Source of the DNA: Daphnia pulex
Lineage: Eukaryota > Arthropoda > Branchiopoda > Diplostraca > Daphniidae
Direction of reading: 5' to 3'
NCBI RefSeq assembly: GCF_021134715.1
Contig: NC_060022.1
Coordinates: 6,577,001 to 6,641,000, forward strand
Length of the DNA stretch: 64,000 nt
Shown here: one piece after another, positions 1-64,000 of the stretch
Position numbering within the stretch: the first letter of the stretch is position 1
Layout: each line of letters begins with the position of its first letter
Notes under the pieces: model-generated
Databases searched by the model: none
Told to the model about the DNA's origin: nothing
Seen by the model: only the letters and a program-made list of their open reading frames with translations
Translations under genes and position numbers: made by a program

Positions 1-2671
1 CCGTCGAGGCTTCAACGGATAAAACTTCGGCAATTTTACTACAAGGACAAGAATCAACATTAGATGGGTACCAACAGAGTTATTAAAGAGTTATTGTGTA
101 CCTTAGTAAAGATTCGGAAGGAGCTTCACCGGACAACCATTCCTCGAGGTTGCTTTAAAAAGTAAAACATATAATTAGTAGGAAAGACAATAAACATAAA
201 TTTTTAAAAAATGTGACTACCTTAACAAAGACTCGGATGGAAATGATCTTGGGGTGTATTGTTCTGATGGCCCAAATAAAAATCGTTCCAACTGAGCTCT
301 CTCTTCATCCGTGATGACGGGCTTGCCTCCAGTTCCCAAAACGGATCCTCCTTTGATAATGGATGCTGAAAACTGATCTAGAACGTTGGGGTTCTTCAAC
401 GGGCGCTCAGAACGGCGGACTCCGTCGAAATTGGGCCTAGTGGCCGCCTGAACTTTAGAGGCAATGATGGGTGGAAGCGGCCCTTGGAAGTTTGGTGGAA
501 ACGGAAAATCAGCTTTTCCATTTATCGAGACAGGAGGTGGACCTTTGTGTATTGCATGAGGTCCATCTGCTTTTTTGTCCATTTGCAGTGGTCGAGAAAT
601 ATCTTTGCGTCGGTCCCCACCGCCCAGGAATCTTTGAAGAAGGCCCGTTAGTCCTTGATTTGGCTTGGACTGCGGTTGTAATGACGGCTGATTTTGCGCC
701 GGATTATTGCGGTTCTTTAGTTGACCCTCTTGCTGCTGTCGCTGCTGCAGCGATAACGGCTGTTCACCTTGATGTTTGTGTCCTTCTCCAGCAAAAGGTC
801 GTTGAATATGGAGTCCCGGTGGCGGTCCTTGTAGAGGTTGCGGTAGCAGCTGTTCACGGTTTTGTCCAGCTGACGGATGTCTCAGTTGAAGGAGAGGACC
901 GTTCTGAGGTTGCCAATTTAGCGATGGCCTGTTGTGAATAATATAAGAAATATGGCTGTCATTAAAATCAGTCCATTCATTTCATCGTTTCGGGAAACAA
1001 GTCAGTCACAAAATGTTTCGATCCTCATCAGTGTATTGACTGTTTTAATCTCATCGAATACTGGACAATAAATAATACTGATTGGTAAAATAGATAGTGT
1101 TCAAAGTTGCTATAGCTATACAAGCTTGATTAACAAAATTTTTCGGTTACATCGAAAACTTTTGTTCTTTGAAATCCGCTCACCTATTATTAGGAGAAGG
1201 CCCAGATGGTCCAGCAGCAATCGGCGTAGCCAGGGGAGGGGTGTTCTGCTCCTTCCGGCGGTTACCACCAAAGCTGAAAAATGCAGCCAAACCTGAAGAC
1301 TTCTTGCGAGCAGGAGGAGAAGGTGGAGGTGTGTGGGGACGAGCATTAACATCCTGGCCGTTGAAATGAGGTCGCTGCTGTTGCTGACGCTGGGAAGGAG
1401 GCGTCGGGTGCGGTCTGAATTGTTGTTGATTGAAGTGGTTCACCTGCTGCTGGTTGGCTTCGTGATTAGGAGGGAACCTCGGAACAGGTGCCGATGGTCC
1501 GGGAACAACCGGTACAACAGCCTTGGGCAACGTGATGGGAACGGGTTCTTTGGGTCTGCGGTGATCTTGTTCGGAAGCGACGAAAACGGGATCCAATGTT
1601 ACCAAACTTGGTGAATCCGTCGTGAATCTCGGATCTTCGGCAGAGATTCCTTTCCCTTGCGCGTTCTGCTGAGGCTCGACGTCAAATCCAAGCGGTGGGA
1701 TCGGCCCATCCGCATTCCGGATAGGTTTGAAACCACTCTCGAGAATGATGGTGTTTGGATTGAAAATACCGCCGATCTGGTCGTTTTGTTGTCGGTAAAA
1801 CGGAAGGTTGGAGGATGCGGACTGCTGGTTGAAAGAGTGCGACTGAACCGGAGGTGGATTGATCCTTGTTGGAATCGTTTCCTTGTTGTTGAAATGCGTG
1901 CTTTCTTGCTCGTTTGATGACGGACTCCATGCAGGTCTTTCCGGCTGCTGTGGGCAATCACGCGACCTATCCGGAGTCAACGGACGGGGTTCCGCTAAAT
2001 CGTGATTGGGTGACGATTCTTTCTGATGATTCTGCGAATTGGGTCGCTGGCGGAAGTTGGTGGAACGCTGGATGAGCTTAGTTAGTTGTTTGACAGGGCC
2101 CGCGATGGACAGGCCGGAATGAGGCTTCTGTTCTTCCGTTTTGACGTTTTGCGATGGAATTTGCCTCTGAGGGGGTTCGGTCGTTCTCACAGGAACGGGA
2201 ACGGCTTTGGTTGGCTTAACAGTGGGAGGTGTCGGAGGTGCAGTTGGGAGTGGTGCTGGATAGCGTACTGTTGGACGTTGCGGAGCTGTAGGGCGGGGTG
2301 AAGGTGACGGGCGTGGTGGTACTGTAGTACGTTGTGGCACTGGCCTTTCATCTTCTCTACCGCCAAAGCTCGACTCTTTGAAGAAATCTTCAAAATCGGT
2401 CGGGAAGTTACCCCTGAACGGATTTTCCGGGAAGAAATCGCCGCTGTCACCTGGTGTTCGAATCTCCGGCCCGAAATCAACATTGTTCGGAGAAGAGGCG
2501 GCATCCATTTTCTTGATTTCTTGGAAACGGGGTGAATCATCTTCGTAATAATCCGGATATTCCGGATACTCTTTCTGTTCGTCTTCTGAAGGCTCTTTGG
2601 GCGAGGGTTTCAACGGAGCTGATCCGGGATGGGATGGTAATGCCGAAGGACCAGATTTCGTCGAACTTTAA
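1..2671 (-). CDS. Proline/glutamine-rich protein, partial, multi-exon
   Basis: I do not recognise this protein. Four exons join in frame on the minus strand: 2671-1184, 928-221, 152-102 and 38-1 (running off the window). The introns are 255, 68 and 63 bp, all GT-AG. The first visible exon encodes an acidic Asp/Glu/Tyr-rich stretch, then long Pro/Thr/Gln/Asn-rich low-complexity sequence; the second is Gln/Asn-rich. The third exon is only 51 bp, and exons two and three both end in a PSESLL motif, which suggests exon duplication. There is no ATG at the 5' end: the frame opens after a TAA near 2673, where duplicated block A starts, so the 5' end of the gene appears cut off. A secreted or scaffold-like low-complexity protein is possible but not shown. 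Confidence 0.7.
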
Positions 2672-3291
2672 ATCTGTTAAATGACCCCTCCCAGTCCGGC
2701 AAAAAGGCCTTCACCGTGCCTCCTTACATCATCTTCCAGACCCTGGCATTGGAGCGCACCCGGAAATGGACCAAGACAAAAGAAGCGGCAGCAATAAGCC
2801 TCAACAGTCACCTGTTCGATGTCATCGTCGAGGAATTGGGACCATCACTGAACCAATTTATAAAGGCAAATCGCCTCCGAGACGATTGGTCTTCCACTAT
2901 GGATGTGTATAAAGATAAAAATCTGCTTCTAGACGACTGCTGTGTAGAAACTTTCGTCGTGCCCCACGGAACCACCAACCAAGAGGAATTGATAAACAGA
3001 CTGGAGAAAGCAATCGACGGTAGACATGCCGTATGTCACGACGAACACAGACATGTCATTGTCACAACCTTCCGTCATTGGAGCAGCGTCCAGAAAGGTA
3101 CTGAAAAAAATGACCAAGCAGACCATCACCATGAGCTAAATGAGCTTTCGCTTATTTTTACAGTTTTGACGTTTCGTTCGTTGTCTCGTCTTTCAAATTT
3201 CAATGTTCATTTCATAAAAAACCAAACAAACAAAAAAATACAAAAAACTTTCGAAAAACTATCAGATCTTAACTTTAATGACTTAACTTAA
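2669..3291 (+). pseudogene. Truncated copy of the HEPN-like gene at 15230-16399
   Basis: This stretch is a close copy of 15700-16430, beginning mid-gene at the duplication breakpoint, so the N-terminal half with its first R-x4-H motif is missing. It encodes the second half up to the RHAVCH motif. About 245 bp present in the paralogue (about 16092-16337) are then deleted, which removes the conserved tail and changes the C-terminus to unrelated residues. No start codon of its own is evident. Confidence 0.75.
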
Positions 3292-3299
3292 AAAATAGC

Positions 3300-3490
3300 T
3301 CATACCTATAGACTGCATCATGTTTCATCAACACTTTTGACGAAATTCGATGAGGCACAACTGGCACGACGATCGGACATTTTGGTTTTGAAATTTCAAG
3401 ACTTTTCGGTCGACGCTGCTGCCAGATTAGATAGAATGTTCTTTCTTTAGTTTCCAAATGACAGACTGGCCGGTGAATTGGTAGGCTTCG
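3300..3490. repeat. Dispersed about 190-bp unit E, copy 1 (inside block A)
   Basis: The conserved core includes a CGCTGCTGCCAGAT-type motif followed by AATGTTCTTTCTT and a GGCCGGTGA tail. Related copies lie at 12086-12300, 16565-16765 and 18770-18985. On the minus strand each holds, or nearly holds, a short ORF opening with Met-Ser-Asp-Arg, so it may be a duplicated 5' exon or promoter region. Confidence 0.6.
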
Positions 3491-4560
3491 GAGGCATATA
3501 ACTAACTACCCACCCATTAAATTACGATCAAGATTCAGAAAAAAATATTTCTGAAGCAAATAAAAAAACCTACAATGTTCAAAGTTCAATCCCTTTCATC
3601 GATTCATTAAAAACGCAGAGCCCAATCACACACTTGAACAATAAGAAAACCATGAACGTTGGCGGTGACTCGAAATTGTTTTACAAAAACGGGAAAATTC
3701 ACGGCACCATAAACAGGGAAACCCTATTTCTCGTTTAACACGAAAACTATAAGTCAAGTGTCGATCACTTCTTGACTTTATAATTCCAAGCCATCAACTC
3801 ATATGACTCGAATATCAAGTAAAAAAGGGCACAAATTCCGAGAGTATCAACTTTAAAATACTGTAACGGGAAAATGGACAAGAAAAAATGAATCAAACAA
3901 CATTAGTATTTTCCCGTATTTTCCTATCCACCTCGTGTCTCTCAGCAAACAAAATCGCATTTCAAAGATTCATCGGTCATCCCGACTTTCAATGTCAGCA
4001 CGTTGATATACTCGCACAGACTGGTCCCATGTGAATAACTAACTGTCTGGAAAAGAACTGTCAATCTCTTTGCGATTGTATAGAAACCGCCATACTTTTA
4101 CTACGGCATGAATGGAAATCTCGTCGATAAATAGAACAAATGAGCAACAACTCGGCCGAAAAACATTTCCCCTTTCCGATTCTTCCTTTTTCAACAACAA
4201 GAAAATTAAAAAAAAAAAAAAAAAACGAAACAAAAAACAAATGATTCCCATTCCCGAACCTGTCTTCACAGTTCTCCATGAAATGCACCAAACTTTCAAG
4301 TAGGCAAACAAGAGCACTCGATCTCATAAGTGACTGGGGCTCGCTTTCATCTTATCGAAACGTCACCAGTCACATTTCATAATATGCTTCCTAGCCACCA
4401 ACGCACACTTTCCGAATCAAACGTAGCTACAGAAAGAGAATTTCAACGGCGTCCTACCTTGGAGGTGACTACTGGACGGCGGATCGGGGTGCTCCATCCG
4501 AAGTGAATCTTGTCGTTAGCAGACATCATGAGGTGGAAATCAAAGTAGGGAATTTGTTGA

Positions 4561-5514
4561 TTATGACACAGTCAGAATTCCCATCTTCTCTCCATGGTAA
4601 TACATTTTTACAGGTTGCCACCAACGTATTTCTAAAAGCCACAAAATTCGAAAAATCAGTAAAAAAGTTGCTTTGCGATGGAACAGTAAAAATGATTTAA
4701 CCTGGTTTCGTGTGAAGAAGACTAAAAAGCAAAGTGGAGATTTAAACCCATTTTCGAATTCTATGTCCAGAAAATCAGCTGAATTACAGTCCAGGCATTC
4801 CACTATATCCAAATTGAAAATCTCGTTCTTAATGGTTAATGGATTTTGTTTGTTTCTTCAATGCTTCCAATCGCGGCTCCATCACATTTTCCTTAATACA
4901 AAAAGGTTGATAAAAGAATTTTTACGTGAGGAATAAGGAAACGTAATGATTAATTACTTTGACAAAAGCGATGTGTTGGAAAACGTTCATTTTCGTAATG
5001 TCTTGACCGTTGCATCGGACAGCATCGCAGATGACAAACGTCAGTTTTCCGGCATTATTTTCAGCATCCTTTTCCCTGGTAAAGATGCCGTCGAGGACAG
5101 TGTCGGTAATTGCTCGACCATCAATGGAGATGAATTGAACGGCACGATCAGTGTCCACGCGGAAGAAGTATTGACGAGTCATGTTCTCCAAGGAAGTTTG
5201 GCCGGAAGAGTCGATGTAAAGTAGAAAACGCGATCCGGATGGTTTAGGCATCATAAATGAGGATTCGACTGGACCTGCTGGATATTTTCCATGGATCATG
5301 GAGTGGCCCACAAGGCTGAGAAGAAAGTGTATTCAAAACCACGGGCTCCAGCAAATTTGCCCAGCAGGACCTTCATCTGTCGGACCTGTTGAAAATCTCT
5401 AACGAGACTGACTCCCTCAACAGTTTCATCCTCCATAAAGTGGATGTCAGGTGCCTTGGTTACGATAGCCTGTGATTGATTGATGTGATAACCAGTGAAA
5501 TAATACCCAAACAA
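4561..5514 (-). pseudogene. mRNA capping enzyme (guanylyltransferase domain) fragment, broken
   Basis: The minus strand encodes pieces of the GTP:RNA guanylyltransferase domain of mRNA capping enzyme. A KPSGSR segment sits at the motif I (KxDGxR) position, and TDTVLDGIF resembles motif III. FVICDAVRCNGQDIT matches the segment after motif III, and NSADFLD fits the start of the C-terminal OB-fold region. The motif I aspartate is serine here. The reading frame is broken near 5250-5300, between the upstream part (5514-5296) and the catalytic part (5311-4922). The stretch 4563-5170 is duplicated at 13283-13873. It is an intron-containing remnant, not a retrocopy. Confidence 0.75.
4563..5170. repeat. 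Segmental duplication block B, copy 1
   Basis: Matches 13283-13873 in the same orientation, covering the catalytic and OB-fold exons of the capping enzyme remnant. The two copies part company just after the shared GTGTCCACGCGGA. Confidence 0.85.
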
Positions 5515-5519
5515 AATAA

Positions 5520-6140
5520 AGGCAAATCGGAAGGTTAAGCTTTATCAAAATGTGCTTTAAACATCATACATTTTACCAGTGCTGTTTTGCTTTCTCTATT
5601 GACTATATTGTGCACAATACAAGACTTTTTACTAATGGAAGTTGCCGATGATTTCCTTGTAGTTGTTTACCCTGGTTGTTGCGTTTGTTGAAGGAGAACA
5701 AGCTCCGAAAATTTCTAAATTGGGTAACGACGGTCTAACGGAACTTGTTTTTTTTTCTGGATCCACTACGATTCATTTTAAAATAATTATGAAAATAAAC
5801 AGCGACAAGTATTACAAAATCAGCTTTCAGCATGTGCTTCAGCCACCACGTCTTTCCTTACCGCTATATCACTCAGTAAATCAACAGAGAGCATGCAGAG
5901 ACAGGCAGACAGCACAGCATCTAATTCGGGAGTATCTAATTTGCGCGAAATAACGTCAGCGCCTAACAAACACACTAATTTGCGCAGAATTCAATTGTGC
6001 GAGCGCGCGAAAAAAAAAAGGAAAACGATAAGGCGGAGTCTAAATGGATAACATTTCTTCAACTTGTTGGGACTGACGATTGGAATTTGTACGTCTGGGG
6101 TAAATTATTTTTTGCAGTTGTGATTCTTACACTGGAATTA
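5520..6140. other. No gene seen
   Basis: AT-rich sequence without a convincing reading frame, RNA gene or repeat. A purine-rich stretch with GCGAGCGCGCG lies near 6000. Confidence 0.5.
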
Positions 6141-6149
6141 CCCGGATTT

Positions 6150-6385
6150 ACAGAATCGCTTTAAATAAGAACTGGAATCATCCGTTCCGTCCTGACGATC
6201 CTTTTCTCCGTCGCATCGCCAGTAGAGCGGAATGCAACGATTGTCTTTGCCTCCGCAACAATGTTGTCCTTAAAAATACAACGAAATTTTGAATAAGAAT
6301 TATTAACGATGAATTTAATTGCATTATGTTAAAACACTCACCTGCGGTGCAGTTGGCCCCAATGAAAGTCGTCTTCAAACGTGAA
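6150..6385 (-). pseudogene. LDL-receptor class A repeat exon, orphan
   Basis: The minus strand has an exon (about 6268-6175) after a plausible acceptor, with pattern C-C-G-G[17 protein letters not shown], typical of an LDL-receptor class A module. The cysteine usually found after E-x-D is arginine, and the frame stops soon after. The preceding segment ends with a GTGAGT donor near 6343. It may derive from an LRP-type receptor, as does the remnant at 30.7-31.8 kb. Confidence 0.5.
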
Positions 6386-6834
6386 TGCAGGCTTAGGCTG
6401 GATCGTTATCATTCGCTTTAAAGTAAATAGCTCAGATATTGAATTGAAACGGACCGCTTTGGAAAAAATAATAGAAAACAAATCCAATAAATGTGAGGAC
6501 CGATTAAGACAAGTGGCTTTTACCTAAATCTGGACACATGGACCAGCAATCAATCAATCCCACCATGAAAAGGGACATTATGTACTGGGCTTCAACCATG
6601 TTGGAACAAAAATAAATTATTTCAAAAAAGCTCGGCGTCTTGCATTTATCATTTGGAATTTGTTATGTTCACACGGCCACTATTAGGCATCACGGGTCGG
6701 CCAACAGACCCGGTGGAAGACGACTTGATACCATCAAGCATGATGTTACTTGCTACATTTTTTCTACAGCCAACTATGCGTTAGACGATAACTGGTACCC
6801 GTAAGGAAATCTCAACCCAACCCCAAGAGACTCT

Positions 6835-7115
6835 TTTTACGTGCAACAACCCCTTAGCCAATCCCCAGCTAGGGACCCATAGTTTAAACTGCCCAAGTGT
6901 GTCCACCGCACTACGGCGATGGCCTGCCCTGGCTGTAGCAATTTGTTGAAACAGTTGACGCTACATAATCGCTTCCCGAGGGAGCCACAGCGGCTGTATG
7001 AGCAACTAACAATTCTCACTCGGGGGATCGAACCCTGGTCTCATCGTGCACCACTGCACTATAATCATACATGACGCCTTATCCAATACACCCACTCGCT
7101 CCCTCTTAATAATAG
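6835..7115 (-). repeat. tRNA-derived SINE-like element
   Basis: The minus strand carries a B-box-like GGGTTCGATCCCCC with an A-box-like segment upstream. A body follows containing GTTGCTCATACAGCCGCT, which recurs with small changes in the element at 33110-33370. That points to a polymerase III SINE family. Confidence 0.5.
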
Positions 7116-7119
7116 AAAA

Positions 7120-7660
7120 AGAAAATGCTTTTGTATTTCAGTGGATGATGAGCAATCATGGAATAATCGGGTGTATCGATGATGAATCGATATCGATACT
7201 GTAAAATGTAAACACACGCCGTGAAACAAAAATGCGGCGAATTTAAAAAGAGGCGCACAAAAAAGCCCAAACTGCTCTGGCTATAGTCGATGGCCGCCGA
7301 CCCGGATCACTTCCTGCGGCCTATGTTGATTGAAATTTAATAAAAAAATTCTTTCAGTTGTCCCTAGAATTCGATATTTATGCCACTTCACTGTATTTAA
7401 TGTTAAAATTTTAGTTCGCGTTTCAGCCTTAAAAAAAATACTACGTAAGTAGTTGGTCGCCCGACCCGGATCTATTTGAGTCGTTTTTTTAATTTTAAAA
7501 TTGCAGTTTAAAAAATTACAAAAGGTACAGCTTGATTCAAAGTACCTAATCACAACAGTCAAAGAATTTTGTCCGAGGCGAAACAAAGACAACAACAACA
7601 ACACACTCCATTTGCTTGTGTCTCAATAATTCAAGCGAAAGGTAAATCGACCCAATGACT
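7120..7660. other. No gene seen
   Basis: AT-rich non-coding sequence. The short motif CCGACCCGGATC occurs twice, near 7299 and 7460. No gene or recognisable repeat boundary is supported. Confidence 0.45.
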
Positions 7661-7669
7661 TTACTAATC

Positions 7670-8776
7670 CTACAGGGAGGGGATCAGTGCCGATTGGAAA
7701 GACAACTACGAAAAGAACGCACTGCATGACTTGTGCTTTTAAAAAAATTTAAGCGACAAATTAACAGAGGCAATAAAATTAATAATGGGACATGACTTTA
7801 AACACGAACGGAGCGAGTAAAGTCGGCCTACTCATAGAAGTATTGTCACCTATGAGCCAGAAATCGAAACCACAGCCGGGGTAGGGCAACTGCAATCGCA
7901 ATCCTCTCGTCATTGAACTAAACCTCAGCCTCTCATAGTCTTACGCGGCGCTACAGACGACACAAGCAGTCACGTAATCAGCAAAGCAATGCTGACGTTT
8001 TCAGTGGGTCTACGAAATTAGCCCAAGCACATTCTTTACGGGTTTCCACATTTCTATTGTTTCATCAAAGCAAAATCTAGGCTAAAGAAGTAGAGATCAC
8101 AAAAACATGATCAGAATATATAAGATTCCAAACGAAAACACCGACAAATTCAACTGCTCGTTAAACTGGCGACTTCTCAAAATAATTGTTAAATAAGTCA
8201 AAATTTTAAATAAAAATAAAATCCAAATCAAAAATTAGCTGCGCGAGTAGGCCTACTCTATCTGCAGCTAGAAAGAACTTGTATAATCGTTTGGACGTGA
8301 GGGAGGTAAAAGTTGTGGATGTTAACTCGAATGATGATTACAATCAGACGTCGTTAAACTACGCTTGTTGGTGGTCAGATATTCCGGCCGACGTGTTCAA
8401 AATTATTTTGGAGAAATCAACTGATGTCAACGGACAAGATCAAATTGGAAGGACTGCTCTCATTGTGGCTTGAATTAGTAAAAACAAAGTCGCCACCGAA
8501 GAACTGTTTAAATATAACCGGAAACGTGTGGACGGAACAGAAGAGTGTGTGGACGTTAACGTTAGGAAAAACAAGGATGATTCTGCCCTTCACTGGGCTG
8601 CTGCATGGCCAAACATTCCCGTTCCGTTATTCCAGGCAATTCTAGATAAAACCGCAAATGCCAACGCTAACGACGATAGTGGGAGTAATGCGTTGGATTT
8701 CGCATGGAAATATAAATTAAAGATGGCAGTTGAATTATTAGGCAAATGCCAAAAAAAAACGAATAAAAATAAATGA
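7670..8776 (+). pseudogene. Ankyrin-repeat protein remnant
   Basis: Two exon-like stretches encode ankyrin repeats. At 7670-7800 the motif NALHDLC is followed by an in-frame TAA. At 8265-8776 come TSLNYAC, GRTALIVA, SALHWAAAW and a final NALDFAW repeat. In the second stretch the frame is continuous except for one TGA at 8471-8473, directly after GRTALIVA; the repeat pattern resumes in the same frame. An acceptor-like CTGCAG precedes 8271. This is probably an unprocessed pseudogene of an arthropod ankyrin-repeat protein. Confidence 0.65.
8127..8215. repeat. Duplication block C, copy 1
   Basis: The first 60 or so bases after ACGAAAACACCGACAAATTC match 13885-13950 closely, then diverge into A-rich sequence. 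The block sits upstream of the ankyrin exon here, but directly abuts the truncated capping enzyme fragment at 13.88 kb. Confidence 0.75.
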
Positions 8777-8779
8777 AAC

Positions 8780-9420
8780 GATTTTCTTTTCATTATGTGA
8801 TATTTCCTGTAACTATCTGCCCTCTGTGGGATGAAGTAAAAGGTTTTTTCCACCCAAATCAAATCTAAAAAAACCTTTGAATGCGTGATAGTATTCAACT
8901 TAGATTCGGCCTTGAAACTTCTAATCGATTTTCGTCGCAAAGATGTACTAGAGTATACGAAATACAAAATAATTTAATGTCGACAATACCCTTTCACTTG
9001 AAAAACCCATTAATTTATTAAAATAAAATCTCACCTCCACCAAACGAACGCAATTTGACCGTGGACGTTAAACTGCTGATCGCTCAACCGGTTCAAATAA
9101 ACAGATTAGACCAATTTAAAAACAAAATTAGAATGATTCCCCAAGGCATGATGATGATGAATACAAGTTAGAGAACACTTCGAATAAATTCCCAAACCCA
9201 GTCGTTAAGGCAGGGCGAATCTATGCCAATCTATTTACCCCAGGCGGAGCATGAAAATTAAAAATGTGAAAAAACGACCGCTTTTAAAAACAGTTGATTG
9301 GTTCGAGGATCGAAAAGACAGGCTTCAGCAGAAGAGACCCAGCAGTCAACAATCATCCATCAAAATTCAAAAGTGCTCGATCACAAAAAGGGGAAAATAG
9401 CAACTGACCTTTCATAGGCG
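8780..9420. other. No gene seen
   Basis: Non-coding, AT-rich. No RNA gene or supported ORF. Confidence 0.45.
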
Positions 9421-9429
9421 TTGCTTCTC

Positions 9430-9973
9430 GTCGTGGAACTTTACTGGAACAGGTTCAAATTGCCAATGCGCTTTTCCGGATGAAATATGTCCCCGTCTCC
9501 TGGCAGCAACACTAAAAGAAGCATAGAAGAATTCAAATGAGTCAAAGCACTTCCAAATTCATGTACATTCCAATACATTCATCAATAACCTATTTGCTAT
9601 TGAATTGACCCAGTGAATTCGTTTGTTAGCGACTTACTAATGACCAGGCAGTTGGCAAGAACACGATAAATTAACTCCCTGCCGAATAAAGTTTTCAAAA
9701 AATGCGTAACTCAAATAAATGTTGCATAACTCGAGGACAAAATAGACAGGCAGCGATGTTGAAAAGTTGGTCAACAAGTAGCCACAAGACCAAAGTGGTC
9801 GATCACCAAAAGGGATAAAGGGCAATTTACCTTTAATAATCTTTCTCATCGTAGAATACCATTGATGAGACACAATCTGTCGATGCATCAAACTGCGAAA
9901 GGGTCCAATCAGAAGTGTAATTACAGACACGACCTACACTCACCGGGGCTAATTCTTCATTGACGACAGCCAT
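9430..9973 (-). other. Possible short-exon gene start, unrecognised
   Basis: On the minus strand an ATG at 9973 opens a 10-codon exon (9973-9944) ending at a GTGAGTG donor. Downstream (about 9890-9831) is an exon-like segment ending AAAG/GTAAAT, and a diverged version of that segment ends AAAG/GTCAGT near 9410, suggesting a tandem exon duplication. In the duplicate at 17.99 kb the start ATG has become ATT. No protein family is recognisable. Confidence 0.3.
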
Positions 9974-10778
9974 TTTAAGGAAGCTGGGTCACGATCAATT
10001 GTCAAACAAAAAAGTGTGGACTGCAGCCCCCGGCATGAAGAACACAAAGGCAAACATTCCTCGTCGTCTCTTGAATGTTACAACGACGATGCCGTCCTCT
10101 TTCCTATGGGCTACCAAGATAACATACTTGGGACTCTTCCGGAATTGGTAACCCGTTGGGACGTTCGGCAGTTGTTTCTATCATTGCCAGAGGCAAAAAG
10201 GATTAGAAGGGGAAGTTTATTCAAAGAATTAAACACTTATAACTATATAAACGTACCTCATAGCTTCTGACTTTCTGAGATTGGTGCCAAAATCAATCAG
10301 CGATGGAAACATCATCCTTCATGAGAAGGCAAGGATCTAAAAGTTTTGATTGTAAGAGCCTACAGCCTGCTAGACAAATTAGCAATTAGCAGAACAATTG
10401 AAGACCAAGGAGATTAACAGAATATTCAATTACCTTGTGTTAAGCTTTGGGGCTTGAAGAACCTCAAGCAAAAATAAAAGGCGGAAATCCTGTAGGAAAA
10501 CAAACAAGTTAAATTTTGAGTCTGCAGGCCGAGGACAGGCACACTACACATGCAATGCTTTCATGCCTTTCCAGTTGATTAAGATGCTGGCTGTCCTTTA
10601 CAAAAATCACTGCACTAATAATTAATTCAAAGCATTAAAAATAGTCTAAGAAAAGTACCTTCATGGCATTTGCAGACTGCAGTAGACAGTAGGACTATAG
10701 GCATACTAGAGGATTAATCATAAAGAAATTTAGCACATAGATCTGGACCACTTTACCCCTTTAATTCTAACTGTTAAT

Positions 10779-12077
10779 GGAAAAAGTCTAGTTTAGTGAC
10801 CTAAATCTACACTCTTTTGCTACAGAACAACACCCCAACACTACACTACTACATTGGTAAACTACACTATCACACTAAATAAGCGCACTACATTACTGCA
10901 TTACATCACTACACTACATCATAACACCAAATCACTATACACTCACAGTAAACATTACAGAAGCTACACGCAAAACCGACTTTTAAAACAATTTTACATG
11001 AACCTAAATCTTGATTTTACGATTCTTTACTTTAACCCTTAAGATAACTGATAAAGGAGACAAAAATTAACCATTTAGGCATTTACATTTACATCAAACC
11101 AATTGATTTTAACAAAATTCCAAAGTCTACTAATTTAAAAAAAATATTGTTATAAATTCTTAACTGATGAAGAGAGGCAGACATAACAAATGTGCAACTA
11201 ATCAAATTGATTTTAACAATATTCCCCAAGTTTTTTAACATGTACCTTTAACTAAAGAACAGGAATTGCCCACCACATTGCTGGACGAACAAGCTCATAC
11301 TGATTTTTTTTTCTTTTTGTTAGAGGGGCGTTTTTTTGCGTTGTCAATTTTTGTTTAATACGCAAAGGTGGGAAGGGAGATCAACGGCAAACGAGAAAGC
11401 TATTTAAGCAAAATATTCAAATTTATCTCCCCCAGCCTCTTTTTCCAGAACTAGTAAATCGACTTCTTCGCCACCAACAGCGTTGCCTAGTGAGAATGTA
11501 TTTGTTCCCATTTAGAATTTCACTGGAAAAAAAAATCGAAATAACATATATTTCGACGACTGCAATTACTTCCCCGGGATTTCTTTTTTTGCATTTGAAT
11601 TTTCAACTTAAAAAATGTACATTGTTTGGAGTAATTGTAATTTAAAGGGGGGTAAGTAAAATGTTAAATTTCGCTATTGTCAACATGGCAGGGCTGCAAA
11701 TCGTCTGCTGATCACCCCCCATTTGATTTTTGATATTAGCGAGGTAAAGACCTCTTGTCTTGATTTGTTTAAAGTTGAATTCTAATTATATTCTTCTACT
11801 TTCTTGTTTCCTACAGTAGTTTAATAATTAGCTACACCAGTTTTCTTAGTAATTTTTCGGTAAAGTTGAATTGTGTCGGTCGTGGTGATGTGGTGTTGTG
11901 ATTAGGTAGTGTAATGTAATTAAGTGTAAAATGTAGTGTTCAATCATCGATGTAGTGTGGTATTGTAGGGTGATACTGTTAGGTGATATTGTGATAGTGT
12001 GATGTTATGCCGCTGTGTTGTGGTGTTGTGCTGTAACAAAAGAGTGTAGATTTAGGTCACTAAACTAGACTTTTACC
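10779..12077. mobile_element. Long-inverted-repeat (foldback) DNA element with 8-bp target duplication
   Basis: The ends are inverted copies of GG(A/T)AAAAGTCTAGTTTAG, continuing inward through CCTAAATCTACACTCTTTTG. They pass into arms of at least 190 bp rich in ACACTAC on the left and the complementary GTAGTGT on the right. The 8-bp direct repeat CTGTTAAT flanks it (10771-10778 and 12078-12085), and the duplicate block at 18762-18769 has a single CTATCAAT with no insert. No transposase ORF is visible, so it is non-autonomous. An 8-bp target site fits hAT or P superfamilies; the family is not assigned. Confidence 0.8.
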
Positions 12078-12085
12078 CTGTTAAT

Positions 12086-12300
12086 CGCGAACTTAATTTA
12101 AACAAACCTTTCATTCATACTGCATCACTTTTTATCATCTACTACACTTTTGATGTTCAAGTTAGGAGAGACGAGACGATCAGACATCTTGTTATCGACA
12201 TTTCTTCTACTGTCTTCGTAGACGCCGCTGCCAGATGAAATAAATGTTTTTTCTTGTAAATCCAAATGGCCGGTGAGCAGTGACCAGTGAGAGCAGATAA
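12086..12300. repeat. Dispersed unit E, copy 2
   Basis: About 215 bp closely related to 18770-18985 and more distantly to 3300-3490 and 16565-16765. The minus strand contains a short ORF beginning MSDRLVS. Confidence 0.6.
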
Positions 12301-12309
12301 AGACCACGA

Positions 12310-12920
12310 AAGTCAGTATTTAAAGCAATGGTACAAACAATAGAACTAAATGGTAAATTTAGTAGAAACGTACGAAAAAGTTAATCTGCCTTGTAATTCG
12401 GGACTTGAGCTATTTTTCTTCTTAACGCTCTTTAATAGGTGAAACTTCGCTACGCAAGTATATCGAGGCAATAAATCGGGATAGATTCCCGATTTATTTG
12501 TCCGGATTGGTTAAGCCCTCGTCATTCTTGTGAATGTTAAACTTGCGTTTTAATGACCTACATCTACGTATTTCGTCGATGTACTACATAATTACGAGAC
12601 ATTACGCTAAAGGTAAGCAGTCTGACAAAATGCATTTCATGATTCTGAAACCAGAAATACAAACAATCGCAAACAATATTTAAAAAATAACGATAAACGT
12701 AGTTTTTGGATTCACTTACAGTCTTAGTTGACAAGAAATTCTGAAAAAGGTTGGAGTATTTAATTGTGATTCTGGGTGACATTCAGAGCTGACAGAATAG
12801 TGTGGAATTTATCGATTTTTATTGGATTTTTCCTTTAGACTTGTCTAAACTTGTCTTCAAAATTTCCCGCGTCACGGGATTTTTCAGCATGTTCATTTTG
12901 TCTAAAGAAATGAAAGAATT
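12310..12920. other. No gene seen
   Basis: AT-rich non-coding sequence. A local inverted pair, ATCGGGATAGATTCCCGAT, lies near 12476-12494. Confidence 0.45.
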
Positions 12921-12922
12921 AA

Positions 12923-13875
12923 TTAACAAATGTTCCTCTCACACTCGAATTTGTTTGCTTTCATTTTAAAGAAATAGGGAAATATTATATTACTGATAAT
13001 GGCACGTCTGCTGTCAGGATGAGAGCGATCGTTTCTAATTATGACCAAATCCCATTGTCCGTTAACGAAGCGACAATCAACGATGCGATGGTCTAGCTGT
13101 TGAATTACATCCGTCATGTCGATTGAGGCAAAATAAATTTCTTGATTATACGGACCAACCGCCTGCAATCCGGCAGTGTCAGTCCTACACAAAAGAAAAA
13201 GAACAAGTAAAAATGATGTTACATTTAGTAATGGAACTCACAGACAACTTACCCATTTGACCCTTTCTGAATTACAATACGAAAGACACAGTCATAATTC
13301 TCATCTTCTCTCCATCGTAATACATTTTTACAGCTGCCACCAACGTATTTCTAAAAAGGCACCAAATTCGAAAAATAAGAAAAAGTTGCTCTGCGATGAA
13401 ACAGTAAAAATGATTTAACCTGGTTCCGTGTGAAGAAGACAAAAGAGTGAAGTGGATATTTAAACCCATTTTCGAATTCTGTATCCAGAAAATCAGCTGA
13501 ATTACAGTCCAGACATTCCACTATATCCAAATTGAAAACCTCGTTCTTAATGGATATCGTTTGGTGCTCGTCCACCGCATCCAATCTCGGCTCCATCACA
13601 TTTTCCTTAATACAAAAAGGTTGATAAAAGAATTTTTACGTGAGGAAGACGTAATGATAAATTACTTTGACAAAAGCGATGTGTTGGAAAACGCTCATTT
13701 TCGTGATGTCTTGACCGTTGCATCGGACAGCATCGCAGATGAAAAACGTCATTTTTCCGTCTTTATTTTCAGCATCCTTTTCCCTGGTTAAGATGCCGTC
13801 GAGCACAGTGTCGGTAATTGCTCGACCTTCGTTGGAGATGAATTGAACGGCGTGATCAGTGTCCACGCGGAGAAT
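12923..13875 (-). pseudogene. mRNA capping enzyme C-terminal part, 5'-truncated copy
   Basis: Exons in order on the minus strand cover three parts of capping enzyme. About 13873-13640 contain TDTVLDGIL and FFICDAVRCNGQDIT of the nucleotidyltransferase domain. About 13605-13430 contain NSADFLD of the OB fold. About 13186-12990 contain QQLDHRIVDCRF and the following NGQWDL, characteristic of the extreme C-terminus. The 5' part, including motif I, is missing because the duplication breakpoint lies at about 13873. Intron boundaries are retained. Without motif I it cannot form the lysyl-GMP intermediate of this family. Confidence 0.75.
13283..13873. repeat. Segmental duplication block B, copy 2
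   Basis: Matches 4563-5170 in the same orientation. It is followed at once by block C (13883-13995). Confidence 0.85.
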
Positions 13876-13882
13876 CTCTAAC

Positions 13883-13995
13883 CAACCAAACGAAAACACC
13901 GACAAATTCAACTGCTCGTTAAACTGGCGACTTCTCAAAATAATTATAAATGAAGCCAAAATTTTACATTTCAAATGAAATCAAAATAAAAAAAA
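13883..13995. repeat. Duplication block C, copy 2
   Basis: Shares about 60 near-identical bases with 8150-8210, then becomes A-rich. Confidence 0.75.
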
Positions 13996-13999
13996 CCTA

Positions 14000-15229
14000 T
14001 CAGAGCCAGTACTTTTAGTGAGACCAATTGAAAATCTTGACCCAGAGAGCAGTCACGATGATGACAACAACTCGTACACTTGTCCGTTCAAACGCATCTA
14101 GAGAAATCATAATAGAGCAAGTTTCACCTACCAGAAATGTGCTGCTGTCTCTGCATTGGAATTTGATGGTTTTTCTCCATCCCATCTTCTGGCGAGGTGC
14201 AAATGGAGGCGGTTGTTCTGTCCGCCGGCATCGCCATTCACGCATCCAGACAAACACCAGTGAACTAAAAATGGCGAAACAAATGTGATAAGACATATAA
14301 AGGGAAGTAACTGGGCTGATGTTAATTAAGGTTTGACGCCTTTTAACTTATTCTTAAAGATTAACCAAAGCTGAGTGCACTTGTAAATTGCAGTACCGTA
14401 AAATATCGACTGGACAACAACCGGTACTTGGCAAAAAACAACAACAACAAAACTTAGCCGTCCGCACAACAAAAGATATAAAGATGAGGCATTTTAACCG
14501 GCCATTTTAACGACAAAAAACATCCGCACTGGATCTCTTGAATTCCGCCTGCCTTCACTTTCATAGAAAGTCGATTCGTTGCGTCCGAGTCGCTCGAATG
14601 TATTTCAACGCAGGAAGAAGGGGAGGAATCCTTTCCCCCAATTCATCTTGGCTTTTCATTTGATGTTTGACGCCATTCCTATAATTCACACACACATTCG
14701 TTGGGCGACGAAACGAAATTTCGAAAGAAAAAAAAAAGGAAGAAGAAGAAGAAGATAAGGAACGGAATGCCGATAAAGGTGAAAATGGATAAATTAATAA
14801 AAACAAATGTCGCGTCGAATTTGCATATTATAGCATTGCCTAACTATGAAGACAAATTATTCCGATAGGCGGCGCTCATCAGAATTGACAATGACTTTTC
14901 AAAAGAAGATCAAAGTCCAACTGACACAGATTTAAAAGTAAAATGAATTAATTGAGGAAAAACAAAGTCAACGTGATTTAAATGGATAATTGTTGGTAAT
15001 AATGTGGCCATTACCATCATGCCAAACAATTAAGTTTGGCGAATGTATAAGTAAATCAAAAAGTGCGAAAACAGTCACAACTGGCGTTTGCTGACCGCAG
15101 TCACCCGGGCGAACCCTTGATAAAGGCTAGCGCTTCAATGATCAAGTTCAGTTTCGATTCACGCTCAATTAAAATCGAACCAGTCGACTGAGAACTTCAA
15201 TTCCTTAAGATTCAACATTGTTTTTAAAT
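14000..15229. other. No recognised gene; short GAA repeat
   Basis: A minus-strand ORF at 14296-14015 has no recognisable family and no supporting splice pattern. A purine-rich GAA microsatellite lies at about 14728-14755. The segment just upstream of 15230 should contain the promoter of the HEPN-like gene, but I see no clear TATA box. Confidence 0.4.
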
Positions 15230-16399
15230 ATGACTTCATCAGCTGAACGCCGGAAGCAAAAGGAGAAGGAAAGGAGAGCACGTCTCAGGAACCTTCTGCG
15301 CTTGAAAAAATTAGCCCTCAGCAGATTGACTCGTCAAGAAGAGAATCTGGCCGTTGAAACGTGCAAGCATTTGCACAGGTGTTTACTATTACTAAGGGGT
15401 GAAATGAAGAAATTTCTCAATTCCTGGGGATTGGCCCCGCGCAGAGACGAAGACACGTCCGCTATGCTCAAAACTTTGATCGAATACAACCAAATAATTC
15501 CAAACTTTATTTCTTTGACCACAAATCAAATCAAAATCGACAAAGCAACTCTTCTACAGGCCGTTTATGCACGCAACGCAATTTGTCACGGCAATTTGCC
15601 GGCTGTCTTAAGAGAGCATCAATCCTTTTTGCTTGCGTGGATTCAAGTGGCGATAATGATAGGGGCCCACTCACTGGCCACCAGGTTCCGTCAAACTTTA
15701 AATCTATTAAATGACCCCTCACAGTCCGGCAAAAAGGCCTTCACCGTACCTCCTAACATCATATTCCAGAGCCTGGCATCGGAGCGCACCCGGAAATGGA
15801 CCAAGACAAAAGAAGCGGCAGCAATAAGCCTAAACAGTCACCTGTTTGATGTCGTCGTCGAGGAATTGGGGCCTTCACTGAACCAATTTATAAAAGAAAA
15901 TCGCCTCCGTGACGATTGGTCGTCCGTTATGGATGTGTATAAAGATGGAAATCTCCTGCTAGACGACTGCAGTCCAGACACTTTCGTCGTGCCCCACGGA
16001 ACCACAGACCACGAGGAATTGATAAACAGACTGGAGAAAGCTATGAACGGAAGACATGCCATATGTCACGACGAACACAGACACGTCATCGATAATTGGC
16101 CAACCTATCTCACTGACTTTGTGTTTTTGCTCACAGCGATCGATTGCCCCAGCGCCGCCACCCGCGTACAGGCCAAACTCGACTGGTTACTCGCTGAAAG
16201 AGAAAAAGGGAACACAACACCATTACCGTCCTCTCAGTTGGCTTTCCACCGCCGATCACTTTCCGCTGGTAAGCCGCCGCAAGGAGGTCAATGGATCAGC
16301 CGAAATTCCCTGTGGCTCAAAAAGAGATCTCCACCTTCCATCATTGGAGCAGCGTACAGAAAGGTACTGAAAAGAATGACTAAGAAGACCATCATCTAA
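15230..16399 (+). CDS. Uncharacterised protein with two R-x4-H (HEPN-like) repeats
   Basis: One uninterrupted ORF of 389 codons from ATG 15230. The N-terminus (residues 5-40) is strongly basic and probably helical. The protein appears internally duplicated. RNAICH at residues 115-120 and RHAICH at 275-280 are each followed by a similar segment of about 45 residues ending in an LxWLL/LNLL helix. R-x4-H inside an all-alpha repeat is the signature of HEPN domains, often RNA-binding or RNA-cleaving, and two such sites could form one composite active site. That assignment is inference from the motif only. A truncated duplicate lies at 2669-3291, so the locus belongs to a lineage-expanded family. 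No transmembrane segment or signal peptide is seen. Confidence 0.65.
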   Translation: MTSSAERRKQKEKERRARLRNLLRLKKLALSRLTRQEENLAVETCKHLHRCLLLLRGEMKKFLNSWGLAPRRDEDTSAMLKTLIEYNQIIPNFISLTTNQIKIDKATLLQAVYARNAICHGNLPAVLREHQSFLLAWIQVAIMIGAHSLATRFRQTLNLLNDPSQSGKKAFTVPPNIIFQSLASERTRKWTKTKEAAAISLNSHLFDVVVEELGPSLNQFIKENRLRDDWSSVMDVYKDGNLLLDDCSPDTFVVPHGTTDHEELINRLEKAMNGRHAICHDEHRHVIDNWPTYLTDFVFLLTAIDCPSAATRVQAKLDWLLAEREKGNTTPLPSSQLAFHRRSLSAGKPPQGGQWISRNSLWLKKRSPPSIIGAAYRKVLKRMTKKTII

Positions 16400-17840
16400 A
16401 ATTCTAAATGAGCTTTCGCTTATTTTTACAGTTTTGACGTTTCGTTCGTTGTCTCGTCTTTCAAATTTCAATGTGCATTTCATAAAAACAAACAAACAAA
16501 AAAATACAAAAAACTTTCGAAAAACTATCAGATCTTAACTTTAATGACTTAACTTAAAAAATAGCTCATACCTTTAGACTTTGCATCGTGTTTCATCAAC
16601 ACTTTTGACGCAATTCGATGAGGCACAACCGGCACGACGATCGGACATTTTGCGATTTTGGTTTTGGAATTGCAAGTCTTTTCGGTCGACGCTGCTGCCA
16701 GATAGAATGTTCTTTCTTGAAATTCCAAATGACAGACTGGCCGGTGACTTGGTGAGGCTTCGGAGGCATAACTAACTAACCACCCGTAAAATTACGATCA
16801 AGATTCAGACGTTCAGAAAAAAATATTTCTGAAGCAAATTAAAAAAAACCTACAATGTTCAAAGTTCAATCCCTTTCATGGATGCATTAAAAACGCAGAT
16901 CCCAATCACACACTTGAACAATATGGAAACCATGAACGTTGGCGGTGACTCGAAATTGTTTTACAAAAACGGGAAAATTCACGGCACCATAAACAGGGAA
17001 ACCCTTTTTCTCGTTTAACACGAAAACTAAGTCAAGTGTCGATCGCTTCTTGACTATATAATTTCAATCCGAGAAGCTCCACTTGCAATCCAAACAACCA
17101 ACTCATATGACTCGAATATCAAGTAAAAAAAGGCACAAATTCCGCGGGTATAAACTTGAAAATACCGGAAGGGGAGAATGGACAAGAAAAAATGAATAAA
17201 ACAACACTGGTAATTTCCTATCGGCCTCGTGTCTCTCAGCAAACAAAATCTCATTTCAAAGATTCATCGGTCATCCCGACTTTCAATGTCAGCACGTTGA
17301 TATACTCGCAAACACTGGTCCCGTGTGAACTGGAAAAGAACTGTCACTCTTTTATTTCTTTTTGCGATTGTATAGAAACCCGCATACGTTTACTACGGCA
17401 TGAATGGAAATCTCGTCGATAAATAGAACAAATGAGCAATAACAACTCGGCCGAAAAACATTTCCCCTTTCCGATTCTTCCTTCGTCGACAACAAGAAAA
17501 ATAGAAAAACGTGAAACAAAAAACAAATGATTCCCATTCCCAAACTTGTCTTCACAGTTTTCCATGAAACGCATCATACTTTCAAGTCGGCAAACAAGAG
17601 CCCTCGATCCCACAAGTGACTGGGGCTCGCTTTCATCTTATCGAAACGTCACCAGTCACATTTCATAATATGCTTTCCTAGCCATCAACACACACTTTCC
17701 GAATCAAACGTAGCTACAGAAAGAGAATTTCAACGGCGTCCTACCTTGGAGGTGAATACTGGACGGCGGATCTGGGTGCTTCATCCGAAGTGAATCTTGT
17801 CGTTAGCAGAAATCTTGTGGAAATCAAAGTAGGGAATCCT
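15700..17840. repeat. Segmental duplication block A, copy 2
   Basis: Collinear with 2669-4553. It carries the full second half of the HEPN-like gene and a non-coding 3' tail of about 1.4 kb. Confidence 0.85.
16565..16765. repeat. Dispersed unit E, copy 3 (inside block A)
   Basis: Nearly identical to 3300-3490 and a diverged relative of 12086-12300. Minus strand opens with MSDRRAG. Confidence 0.6.
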
Positions 17841-17946
17841 CGTGAATACACCGACATTCACACGGATGTACACGAGGATAGAGAAAGGAAAAGATAGAAG
17901 AGACTTGGTGTGTTCCTTGTCCATCAGCTAAATATCAAACGATCAT

Positions 17947-18985
17947 GTCAATCAGAAGTGTAATTACAGACGCGACCTTCACTCACCGGGGCTAATACTT
18001 CATTGACGACAGCAATTTCAGGGAAGCTGGGTCACGATCAATTGCCAAACAAAATGTGTGGACTGCAGCCCCCGGCATGAAAACACAAAAGGAAAACATT
18101 CCTCGTCGTCTCTTGAATGTTACAACGACATGCCATCCTCTTCCCTGTTGAATCCCCTTAGATAACAGAGTTGGGACTCTTCCAGAATTGGTTACTCGTT
18201 GGGACGTTCGGCAGTTGTTTCTATCATTGCCAGAGGTTAAAAGGATTAGAAGGGGAAGCTTATTCAAAGAATTAAACACTTATAACTATATAAATGTACC
18301 TCATAGCTTCTGACTTTCTGAATTGCTGCCAAAATCAATCAGCGATGGAAACAGCATCCTTAATGAGAAGGCAAGAATCTAAAAGTTTTCATTGTAGAGC
18401 CCCTGGTAGACAAATTAGCAATTAGCAGAACAATTGAAGACCAAGGAGATTAACAGAATATCTAATTACCTGGTGTTTAGCTTTGGGGCTTGAAGAACCT
18501 CATGCAAAAATAAAAGGCGGAAATAATTCTGTATGAAAACATTTAGAGTTTGCAGGCTGAGGACAGGCACACTACACATGCAATGTTTTCCTGCCTTTCC
18601 AGTTGATTAAGATGCTGGGTGTCCTTTACAAGAGTCACTGCACTACCTAATAATTAAATTGCAGCATTAAAAATAGTCAAAGGACTTGAGGCATACTATA
18701 GAGGATTTATCAAAAACAAATGTTGCACAGGATTGGACCATTTTGCCATTTTTTTTTCTAACTATCAATCACGAATTTAATTTGAACAAACCTTGCATTC
18801 AAACTGCATCACGGTTTATCATCTACTACACTTTTGATGATGTTAGGTGCATGGCCATGGTTAGGTGAGACAAGACACAAGACGATCAGACATCTTGTTT
18901 TTGACATTTCTTCTTCGTAAACGCCGCTGCCAGATAAATGTTCTTTCTTGAAAATCCAATGGCGGTGAGACCGTGAGACCAGAGC
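17947..18985. repeat. Duplication block D/E, copy 2 (empty site)
   Basis: Collinear with 9905-12300 but without the foldback element. The site is a single CTATCAAT at 18762-18769. It includes unit E copy 4 (18770-18985), in which the MSDR reading frame stops early. Its right edge coincides with the start of a 77-bp inverted repeat. Confidence 0.8.
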
Positions 18986-19057
18986 TATAGATACCTGGTC
19001 AGTTCATGGCTGTGTTGGCTTCCCTATCCCGGTTTCAGGGTAAACGTAAGCCGATTT
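18980..19057 (+). repeat. Left arm of a 77-bp inverted repeat
   Basis: Runs from CAGAGCTATAGATACC to GTAAGCCGATTT and is present as the exact reverse complement at 22147-22223. The pair encloses OSCP and URB1 remnants and a THAP ORF. Confidence 0.85.
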
Positions 19058-19364
19058 GGGAAAATGGATGAGCGCCTCTAGTGAGTGTGTGAGCTACTAC
19101 GTGAAGCCAGCCAATCAGGAAGGGTCTATGAAAAACTCATTGGCCAATCACAGCTTACTTTTCTACAAGAAGTGAAAAACAATAATAAAAGGTTTTCCAT
19201 AATAAAAAGGTAGAAATATCCAACTGTCAAACCTCTAAGTTTCAAGCCGAATTTATATTCGATTTTGAATAGCCGGTTGTTTTCGCACAATCCTAAATTA
19301 ATTTGCCGTAATTTATAAAATGTTGTACTATTTTCAATGAATGTTTTTACTTTCCAACTATTAG

Positions 19365-20153
19365 GCTCGTAACTTCAGCACCAGTTCATCATCCCAGCAG
19401 TTGGTGAAGGTAAATCATGTGAGTGTGGTACAGGTACATTTTAACCTAATTGTGTAATTGTTATAGGCTCCAGTCCAAGTTTTTGGGTTGTATGGTCGCT
19501 ATGCCTCAGCACTCTACTCTGCTGCTTCCAAACAGAAATCTTTGGACAAAGTTGAAAGCGAGTTGAAGGACTTTCATGCAACTATCGCCAAAGATTCTCG
19601 TTTGGCAGAATTCATTGCCAACCCCACTTTGAAGAGATCACTTAAGAAAGATGCTCTTATTTCAGTTGCCAAGAAATTGAAAATGAGTGCTGTTACAGGC
19701 AACTTCCTTGGTAAGTTTTTCTTTTCTATTGGTTTTCACTTTATTCTAATTGTTATTCATATGGCTATGATTACAGAACTCCTTGCTGAGAATGGAAGAC
19801 TTAACAAATTGGATGTTGTCACTGGCCATTTCTTTAACATGATGGCTGCATTCAGAGGTTAAGTTGTATGTGAGGTCACCTCAGCCAAGGTAAAATATAA
19901 ATCTAAAAAAAATTAAACAATTACATGTTTAAAAAAATCTATTCTTATATCAAGGCCTTGGATGCTGCTACATTGAAAGAGGTTACTGCCGCTCTTTCTG
20001 GATTCTTGCAGAAAGGACAGTCTCAAGATTTCAACCAAGGTGGATCCCTCCATTGTTGGTGGACTTGTAGTTGTCCTTGGAGATCGCTACATCGACATGA
20101 GTTTGGCATCAAAGATTGAACGTTACACCACTCTCCTTAAACAACCCGTCTAG
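19365..20153 (+). pseudogene. ATPsynO: ATP synthase OSCP (subunit O) pseudogene, introns retained
   Basis: Four exons (19365-19409, 19467-19710, 19777-19889, 19955-20153) with GT-AG introns encode oligomycin sensitivity conferral protein, a peripheral-stalk subunit of mitochondrial ATP synthase. Hallmarks are GRYASALYSAASK near the mature N-terminus and RYIDMSLASKIERYTTLL at the C-terminus. The first exon with the initiator is missing. A TAA at 19860-19862 replaces the Glu codon expected after AFRG. Near 20024 two bases of a Leu codon are lost, shifting the frame of the last exon; all later codons are still recognisable in the alternative frame. A polyadenylation-type AATAAA lies at about 20232. 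It is a recent DNA-level duplicate. Confidence 0.85.
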
Positions 20154-20291
20154 AAATTTAAGTTGGCTACGTTATAGTGGGAAACAAATATGTACATCAA
20201 ATGGCAAAGATATGATGTAGTGGATATGAAAAATAAAAGAAATCGTATCACGAGGTTCTCCTTGTATGCAAACAAAATTGTCATTGTTATT

Positions 20292-21640
20292 TCAAACACC
20301 ACATTCAGCTAAAGACAATAATTTGTGCACATTATATCTGGTTGAAACATTTGTCTCTTCTTGGTCCATAAGTTCTCGCATATACCTGTGTCTTCGTTCC
20401 CAGTTTCGACTAAGTTCTGTTGGGCAAGCCGAGGATTTCTTTTTGGAACTTTCAACTACTGCCAAATGATCCTTTAGATCGGGAAGATTACTCACAAAGC
20501 GGGATGAGACTTCAACGAGCTGTCGCATCAATTTAACATTCAGCATGCAGGGAGGGGTAACAAACCGGACGGTCTTCAAATCCTTCTCCTGAGCTGCTTG
20601 AATGATGCTTTTGGATTCGTGAATGTGTGAAGCGACGGAGCATAATACTCGGGCGTATTTGTTAAACGTAGCATAGTTTGGCTCAGCTTCATAGAGTACA
20701 TGCCACAAATTGACCATCAACTGCATTAGCTCACACATGATCCAGGGAGCAATAACTTGTTGCTGCATAGGAAGTAAATTCCAAATAGGTTTTCTGCTAC
20801 TGATTTTAGCATTCTGCATCTTGGGTTTGTTAGTGGTTTTGTCGGCGGTATCTTCGTCTTCGGCTTCCATCATTTCGACCTCCTGTTCAAGTTTTGCAAT
20901 AGCTTCTTCGTCGTCCTTTTCTTTCGACTCTCTCTTCTTCAGCATGTGAGTGTAGAGCGTGTCCCACATTGTCGTCACCACCGACACCATCTGACTAGCT
21001 TCATCTGCAACGGTGTCGGTCAGCAAGAGGCTGTCAAGCCACATGATAAGGCCACGATGTTGAATCAAGTCATAGGTAATGATTGAATTCTGAAGTGAAG
21101 ATTGTACGACTTCAAGTATGAGCCGCTGTAAATCAAATAAAGAAAAATGTCTCGATGAAATCTCAAACTAAAATTCAATTGCTAAAAAAATAACCTTATC
21201 AGTTTTGTCGGACAATAGATTGGATGGCTGCAAGGAGAGAAGGATTCGAAAGACTCTTCTTCGAGCACACACTAAATAGTCCTGACGACTTTTCGAAGAA
21301 GGCTGAGTAAAAAACTCCTTTGAAGCGACCTCTGTTCAGGTAGTTCAGTGTTATGAAGCATGACGAAAAATTCGGGAACTTGGGTCACATCCATAGCCGA
21401 TTTTACCTAGAAACAATGAAAGGAATGGCGTTTAAGTTTTAAACGAGAAGGAAATTGCAATCAATTAACAGGAACATACCAGTAGAAAGTTATTGATTGC
21501 ACGGTACATTGGGTGAGAAGGATCTCGAACGATGGCTGCAGCTTTGGCAAGAAATAATGCAATGATATTGGACAGCTTTGGTGGTAGCTGTCGAGCACCA
21601 CTGAATCGCTCTTTGAAGTAATCAGCAGTTGTTGACTAGA
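20292..21640 (-). pseudogene. URB1: URB1 (nucleolar pre-ribosomal-associated protein 1) C-terminal remnant
   Basis: Three exons on the minus strand, 21640-21480, 21406-21195 and 21125-20292, match the C-terminal NopRA1-type region of URB1, a large nucleolar protein of 60S subunit assembly. Guides are KLSNIIALFLAKA, VPEFFVMLHNTELP, CARRRVFRILLS and DLIQHRGLIMWLDSLLL. In the middle exon the frame breaks between SLLRK and KSRQDYLVCARRR, consistent with a deletion in the usual LLRDGL segment. Only the last part of a very long protein is present; the sequence is cut near 21640, next to the THAP ORF. The final exon is Glu/Asp/Lys-rich in its middle. Confidence 0.7.
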
Positions 21641-21704
21641 TGTATCTAAAATGAAAATGGTTCGGTTTCTGTGCATTACAGATTGTACAGAACATACAAT
21701 ATTA

Positions 21705-21992
21705 CTACCATTTAACAGAAAATGTTGGTTTCCAGGGCATTGCTCCAGCGTTAAGAATCCTACGTTTGAAAGGATGGAACACGTTCAAAATTTCAATCCC
21801 TGTTTGAAAGTCACTTTCGTTAAAATGACGGGAGCAAATATGTGAGGTGCTCGTCAAATTACTACATGGAATTAGTTCTCGCCATTTTGATAATGAAGTT
21901 TTAGGAATTGCAAACAGGGTAACCTCGTTTTCTTTTTTATTTCCTTTGAAATATGTTGATTTACAACCAGGAACAGCACACCTGCCAACCAT
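21705..21992 (-). CDS. THAP zinc-finger domain ORF
   Basis: ATG at 21992 begins a 95-codon ORF with the THAP pattern: C at residues 5 and 10, a central W, then CSRHF supplying the last Cys-His pair, and FHPF near the end. THAP domains bind DNA in P-element transposases and host regulators. The ORF stops straight after the domain, so this is either a THAP-only protein, a first exon whose continuation is lost, or a transposon remnant. It lies inside the 77-bp inverted repeat pair and next to the truncated URB1 exon. Confidence 0.65.
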   Translation of the reverse strand: MVGRCAVPGCKSTYFKGNKKENEVTLFAIPKTSLSKWRELIPCSNLTSTSHICSRHFNESDFQTGIEILNVFHPFKRRILNAGAMPWKPTFSVKW

Positions 21993-22146
21993 TTTTACAG
22001 AAATTATGGTTAGGCTTCTTTCACGTAATACACGAAAATGGCCGCCGAAAGTATTATTTGAAAGTCAACGTCTTATCACTAGATGGCGCTGTCTCATTTT
22101 TACCACTTCACAACTTCTGACAAGCTCCGCCCCAGAACCCCCTGAA

Positions 22147-22223
22147 AATCGGCTTACGTTTACCCTGAAACCGGGATAGGGAAGCCAACACAGCCATGAA
22201 CTGACCAGGTATCTATAGCTCTG
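22147..22223 (-). repeat. Right arm of the 77-bp inverted repeat
   Basis: Exact reverse complement of 18980-19057. No convincing direct duplication is seen outside the two arms. Confidence 0.85.
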
Positions 22224-22229
22224 ATGTAA

Positions 22230-22910
22230 ATGTTGTCAAACTTTTTCTACCTTCATTGCTAATGCTGTTCGCAATGTTCTAGAAAGTCATAATTAATATA
22301 AAAGTGAAGGTCCGTTTCTTTTGGTAATTTTTTAAGGGATGTGAATTCAGAATAAATAAACCAAGTGACAGAATGCGTTTGATTATTATGTATTTAGAAG
22401 TTGACAGATGACGCTGACATAAATACCCACAACTTAAATCATTAATAAGCCATTGGGAAGTATGGGAACTATCTAGAAAGGAACAATATGTAAAATCAAA
22501 CAGAGGATTAAATAAGTTATATTTATATCATCATTTTCTACTGATAGCCATGTTAACTTCAATTTTCATGTCTCCTATATGGCGTGATATCATCTGCATA
22601 TCAGAGGTCTCAAAGAAGATGGGTAGAACAGCTTAAACCGAGACAGCATTTTATTTATCACTAAGGGAGGATTTGCGATTTGGTTTCGTCAACTAAGATG
22701 GAAATTCACCACTTTTATTTGATAAAGATGAGATATGTTTTACGATTGAGGGCAGTCGATAATTACACAATCAATTGAATATGTCCTTAGTACTGTTTTG
22801 GTTTAGAAGTTGTTGTGTTATAACAACAGAGAGAACAGGCATGAAAGAAAAACACAATCAATCGGTAGTTAAATTTCAAAAAAATGGGTCGAGAATCACA
22901 ATGACGATAA
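22230..22910. other. No gene seen
   Basis: AT-rich non-coding stretch without recognisable features. Confidence 0.45.
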
Positions 22911-22916
22911 TCAAGA

Positions 22917-23069
22917 TTAGTTTTCATCCGACCCTTCGGAGTCTTCCGACTCTGTACATGGCACAGAGTCCAATGGGTCTTTCAATTCAACGGCGGTCGT
23001 GTTCTCCGAGTCTTCATTGTCCCACTGCGTCGGTTCCGGCATTTCCATCGCCTTGTTCCGCAAGGCTTT
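22917..23069 (-). other. Orphan acidic C-terminal exon
   Basis: After a good minus-strand acceptor (pyrimidine-rich, TTTGCAG) an open frame of about 50 residues runs to a stop. It starts with KALRNKAMEMPEP and ends in an acidic Ser/Asp/Glu tail. It may be the last exon of the adjacent FKBP-like remnant or of an unrelated gene. Confidence 0.35.
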
Positions 23070-23207
23070 CTGCAAATATAATAAATAAAACAAAACCCAG
23101 TTAGTTGCGGCCTTTAACACAAAAATGGCAGACAAATGACATTCTGTTAGTATAAATGTTCCGTGTAAAGTTATATGGATTCGCATTCGACGGGAGGGTG
23201 GGTGTTT

Positions 23208-24740
23208 TCATTCCACAATCAAAATCGGCAGAAAAGAGTCGCCTAAACATTTAAGAAGGTCGTTGGATGGCTCATTTGATGGCTCTGTTGGTGTTTCTGT
23301 CGACTCCGCATTTTGGTGGTCCGGAGAGCTTTCGTCATTATCTTCTTCACCATCATCATCTTCATTCAAATTTAGCGGCTTCCCGTTGACTGACACGATG
23401 TTGGGTTTCCTGCCACCGTAACGCTTGAAGAAATCTGCTTGGTTCTTCCTACGTTCGACCTTCAACTGTTCCACAGCTTCTTGTTTATCTCGTTCGATTT
23501 GAGCCAGATCAACATCCAGCTGGACACCCTTCGTCGATTCGTCCCACCAACCGTAAAGCCATTGGCCTCCATTCTTTTCGCTTACCTTATGATCGTTTTC
23601 GGCCATCTTGTTGAAAATGCTAGAGTACAATTTCTTGTCCTTTTCGCGTTGCTCGCGAATCTTGGCGTTGCAGATCACCACTTGATTGGCGGCCGCCTTG
23701 TTGTTTCAATCAAGTTGGAGAATCGCCTCGAAATGTTTCTTGGCGTCCTCCAGCTCGTGGATGCCCAAAAGTGCCTACAAATGGAGAGACAAAATCTGTG
23801 AGTAATAAATCAGAACAAATTGCTGGTCAATTGGTACGGATACCTGGCCATGCGGAATAAACCCTTTTCATTTTTCGGGTCCATCTCGAGCGCCTTGTGG
23901 CAATGATCACGAGTTGCACAGAAATCATTTAACTTTAAACAGCACATGGACTGATTGAGATGTGCTGCCAGCATGAGCTGTTCTCGTTCCGTAGCTTTCT
24001 CGTCTTTAAGAGCTGAAATAAAAACGAAAAGTTTTATTTTTTTACAAAATGAAATCAAATTGTTGCGAAAAGCAAAACTTACTTTTTTCAAACTCGAGGA
24101 GGGTGACAATCTTGGAGTAGGCCTACTGTTTGTTAGCCAGAGCGTATTTGGTAGTTTTAAAATGATTGATTCCTTTTCCTTTGCAGAGTTTAGCCTGCTC
24201 CAGCTTTTTCTTCGGCGTCCATGCTCCAACTCTCTTTGGCCTTTTCAAAGCTCTTGACTCGAGTTCAACATTCGAGGTTGACGTTGGGAAACACCTTGTT
24301 TCTCGTAACCGGCAGAGCCGAAACCGAATGCAGGTGACAACTTAAGCAAGCTCCAATCTTGCTTCTTGAATTTCAACAGAGCCTATTCAACACCGTTGGG
24401 AATGTTGTGTTCTAAATCTTCTCCAAGGTTGAAGCTTAACTCAAGTTGATCATCAAATACCGTGTCTCCGTGTCGACCGAGCAGTAAAACTAGAACAATT
24501 AAAAGGGAGAAAAAGGAAACTATTGTTTAATTTTCACTTTAAATAATTCAGTCAAGGAAGCATACCTTCAGCAACAAGCACCTTTTCATTATAGGATTTG
24601 AATGACTTTAAGGTTTGATTTATAATTCCTCCATCACTTGCTTTGGTGAGATCTTCTATCTTTCAACCTAAAGACAAATATAAATTACAGAATTTATATA
24701 AAAATGAACAGTGTGGATCTAACCATACCTCAAACATCAG
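23208..24740 (-). pseudogene. FKBP59/FKBP52-type immunophilin pseudogene
   Basis: The minus strand retains the second FKBP fold (VFDDQLELSFNLGE, HNIPNGVE, ALLKFKKQDWSLLKLSPAF), then the TPR region (LNQSMCCLKLNDF, NEKGLFRMAR) and the charged tail (KIREQREKDKKLYSSIF). These proteins are peptidyl-prolyl isomerase-like Hsp90 co-chaperones. Disablements include TGA in the SWK motif near 24665, TAG in place of the Lys after NGVE near 24389, a frameshift around the MDAEEK segment near 24215, TAG in the first TPR helix near 24125 and TGA near 23707. Introns remain. The N-terminal FKBP domain is not found. Confidence 0.8.
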
Positions 24741-25083
24741 CAATTGGCATTTGAGAGGAATTTTTAGGTGGACTTCCATTTTCACCGTAAGCATAATTGG
24801 ATTAACAAGACAAGACTGCACACTTCAATGGTATTTACTCCAGTAAGGTCTTGCATGTCTTTTTTACACTACCTGTAGAGAATTACATTTAAAAATGTCA
24901 ATAAAAAAGACATGAAAATTCCAATGAAAAAGACATGACGAAGAACTATCACTTGTCAACAACACGGCCGGCTGCTGGTACTAGGCGCGGCCCTTCCCCG
25001 TAGTACCCAAGGCACAGGCAGTGACTTCAAAAACAAAAGACTGCTGTGAGGCGCGATCCTTTTCCAGTGTCCCCCTAGCGGCA

Positions 25084-25114
25084 GGGGCCAATAGCATTTT
25101 TGGCTATTGGCCCC
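25084..25114. other. Strong stem-loop in a GC-rich island
   Basis: GGGGCCAATAGC is followed by a short T-rich loop and GGCTATTGGCCCC, giving a stem of about 12 bp. The same GGGGGCCAATAG half recurs at 25123-25134. The surrounding 170 bp (24960-25130) is much more GC-rich than its neighbours and may be a repeat fragment. Confidence 0.6.
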
Positions 25115-25270
25115 CGAAATCCGGGGGCCAATAGATTTTTCCTAATAACTATTTTAAGAGAATCTATAATGAGACACATTTTTCGTGCAGCTATCGCCAG
25201 TCACGTTTTGAAACTAAGCAGACGACGCCATTTTGCAATCAGCTATGGTTAAGATATCGATATAATCAAA

Positions 25271-26734
25271 TGGTAGAATCTATTGCAACGAAATCTTTCG
25301 TTGCACTAACTAGCCATTTTGGCTATTGCAACGAAATCTTTCGTTGCACTTACTAGCCATTTTAGCTATTGCAACGAAATCTTTCGTTGCACTTACTAGC
25401 CATTTTAGCTATTGCAACGAAAGATTTCGTTGCGCTAACTACAGATATTGACTATTGCAACGAAAGATTTGTTTTTTAAACATAAGAAGAAGAAGGAAAC
25501 CATTATATTAAATAATAAAAAAAAATTTCTTTTTTTTACGAAATTCGACTTAAACTGTCATTCTGTGAAATTGTTCGACTTCGACTGTGGCGCTGATTTG
25601 AAAAATTTTTTTACATATTTTTTTGTAATATGTGTCAATTTTATGTTGTGATAGGTTTATCAAGTAACCATGAAGTAACCTTCTTTTCGACATTGTCTCA
25701 GTGTGTAGGCTATAATTTATATTTCTGATGGTGCTAAAAAGTTGTACCCTTTAGGTTACCATCAAATTTTAATCTAAAATAATTAAATAACATTTGACGT
25801 TTTCTATTTTCAAAATTCTTGGCAATGGGACTCTCTTCTATGATTTGGCCATTCCCGGCAGGTACAACCTCGGTTCGATTACTCAACTTTTTTCTTGTAC
25901 ATTACATGCACATTGGGAAGATGTTATCACAGTCTGACCTCAGTGGACTACCATCACCAGTTACTAAATGAAGTTTACTTTCATCATGACAGGGAAATGT
26001 AGAATGGGGAAGTGTTGAATCTTTGAGTCGACCGACAAATCGACAAGAGCTAGCTTTTTCCCTCCTGCTTCCCAGTGCTTGCCAAAGTTCGTTTGCCGGC
26101 TTAAATTCACGGCGACCTTAAAAACTTCCAGGTTAGCAGGGGGGAAAATCCAGCTGTAAAGAATCAAGGGAAAGATGGAACCAAGTCAACCAACGACGCT
26201 TCCCCATTCTAAGTTACTCTGCCTTATTTAATGATGAAAGTATAATGAATTTATGTACAGGAGTAGGCTAATAGTGGTACACTGTTGAGTGTCTTCCAAA
26301 TCTGCATAAGTCTGCCTAGTAATTGAAAAACATAGAATGTCGAAAGTTAAAAATTAAAATTGGATGGTAACCCTTTAAGAGTACAAGTTGTTAGAAATGA
26401 AGGTTACTTGATGGTTACTCGATAAATCTATCACAGCATAAAAAATTGAAGCATAATATAAAAAAAAATATGTAAAAAAAATGTTAAAAAAAAAAGCGCT
26501 ACAGTCGAAGCATGAAGGAGGAATGGGTCGAAGCGGCACAGCATGACAGAAGTCAAATTTCGTAAAAAAAAATTGTTTTTCGATTTAATATGATGGTTTC
26601 CTTCTTCTATTTAAAAAACAAAATCTTTCGTTGCAATAGCTAAAATGGCTAGTAAGTGCAACGAAAGATTTCGTTGCAATAGCCAAAATGGCTAGTTAGT
26701 GCAACGAAAGATTTCGTTGCAATAGATTCTACCA
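25271..26734. mobile_element. Foldback element with repeated internal hairpins
   Basis: Both ends read TGGTAGAATCTATTGCAACG inward. The arms, about 400-500 bp each (25271-25765 and roughly 26320-26734), are imperfect inverted copies around a spacer of about 550 bp. Within the arms a near-palindrome of the form GCAACGAAATCTTTCGTTGC repeats at a spacing of about 52 bp, four times on the left and at least twice on the right, separated by ACTAGCCATTTTGGCTATT. No transposase is encoded and no clear target duplication is visible. Confidence 0.8.
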
Positions 26735-26766
26735 AAATAAATCAGTTGCAAAACATTTGATGAAAA

Positions 26767-27792
26767 AGACCAAAGTTAAACCCACGACAGTTTGCTGTTG
26801 TACCAAGCGATTTCATAATCGACTGCCGCCGCCAAATTGCCTGGCACCTGAGTGAAATCGACCACAGTAAACATGTTGCGCTTGGAATCAAAGCGGACCA
26901 TTCCGTAAATCCGTAGTCTTCCAGCGACCGGAGAATTCCGGCCTGCTGGCGATAGACACTTAAAGACTCGTCGTAATCCAGATGGATCTCCACGGCCAAC
27001 TGCCTCACCTTGTCCATCATCCCCGACTCGATGATTTGTGGCAAGACCCGCCACTCTGTGGCTTCAAAGTCCATTTTGAGATAATCAATGATGGAATCAC
27101 CACCAGGGAGGGCCTTCAACATGTTGTAAATGGACGACAAGGTTCGTGACGGCACATTGGCCTCCTCATTCCATCCATCCCTGTCCACGTCTTCTAAGGC
27201 CATTTGATAAAAATGGATGGCCTCTGTCCGGTTGTGATCCGACACGTTCATGGACGGATCGAAGGCGTACACTTGGCATCCGTAGAGTTCTAACTTCTAT
27301 GGCTTGGTCGAAACTCCATTCGTGGCTGATGCCAAACTAGTAGACGAGACAGTTTCCGGAATTGGCGCCACTGCAGAGTCCAGGCAAATGGCCTTCTGCC
27401 CGTCCAGGGCCACCGAGAGTCCGTCGGCCGACGTCACCATCCGCCCAACGAAATACTGGGCCATTTGACACGACGGCTGATTGGTCCACAGCAGGTAATC
27501 GATGATTTGCGAAGGCTCAAGTGTGTCCATGGCCGTTTTTTCGTAATCAATCACTTTGACGATGGAATAAACTGGCCCTGATGTTATTATCTGTGTAAGA
27601 GTATTGTTAATATTATTAGATGGACTGGTGCTGTCGATTAATTCAAGTCTGTTCTGTTGGCCAGCGATCGGCTGGACTCTCCAAGATGAATGCCATTCTC
27701 GTTGTAAATAGGAATGAACATGTTGAGAGTTAAACAAATAATTATTAAACCTACAGTAACAATAAGACCGGTTTTTCTTCTTCGTAGAGTCA
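26767..27792 (-). pseudogene. METTL24-like (FkbM-type) methyltransferase pseudogene, copy 1
   Basis: An ATG near 27792 opens an N-terminal membrane-anchor segment (GLIVTVGLIIICLTL). The body shows DGQKAICLDSAV, the AFDPSM motif typical of this family's SAM-binding fold, DYLKMDFEATEW and a terminal DYEIAWYNS. Disablements are TAG at 27337-27339 within the LVYSFG motif and an 8-bp tandem insertion near 26910 that shifts the frame before the last 40 residues. It is divergently placed relative to copies 2 and 3. Confidence 0.7.
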
Positions 27793-28280
27793 TCTATAAT
27801 TTCTTCAATTAACTGGAACTACTAGCACTTTAAATGTAAAATTCTTTCTCGCGATCGCATTAATGTGCTACTGATTACGACTGCTGGTGGTTTCACTGTG
27901 AGATGGATAGCCTTGTATAACTGAGCTGGCAACTTGATTTAATTATTGCGTCCCTCGGTTCGTGCTGGTCTCTAGCGGCGTGAGTCTGTTATCCTACCTT
28001 GGCTATAATATCAGATTCCGTGTTAAACTGGCTGATGCCCATCGACTAGTGTCTGGTGCAGTCCTTTTTCTTTCTCGCCTGTGCCGACACCAACAATCAG
28101 TTACGTCATTGACGACAGAAAAAAGTGATTTTGTTATATAGTTACAGTTGCCAGCAAATGAATATTCTTGAATTGGAGTCGCTGGGCAGACAATCGACGC
28201 AATCGTTGCTAAGTATTCTCTTACAAACTCTGAGTCATTATAGTTAAATTAATAAAATAATAACCCAGCCAACACATAAC

Positions 28281-29252
28281 ATGTCATTGCCACAATTCTT
28301 CTCTTTCAAACGCACCAATGTTTTAATCAAAACTGTTGTCGGCATTATTGTTATTATATCGGGTCTCATATTAGTGACTGTTATTCGTTCGCCATGGTCG
28401 CCCAGCCTGGAATTAAGCGACGAATTAAGAAGCACAACATGGGAGCAAATGTTTCAATCGGCCACAAATGCAGTCCTATTAGGTAACATTAATTTTAAAT
28501 AGCCGAATTGCCTTATTCCGTCGACTGACTGGGACGCCCTGCTGGACTCTGACACTTTAACCGGCCCTCAACTCGTCGAATATTTTATGTGGACCAATCA
28601 TTCCTCGTGCAAATTGTCCCACGATTTCGGCGGGGTCATGATGGACAATCCGTCGGGATTGGCCGGCCAAAAGGCCGTCTGCATCGACCCCGAAGTGGCT
28701 CCTAAACCCGGCGACTGTCTCGTCTATTCCTTTGGCATCAATGACGACTAGTCGTTTGACGAGAAAATGGCACGTTACGGCTGCCAAGTGTACGCATTTG
28801 ATCCTTCCATGGATATGGACCATCACGACCACAGCCCTGGCAATGTTCACTTTTACAACTGGGGAACTGGGCAGCCGGGATGAATACGACCATCATTTCA
28901 ACTGGACCATTCATTCACTTTCTTCTATTTACAAGAAATTGTCGATCCGTCACGGCCGCAGGATCATCGACTATTTAAAAATCGACGTTGAATATTCCGA
29001 ATGGATTGCACTGCCGGACATTATTGCGTCCGGGATGTTGTCCAACATCCGCCAGCTGAGCATGGAAGTCCATTTGGACAAGCTGCTCTCGTTGGAACAG
29101 CATGTCGCCTGGGCTAAACTGTTGAGGTCCATCGAGATAATGGGGATGATCCGCTTCGATGCCGAGTACAATCCCTGGTACAGGGGCAAATTTCACGCAA
29201 TTTTCATTGTCGGCACCTTTGGGTTACGAGATCGCCTGGTATAATGGCAACC
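28281..29252 (+). pseudogene. METTL24-like methyltransferase pseudogene, copy 2
   Basis: From ATG 28281 there is a short basic N-terminus and a membrane anchor (VVGIIVIISGLILVTV). Then follow GQKAVCIDPEVAPKPGDCLVYSFG, interrupted by TAG at 28749-28751 exactly where Trp of the usual EWSFDE is expected, then QVYAFDPSMD, DYLKIDVEYSEW and a terminal GYEIAWYNG. Further frame changes lie near 28870 and 29190. Family members are predicted type II membrane proteins with an FkbM methyltransferase domain; the substrate is unknown. Confidence 0.7.
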
Positions 29253-29259
29253 TCGGGCA

Positions 29260-29850
29260 ACCTTACGCGTGTTTTAGTGTCAAGTGTTGTTTCTTGAGTC
29301 TGTTTTTATTGTCCGTTTTAAATAATAAAAATCCATTGAGAATTGTTATCAGATTAATTTTTATTGTTTAGATTTATTATTTTCACAAAATTAATTTTGT
29401 GATTTGGTTGGGAATATATAAGCATGTTGCATCTTGTCCACATAAGAATTTGCTCGGTAGAAATGGAACGTACTGTATTTCTATAGGCCCCAAATTAACT
29501 GTATGGAAAACATTGACGAGCTTTTGATTACATCAAATCTATGCTAATACATCATGGCTGTCTCGATTGTTCTCCCCCCGAGCAATTCTACACACGAACT
29601 CGGTATATATAATAATGACCATTTCTATCACTTCAAGCAACACATATAGCCTACGGTCAAAATTGAAAAGAAACTAACAATTCGACACTGAAACTGTCTG
29701 CGTCTGTTCACCTCGTCCTGTGGATCAAATTGACGTAAGATTTGATATTGTTCAGAATATATCTTTTTTTATTATTTCACCGCCAAAAAAGAAAGTGAAC
29801 CGAGCAATATATAGGTAACAGTGTAACATGTAACAGTGAATTTATTTCCT
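29260..29850. other. No gene seen
   Basis: AT-rich spacer between methyltransferase copies 2 and 3. It may contain the old promoter of copy 3; no motif is convincing. Confidence 0.45.
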
Positions 29851-29857
29851 TGGTGCG

Positions 29858-30540
29858 TTGAATAATTTTATACGCCCATCACCGAGGATGTCATCGATTC
29901 ATTCTTGTTTCACTTACTGGAAACGGAATAACTCAACCAGGTTATTCACATTGACCTTCATTATTTCCACATTGGCTGTTTTATTCTTCGTCAAAGTGTT
30001 TCAATCGACGATTGTCAATGTGGCCCGGAATGACATCCATGATGGGCATCCCATCAATTCCGTCACCACCGATTGGGACAATCTCCTGGACTCGGCGACA
30101 TTGACAGGCGCGGAGATCATCCAGTACTTCAAATGGAGCAACCGACAATCCTGCCAGTTAGTCAACGACTTTGGTGGGACGATGAGGACAAATCCGAGTC
30201 CGGCCGGGACGGTCAGAAATCGGTTTGCCTCGACCCGGAAGTGGCGCACAAATCCGGCGACTGTCTCGTCTATTCGTTTGGCATTAAAAACGAATGGTCG
30301 TTTGACGGTTGCCAAGTCTACGCCTTCGATCCTTTCATGGCCGGCCAGGATCACTACGACCACAATCCCGGCCATGTCCATTTCTACAAATGGGGACTGG
30401 TTGATCTCTGGTGGGCGTCACGTGACCAGACTAGCAGACTACTCAATCGTCAAGTCACTCACTATGCCTCTCAGGTGTTTAACCGTTTATACATTTCCCA
30501 TTTAATCAGACTTGGATTAAATCAAATGTTTAATTCCTGA
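29858..30540 (+). pseudogene. METTL24-like methyltransferase pseudogene, copy 3, 3'-truncated
   Basis: It starts with a short basic segment and a membrane anchor (TLTFIISTLAVLFFVKVF), then SCQLVNDFGGTM. The frame shifts near 30195; in the next frame QKSVCLDPEVA, LVYSFGIKNEWSFD and CQVYAFDPFM follow, with a gap of several residues after WSFD. The coding similarity ends soon after HFYKWG, so the second half of the domain is missing. Confidence 0.7.
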
Positions 30541-30659
30541 CACATGTTAAGAAACAGACGTGTAACTGAGTATGGGAACAAGAAAAAATTGTGTATTCCA
30601 GTTGTCAAGATTTTTGCGTCAACTTTGAAGTGATTTGATTGAGGTTTTATTATTTTATC

Positions 30660-31790
30660 AGTATGTCTCTCTTTATTGAATCATCCACTTTGATCGTCGA
30701 CAATCCCATTTTGGGCGAACTGTGTTGGACAGCACAAGCCGGATCTAGTCGGCCAATCGAAATGGCTTGGATTGATGGCAATGATGCTTTTTTTATTATA
30801 GCTTTTTCTATAGCTTTTAGTTTAAATTTCAATTTGTGATTATTGATTTTTCCCCTTTGATTTCTTTCAGGTAAGAAACGGTAAAGTTTTGAGCACGCCC
30901 TTGTGGATATCAACCAGCAAAGGAGAACTCGGGCGACAAGAAAAGTTTGGCCGTGGTGTTATGGTCTTACTCGTCAAAGACATTGCCACGCCCAGTACCG
31001 TAAAAGGTAGGAATTTTAATTGATTCCGATTCGATCCAGCTGATTGTTCATGTTTTAAATTTGTTCATTTCAAACAATTTTCAGGGAATATAGTACGACG
31101 GTGAGCAATCCTTGCCTCAACAGCCCATGCATTCCCTTGTGTGTCCTTATTCCGGGCGGATATCCTTGCTCCTGCCTCGACAGCACGATCCTGGTTCAAT
31201 CTGGTGAAGAAATGTCGTGGGACGCGACTGAGGAACGAACTCGACCGTCTCCTTTTGCGCTGCCCTTGCCAGAATCGTGGGGTCTGCACCGGTGACGGCC
31301 AAGTCCAAAGTTAGAGTGCCCCAACGATTATACGAAGGCGTCCATTGCGAGACCAACTTGTTGCACCGTCCCACTTCATCCGAAAGTCTGGCGCCAGCTT
31401 AGATCGTCGTCCCTATTCTCCTCATCATCCTCGCCGGATCGGCCAGTGTCACCGTTTACGTATTCTTCTTCCGACGATCCGGCCGGGGCCAAAGGCTCTG
31501 GGCTTTACCGGATTCAGCTAAAAAGTCCCAGCGTCTCCTTCCGGCTCCAACGACGAACTCCGTATCATATAAACAGCTCTAGTGCCTCCAAGCTATGGTA
31601 TTTCATAATAGTCTGTCCATTTATCGATCTCTTTATCACGTTTGATGATGTATAATCAATTAAATTCATTCAATTAGAAACCGGTGGATTCTGAATTCAA
31701 TGGTCGTGACGCCTCGATTGAATTGCGTGATTTCTTCAACGTGGATGGACCTGTGGATGCTCCCGAGGTTGGCATCTAACAAGTCCCGAC
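30660..31790 (+). pseudogene. LRP-type LDL-receptor-related protein, 3'-end remnant
   Basis: Successive exon-like pieces match the order of an LRP C-terminus. A beta-propeller piece with PIEMAWIDGN (about 30690-30800) continues after a disrupted intron region with VLSTPLW (30870-31005). An EGF-like module with NPCLNSPCIPLCVLIPGGY follows (31085-31200), then a degenerate second EGF module (31230-31360). A membrane-spanning segment (VVPILLIILAGSASVTVYVFF) with a basic stop-transfer lies at about 31400-31480. A cytoplasmic tail exon ends at TAA near 31780. The TAG after QVQS, frame changes around 31315 and the missing upstream part indicate a non-functional remnant. Confidence 0.65.
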
Positions 31791-31799
31791 AGAAATGAT

Positions 31800-33105
31800 T
31801 CGAGGTAAAATTGTTGACCCAGCAGTTGACCAATTTCAAAGAATTTCGAAATTTGAACTTGGAATTTGCTGAAATTAAATTTTCTCATGTACTTAGAGTT
31901 GTCACGTGCATTTGGGTTCGCTCTGAATGAACAGTGGTATAGTCAATGACAAGAAACCTCGTATCTCTTTACCCACACCCCCTCACAACCAACCCCCACA
32001 CCTCAAGAACAAGTGTGAAAACTATAACAGCCACTGTAGCCTGTTGTTACTTTTGAAACGATTGAGCGACATCCTTCTGCAGCAGTCAGTCAGTCAAGTG
32101 GGTGTAGTGGTTTCTGTTATCGTGTGGATATTCTACATCAGATGATCTTAATTCCTGACTAGGCTGTATCCAAATTTGATCACCGGCCCGTAGATGCAGC
32201 GTTGATCGGAGAGAGTAGAGCCGTCGGTACTTAATTCAAACTTGAGTCATGGACATTTAAGTTTTTTCGCCCAATTGGTTTGCTGTTCCTCCTTGTCGAA
32301 GTGTGGCCCGTTCCTTTTGATCGAAACAAAATGCTGGGGTAGCGAAAGAATCTGGGTTCAAGTTTGGGTTGAACTTTGGCTTATCCCATCAGGTTAGATT
32401 AAAAAGCCTTGGTTAAATGCATTATAGGTTTCATCAGCGATTTGATTATTTCATTTACCATTTGTAACACCTGCGGCTTCGTCCGGCAATTGATTTTAGT
32501 CCGGCCAAAGTTTCATTTCATTATTGGCAGCAATGTCTTTATTCCGTTGTAACACCTGCGCAAATGTGAAAAGAATTTGGTTTTTGATTGGGTATTGCTA
32601 CTCGCCATTCAAATTCACCGATATCGCCTACTCAATATTAATATTATTCGATAAGGTTTCGATGAGAGATATAACAAAAGAGTACGCAAAACAAAGCTCT
32701 CGTAGAAAAAAATAAAATGTAGGTTAATAAAATAGAGGTTTAGGGCAACTTGTCTCTCATTGGTTGTCGTCCCGCCGTCTTTTTATTCTTCACTAGCATA
32801 TGGTAAAACTGTGAAAGGGGAAAATTAAATTAAATGATTTCTATTGATATGTACGCAAACCCGAAAACGCTTCTTGATATCCAAATTTCCCCCTAAACCT
32901 TCTCGCTCTACTACATGTTTTAAACGCGATCCTGATTGCTTGTTCTAAGAAAATCGCCGACAAAGTTGCATCATAATCAATTAAATCATGGCCATTTTTT
33001 TCACGACGTGTGTTAAAATTTTACTAGGATCGATTTACACCAGATTCAATGTCTGGTGATCATCCACTGAAACTAAAACCATTTTCTTTGTCAATAACAT
33101 CTAGG
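31800..33105. other. No gene seen
   Basis: No supported reading frame or RNA gene. A short GTAACACCTGCG motif occurs twice (near 32464 and 32551). Confidence 0.4.
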
Positions 33106-33109
33106 GGAG

Positions 33110-33370
33110 AGTGGGTGAATTGGATAAGGTGTCGATTAGGAAGAGGAGGAAGAGAGGTGCACCTTAAGACCAGGGGTTCAAACCCCCTGGAGAGCATTGT
33201 TGGTTGCTCATACACCCGCTCTGGCGCCACTGTGGCGTCACATGCAGGATTATCTAACCCCGTGCTGGAGAGGGAACTCTGGTGAGTAGCTGAGGGACCG
33301 TTGGTCGATATTGGGCTCGGTCCAATATTCCTCAGCGCAGAGGACGATGGAAATGTAGAATGAGAGGTGA
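33110..33370 (+). repeat. tRNA-derived SINE-like element
   Basis: An A-box-like GTGGGTGAATTGGATAAGG and a B-box-like GGGGTTCAAACCCC are followed by GTTGCTCATACACCCGCT, shared with the element at 6835-7115. The tail after TGGTGAGTAGCTGAGG is not seen in the other copy. Confidence 0.5.
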
Positions 33371-33374
33371 ATTA

Positions 33375-34325
33375 GAGGCTATTGGTGATGCGGTCTGATC
33401 TGAGCCAAGGGCCTTTACTTACCAGCATTTCCTTCATTAGTTCCGCTTGATTGGGTAGTTGAGTGTCGTGTTGAATGGGTGTCGTTATGAGGCCACCCAT
33501 CGCATCTAGTTTAAATGGATAGACGATGACCATTTCACATGGGAAGCCACCATCCGGTCGGGGTGCGGGTGACTTACCCAAATGTTGTCTTCGTGAGCAC
33601 CGAAAGAAGAGAAGAAGAAGAAGAAGAAGAGGATCCAGCACCGGATTGGTATCACGGAGATAACCTCTTGAATGACATGTGCTTATGGGAGAATATTCAT
33701 ACTAGATTCAGATCCGCGAGATAGCCGGTAGTCATGCATCGGGGGGTGCATGGTGAATCCTGGGGCTTCGATATTCGATATTCGGTAACAACACTCACAG
33801 CGATGCTCAACTATTGTGCTAGTCAAGTTACCACTAGGTCGTTTCTCTCCTTGCTATTAATGTTGAAAAATTTTCTTTTTTTTTTTTTTACTAATTTGTT
33901 TTTCTCGGCGGTGCAAATACAGATATATGATGGTAACGTGTGAATAGATAATATCGTGCGATGTTATTGTGGTGCGATAATATCTCTTCATTCGAAAGTT
34001 TCGTATTAATTTAATATATTATTGATATATTGCAGGGAGCAACGGCATTTTTGGTGACTGCCAGTCTGCTGCCGAAAATCGTCAATCTGATGCCATTGCG
34101 GGTGAAGATGACGCTGGCGCAACAGCCGAAAATTTGCCCGATCCTGTAAAGTAAACGCCAGTTCAAAAGCTCGAGCGCGAGACCAACAGTTTTTACCCGT
34201 CGAGCCACCTATCCGTCAATTATTTGATTGACCGCCCAACATCCGCTGCCCACATCACTTCACCACTTCCGCCACTGGACGCCAAGTGGGAAAAGAAATT
34301 TAAACTATATAAGCTGATGTCATTC
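33375..34325. other. No recognised gene; GAA microsatellite and one exon-like stretch
   Basis: A GAA/AGA repeat runs from about 33604 to 33631. After a good acceptor at 34035 an open stretch of about 40 acidic codons ends at TAA near 34156, but no family is recognisable. Otherwise AT-rich non-coding sequence. Confidence 0.35.
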
Positions 34326-34330
34326 ATATC

Positions 34331-34586
34331 CAAGGGGTCCGCAACTCAAATTTACTACAATAAAAAAGGTAAAAAAGCAAAAAAAAGTGAAAAAAGGAAA
34401 AAAAAAGGAAATTTACTTTACGTGCTAAAAGAAGGGCGCGCGCGAACGAACCCCCCCTCCTCCCCATCCCCTCCCTACCCTTTTATTTTCGCTTGAAGGA
34501 AAGCCTATCTCAAAAGTAAAAAAGGAAAAATAAAGCAAGGAAAAAGTAAAAAAAATAAAAAGTAAATTTGAGTTGCGGACCCCTTG
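34331..34586. mobile_element. hAT-type MITE
   Basis: A 256-bp element with inverted ends CAAGGGGTCCGCAACTCAAA and complement (at least 26 bp perfect). It is flanked by the 8-bp direct repeat TTCATATC at 34323-34330 and 34587-34594. CA(A)GGG ends plus an 8-bp target duplication are the hAT signature. The interior is A-rich with a pyrimidine tract and encodes nothing, so it depends on a transposase elsewhere. Confidence 0.85.
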
Positions 34587-34599
34587 TTCATATCATGGA

Positions 34600-35340
34600 T
34601 TTTTCGCGAGTGACAGCAGGTAGGGAGCCAGCAAGGTAACTCCATTTTCGTTAGATTTATTTGATATGTCCCAGGCTCTATCCGCTCTATCTATATATTT
34701 AGAACCGTCACCTTTTAAATAAGAAACTAATTACATGTTTTCCTTTAACATTTTTAAATGAAATGGAAATAATTGCGGGAAAAAATTTGAGATTCTAGTC
34801 GAGTGCAAGTGTGGCGTTGGATTCAGACCAAGGACGAAGCTGAAGGATCTATCACTAGGTGGCTAAAAAGATGTGTTTTCTTTTTAGATTTCGCCATATT
34901 TTTGAGGCTTGAGTGGGCTTGAGAGACAGAGTGGAAAAGGTATCGTTAAATTCATTAGGGTTAGACTTTACTGATAAAGGTGTACTTTTGGACTTACTTT
35001 TCGTCATAATAAAGTAATTCCAGCTTCGATTCTGTAAGGTTACTGAATGTGAATTTTTTTGTGTTAGTTATTAGCCTATAATACTTCAAAACTTAAAAGT
35101 AATTATATTGATCAACGCTTTTTAACCATAAGGTTACATATGATGTTGTTGATGACAAGCACTTTTCTAATGTTAGGATTTTCAGTTAAGTCTGTTGGAA
35201 AAATGAAAAACTTGAGCCTGCTAACTGTGGATTCCTTAGTTACATTATAAAAGTAATTCTGAGGGAATGCTTAGTTTAACTTATCATTTGTCATTATATT
35301 GTCTCACAGGACTGTTATCTGGTAGTAAATTATTCTTATC
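34600..35340. other. No gene seen
   Basis: AT-rich non-coding sequence leading into the repeated exon-like units. Confidence 0.4.
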
Positions 35341-35353
35341 TTTTTCCAAGTAG

Positions 35354-35433
35354 GACCAACAGCCTGGTGAAGTCTGAGCTTCTTCGTTGCTGTCCAATGT
35401 GCACATGGATTTGCTGCAACCAGCCGGGTTAAG
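35354..35433 (+). repeat. Exon-like repeated unit, copy 1
   Basis: Preceded by a pyrimidine-rich tract ending CCAAGTAG and followed by a GTGTTT donor-like site. The core CAGCCTGGTGAAGTCTGAGC is shared by four copies. It is not an obvious coding exon, so a non-coding RNA exon is possible. Confidence 0.55.
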
Positions 35434-35764
35434 GTGTTTCTTTTCTCATTTGCTACCTATATAGGTTGTGCCCTCCATTACATACAGAAACCCTTCAGAA
35501 TAAAATTATATGTTTACATTCATTATAATTCCTTCATTATCTCCAATTTTAAACAGTAAGGCTACAGATTCAGTTGATTATCTCTGCTTCATAACTGTTG
35601 AATTTTCAATTTTCTGGTAAATCTAGGTTTTGGCAAATTTTTGTAACTGTAGATCCCTTTGTAACATATTAAAAAGCAATTTTTATGGATTGCTTAGTTT
35701 AACTTTGCTTCTGTCATTATGTCACAGGAGACAGTTTCTGACAGTAATTTTGTTTTCCAAGTAG

Positions 35765-35850
35765 GATCAACCCATCAACAGCCTGGTGAAGTCTGAGCTT
35801 CATTGTTGCAGTCCGATGTGCACATTGATTTGTTTCTGCCAGCTGTTGAA
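35765..35850 (+). repeat. Exon-like repeated unit, copy 2
   Basis: Follows the same CCAAGTAG acceptor-like context as copy 1, with the same upstream ATTGCTTAGTTTAACTT and GTCACAG stretch. The homology therefore includes flanking intron-like sequence (tandem duplication of about 410 bp). Confidence 0.55.
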
Positions 35851-36359
35851 TGGTGTGGCGAGCCGTTGCATGCAGACCGTGGTGCTGGTGTGTTGAGCTG
35901 CTGCAAATCATGTAGAATGTCAATGTTGAATATATCCAACGTCAACTCGGCTACTTATCTCCCTATCTATCTTGGGCTTAGGCTTGGTTGGTTAGTTCTT
36001 AAAAAAGTCTCCGTACCATAACCGATCTGGACCTTATAGAGATTAACCGAGATGATTGGCCGCGATTAAAAAAAGTATGATGTAAATGTAGGCAAGTACA
36101 TAATCTGGGCCTCCTTCCTTTAACTAACCAACATCCGTCGGAGAATTGAATTTTGGCCAAATGAAGAAAGGGAAATAGGAATATGAAAATAATGATAACA
36201 GAAAAAAATGATTTGAGTGTTGAAAACATAATTAACTTGCATTTATATTATATTATTACAAAATATGTAAATGCTATAACTCCAGAATATCTAACTAATT
36301 GTTCAAACATAAATGTTGTAACCAACATCTTTATGATTGTTGTTTGTTACCATAAATAT

Positions 36360-36425
36360 GATAAGGCGCTATCGCCTACTTCCGGCACACTTCCGGAAAA
36401 TTTGCATAAAACTAGTTAGTGAGCT
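36360..36425. repeat. Short repeat shared with 49524-49588
   Basis: About 65 bp beginning AAGGCGCTATCGC and including CTTCCGGAAAATTTGCATAA and AAACTAG are nearly identical in both places. Confidence 0.7.
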
Positions 36426-36429
36426 TATT

Positions 36430-39080
36430 TGTTCTCTGTATAGTTCTTAAGATAGAATGCTAGGTTTTAGACTTTTAGCAAACAAAAATGCGCTTTTTAA
36501 GTTTTGTGAACATCTTTAGACCAGTCCTTCAAATATTGAGTTTTGGGACGTGTCAAATAGATGGCGTGTTGATTGTGTCAGTTATGGGCTTATGGCGGTT
36601 TGCTGTCAAAAGTTATAAGCTATCTTTTCTTCGAAAATTAACAATGAATTCATAGGTAAACTCGAGTGATTTCGTGTGTAACTTGTCGGTGATCTGTTCT
36701 CTTCCGTGTATATATTGGATAACCTTAATGTTTCTCATCAATTTACAGTATGAAACGTGTAAGAGTAGTGCAGCCTACTGTCAACTATTTTGTTCAAAAT
36801 TATTGTTAATCATCTACTGAATCATTTCATTTACTGAAATCATTTACTGAATGTGCCATTGAAATGATACAGGTAACAACCAACACTAGCTTTATTACAG
36901 TATTGCTGAAAAATGTGTTCTTCTCATCTTTTATTAGGATTCATCATAATTGTCCGCTGTTTGTATTTGACTTGCAGACTTGCTAGATCACCAACCCCAG
37001 CGTGGACCAATCTCTCATTCCATTTTCTGGTGAACCTTGGATTTGGTTCGATGGTTGATTTGGATCGATGGTTTCATGTGTAAGTTTACTTGTCATGTTG
37101 TCACTGAATTTTCTATGTAGCAGTCTAATATGTATTTAAAGTATCTGCACTTTATCTGCAGCCCAACTATCTAATGTTTTACTGTTTTAGAGACGATTTT
37201 GAGTGTATACTACTAACTGTTTAATTATTCTTTTAGATCATAGATGTCAAGCAAATTGATGAAACAAATTATAAACACAATGAATTATTTTGTTTTTTAA
37301 TTTACAGGTTTCTAAATTGGCATTTGACAGACTTATTGAGAAGTCATGTCCTTTCAAGAAAAAGGACAAGGACCATACAGTCAGCAAGATTCCTTGTTTG
37401 CTAACCCGTTGGCTGCTACCCTTGAATCTCCCACTTGACTTCCTACACAGCCCTCTTGATTTGAGGTATTGCTTTTTTTTTGTTACAATCTTGTTTGAAT
37501 ATTACTGTCATCCAAATAATAAATGTTCATTCTGCTTACAGGGTAATTCCTTCTAGGACTTCATCTTTTGGTGAAAACCGACATGATATGGAGAGAATGC
37601 TGTAATTCAAGACCGTTAAATTGTGTAGTTAGCTAAATTACATTACAAGTGCATATCTGGGCTCCCTTCTTTTCTGTGGCCCCGTTTCCCTAACTAACCA
37701 CTAACCAACGCCCGCCGGTGGTCACTCACCCGCTGTGAAACCAGGAGGAGGGGATGGCTCTGGTCGAACGGGGACTTGGAAGGCGCATGATCCGATGAAA
37801 ACTTTTGGAGGGTCATGTGTCTAACCCGGAAGCCTAGTATGACTACATCTCCCCGGAAAAACTTGCCTCGTACTTCTCTCTTCTTCTCGGTCCAGATACT
37901 TATCTCTGGGGGCCGTAGACATGTCCTATAACAGCATGTGCGAGTTAAACAAAGCAACCCACTACCCAATGAAAGAAAAAGCCGGTTTATTACTTGCTAT
38001 CTACCATTGCTTTTTGTCTCATTGCCGCAGCGGTGGTGGCGGGTTGCGTTTAACTCGTACAGAAGAAATGCGTTTTGAACCGGACGTTCTGTTTATTGAA
38101 TTTATTGAACATTTTAAAAATAAAATAAAAATTAGTACATATAATGTTTATTTTTATTTATTACAGATATTTTACATCGTTATGGTTTAACATTGGTTTA
38201 TGGGGTTTAGGGCATAAATTTAGGGTTTGGTAGGTGTATGTTTGTGGGGTTTGAAGAATTGGAAGGTATAAGTTTGTGGGGTTTGCTGATTAGTTGGTAG
38301 GGATATGTTTGTAGGTTTATAAATTAACTGATTTTTTGTCCCGACTTGAAATATCCTCCCCCACCTCCACTTTCCTTTCCCAATCCCGAAAACATATTTA
38401 TTATTTGTTTGACATAAACATCCGATATTTGTTTTTGTAGCTTCTTAACTTATCAACTGTAGTAACGATGACAATTTAGCAAAATAATGATGCAATTTCG
38501 GTAACACGACACCAAGGAACGACCAATTGAACTTGTTGTAGAAAGATCTTTCGCCAGCATAGGCTGCAACAACGAGCCACAGCGGACAGCAACTACGCAA
38601 ACTTACACGATAAACCTGTAACCGAAATTAAATGAATTAATGTTCAGCATCAATGGAAATGCTGTCAATGAAAATACAAATAGATGTCACTTTTATGTTA
38701 TTAGCTTACCATTAAGAAAACTGTACATGTCAAATTCAAAATGCTAACTGAAAAAATCCATGTGTGAATAAGACTGGAACGAAGAAGAAGGTAAAGCTAA
38801 GACTTCAACTAGCTGTTAATCCTACTTGTAAAAATTAATTACTATTGAGAAATTTAGTCTCATGTGATGCTCACAAAAATGACAAGTATATATCTTAACT
38901 CCACATCCTCTCAGAACTATTCTTAGAACCATTACAAAAGAATCTACAGTTGAAAAGCTTTACCAATAATGAGAAATACAATTAAAAAATTTATTAAACT
39001 AATTACTTCAATAGTTCTTAAGTGTTTCTTCAAGGGACTGAGCAAACAGCAGTAGGCTACAGGAAGCAAGAGAAAAATCT
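36430..39080. other. No gene supported
   Basis: Low-complexity AT-rich sequence between the plus- and minus-oriented exon-like units. Two diverged repeats containing CTAACTAACCA and CC(G/A)(T/C)CGG occur near 36110 and 37690. Short ORFs lack supporting features. Confidence 0.35.
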
Positions 39081-39084
39081 TTAC

Positions 39085-39157
39085 CTGCCGCTTATGTCAA
39101 ATCCATGTGAACATTGGGCAGCAACAAAGAAGCTCAGACTTCACCAGGCTGTTTATC
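39085..39157 (-). repeat. Exon-like repeated unit, copy 3 (inverted)
   Basis: On the minus strand a T-rich tract ending CCCTATAG precedes the core and GTAAAG follows it. The splice-site-like context is therefore preserved in the inverted copy. Confidence 0.55.
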
Positions 39158-39466
39158 CTATAGGGAAAAAAAAATACCAACAGGAAACAGTAAGTGACAG
39201 CATATTTACAGAAGATAAGTTCATACAATCGTTCAGAATTACTTTTAAAGGAATTACAGTTGGCATGTTTTTCCTTTGTAAACTAGACTGAAAATTCTAC
39301 AACAGATGGGCAAAGAACTAGTCATCAATTAAAAATGTTGGTAGCATTCAAGTTAGAAAGCTGATCACCATAATTACCTTCATTGTTCTGAAGTGTGTCA
39401 TTCATTGTGTTAAGTGTTTTTGTATGATATGAAACATACAGCTGGTACAGGTAGCAAGAAGAGCAC

Positions 39467-39549
39467 CTATCACCGGCTGGCTGTAACAAACCCATCTGCA
39501 CATAGCACATTGGACTGACACAAAGAAGCTCAGAAATCACCAGCCTGTT
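39467..39549 (-). repeat. Exon-like repeated unit, copy 4 (inverted)
   Basis: On the minus strand TTTCTTAG precedes a diverged core (ACAGGCTGGTGATTTCTGAG) and GTGCTC follows. It continues with CAGCCAGCCGG as in copy 1. Confidence 0.5.
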
Positions 39550-39554
39550 CTAAG

Positions 39555-40970
39555 AAATATATGAAAAAAAGATTCAACGAGTCAAATACTCATCACAACA
39601 GTCAACTGCGAAATTCTCTCAGGTGTGAGTGACAATTTTTCAGGTCCAGCTATTAATATGCATTACTTGACATTGAAAACATCATGAAAGGGGGTGGCAG
39701 CAAATTAGCACCAACTCCACATCAACAGTTAGGGCTAAGTTCTTCATCTTAGTTTTGTCATATCTGTAAAAGTAAATAAAATTTTATTAGATATGGCTTT
39801 GGAAAGAGATGAAAATGTATCCTCTTAACTGAAGCTTAGGAACTTTAATATATTGGATTTTTGATGTTGTTAAACCCTCTTCAGGATAGTCCTGGGCTAT
39901 TTCAAACATTTAGAACCTTGGCTGCTTTGTTTCAACCACGTTGTTTGTTGAAGGATGGGAGTATACTACGATTGAGCAATGAGGGAGCATTGAGAATCGA
40001 TAAAAACAGCTGTTCTTTTTTAGCAGACTAAAATACAGTTTCATCGCCATCTATGATTCAACTTTACAACTTAACGGAACAATAAGTCTTCGTTGCGCTA
40101 AACCGCCGCCATTTTTTTCGAGCACTGATTGAAAGCGCAAAGCGTTTAATTTTCTTAAACCCAAGACGGGTCAAACTTTTTGCTTTAGCCACTAATTTAA
40201 TACGAGAAAGTCAACTTACCAAGTTAGTTTCAACTTCTGTGACTCTTTGCAACAGACTATAAAGAGACTAGCCTATAAAGCGTGCCGTGAATAAGCAATG
40301 AACCCCGGATCATTCGGTCCGCATCCGGATGTCGGCGATAGCGACCCGAGTGGAAAAATCCCATCGGGTGACGATCCATTTACACATGAAACATTTTTGA
40401 GGCAATGAAACTAACATTAGTAACTCTTTTTTCATTGTTTGTTGTGAGTTGTGACCGTGACGCATCAACCCGCCACCTCATCCGTCTGTGGTCGACAGTC
40501 AGCTTCCGCCTGAATAAGCAAGCAATCCGCGCATCCGGCTAAGACAAAAGGCTATCAATTCCGATCAATCCAACTGAGACCCATGCATGTGATACGCCAA
40601 CAAAGAAAGCTACGCCTCTTTTTTAGTCCCCTCAACCACCGAAAAAATATTTGCAGCGCCATTATAATCCTCTCTTTATTTCCCAAATTTGCCCAACGTG
40701 TGATGGCCCAACGGAATAATAATTTGTCTTCTTGGCTTTTCCGTACTGAAATGACGCTGCAAGTCAAAGATGAGTTAAGCAGCAATTCCAATCTATTTCA
40801 ATTCCCTTTTTTTTTTACCAGCGAATGTGATGTTAATATTACAAGTCATATCAACCTTATAGGTAAAACAGTTAACATTTTGAGGGAAAAAATTGTGAAC
40901 TATTCACCGTTTTTCAGAGGCACCGGGTAGGGAAATTTCGTACTATCTGTTATCGTTGTTGAAACAGTTT
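39555..40970. other. No gene seen
   Basis: Non-coding. A 36-codon ATG frame at 40298-40408 and a plus ORF at 40583-40930 have no recognisable features. Confidence 0.35.
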
Positions 40971-41184
40971 AACAACATAAAAACCTATCGACGGTAATGA
41001 ATTAGACAACAAGTATAGTGTTTTAATTTTATGAAATTTTATTTTACAGTATGTACAAGTCATTCAATATGACGATTGGAGAAAAAAAAAGCCTGCCGAG
41101 AGAAAGATTCAGAGGTTTGGCGGGGGAGGTTAGTTCCCGATGGTCTGAGCTCGACTGATAACTATTATCAAGTATCAGACCTGG

Positions 41185-41326
41185 TCAGATCGTCCCGGGC
41201 CAAAATAATCCACCTGCAGGCTAAAGAAAATGTAATCATCAATTAGCACGTTTAAAATAGAGTCGGAAACAGGCTCGGACGTACTTTCTTGCCGGTTTTC
41301 TTCAGCTCAACCAAGATATCTCGAAT
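41185..41326 (-). pseudogene. 3' part of an unrecognised gene fragment split by copia
   Basis: On the minus strand an exon enters from 47868-47767 (LAKVIELLPLLGAPEAAIEV). It is interrupted by the copia insertion, resumes at 41326 with RDILVELKKTGK, ends at a GTACGT donor at 41285 and continues after a 64-bp intron at 41220-41185 (PAGGLFWPGTI, then TGA). The unsplit paralogue is at 49.85-50.07 kb. The protein is not recognised. Confidence 0.55.
41322..41326. repeat. Target-site duplication of copia, left copy
   Basis: CGAAT, repeated at 47762-47766 directly after the 3' LTR. The unoccupied paralogue reads ATATCTCGAATCAGTCCGAC. Confidence 0.9.
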
Positions 41327-41606
41327 TATTAGAAACGGCTGTCCATTTGGCAAACCCGCTTTACCCCCTTCCCCTCCTTTGAGCAAGTGACGACGCCAGG
41401 CTTTTCTTTAAGTCTGGCAACGTGGGTGGGAGTCATCTTAGAAAAGGGGGGGCTTCCTTTTTCCTTCTTCTTGTCCGTGATCTCGTGGAGTGTGGTAACG
41501 CTGTATGTGCTCTGTGTTTCGTATGTGTGTCTCAAATGTTGCTTTGTGTACCCCTTGTGTCATCGACAATATACACTCAGTGCATTATATCTTATTTATT
41601 TTAATA
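41327..41606 (+). repeat. copia 5' LTR
   Basis: 280 bp, bounded by TATTAG and TTAATA, which form short inverted ends unlike the usual TG..CA. C/T-rich in its middle. No TATA box is certain. Confidence 0.9.
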
Positions 41607-41624
41607 GGTTATGGGCCCAGGACA
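41607..41624 (+). promoter_or_regulatory. copia primer-binding site (initiator tRNA-Met fragment type)
   Basis: GGTTATGGGCCCAG follows the LTR immediately. Drosophila copia has the same kind of site, primed by an internal fragment of initiator tRNA-Met. Confidence 0.75.
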
Positions 41625-41643
41625 CGCCAATTAATTGACAAGA

Positions 41644-44600
41644 ATGAATCACGAAGCCTCGAGAGAAGTCAACAGAATAACGAAGTTAAGCGGTCCGGAA
41701 AAATGGACCTCGTTTAGATATGGGTGTACACTGCTGCTGCAACGAGCACGTGTTCTCAACGTCGTCACGAGACTTGAACCTCGACCCGAACCGGTAATTA
41801 TTGTCTTTCTATGTAGACGTCTTGCGAGACAAAGAACAAAGCTTGAATTTTGAGAATTTCTTCTTTACAAAAGAAAATGAGAGAGACGAAAATTGTAATG
41901 ATGGCAAAAGACTAAGCTATTTCCTGGACATTGAAAAAAAAAAAGATTTGACGAGTAGTTGTAAGTGATGTTTCTATCCAACGGCTGCTCAGAATGAAGT
42001 CAATGACCATTTTTTTTAAATTATGAAACGTTTTACAGTAACTGTGGGGCCAGACTTGCTTCTTTGCAGCCACGTGTTGGTATAGAAACATGACACTACC
42101 TGATGATGGAAAAACATTAAATGCTTGGCTTATTGTTCAAGTTTGCAGTCGTAAATAGTGTTTCTATCAGATAGGCAATTCACATGATACCTGTAAGCTT
42201 GACTTTGTTTTCAGCCGGCTAAAGCAGTCCGAATTAATCCTCTTACTATATAGCCTCTGTCTGAAATAGAAACACTATACTGCCATTATAGCATGAATTG
42301 TGAAGAAATTTTATGTCGTTGTAAGTCGGGTAAACGCATTTTCTTGGGACAAATTATCGTTCACGTCACTCAGGCCTCACACACGCCACACTCGCATCTA
42401 ACGAGTGGTGAAAGTCACGATCGTTTGATAAAAACAAAATATAAATATATATTTATATATAAATATATGTATGTATACATATTTTATGCGCGTACCACGA
42501 CACGACAGAGTACCACCGTTTGTTCTATTGAGAACTCACACATGATTATGCTGTTCATTGAGAGCTCATCTACGCAGACGCGGCATATTACGCACGCCAG
42601 TTAATTAACGTTATGTTCAATTATTGACAGAACCTCAATGAGAACCAGGAGGTCGCGAACCAAAATCTGATAGACGCTTGGGACATGAAGGATGCAGAGG
42701 CGAGAATTATAATATTCTGCAACGTTGAGGGGCCACAGCAAACTCTCATCGAAGGATGCGCGTCCTCCGCGGAAATGTGGGAGCGTCTGATACTGCAATA
42801 CGCCAACGCTGCTCCTATCAACGGCAATCTACTGCTAGAGAAATTTTTCAACTACAAATACAATCCTGGTATACTAACTCTACAGTTCATAAAACTAAAG
42901 AATCTTGTTAACTCACATATGATTACCGTTCACAGAGCACAGAGTGCTGGATCATGTGGCAGTTTACACAAACTTGGCAGAAGAGCTGAGAAACTTGGAA
43001 TCACCTGTCACTGAACAACAACTCGTTGTGAAAATTATCCAAACACTGCCCCCCAGTTTTCGCTCATTCCGTTCGGCTTGGGACAATCTACCAAGGAACG
43101 AGCAAACAATAGAAAACCTAACACCAAGACTGGTAAACGAAGAAGCCATCAGCAGAGCGGCCAACAACGGCGCGATGGATCCGACCGATGCGGCCTTCTT
43201 TGCGTTCCACACGCCTAAGGCAGCCGCTTTCGCCGGGGAGAGTGCTGCAAAGACATCCCCAGGGCAAAGTTTCGACAACGCAGCACACGCGCAAGGGGGA
43301 TTCCGTGGCCGCGGACGAGGCCCCTACTTTACGGGTGAATGGCGAGGACGTGGCAGAGGCAGAGGAGGAAGAGGAGGTAGAGGTGGTGGCAGCTCCAATC
43401 CGCACAACCACTCATACGCACGAAAAGATGGACAACAACAAAACGATCAGCAGCAAAGCAGCCAACATGCCGGCTCAGTCGTCTGCTTCAACTGCAATGG
43501 AAACGGACACAAAGCTTATCAGTGTCCAACAAAAAGAGAAGAAGAACGTGGTCAGGCGAGACAAGAAAATTTCAACAAGAAAAGAGGTTTTGGCTGTATC
43601 TCTTCGTCATTGTGTCTGGTTGCACGGGAACACAAGGTCTGGAACGCTGATTCGGGCGCAACTAATCACATGACTGATCAACGGTCCTTCTTCACCACTT
43701 TCAAAATAATTCCACCCGGAACATGGAAAATCAATGGAATTGGTGGTGTTGAACTACAAGCCCTTGGTATAGGAAACATCGACGTCATTACAGAAGTAGA
43801 TGGTGCGAAGCTTGAAGGAACATTCCACGACGTGTTATACGTTCCCGGTCTTGGAATTAATCTTTTTTCAATTGGAGCAGCCACCGACTGTAACGTCAAT
43901 GTTGAGTTCACTGATACACAGGTATGATACAACTCGTAAAAATTTGCAGTCATGACTCGAGATTTATGTATATAAATATTTCCTTACCAACAGGTCTTTT
44001 TCGCTAATAAGGAAACTAACGAAAAATTCATGACTGGCTCCCGTGTCGAAAACTCCCTCTACAGGTTATGCGCTACGACCAAAAACCCAACGGAATTGAA
44101 CGAAGAATCTTCAACAGCGCTCTACGGTGTTGGTAATGGAAGTACCAAGGCGTCCCTCGAACTTTGGCATAGAAGATTCGGCCATCTCAACTGTCAAGAC
44201 ATTTTAAAGATCAACAAATCTAAAGCAGTATACGGCCTGCACCTCAACGACGTCAAAAAACCACTCATATGCGAAGGTTGCATCTTTGGAAAACTCCACC
44301 GTAGCAAGTTCCCAACCGGATGCGGCCGCGCGGAAAATATCGGCGACTTGATCCACTCCGATGTCGGGGGTCCATTACACGTGCCAACTCCTGAAGGCCA
44401 TCGATTCTTCGTCATCTTCAAAGACGACAACAGCAGTTATACAGTAGCCAAACTCATGAAGACGAAAAATGAAGCTGGCACGCATTTCATGGAATTCGCA
44501 GAAATGATGAAAACCCAAACCGGAAGGCCAATAAAAATACTCAGGACGGACCAAGGAACCGACATCCTCGGCGGAAACTTTAGCGAATACAAAAAACGTA

Positions 44601-47458
44601 CTGGCATTATTCATCAAACTACTGCTAGGTACACTCCACAACAAAACTCTCGTTCCGAGAGAACGATGCGTACAGTTGTAGAGGCCGTGAGAAGTGGCCT
44701 GTACACTAACGACAACAGCAACCAACTTCCGTGCAACATCAGAAATGAAGTCAGAGAACTCTGGGGCGAATTTCTTCTGGCTATCGTTTACATATTCAAC
44801 CGGACTCTCACCAGCCACACAGAAGTCACTCCGTTCGAGAAATTATTCGGCAAGAAACCATCGGTTGCCCACCTAAGGGTTCTCGGCTGCCGCGCATACG
44901 CGCACGTTCCCGACCAGCTACGCAAGAAACTAGATCCTAAAGGCGAAGCATGTTGGATGGTCGGCTACGGTGAAAATCAAAAGGCCTGGCGACTTTGGAA
45001 CCCTGTTGAGAGGAAAATAATCGTTTCCCGTGATGTCACCTTCGATGAAACAATCCTGATTGGAGATCACCCACTCACAGCTGTAAATGACAATAGCCCA
45101 TTGGAACCAATGCAACTATTAGTAGAAGTACTTAATCAGGTATCTTGCTTATACTAGTAGCCATACATAAACGAACAAAATCTATTTTTTGTGTATATAT
45201 ATTTATATATGTGTATATATGTATATGTGTATATGTGTATGTGTATATATGTTTATATATATTTTATATATATATCCATTTTTTTCCACCAGACTCAACT
45301 AATCGAAGGTGTAGATGAAAGCCAAGACACTCCCGATAATCAAGATGCATCAGTCGAAGAAGCTTCCCAAGTCGAGGCCTTAGAGGAGGAGATTGAACGG
45401 GCTCCTGGCGGCAGAAATGAAGAGGGTATGGAAGTCCTCGACGTTGCGGATGCGGAACCTGTTCACGTTGCGACTCCTGATGACGCCAACAAGAATCTAG
45501 AAGTGGATGAAGTCCCCAACATTGACGCCCCACCGATATCGAGTCACGATTCACACAATTATCGAAGGTAAAAACTAATCGCTGTTTCGAAAAAAATTAC
45601 TGGCGCTCACCACCTTCTATATATATTTCATAGACCCACAAGATCCGGCCGCGTGCCAAGATATACGGATCGATACGTCGAATATATGGAATCATACGGA
45701 AATGCAGCATCCACTGATCCAGCCCCTAAGCGCTCTTCATTTTTCGAACTAGAAGTTGATGAACCACAAACCTACAAACAAGCGGTGGAATCAAGATATG
45801 CGGAACAGTGGTTACCCGCTTTCAAGGCAGAGTATGACTCTCAGATCAAGAACAAATCGTGGGTGCTCATCCCAAAATCCCAAGTACCAACTGAGTGCGC
45901 TATACTGCCTCACAAATGGGTTGGGAAATATAAGCCGGGCTATGGAGACCCACTGCAGCCAGATTTCGTGGCCCCACGCTTTAAAGGAAGATTAACAGTT
46001 GTTGGATGTCACCAGCAGTACGGCGTCGACTACGAAGAAACGTACGCACCTGTGCCACGCCTTGACTCAATTCGATCTGTTCTATCACTCACCGCATCGC
46101 TCGGATACAAATCATTTCAATTCGACGTGGCCACAGCGTTCCTGAACGCGGATGTTGACAAACCAATCTTTATGACCCAACCCGAAGGATTCGTGGTGTC
46201 TGGAAAAGAAGACCACGTGTGTAAGCTTTTGAAAGCAGTCTACGGCATAAAGCAGGCTCCCCGTCTTTGGTGCAAGACCTTCATCGCCGCCCTACTCAGA
46301 TATGGTTTTAAGGCACTGGACGCAGATATGTGCGTGTTCATCCTGGTAAACAACAGCATCGTGTCATATCTCTTCATCTGGGTAGATGACGGATGGTTTT
46401 CTAGCAGTGCTGATGAGGAGTGTCAACGCTTCGCTGCTTGGATCGGTAACTAATAAGTTATAACCCTTTTTTTTCCCATTACTCACAAATCAAATTTCCT
46501 ACCTCTTTTGTCAGGTAACGAATTTGAAGTAAGATGTCTCCCCCCGACCAGATTCGTTGGTATGAACATCGAGTACGACAGGGAAAATAGCCAAGTATTT
46601 CTCTCGCAGCAGCACTCGATACTCAAGGCACTGGAACAGTTCGGCATGACGGATAGCCATCCCAAGCTGACCCCAGCCGAATCCAGCGTTCACCTTTCTA
46701 GTTCGATGGTGCCACGCAACGAGGGGAAAGTGGACATGTCTTTAATCCCCTACCGTGCGGCAGTTGGATTCCTGCTCTATCTCTCATCTACCACTAGACC
46801 GGACATTGCTTACGGCGTTGGACAAGTGTCAAAATTTTGCGAAAACCCACAGCCGGCGCACTGGAACGCAGTCAAACGTATATTCGCTTATCTGAAAGGT
46901 ACGCTCGACTTCGGTATATGGCTGGGTGGACGGAAGGATGAAGGAGCCGTAGTCTATACCGACGCCGACTACGCCAGTGATGTAGACGACCGAAAATCCA
47001 TCTCAGGATGCATCGCTTTCTACAAGGGAGGGCCAGTCGCATGGTCGTGCAGGAGACAAGAATGTGTTTCTATCTCAACTACCGAGTCGGAATATGTGTC
47101 CTTATCTGATGGAGCGAAGACAGCTCTTTGGCTCAACGCGCTGGCTAACGGCCTAAACTCGTCTCCGGTCCCAATGGAAAAGTCTTCAGGCGACGAGGTA
47201 CCACCAAATCCCGTTAAGATGTATTGCGACAATCAAAGTGCTATTTGTCTGGTCAAAAATCCGGTCCATCCGAGGCGATCAAAACACATCGACGTGAGAT
47301 ACCACTTTGTAAGACAGCTGCAAGAAAACAACAAGATCGCCGTCGAATTCGTTAGCTCCAAAGACCAACTGGCCGACATCTTCACGAAGGCTTTGCCAGC
47401 GCCAAGGTTCCAAGAGTTACGTGAACGCATCGGGGTAGGACCATACGAGAAGAATTGA
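41644..47458 (+). CDS. copia Gag-Pol polyprotein, seven exons
   Basis: Exons: 41644-41793, 42631-42868, 42945-43921, 43994-45139, 45293-45567, 45634-46445, 46515-47458; together 4,542 nt, 1,513 codons plus stop. The start ATG follows the primer site by about 20 bp. Domains in order: Gag with KLSGPEKW; a CCHC knuckle CFNCNGNGHKAYQC; protease DSGATNH; the HRRFGH and CEGC zinc-binding part of integrase; its catalytic Asp in HSDVGG and in RTDQGTD and Glu in NSRSER; reverse transcriptase with FDVATAFLN and the WVDD catalytic pair; RNase H with YTDADYA, STTESEY and KHIDVRYH. All key residues are present. Retaining any intron gives a stop or frameshift. Confidence 0.9.
41794..42630 (+). other. copia intron 1 (837 bp, phase 0)
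   Basis: Donor GTAATT, acceptor TTATTGACAG. It separates the first 50 Gag codons from the rest and has an in-frame TGA shortly after the donor. It contains an AT-rich TATAAATATATATTTATATA tract near 42440, and no recognisable gene. Confidence 0.75.
42869..42944 (+). other. copia intron 2 (76 bp, phase 1)
   Basis: Donor GTATAC; acceptor AG at 42943-42944. Its length is not a multiple of three, so retention shifts the Gag frame. Removal restores the usual Gag helix sequence (LDHVAVYTNLAEEL). Confidence 0.75.
43922..43993 (+). other. copia intron 3 (72 bp, phase 0)
   Basis: Donor GTATGA (an in-frame TGA), acceptor TTACCAACAG. Lies between the protease and the integrase. Confidence 0.8.
45140..45292 (+). 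other. copia intron 4 (153 bp, phase 0)
   Basis: Donor GTATCT, acceptor TTTTTTTCCACCAG. The interior has a (TATATG)-type repeat. In-frame TAG 15 nt after the donor. Lies between integrase and reverse transcriptase. Confidence 0.8.
45568..45633 (+). other. copia intron 5 (66 bp, phase 2)
   Basis: Donor GTAAAA, acceptor TATTTCATAG. Retention gives an immediate TAA. Confidence 0.8.
46446..46514 (+). other. copia intron 6 (69 bp, phase 1)
   Basis: Donor GTAACT, acceptor CTCTTTTGTCAG. It lies within the reverse transcriptase, downstream of the WVDD motif. Retention gives a TAA two codons on. Confidence 0.8.
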
Positions 47459-47481
47459 GGAGGTACGGGTTTGAGAGAGGG

Positions 47482-47761
47482 TATTAGAAACGGCTGTCCA
47501 TTTGGCAAACCCGCTTTACCCCCTTCCCCTCCTTTGAGCAAGTGACGACGCCAGGCTTTTCTTTAAGTCTGGCAACGTGGGTGGGAGTCATCTTAGAAAA
47601 GGGGGGGCTTCCTTTTTCCTTCTTCTTGTCCGTGATCTCGTGGAGTGTGGTAACGCTGTATGTGCTCTGTGTTTCGTATGTGTGTCTCAAATGTTGCTTT
47701 GTGTACCCCTTGTGTCATCGACAATATACACTCAGTGCATTATATCTTATTTATTTTAATA
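47482..47761 (+). repeat. copia 3' LTR
   Basis: 280 bp, apparently identical to 41327-41606 on reading base by base. It is followed by the CGAAT duplication at 47762-47766. Confidence 0.9.
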
Positions 47762-47849
47762 CGAATGAGTCCGACTTCTATTGCCGCTTCTGGGGCTCCT
47801 AGCAGGGGCAGTAGCTCGATCACTTTGGCCAGTTTATTTTCAAATGGGT

Positions 47850-48376
47850 CAGTTGGGATTGTTGGGGGAATGGAGTGAAGACATTGACTGTCTTCTAACC
47901 ACCCGTCCCGCCCACGTCATTCCCGTTTTTCATTATTATTTTTATTTTTTATTTAATATTGAACTATTTCTAACTATTTAAATACTTAACTCGAATTAGG
48001 TGCAGCCATTGATTGTCGACGGCCCACTAATTCTCTTTCATTTTGTCTTTTTACTAGATACAACAACGGTGGCCAAAGATCAAATTCCGGCCATGGCGCA
48101 GCCAATCCCGCCAATAAAGGCGACGAGAACAACAACAACAACAGAAAATAGACCATATTAACCGTGGATCGCCTTAAACTCTTTCCGTTAAGCCAGACCC
48201 ACAGTTATTATATGCTTCCAATGCTGACGTGTCTAAGGGGGAGATCCGCCCACCTGAGCGCCATCTCTCACCTATCCCCCGTTTTGTTGTTCTTTTGATT
48301 GCTGAGAAGCAGCTAAAATATAGAGGTCGCACACAGTCAATGTCTTCACTCCATTCCCCCAACAATCCCAATTGTT
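47850..48376. repeat. Short inverted repeat with coding-like arms
   Basis: TTGGGATTGTTGGGGGAATG and the following AGTGAAGACATTGACTG at 47857-47893 recur reverse-complemented at 48334-48370. Each arm, on its own strand, can encode LGLLGEWSEDIDC. The rest of the interval contains the exon at 48059-48149. Confidence 0.65.
48059..48149 (+). other. Orphan Asn/Gly-rich last exon
   Basis: After a TTTTTACTAG acceptor, an open frame of about 29 codons rich in Asn, Gly and Ser ends in a run of five Asn codons, Arg-Lys and TAG. It resembles the tail of a low-complexity RNA-binding protein; upstream exons are not found. Confidence 0.35.
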
Positions 48377-48429
48377 CATCGCGAGCTAAAGCTCGCTCGT
48401 ACAATTTACCAATTATTTAGCTAACCAGC

Positions 48430-49520
48430 AGCTAAGTGTTTTTTTTTTACAAAAGCAGTTTGTCATCATATAAGTGAAGATCGTGTCTCGCCGTCTCCGC
48501 CCACCATACGCAACATACATAATCTCGCAAATAATAGCACCCAACAATTATTTTAAAAAAAACGGAGCGAAAACAGATATTTAGTGTATATCATCATTGC
48601 TGTTGATGAATGTTACGTTTTCCTTGGTAAAGTTACAGTACACCACAGCGGAATATAGGAAAAATTGCTTAATTCAGCTAAATTCAGCCCAAAAGCGCTC
48701 TAAAAATTTAAATATACTCGACATCAACACCGAAAAATGTCAATAACTGTTGTATAATATAATAAAGATGAACGATACACTTAATAAAGTTGATGGATAC
48801 TCATATGAAACAATTAGTTTAACGTAAAATGTTAAATTTAAGCGAAAAAACCTTCCTTTCCGTATACTTTCCCACGGAAAGTATGACTAACCCGGACAGC
48901 CAGCGCACCAAGCGGATGCCCCAATTTTATTTTCAAGAATTAGCAGACGAAACGTCAAAATCGGGTCTAGCAGACTACAGTTCGTAGACCTCTTATTTAT
49001 AGATCATAGTTAGTTCTTCGATTGAGTGTCAACGAGCCAGAGGGGACATTGTTTTTTCCTGTTACTATTAAAGGTCTCTTCCTTCTGACGCTAGACAGCC
49101 TAGCCTTTGATCATTTCCGTCAAACGCATCAGTTTAGTTACGTTTACTTTGCACATCTCTGGAGAAATTTCTCGCTGCTACTACAAGGAACTTTTGGGTG
49201 ATAGTCGTCAGTTTCTGTTATACCAACAAAGATCACTTGTTAGATTTTAAATTATGTGTTTTTTTCTACTTCCGGTTCTCCCATTTCAGTCAGTAGTTCA
49301 GTAAATATGCATTCGACGCACAAAATAACCACATATTCGTGAACCTCGTTGAATTTGTGGTAAAGTTCATGTTTTTTTTTCTACGCACACGTACTTCCGA
49401 TTTTGAGAATTTTCCAATTCTCGATTTTGACCAAAAATTGGATTTCGTTTAAATTACATTTTTTCGACCCCAAATTTCACGGAGATCACGAAAATTTAGT
49501 TTATTTTAAAAGGAAGCTCA
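48430..49520. other. No gene seen
   Basis: AT-rich non-coding sequence with T-runs; no ORF or repeat is supported. Confidence 0.45.
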
Positions 49521-49523
49521 ATG

Positions 49524-49588
49524 GATAAGGCGCTATCGCTTACTTCCGGTACACTTCCGGAAAATTTGCATAAAACTAGTAAGTGAGC
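49524..49588. repeat. Short repeat shared with 36360-36425
   Basis: Nearly identical AAGGCGCTATCGC-starting unit. It directly precedes the duplicated segment at 49605. Confidence 0.7.
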
Positions 49589-49604
49589 TTTGTTCTCTTT
49601 TGTT

Positions 49605-50070
49605 GAACAACATAAAAACATATCGGTAATAAATTAGATAACAAGTATAGTGTTTTTATTTTATGAATTTTATTACTATTTACAAGTCATGCAATATGAC
49701 GATTTGAGAAAAAGAAAGAAAAAAAGCAACAAAAAAAGGAAATATCTTATGCCTGCCGAGAGAAAGATTCGGGTTTGGCGGGGGAGGTTAGTTCTCGATG
49801 GTCTGAGCGCGACTTACAACTATCATCAATAAGTCAGACCTGTTCAGACTGTCCCCGGCCATAGGAATCCACCTGCAGGCTAAAGAAAATGCAATTATCC
49901 ATATTAGCAAGTCTCAAAGAGTGACGGAAACATATTCGGCCGCACCTGATGTCCAAATCTTTTCAATTCTACCAAGATATCTCGAATCAGTCCGACTTCT
50001 ATTGCCGCTTCCGGGGCTCCTAGCAAAGGCAACAGCTCGATCACTTTGGCCAGTTTATTTTAAATCCGTT
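49605..50070. repeat. Duplicated segment, copy 2, with the unoccupied copia target
   Basis: Continuous counterpart of 40975-41326 joined to 47767-47868. The sequence at 49980-49990 passes straight through the copia target. On the minus strand it encodes the same C-terminal gene fragment, ending GHQ at a GTGCGG donor, then PAGGFLWPGTV and TGA. Confidence 0.8.
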
Positions 50071-50079
50071 ATAAGTGTT

Positions 50080-50775
50080 TTCGTAATGTCCGTGGGCCAG
50101 ATCCAGTCGTAATTCCTTAACTGACGCCAAAACGAGGCGATCGTTACGGGTATTTCCGCTTGACCACCTATATAGGCCAGATCCTTTGTTCGACAAGCAG
50201 ACGGTTCTGGTCTCGTCTCATCCTCTACATAGGGTGTCAAGCGTAATAACAATGTTAGTTCTACTATCGGCCACTTTGGTGCGCATCGGCGTAAACTGCG
50301 CACGACTTTTTGGCATGTCAACTACTTTTTCATTGGAATAACATCTATACTATAGATGTTATTAGATTCTATAGGCGTATCGTGGGAATAGACAATTTTA
50401 GTTTCGACCGTCGCGCCACGTCATATGTCGTGGCAATAGATCTAACAAAAAAAAACGTGATTAGAAACATGGTGTTTGACTACTCAATATTAAGGACGGG
50501 ATTCTTTGCTATGTCGCCGTGTTAAAGCTAGTCGGGTGGGGCATTTTCATGAAAACATTAATAAAAAACATCAATAAATTCAGTTTTTTTCGCTGATTCC
50601 AACTATGGATATATATGTCAAAAAGAGAAATTCAAAAACAATTGAAATTTTAAAATTTTAAAATGGAAATAGCATCAGTCACTGCTATATCATGCGGTCA
50701 TATGTTGCATTACATAAAGCTATGTTTGTGGGGAGCTAATACCATACTGCTCATGCTTTCCCTCATCTCACACAT
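50080..50775. other. No gene seen
   Basis: Non-coding. A small inverted pair ACATCTATA/TATAGATGT lies at 50341-50358. Confidence 0.4.
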
Positions 50776-50779
50776 GTAA

Positions 50780-50865
50780 ACGGTAGCCTTATGGTCAGCG
50801 ACCCGTGTTGCCATGCCAAAGGTCCCAGGTTCAAAACTCGGTCGAACTAATTCGATTTTTGATAA
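50780..50865 (+). repeat. tRNA-like (SINE head) sequence
   Basis: An A-box-like TAGCCTTATGGTCAGCG and B-box-like AGGTTCAAAACTC at tRNA-like spacing. No cloverleaf with a good acceptor stem is seen, so a SINE fragment is more likely than a tRNA gene. Confidence 0.4.
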
Positions 50866-51234
50866 ATTAAATTTAAAAAGCTTCCCGAGTTGATGGAAGT
50901 TGAAGATCGGTGGTAAACTGGTAACTCACGACCGCGACAAGAGCGGGAGGACGTGACCGTGATTACGGAGAGGAGAAGGGGAGAGGAGAGAGATGACCCA
51001 TAGCTGCAAAATGAGTATAATCTAACATTTTAAAAATGTTCCTCGACTTCTTCGGCGATGACCAAATGCTCCCTGGGGACAAGGGAGTGTGAAAGGGGTG
51101 TTATGTTAAATACATTAAAATTATAACCTTATGACATCATGGATTACGGCGGATTATGACTTGAACAGATTCTAAGTCCAACCATAATCCTTCTTTTCGT
51201 CGACATCTACCTCTCTAAGTCCAACTGTAATCCT

Positions 51235-51335
51235 TGTTTTTGAATTTCTCTTTTTGACTTGGCCGAGATTCGAACCTCGGTCCTTCGACATATCAGCCCG
51301 GGATGCTGACCATTAGACCACCGGTGATATGGGAG
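51235..51335 (-). repeat. tRNA-like (SINE head) sequence
   Basis: On the minus strand TGGTCTAATGGTCAGCATC (A box) and CCGAGGTTCGAATCTCGG (perfect T-arm with B box) are well formed. The anticodon arm is poor and the acceptor ends do not pair, so I call it SINE-like. Confidence 0.5.
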
Positions 51336-51767
51336 CAGATGGGGAAACATGGGCTCGTATAGTATGGCCCAGGTATACCCCCCTTCACTCACCCCTCTCC
51401 CATGGGTACGCGCCACCCCCCCGCTAGACCCCCTTTCTGGCCGGCGTGGCCCCGTAAAACTCGAAACTTTGAACGCGTTTTACGGGCACTCCCGCTCATT
51501 TGCACACCCTAAACCATATATGAAAAATGATCAGCATAAAAAGATCTACAACCCTGTATTAACGTTTTTCGATAGCAGAAAACTTGTCTTGGTAGGGAAG
51601 AGCCGACATCAATTAATTCTTTGTTATTTTCCCCAGGGCGAGAAATTTCACAAACGAATGTGCTGCATTTCTCCATATGGGTCAGCAGGAATTCTACAAG
51701 GCCCTGTAACATGGATGTCGAGCTGGAAATCTTCGGAAGGGTTTCCTTCACAAAAAGATACACCGCC

Positions 51768-51966
51768 CAAGTAGAACCAGTTATCTTGTAGATATCTTAA
51801 AGATATCAACATGTCTATCTGCTGTTTTACATTTCTAAGATATCTACAAGATACCATTAAGATAAATCAAATTATATATCTAAGAGATACATGCGATTCT
51901 ATCTTAGAGATATTTTGTAGATAACTTGGATTTACATCTTTTTAGAGATATCTTTTTCTACTAGGG
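51768..51966. mobile_element. AAGATATC-rich MITE
   Basis: Imperfect inverted ends CCCAAGTAGAA and TTCTACTAGGG enclose about 200 bp dominated by repeated TATCTTGTAGATATC-like palindromes. No coding capacity. A related element lies at 56497-56637 in the opposite orientation. Confidence 0.6.
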
Positions 51967-52330
51967 AAGACTCTTTCCGTAAAAAAAAGCGCCCCTTTTT
52001 CTTTCATTTTCATTTCACACGATACTGTAATTAAATAAAACAAAAATATCAGTGTGATGAAGTCGAATAGAGAGAGAGAGAGATTGCGGCTCGGATCAGT
52101 ATATTGGAACGACCAATGCTCTGTGAAGAGCAGACAGAGACTGAGAGGACAGGGAGGGGGTCCTCTCCTATATATGGAGCCGACGGGTGCCGTGTTGCCA
52201 GATGGTATCATTACACGCCCCTTTCAACGAGCAAAGCTAACACAACATAGTTAACTTTGCTCTTTAAGATTTTAAAGAAACACGACTGGTAACACGCAAT
52301 ACACAATACACACATAACCATGAATGGGTG
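51967..52330 (-). repeat. Probable 3' LTR of the gypsy element
   Basis: The region downstream of the pol stop on the minus strand has LTR-like content: a TATATATA-type box (near 52170), a GA/CT repeat (52066-52083) and a start rich in GTGTATTG. No second LTR exists in the window, so its limits are uncertain. Confidence 0.45.
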
Positions 52331-52351
52331 AGCATGATAATGGGATGGGTG

Positions 52352-55050
52352 TTATTGCGTCAACTCGGCTGGTAAGAAGTGACGCCGCGGCTGTTTTGTT
52401 CTTGTTGAACGGCGTAAAACAGGTGGAACAGGATTTTCTTGCACCGGTGGAACAGGATTCTCTTGTACCGGTGGCTCGATGTGTTCTGGTTGAGGCGGGT
52501 GAACGACTTCCGGCTGGATTGGTGTAGTAGCTGGTGTAGTAGCCGGTGTAGTGGTCGGAAATACGGGTACGCGGGGGCGAAGAAAACGCCGGTTGCGCCG
52601 AAAAATCCGTCCGGCAGGAGTCTTGATGAGGTAGTCTCGATGATGGCCGACTTCTACGATTACTCCGGGGGTACACCACAGCTTGCTGGTGGGATGTTGG
52701 ATCAAGACGTGGTTCCCGATGACAAACGGAGCAAGCGGTCGCGTGTGTTTGTTGTAGTGAGCTATTTGTAGCTCCTTGGACCGTCTCGCACGTTTCTCGA
52801 GTACGTCGGCTGCTTTTTGCCATTCTGGCGCGAATGAGCGGCGATGTGCTGGCAGACAGCCACGCATCGGGCGGTTGAAAATCAACTGTGCTGGGCTTGC
52901 ACCACCAGATCGCGGCGCGTTTCGAAAAAGCAGGATACTTTTGGCGAATTTTTCTTCGTTGAATGCGCCAGCTGTCCATGATCCACGGATGAGCGCCTTT
53001 ATCGAGTCGATTTCTGCTTCAGCCCGGCCATTGGACTGAGCGTAATACGGTGAAGACGTGAGAGAAGTAATCCCCCAATCCGTTAAAAAACGCTGGAACT
53101 CCGCTGCACCAAACTGTGGCCCGTTGTCGGACCAGAATGTGACTGGGGCTCCTACGTTAGAGAAAAAACTACGGCAATGGCCGATAACATTGCGTGCCGT
53201 TGTTTTTTTGTCACGAAACGCAACAACATGTGGCCAACCACTGAATTTGTCAACCATCACTAGAAAATGGTGGCCATTTAATTCACAGAGATCCGCATGG
53301 ATCTGTTCAAATGGGCGAGTCGCTGGTGGGCGCACTCGAAATGGCTCTGGTTGTTGTGAAGGTAGATGTTTGGTACACGTTTCACAATGTTTGGTGGCGT
53401 TCACTATATCGTTGTCAATGTTCGGCCAGTATACCGATAAACGGGCTCGTTGGCATGTTTTTGTCGCACCTTGGTGCATCTGCACTAAATCACGCAGAAT
53501 GTCAGCACGAATGGAATGCGGAATAACGATGCGAGGTCCCATTACGATCATGTCATCAGAGTCATCTATTGCTAACCGCTCTTTTACACTCCAAAAGGGA
53601 CGCAAATCACTATCTAAGTTACACTTGTCGTTAGGAAAACCCGAGATGATTTGATTTCTCAGTTTAACCATAACCGGATCGTTGGCTGCAGCACACTTGA
53701 TTTTTTCTAACACTGGGTCAAGGTTCGGATCAGCTTGTGAAAGCTGATTTCCGGAGAGGCTCATCAGAGCGATTTTTCCCTGATATGATGGTAGTCCTTC
53801 ACCCAGTTCGTCACTAGTGGTTGCTTTGTTGACCGGGGCTCGAGAGAGGGCGTCCGCGTCGGAATTTTGTTTTCCTGGGACCCAACGAGCAACAAATGCA
53901 TAGCGCTGCATCTTTAGGCGTAAGCGAAGCAAGCGGGGGTTGTCTAATTTGTCTAGAGAGTAACTGTTCAGTATGGGCACTAATGGTTTGTGGTCCGTCA
54001 CTAATTCGAACGAAGGAAGACCTTCAAGAAACTGACGACACTTATTCATGGCCCAAGCGGCACTTAAACACTCGAGTTCGATCATGGCATAACGTGTCTC
54101 GGCACTGGAGAGAAAACGAGATCCTGCTTGCACCACACGCCACACTTTTGAATCGTCGAGCTGTTTTAAGAGAAAACCGAGTCCGTTAAGCCGCGATGCA
54201 TCAACGTGAAGGCTTGTTTGGCGCTTTGGGTCGTAAAACGCTAGATCACGCACGGTAGACAAAAGTGTCCTTGCTGCCGTGAAAGCTTCTTCATGTTGAG
54301 TGGTCCATTCCCACGTGTAGCCAGTCTTGAGCAGTGGGGATAATGGATCTAATACAGCGGCCAGTTGGTTGGAGAAGTTGCCGACTTGCTGACAGAGTCC
54401 AAAGAATGAACGGACGTCTGTAATCGAGCTGGGTGTTGGGAAATCGCGGATTGCTCGGGTGAGCTCTGGGTCCGGTCGAAAACCGTCAGCATCGACGACG
54501 TAACCACCGAAAGTAACGGCGGGCTGAGCGAACACTATTTTGGCGGTGTTGATGGCAACGTTGTGAGCTGCTGCTCGATGGAATAATCTTCGTACCGCTA
54601 CGATGTGCTCATCGTAAGTTGCGGAGAAGACGAGTACATCTTCAACGATGCGTCGGCAATTCGGGAGATCATCAAACACTTCTGATACACGACGGCAGTA
54701 GTCGTCACCTGCATGTGCGACGCCGAAGGGAAGACGAAGGTACTGGTATCGCCCGAAAGGAGTAGAAAAGGTTGTCAGGTCGATCGACTCGTCATCTAGC
54801 GGTACCTGATGATAACCTTTTAGCGCGTCAATGATGGTGAAGAATTTCATTCCGGGCGGAATGGTGCGCACTGCTTGAAACGGTGTCGCCGTCTCAAAAT
54901 TTGGCCTGATTATGCACTTGTTCAACTCACGAAAGTCGATCACCAGACGGATGTCGCCATTTTTCTTCAGCGGAACTAAGAAAGGATGCACCCAAGCCGT
55001 CGGCTTTATCACTTTTCGGATAATGTTAGCGGATTCAAGATTGTCCAACT
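52352..55050 (-). pseudogene. gypsy Pol: reverse transcriptase, RNase H, integrase
   Basis: A reading frame of about 900 codons. RT starts with VHPFLVPLKKNGDIR; FFTIIDALKGYHQ has the first catalytic Asp. The usual (Y/V)DD is IVEDVLVF, so one of the paired Asp is Glu. RNase H has LHVDASRLNGLG and VTDHKPL. Integrase has the zinc H-H-C-C (CETCTKH) and DDE residues in HADLCE, WSDNGPQF and GRAEAE. The chromatin-facing C-terminus is Pro/Thr-rich. It is offset by one frame from gag-protease: a missing base near 55051 breaks the original single frame. Confidence 0.85.
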
Positions 55051-56343
55051 CTGTTTCACTTTTGGTAACAAAGGGACGGACACTGGGCGTGAGCCTCGCA
55101 TTGCCACTGGCCGCGCGTTCTCCACCAATTCGAAATGACATGGTGGTCCCGACATCTGGTGGCATGTTCCGTCAAAAATCCGCGGGCATTCGTTCATGAG
55201 AGTTTTGAGATCGGCCTGTCGTTGAGAGTCGGTAGGTGGCGTGCTCGCCACCATTCCAACGTACGTATGCGGGTAGGCGGCTGGAAGCATTCCCATCATC
55301 TGCTGGCTCCTTTTGGACAACACTGGCTGCTTTAGTTCACGTAACACGTGAATGGCGGTGTTCACTGATCGGGACACTTTGTCACGTGTCGTCCACACGA
55401 TAACCGCGCTGAAAACACCAATGCTGATGATCGGGCTCCCCACTGCTGTAACTGGTTGTACACCTTTCTGCAGCGCCACCTTGCTGAACTTCCGCTTGTA
55501 GAGTGCTTCTGGGATGGCGTCGAGGTCAGTGCCTGTATCTGGGAGAAAATCGATCACAACAGATGATGTCCATTTTTCCGGATTGACGGCCAGTTCCACT
55601 AAATCACTCGCGTTTAAAGCCCCCACTGTCGGAGGGGAGGGGTCAATGTAAATGCCCTGTTGTTTCTTGGCTGCTGCTTTGTTCCGGCAAACTTTGAAGT
55701 AATGGTTCAGTAGGCCGCGCTTTTTACACTCCTTCCCTTGGGCCGGACAGGCCGTCAAAGGCTTACAGCGTGTCTTCGATCCGCAATTCCAGCAGCCCAT
55801 GAACTTCGCGCCTGCTGAACTGCTGCCACCTGCTGGCGGCTTGCCGGACTTTTCTTTGAAACGCTTGTAAGTAGAGGTTGCGCCTTGAATTGCCGCAGCG
55901 TCACCTGTCTTTAAGTTCTTCGACTGCTTGTTGGATGCCTCTGCAGTTCGAATGATTGTTAGCGCCTGATCCAGCGATAAAGTCGCACCTTGTTCGAGGA
56001 GTTTTACGCGCACTTCATCACTCTCAACGCCAAATATAAGCTGGCCTAAAATGCGAGTTTTTTCACAATTAGCACAACAATCCGTAGCTAATTCACATTT
56101 CCGGGCTAAGTCCCGCAACTCACACAACCAGTCGTCTGCAGATTGTTGCACGCCTTGTGTCTTTGCCGCGAACTGTTGGCGCCACACGTGGCGGTTGCGG
56201 CCGGCATTGCAACGAGTACGGAGGTGGTCGATGATGACCGTGTGGTTGTCAAGCTGCGTGTCGGTTAAGCCCATGGAGAGAACCGCTATAACTGTAGTGG
56301 CGTGCTGGTATCGCACTTGATTGCCACTCAGACGATCCGGGTT
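55009..56343 (-). pseudogene. gypsy Gag-protease, 5'-truncated
   Basis: An open frame from 56343, with no start codon, to the shifted stop at 55009. It carries the Gag helical region, zinc knuckles (CWNCGSKTRC; CPAQGKECKKRG) and the protease with DFLPDTGTDLDAIP. The DTG triad is intact. After KVKQ the true sequence continues in the pol frame. Confidence 0.8.
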
Positions 56344-56496
56344 AAACTCCCGAGAAATGCAAAGATTCTATATATGGTAAATCACTTCAAATGTGAGCAA
56401 TATCGGTTACTACGAAAGAAAAATGAAGTAAAAAAGTAAATCTTGAGTATTAGGAAGGTGTAAGAAGCGGAAATACTTTATTAATTCATTAAATTG

Positions 56497-56637
56497 AGAT
56501 GTCTTGGGCAAGATATCTTGGAGAGATGACATTTGGCTACTGTATAGCTTGTACAAAGATAACATTAGTTATCTTTACAGTAGATGTAAATATATCTAGA
56601 AGATATCCGCAAGATATCTTGTTCTACTTGGGCGTCC
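56497..56637. mobile_element. AAGATATC-rich MITE, second copy (inverted)
   Basis: The right end, read on the minus strand, starts CGCCCAAGTAGAACAAGATA, matching the left end of the element at 51768. The interior again contains repeated AGATATCTTG palindromes. Confidence 0.55.
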
Positions 56638-56639
56638 AG

Positions 56640-57125
56640 AGCCTGGACACAAATTCGACTGTGGGATACAGAAGGGCACCCCGGTCTGTAGAAAGAAATT
56701 TAAGCATTGTTATTCATAACATTAAAATTTTCATTCTTTCAAAAGGTTAAAACCTAGTCGATAGATGAGCTGCATGAGTGGGTCTGTGGTTCTTATCCCC
56801 TGGCATCGGGCTACACAATCCCCACAAAACTCTTGCTCCAATAGGACCCGTACTAGGTATCCAGAAAGTAGTGCTACAGTGCAAGCTTGTGATGTTGGCT
56901 TCGGCGTCACTGAAAATTCAAGAAAAATTGAAACTGGTAAGTTACAATATGTAATACACGTATTCTCATTCGAAAACTGTACCTGGAGGTTTGGTTAGGT
57001 CATTAGGAAACTAGATGATGGTAACAAACGGAGTGTTTGTACCATTGACGTTTTCGATTTTTCTGAATGTCTTATTAATTTGTACTCTTTTTCAGGTTCG
57101 CGAGACAAGGTGGTATTGCCGTATA
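56640..57125. other. No gene seen
   Basis: Spacer between the gypsy element and the P-like transposase; a plus ORF (56765-56998) has no recognisable features. Confidence 0.4.
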
Positions 57126-57132
57126 TTGAATT

Positions 57133-59437
57133 TTAGGCGATGCCCGTCCGCAGTATCTTTTCGAAAGCCTGCGAAACAGCTGTAGCGTCGCCCTTAAAGT
57201 TGCCGCCGATCAACTGACGAATAGCCCCAAACAACTGTTCAATGGGGTCACTCGAGAATCTTCTTGTAAGTACAAATTTGAAGCCTAATACTTCTAGCAA
57301 ATATCGTATGCATGCTACCGTTGACATAGTAGTATAAGTTAGGGCCTCGTATGTTTCTTGCGTTAGAAACTTCGTTTTCGTTTTCTTTATAGTTTCTTTG
57401 TCCGCTTTGCTATTGTTAGGCATAGTTTTGATTAGATTTTGAATTTCCTTGTGCCATGCGTGTAATTGGGGATTGAAGTCGAATTCCAAAAAATGTAGTC
57501 GCTCGTCCGTCGTCGAAGAGTAGTATGGCATTTTGTCCGGTAATCGGTACCGTTGATGCTCTTTTACGCTGCTTACGTCATGTAAGCTAATCCATCGGTG
57601 CTGTCGTTTCATAAATTTCACCGTGCTTTCGACGTCGACGAATCCTTCTGTTTTAAGTGCGGCGTGCATTTCGATGGCTGATGTCACTTCAGGACGAAAC
57701 ATGTCCATTGCTGGTTTTACTTTCTGTTTTTCAATGTTATTAGGCATTACATGTTTCGGTGTCCAGCTCCTTACAGCAGTTAGAAGTTCTCCCGTTTGTA
57801 CCTCGAATAATCTAACTGCAAAATCGCCCGTCACCCGCTTCCCCTGTATATGTAAATTCCGCTCGAGAAGCTGGTTGCGTACGTTTTTTGTAACGTGGCA
57901 ATAATCAAAGCTACAGAAAAGAGGCCGATAGACCCAGGGTTTTAGTAGTAGATCTGCCGCACTGTACTCTTGAATTGGGTGGCGGATTACTGGGTGCAGA
58001 ACACCTCCATTCATCCTCTTGAACATGTTGGTATTGACGGCTAAATTGTCGGTGACCAACCGATTGATTTTGAACCCACAGTCTTCAACATCTTTGAAAA
58101 CTTGTAGCGTAAGAGCCTCCTGTTCTTTCGCGGTAAGATGACTCACGAGGAAATAGGCCACCGGTATTTTAAAGTACCTGTTGAGTCCCATCACAATATA
58201 TCCTAGCATCTTGTTTGCTAGCTGATATTGATCTTTAGGATGTATTATATCCCCCATGTCAACTTTCCCGACAAATTTGTCCAACTGTGGGATATACTCT
58301 TCACCTGGTCCAATCGTCATTTCATCCAGAACAAGGGAACCATTTTTTTATATGTCGGATAGATTTTCACCCTCAGACTTCAAATGTTTTTTCACTAGCG
58401 ATCCCACACCGGTTTCCAAAGTAGATCTTCCAGTGTAGGCTTGAAGAGTCTGTCGGCATGGTAGGTGCAAGATTCGCGACTAGCGCAGAAATTCGTAAGC
58501 CCCGGGAGCACGAGCATTGAAAATAATGCAATGTGCAATAGTTATTTCGGTCCAGCATGCCCCTTGCAATTTTCCGTAATTCTGAATTTGATCCAGTAGG
58601 AAAATCTCAGCTTTCCCACCGTTGTACGCGCTTACAACCATTCGCGATAACTGTTTCCTTATTTTGAGGGGAACGCAATCCCTCTCGTTTTCAAGTTCAG
58701 TAATTTTCTGTTTTAGTTTAATGGAATTTTTCTTCTCTCTTCTTAGCAATTGCAGTAAATTTGCATGTCTTAATTTTTTTTGTTTATCTGAATTCATATA
58801 GGAAAGAGTTTTTTCAACCGCACGGCCAGCTGCCTCGTTCGTTTGCCAACTGGAGACATCCACCCAGTAATCACAGGAGTTAAGCCGTCGTGTTATTCGG
58901 GGACGAACTAGCCTCGCACTTTGACATCCACGCGTTGCTATCTCCGGAACGGTCTGCACACCCGTTGTCGCAATGTTCGGGGCATCCGCCGCAATGGTCG
59001 AGGCATCCGCCGCAATGGTCGAGGCATCCGCCACTATGGTCGAGGCATCCGCCGCTATGGTCGAGGCATCCGCCGCTATGGTCGGGGCATCCGCCGCTAA
59101 ATATGGTCGGGGCATTCGCCACAATCTCCGGAACGGGGGCTGGAGCAACAACCGTCAACGAAACGTCCATCGAGTGATCATGATTGTCAATGCCTGAGTC
59201 ATCTAACCAGCCGCCATCCGCTAATTCGTCTGCGGAAAAGTTTATTCTTCGGCACAGTGCTGGATTTGCTCTTGGCGGAACTGCTGCTCCGTGCGTCGGC
59301 GAGGGAAGAAGCCGGCGGATTGGGGAAAGAATAACTCTATTGTTGGCTGAATTCAAATGTGGGGTGGATGTTGCAGTCTGCTGAATATTTGGAAGTAGCC
59401 GGCGTTTGAATGAGTTTATCAACTCAGGATTTTCCAC
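57133..59437 (-). pseudogene. P-element-like (THAP9-type) transposase, disabled
   Basis: On the minus strand from 59437: a low-complexity N-terminal stretch, a 21-bp tandem repeat coding ADASTIA units (about 59100-58975), and a Lys/Leu coiled coil (RREKKNSIKLKQKITELE). The catalytic body follows, with LVLDEMTIG, VTDNLAVNTNMFKRM, FDYCHVTKNVRNQLL and RRFSSDPIEQLFGAIRQ, as in P-element transposases. Disablements are a 4-bp insertion near 59103 inside the repeat, TAG at 58480-58482 and TAA at 58348-58350. The remainder runs open for 395 codons to 57133. The THAP exon at 60.4-60.8 kb probably belongs to it. Confidence 0.75.
58975..59100. repeat. 21-bp coding minisatellite (about six units)
   Basis: Unit GGCATCCGCCGCAATGGTCG plus A, with variants, head to tail. 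The unit length is a multiple of three, so the transposase frame passes through it. Confidence 0.85.
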
Positions 59438-59459
59438 TGCAAAAACAGAAGAGAGGACG

Positions 59460-60430
59460 TGGTAATGAATGCGTTACATACACTATTATTCATAGTTAGT
59501 ACTTTAATTAATTAAAAAAAAATTTAGGAATGTGGAAGTTCATACAGAACAGGAAAACGCAAGAATGGTAGGAACAGGAACGGGAAGAGCAGTTTTATTG
59601 GTCTAATGAATACACATTCCCGACGTTGGTGTCAAGAAAATACCCGAGCAAGTCGTAATTCGTCAGGTATTAAAGTCAAAACGTTGTGTGTGAAATGCAA
59701 TGATTCGAATTCCGTTTTTCCGCTGCCCCAGGACGAGCGTAACAAAGCCGTTTGCTTAAAAAGGGAAAAACGCGTAATGTTGTGCTGGATCTGCAGGTTG
59801 AATGGCCGTGCATCGTAAGCCCTACGACGCAAGCACTAAAAATAAGAGTACCGGAGCAAATGATATTCGTAATATCAGCATTATGGATTTATGGTAGCAG
59901 TTCCTGGGAAACGGAAGTGAGCTGTGTCTTCGACTCGACCGTCGAAGCGAGTGATAGGTCGACTACCATCGTCGATGTGAAGCTTCCAATATCGACCTAC
60001 AGACCGAAGCGTCATCCACTTCCAATCCATCACGTCCTAGGCGAAGCTTTCACCTTGAGGTCGGTTATCCTTTATTTGGTGTTCGCATTTCACATTTTTG
60101 TAGCAAAATTCTTAATTTGATTCTACTGTTTCTATAGCGTTATCATCCATCCATCGCCCGAAATGAAATATTCAGCCACCTTCTAGTAAAACCGGAAGCG
60201 GTCGACGATGACGTTGAGTTGATCCAGCAACTTAGCCGCGCCACTGGCAGTGAAGAGGAAGGTCACAACTCCAGTTAGACATTGCCCATTCTTCGGTTGC
60301 GTGCATCATTTTCTTCCGCGATTACCATACGATTTCGGGTGCAATTTCGCCGTTGAAACCGACGTCAGCGATATCGAGAGTCGCCTATACCAGCTCTGTG
60401 GGCTTCAATTGGAATTCAAACTTAACGGAC
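59460..60430. other. No gene supported; possible intron of the P-like element
   Basis: Lies between the THAP exon and the transposase body. A plus-strand ORF at 59606-59818 has two CxxC pairs but no recognised family. Confidence 0.35.
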
Positions 60431-60589
60431 GTCATTCATAAAGCAAAAGGAGGCTTAACTTTGTGTTTCGTGTTTCATAGTTTTCTACATTGCACTTGTT
60501 GTTGAGTAACATATTTATGAGAAAAGAACGTTGGGGTAAATATAGATTGAACACTAAACGAAATAGAGCAACAAACTTACGGGGTTTTT

Positions 60590-60828
60590 TTCCAATTGTC
60601 GGGTGCTGCATCAGCTTTGAGGCGCAATGAGGTACTACCGTGCATCCGATAGCTCTGCCCAGTGAAATGTTCACTACAAACACAATTTTTTTCAATAATT
60701 CATCCCCATCTGCAAACTCTTTTTTAAATCCTTCGTTCTTCCTGATTTCATTAATCCACCGTGCACGCAAAGTGTTATTGGAGGGGAACTCGTGAAAAGA
60801 AACACCTTTTTTTTTGTAGTATTTTCGC
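60590..60828 (-). pseudogene. THAP-domain exon of the P-like transposase
   Basis: On the minus strand KKKGVSFHEFPSNNTLRARW matches the middle of a THAP domain, followed by IRKNEGFKKEF. The first Cys pair would lie in an upstream exon (acceptor near 60831). The later C-x2-H part is degenerate (CTVVPHC). Confidence 0.5.
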
Positions 60829-60839
60829 ACTCATGCACT

Positions 60840-62060
60840 TCACAAGTTTGTGTGACCATTCTATAAAGACTAAAGAAACACGTGAAGTAACGATCCTTTA
60901 TTCCATTCCCAAACCCCCCTAATTACAGTTCCCAGCCTTATGTATTTCCGTTTAAGTCGTGAACAACACGGCAAGATTTCTTTAAATTAGGCAGGTTAGA
61001 CATGAAAGAAAACATTACTTTTATTTGATAATTCCTATTATGGAAACATGTCTTGATCATAACCCTACATAATTGTTTTTAATTTTTCAAAATTTATTAC
61101 TTATTGAGTTATTGGGTCTTTGGCAAATTTTTTAAATTCCCCAGCAGTTTTTGTTTATTTTCTTATGAGTTTCATTTTCGAACGCCAGATGGCGAAGTTG
61201 TACCCTCCATTTTTCGCCTGATTGGCTCTCACAGGGACAGGGCTAGGGAATTTGGCCACGCCTCTCGCCTTCATGGCAGTGGGTGGATACATGGACTACT
61301 AAAGCTAGAGGACGGGTCACTTCGTCAAATCCTATGTCGGCTACCATTTTTTGTTTGTTACTTTAATGAATCGAGCTTCAAAAATGAGCTACAGTCTATT
61401 AAATTATCCCTATGCAGTTTCCCGATAGGGATTTATCGGCAAACGACCCTGTCTCCTCCCACCCACCACCCCACCCCACCCGACCCCACTCTACCCACCT
61501 CCTACTCCGACTGTGCGACGACGTCTCTTTCTTCTACGGCTCGATAGCTGTTTTCGGGGTTTTTCACTCGATTTCTCTCTGGGAGGTGGCGCTGTTCCTC
61601 TCGGAGAGATAGGGAAACGATTTTCGTTTGGGGGGTTCCATTGTTCTTTTATGCGATTTGCGGGGGTTTTCGTCACGGTATTCAAATTGCGACCGTCTTG
61701 TAGAGGGGATGCTTTTACATTGCAACGTCGTGATCCCGCTTTGATTGAGATAATGGGGTCGTTGTGATTTAAATGTAAAAAATAATCGCTTATTTTTAGT
61801 TAGTTTTTCTCCCGACAGGTGGTTCTGACGCCAATCCATAATTCAAGGCCGTCGAACTTCAACGCGGCCTTGGATTGGATTCAAAAACAAAACAAAAACA
61901 AAACAAGGCTGGCTGCTAATCAATCAAATCAACAGAATCAAGGCAAGTTTAAAGCAAAATGTAGTCAAATTTTAAATAATGTAGGTAGTATAATCCTTTG
62001 ATTGTAAATTATTTTCCCTACTACGTAAAGCTGGTACAATAGCCGTACGGTTTTTTATAT
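60840..62060. other. No gene seen
   Basis: Contains a pyrimidine-rich CACCCACCACCCCACCCCAC tract at 61457-61500. Otherwise no supported gene. Confidence 0.4.
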
Positions 62061-62160
62061 ACCGTAAAGCATTCATTCATCATGGAGTCCAGGTATAAAT
62101 AATTAAATTCTGTTGGTCTCTTATTGAAATAAAATTGTCCTTACTTAACGAAATTCAACT

Positions 62161-62610
62161 TTGGATATATCAATGGATGATTTACGATGTGATGGTAGAA
62201 CAATGCTGGATTATCACCCTATAATTCTTGAAACTACATTAGTTTCCAATGCCAGTGGATCGGCAAGGCTGAGACTTGCAAACTCATCAACATCTGGAAA
62301 ATGAAATTTGCAAATTCCTACAAAGATCCTATGCTTCAGGTGATACTTAATTAATTTATGTCAACTTTCTTTATTGACACGACAGCAATGTTGGGTCATG
62401 TATGTTGACATATTGATATAGCTGATGTGATATTTCCACCAATCAACAATTTCTCATGAAACATTTTAATGGTATTAAAAAAGATCATGAATCAATGTGG
62501 AGGGAACCCTTATGATGCAGTGTCATTGGCTGTGAAATCGGCCCTTTATGCAACATAAATTCCATCTATTAAAATATCAACCATGGATGGATATCAACAT
62601 GAACTGGAGG
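62161..62610 (+). pseudogene. EXOSC7: EXOSC7 (RRP42) exosome subunit remnant
   Basis: Two exon pieces match the RNase PH-like exosome ring subunit RRP42: MDDLRCDGRTMLDY and ETTLVSNASGSARLRLAN (62173-62299), then CGGNPYDAVSLAVKSALYAT and IPSIKI (62490-62580). TAA at 62556-62558 replaces the residue between ALYAT and IPS. The segment between them, encoding the RNase PH core, is missing. The remnant ends at about 62610, where threonine aldolase sequence follows. Confidence 0.75.
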
Positions 62611-62633
62611 TATTCAATAACACTCATACTCAG

Positions 62634-63040
62634 GCTCATCGTTGTCGAAAAGCACTTGGAGGAGGAATGCGGCAGGCGGGTATTTTGGCCGCAGCCGGAA
62701 TTTTGTCACTTTCAAAGGGACCTACCAGGGTAGCTCAAGATCATATTTTCACCAAACAATTGGTCAATTGGCTGTTACTGCGCAAGAGGTTGGAAAAAGC
62801 GTTGTGGAAGTTGATCGATATACCGTAGAGACGAATATGGTTATGCTAAAAGTCGAGCCCATATCAGGTGCTACCCCTAATTCAATTGTGAAAAGATTTG
62901 CTGAATCTACTGAAAAGGAAGTTCACGGGATCGGTCAAGATATTCGTTGGCTTGCTTACCCGATGACTGAAACGAACATCATAATTGTTGTTCACTGCAG
63001 TAACCCACCTGAAGACATCAATCTCGCTCAAGACAAATAA
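62634..63040 (+). pseudogene. Threonine aldolase C-terminal remnant
   Basis: After an acceptor-like [29 protein letters not shown] is the conserved segment following the PLP-lysine of low-specificity L-threonine aldolases. A frame change near 62760 leads to [20 protein letters not shown] and the usual C-terminal sheet region, ending TAA 63040. The catalytic lysine and everything before it are absent. It is joined directly to the EXOSC7 remnant. Confidence 0.75.
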
Positions 63041-63049
63041 GGGTATGTT

Positions 63050-63470
63050 TTTGATGAAATCAATCAAAGTAACGCTGTATAAGTAAACTGGAAGCTTCAT
63101 AAGTGCTTTATTCCATGTAACGATCATTACAAACGTAGTATTGTTGTAGATTGGGGAATTAGTGGAAGAGCTGTTCTTTTGTTTGTATCAGCCGTTACTC
63201 GTCTTCTATTCATGTGTAAAAAATGAATACATGTGCATGTACATGTTATTTACCATTTCGTAGTTGTCGTTATGAAATCATGCGTTTTATAGCGCTTTTT
63301 TTAAAACTACCTTAAGTCATGTCGCATATCTAATTAGGTTTTTTTCCCCCAAGAAGCCAAGCACTTCCACTAGTGGTTAGATATTATACATAAATACAAA
63401 GCTCGAGCTTCGAATTCAAGCAAAACGTAACACGGCGTACAAATGTAGGGAAATTTGATTAACTGCTTGG
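63050..63470. other. No gene seen
   Basis: AT-rich intergenic sequence, probably including the 3' UTR of the eIF3D gene (minus). Confidence 0.45.
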
Positions 63471-63476
63471 ACGTGT

Positions 63477-64000
63477 TTATTTAATCTTTGCTAGTAAAAA
63501 AAAAGAGAGGCCAACACCCAAGCAATAAAAGTAAGCCAGCAGTTACACACGCACGTTACGATATTGATTGGTTTCAAACCTTCTCCTTCTCCGAAAAATG
63601 CTTCATCGTCGCTCTCAAACGTGTTATCGGGCACCTTGTAAAGGCGGATGACGGGCTTGTTAGGATCCTTCACCAACAAATATTTGCCATCCTCTTCCTT
63701 CATACACAAATAATTAATCCAACGGAGAATGCCCCAAGCATTGTCGATATTAAGGTTGATTTGCGATGCGAAATCTGACAGGTGGAACTGCTGTGTTCCA
63801 AGGATTACACGACGCGATGTATCTCGTAAGTGCATACGTGAAACATATCTGAAGCAAACAATATTAGTTACAATAATGTTCGAAGGACAACAGGAGCCTT
63901 CACATACCCGAATTTAATCCAATCAGAGTTGGCGAGCAGAGCTTGCACAGTCCATTTTGCTAGCTTGCATGCATTATTCTTCAGCTCGTTGGCCTGAACA
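63477..64000 (-). CDS. eIF3D: Eukaryotic translation initiation factor 3 subunit D, 3' end
   Basis: Exons on the minus strand: 64000-63908 (open at the edge), 63848-63580 and 63490-63477, with introns of 59 and 89 bp. The encoded C-terminus matches eIF3d, the eIF3 subunit that contacts the mRNA cap: [41 protein letters not shown] and [17 protein letters not shown] short acidic tail with [13 protein letters not shown] ends four codons into the last exon. No defect is seen, so this is probably a functional gene continuing rightwards. Confidence 0.9.

What the first reader, a model, noticed from the sequence alone, without database searches (positions are those of the whole stretch)
41327..47761. 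A young, apparently intact copia retrotransposon split by six spliceosomal-type introns
LTR retrotransposons copy themselves through RNA, so introns in the coding region should be lost at each cycle. Here the 1,513-residue Gag-Pol exists only as seven exons. Six GT-AG interruptions of 837, 76, 72, 153, 66 and 69 bp each join in frame (phases 0, 1, 0, 0, 2, 1), have pyrimidine-rich 3' ends, and give a stop or frameshift if kept. Yet the LTRs appear identical and the target duplication is perfect, so this intron-bearing form transposed recently. The genomic RNA must therefore leave the nucleus unspliced while a spliced mRNA makes the protein, or the element moves in another way. Such a split would separate template from message. 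Established: Daphnia populations show recent intron gain, and a few plant gypsy elements carry one intron. Six in one copia is, to my knowledge, unusual.
Basis: partly seen in the sequence, partly recalled or inferred. Interest (0 to 1): 0.93.

Follow-up and report, generated by a model that had tools for sequence, protein, structure and literature searches.

The report
Jumping gene that keeps its introns
A crustacean-type copy-and-paste genetic element carries six genuine introns that ought to vanish when it copies itself through RNA, and sister copies that lack a few of them exactly suggest that the RNA it copies and the RNA it translates are different molecules.

Summary
The six introns are real, with one correction: intron 2 is 67 bp (42869-42935), not 76, so the exons sum to 4,551 nt. 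The genome search found six copies of this Ty1/copia family, each with its own perfect 5-bp target duplication. All six keep introns 1, 4 and 5. Copy C5 lacks exactly introns 2 and 3; copy C8 lacks exactly intron 6. These act as natural cDNA: they confirm three introns to the base (67, 72 and 69 bp) and point to reverse transcription of partly spliced RNA. No copy found is intron-free. Introns 1 and 2 are not peculiar to this element: 15 of 17 other copia loci where it could be judged have intron 1 at the same codon, and 34 of 96 gag matches surveyed outside the family have an intron-sized gap at intron 2's place. Intron 3 was absent in 8 of 8 and intron 6 in 23 of 23 measurable relatives, so both look like later gains; introns 4 and 5 are less certain. 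Best reading: unspliced RNA is template, spliced RNA is message. Intron-bearing LTR elements are known (Ogre, Cer1), but ten paper searches showed no six-intron copia or copia clade with old gag introns. No RNA data could be examined.

The parts
41322..41326 (+). target-site duplication CGAAT, 5' side
41327..41606 (+). 5' LTR, 280 bp, TATTAG...TTAATA
   Evidence: 0 mismatches to 3' LTR
41607..41620 (+). probable primer binding site GGTTATGGGCCCAG; resembles the anticodon arm of initiator tRNA-Met, as in Drosophila copia (recalled, not tested)
   Evidence: sequence; the region after the 5' LTR is near-identical in the six copies
41644..41793 (+). exon 1 (gag start, 50 codons)
   Evidence: matches the N-terminal gag of other copia loci, contiguous with exon 2 in L054 and L058
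41794..42630 (+). intron 1, 837 bp, phase 0; same codon position in 15 of 17 other copia loci where it could be judged
41957..42100 (+). hairpin A in intron 1 (arms 41957-41978 and 42082-42100)
42147..42284 (+). hairpin B in intron 1 (arms 42147-42168 and 42266-42284), diverged duplicate of hairpin A
42631..42868 (+). exon 2 (gag)
   Evidence: PF14223 positions 24-94
42869..42935 (+). intron 2, 67 bp, phase 1; absent exactly in copy C5; old, shared with other families
42936..43921 (+). exon 3 (rest of gag, zinc knuckle, start of pol)
   Evidence: PF14223 99-165, zf-CCHC, Pol_BBD
43922..43993 (+). intron 3, 72 bp, phase 0; absent exactly in copy C5; absent in 8 of 8 measurable relatives
43994..45139 (+). 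exon 4 (integrase region)
   Evidence: gag_pre-integrs, SH3_retrovirus; rve below its Pfam cut-off (25.0 vs 32.6 bits)
45140..45292 (+). intron 4, 153 bp, phase 0; 128-155 bp in the six copies
45293..45567 (+). exon 5 (variable linker between integrase and RT)
   Evidence: no Pfam match
45568..45633 (+). intron 5, 66 bp, phase 2; 65-66 bp in the six copies
45634..46445 (+). exon 6 (reverse transcriptase)
   Evidence: RVT_2
46446..46514 (+). intron 6, 69 bp, phase 1; absent exactly in copy C8 and in 23 of 23 other copia loci measured; GGTAAC at both ends
46515..47458 (+). exon 7 (end of RT and RNase H by homology to other copia loci; no Pfam match at E 0.01), stop
47473..47481 (+). polypurine tract GAGAGAGGG
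   Evidence: sequence
47482..47761 (+). 3' LTR
47762..47766 (+). target-site duplication CGAAT, 3' side

Best explanation
A Ty1/copia LTR retrotransposon whose single gag-pol gene is split by six spliceosomal introns. Most likely one transcript has two fates: fully spliced RNA is the only message that can make full Gag-Pol, and unspliced or incompletely spliced RNA, which cannot encode full Gag-Pol, is packaged by those proteins and reverse-transcribed. Introns persist because the template usually keeps them; now and then a partly spliced RNA is copied and an insertion appears without one or two introns. Shown: introns are copied through independent insertions; three are precisely missing in single copies; introns 1 and 2 are old. 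Inferred: splicing in vivo, export of unspliced RNA, preferential packaging.
For: Six copies, six different perfect 5-bp TSDs, LTR pairs with 0-12 mismatches; copy tree (C8,(C5,(C10,(C3,(C6,C7))))) with its three inner branches starred, midpoint-rooted. Introns 1, 4, 5 in 6 of 6; introns 2, 3, 6 in 5 of 6, absences exact. 0 of 6 copies intron-free. Exons under purifying selection (147 synonymous: 84 nonsynonymous), while introns take frame-changing indels and diverge about like 4-fold sites. Intron 1 at one codon position in 15 of 17 other loci; intron-2-like gap in 34 of 96 surveyed gag matches outside the family.
Against: No RNA evidence. Introns 2, 3 and 6 are absent in some copies, so spliced RNA is not strictly shut out as template. 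No packaging or export signal common to the clade was found: intron 1 is strongly folded in this family but not in most of ten other introns 1 folded. Donor sites are not weaker than those of one host gene read by eye. Two loci (L054, L058) lack intron 1, so copia elements can live without it.
Confidence: 0.78

Rival explanations
1. Passive leak: the introns have no role. Splicing is simply incomplete, packaging does not discriminate, and introns are gained often and lost slowly.
For: Precise losses occur; intron 2 changes 4 times on the tree of 30 rows, with C5 coded by its family's state; D. pulex host genes gain introns far more often than they lose them (PMC4202315, passages and section 16).
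Against: Intron 1 shows only 1 change on the same tree (16 of 30 rows with a known state) and is in 6 of 6 family copies; if losses are free, an old intron should be patchier. The numbers are small.
Confidence: 0.35
2. The introns persist because copying uses an antisense RNA or a DNA route, as suggested for Penelope-like elements.
For: PMC3846280 (passages) proposes an antisense template for intron retention in Penelope elements.
Against: LTRs, PBS-like and PPT-like sites and 5-bp TSDs fit ordinary LTR copying. Absences cut exactly at GT-AG sites need a sense, spliced template.
Confidence: 0.04
3. The family is a passenger moved by the proteins of an intronless copia relative, and its own split gene is dead.
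For: Intronless copia open frames of 1,371-1,442 aa exist in the genome. Copies C3, C10, C5 and C8 have broken exons.
Against: Synonymous excess in the exons read as predicted (exon 5 is the exception, 7:12); two copies have no exon indel or premature stop.
Confidence: 0.1
4. The gaps are decay, programmed frameshifts or assembly artefacts, not introns.
For: None beyond the lack of RNA data.
Against: The same gaps at six loci on six contigs, exact absences, and shared intron positions in other families.
Confidence: 0.02

Closest known systems
Daphnia copia elements (Rho et al. 2010, PMC2996953; 'CoDpu clade' in PMC3587641)
   Different: Passages seen: the words 'intron' and 'splic' do not occur in either main text; supplements not seen. 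I did not match this family to a named one.
Ogre (Ty3/gypsy, legumes)
   Same: LTR element with an intron that is spliced in transcripts (and passages; the original paper is not held).
   Different: Ty3/gypsy, splicing between ORFs; here Ty1/copia, six introns, the first two inside gag.
BARE1, EVADE and Drosophila copia alternative splicing
   Same: Ty1/copia elements with separate RNA roles and splicing (PMC3735527 and PMC12786077, passages).
   Different: There unspliced RNA codes for Gag-Pol and splicing yields Gag only; here only spliced RNA could encode full Gag-Pol.
Cer1 of C. elegans
   Same: A spliced RNA makes a protein needed to export unspliced RNA (review passage only, PMC12786077).
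   Different: No such extra protein was found or sought here.
Penelope-like elements
   Same: Retroelements that keep introns (PMC3846280, passages).
   Different: That paper calls them unlike all other retrotransposon types in dispersing intron-containing genes; this element is an LTR element.
Human L1 SpIREs
   Same: Insertions made from spliced retrotransposon RNA, like C5 and C8 (search listing and start of abstract only, PMC5860796).
   Different: Non-LTR; there intron-like splicing is accidental, here it is needed for coding.

Membership tests
Ty1/copia LTR retrotransposon | Order gag - (protease region) - integrase - reverse transcriptase | tested here: met
   Exons 2-3 gag and zf-CCHC, exon 4 integrase-associated domains, exon 6 RVT_2; rve itself is below its cut-off.
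Ty1/copia LTR retrotransposon | LTR pair and 5-bp target duplication | tested here: met
   6 of 6 copies
Ty1/copia LTR retrotransposon | Relatedness to other copia elements | tested here: met
   Copia-type Pfam models; many related loci in the genome
Spliceosomal introns | GT-AG ends, frame-keeping, exact removal in sister DNA | tested here: met
   Ends and frame for 6 of 6; exact absence for introns 2, 3, 6
Spliceosomal introns | Spliced reads in RNA | not testable with these tools
   no RNA data
Daphnia neointrons made at staggered breaks | About 78 bp, AT-rich, canonical ends, direct repeats | tested here: inconclusive
   Introns 3 and 6: 72 and 69 bp, AT 69.4% and 69.6%; published neointrons 77.7 bp, 78.0% AT. 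ACAGGT and GGTAAC lie at both ends but no test against chance was run; the published repeats are internal ones.
Ogre (Ty3/gypsy) | Gypsy-type pol (integrase after RT) | tested here: not met
   Integrase-region exon 4 precedes RT exon 6

The most novel reading that the evidence does not exclude
A whole clade of animal copia elements has made spliceosomal introns an obligatory part of its life cycle: intron 1, at the same codon in gag, is kept under selection because only RNA that retains it is exported or packaged, so that no RNA molecule is ever both genome and message, while further introns come and go in the same lineage.
Probability: 0.3. Interest if true: 0.93.

Novelty: new variant of a known kind. 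Interest (0 to 1): 0.8.

Why it matters
Intron loss on copying is the classic proof that LTR elements move through RNA (an intron put into Ty was lost; PMC12786077 passages). Here the reverse holds for most introns in natural copies, and single copies with exact losses give a built-in record of which RNA was copied. This makes the old question of how an LTR element divides its transcript between translation and replication testable from genomes and ordinary RNA-seq, and offers a retroelement in which intron gain and loss can be watched copy by copy.

Tried and rejected
Weak splice donors as the cause of retained introns: only 1 of 6 donors has G at +5, but an ATP synthase OSCP gene in the same window, read by eye, shows G at +5 in only about 1 of 3-4 donors, so the idea was dropped.

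Intron 1 as a conserved structured packaging or export signal: this family's intron 1 folds far better than shuffles (z -5.57, 20 shuffles; -4.73, 30 shuffles; five exon controls 0.16 to 0.93), but the antisense strand also does (-3.78), and of ten introns 1 from other loci only L053 (-2.93) and L051 (-2.41) go below -2. RNAalifold gave a positive covariation term (+2.45) with 3 of 249 pairs changed on both sides. Two duplicate hairpins agree in 14 of 18 pairs and differ on both sides in 4, of which 3 stay paired in both, yet copies C5 and C8 carry changes that break stem pairs. Search for a conserved block: P 0.0165 for 150 nt, 0.17 for 60, 0.54 for 100, not convincing after three tries. Intron 1 is not a dispersed repeat: 501 bp of it match only the six copies.

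A source for introns 3 and 6 elsewhere: each matched only five family copies.

L063 and L064, thought to be one family with and without intron 2, are unrelated in DNA; neither was searched for exon 1.

Full report
Where it is. The window is G000:C6:6577001-6641000 of a 133.19-Mb assembly in 13 contigs.

The element. LTRs at 41327-41606 and 47482-47761 are identical over 280 bp and flanked by CGAAT. Pfam finds copia-type gag, zinc knuckle, integrase-associated domains and RVT_2 in separate exons; exons 1, 5 and 7 have no match at E 0.01 and rve is below its cut-off. The gag model is cut at intron 2 (24-94, then 99-165).

Six copies. Intron-1 DNA, exon-3 DNA and the end-of-pol protein each find the same six loci at family-level similarity (the search warns that counts are lower bounds). 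LTR DNA finds 14 places: 12 belong to the six elements, 2 lie elsewhere, apparently solo or partial. All six copies have different perfect 5-bp TSDs. Mismatches between a copy's own LTRs: C6 0, C7 0, C3 0 plus 1 gap column, C10 2 plus 4, C5 2, C8 12 plus 5 (an earlier count wrongly took in one flanking base). The tree is (C8,(C5,(C10,(C3,(C6,C7)))), three inner branches starred, midpoint root. Exons: C6 and C7 show no indel or premature stop; C3 has 1 nt missing in exon 4; C10 a 1.57-kb insert in exon 3 and 13 nt in exon 7; C5 one premature stop in exon 7; C8 several breaks.

Introns among the copies. Introns 1, 4 and 5 are in 6 of 6. C5 lacks introns 2 and 3; C8 lacks intron 6; the missing stretches are 67, 72 and 69 bp and agree with the splice sites. 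Intron 2 also occurs in other families, so C5 lost it. Intron 3 is in C8 and in four others of the family, so with C8 as outgroup C5 lost it too. Intron 6 is absent in C8 and in 23 of 23 other copia loci (24 loci given; L019 could not be measured; 20 have exactly no extra bases, 3 have -14, -1, +1; several loci are copies of one family). So it was either gained after C8 branched off, one event, or gained earlier and lost in C8, two events. The first is simpler; the second is not excluded.

Introns in other copia loci. Exon 1 and exon 2 could both be placed in 17 other loci (of 20 given, L043-L062; not in L046, L050, L062). Fifteen have a GT-AG gap at the same codon, phase 0 (L043, L049, L044, L045, L047, L048, L051, L052, L053, L055, L056, L057, L059, L060, L061; L043/L049 and L044/L045 are pairs of one family), and two read straight through (L054, L058). 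Result: 39 gaps of 50-80 nt (5 in the window's family, 34 outside), 60 without an intron (53 exactly zero; C5 is one of them), 1 odd, 2 unpaired. No value falls between 17 and 50. Splice sites at intron 2 were read in the loci. On an RNase-H tree of 30 rows intron 1 changes once (16 rows with known state) and intron 2 four times; C5 was coded by its family's state, and the root is a midpoint. Intron 3: no intron-sized gap in 8 of 8 relatives where exons 3 and 4 could be measured (my arithmetic; L043 has 25 extra nt). Introns 4 and 5: the linker does not align, so the test is weaker. It is open in one frame in L043, L049, L048 and L051; L047 has one stop; L052 is interrupted; L045 and L046 are interrupted there, possibly by introns of their own, and homology to intron 4 or 5 cannot be excluded.

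Are the exons used? Of codons variable at one site, 147 are synonymous and 84 not, against 27% synonymous expected; exon 5 is the exception (7:12). Intron 1 diverges about like 4-fold sites (C6-C8 0.073 vs 0.080; C6-C5 0.031 vs 0.048). This fits introns that are copied but not translated.

Mechanism. With unspliced RNA, translation from the exon-1 start ends soon inside intron 1 (open frame to 41853). So full Gag-Pol needs splicing, and the template needs its absence. The six independent insertions show that the template usually retained introns; C5 and C8 show that partly spliced RNA can serve. C5 could come from one partly spliced RNA or from a switch between spliced and unspliced RNAs during copying; I cannot tell which. 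How unspliced RNA is exported or chosen is unknown. In this family intron 1 has two related hairpins whose stems differ by changes on both sides, which would suit an RNA element; quasi-palindrome correction could give the same, and most other families' introns 1 show no unusual folding. Tandem repeats do occur in intron 1 of L043/L049 (96 bp x 2.1) and L060 (65 bp x 4.2).

Origin of introns 3 and 6. Both are short, near the size of published D. pulex introns (neointrons 77.7 bp, established 80.0 bp), and have a 6-bp word repeated at their ends (ACAGGT; GGTAAC), as staggered-break models would allow. No chance test was run, AT content (69%) is nearer to established introns (70.7%) than to neointrons (78.0%), and no source sequence was found.

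Literature. Ten searches gave no report of a multi-intron copia or of copia families sharing gag introns; the library lacks most subscription papers and repeat databases, so this is weak evidence of novelty. The Daphnia LTR survey and the crustacean copia survey do not contain 'intron' or 'splic' in their main texts (passages). Known relatives in behaviour are Ogre, EVADE, BARE1, Drosophila copia, Cer1 (passages) and Penelope-like elements (passages).

Noticed in passing
window 52355-56367, - strand: A second retroelement: the ORF at 52355-55171 matches RVT_1, RT RNase H and integrase models, order of a Ty3/gypsy type; the adjoining ORF at 55012-56367 was not searched.
   Followed up: partly
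window 26745-27296 (-) and 28642-29241 (+): Two Methyltransf_22-like ORFs close together on opposite strands.
   Followed up: no
window about 19000-20150 (+): ATP synthase OSCP gene with several short introns.
   Followed up: partly
window 47769-48416: Nearly the same peptide (QLGLLGEWSEDIDC) is read from both strands on either side, pointing to an inverted repeat, perhaps another mobile element, just beyond the 3' LTR.
   Followed up: no
L045 about 4830-5500 and L046 about 4980-5670 (turned to the element's strand): The linker between integrase and RT is interrupted and changes frame; perhaps further introns in this sister family.
   Followed up: no
L060 and L043/L049, intron 1: Tandem repeats inside intron 1: 65 bp x 4.2 and 96 bp x 2.1; none in five exon controls.
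   Followed up: partly
G000, e.g. C1:4384169, C8:1297660: About twenty near-identical matches of another copia family (29% to exon 2), a recently spread family without intron 2 in the two rows measured.
   Followed up: no
window 41794-41853: Unspliced RNA would extend exon 1 by 20 codons with a basic tail; not conserved in L043's intron 1.
   Followed up: no
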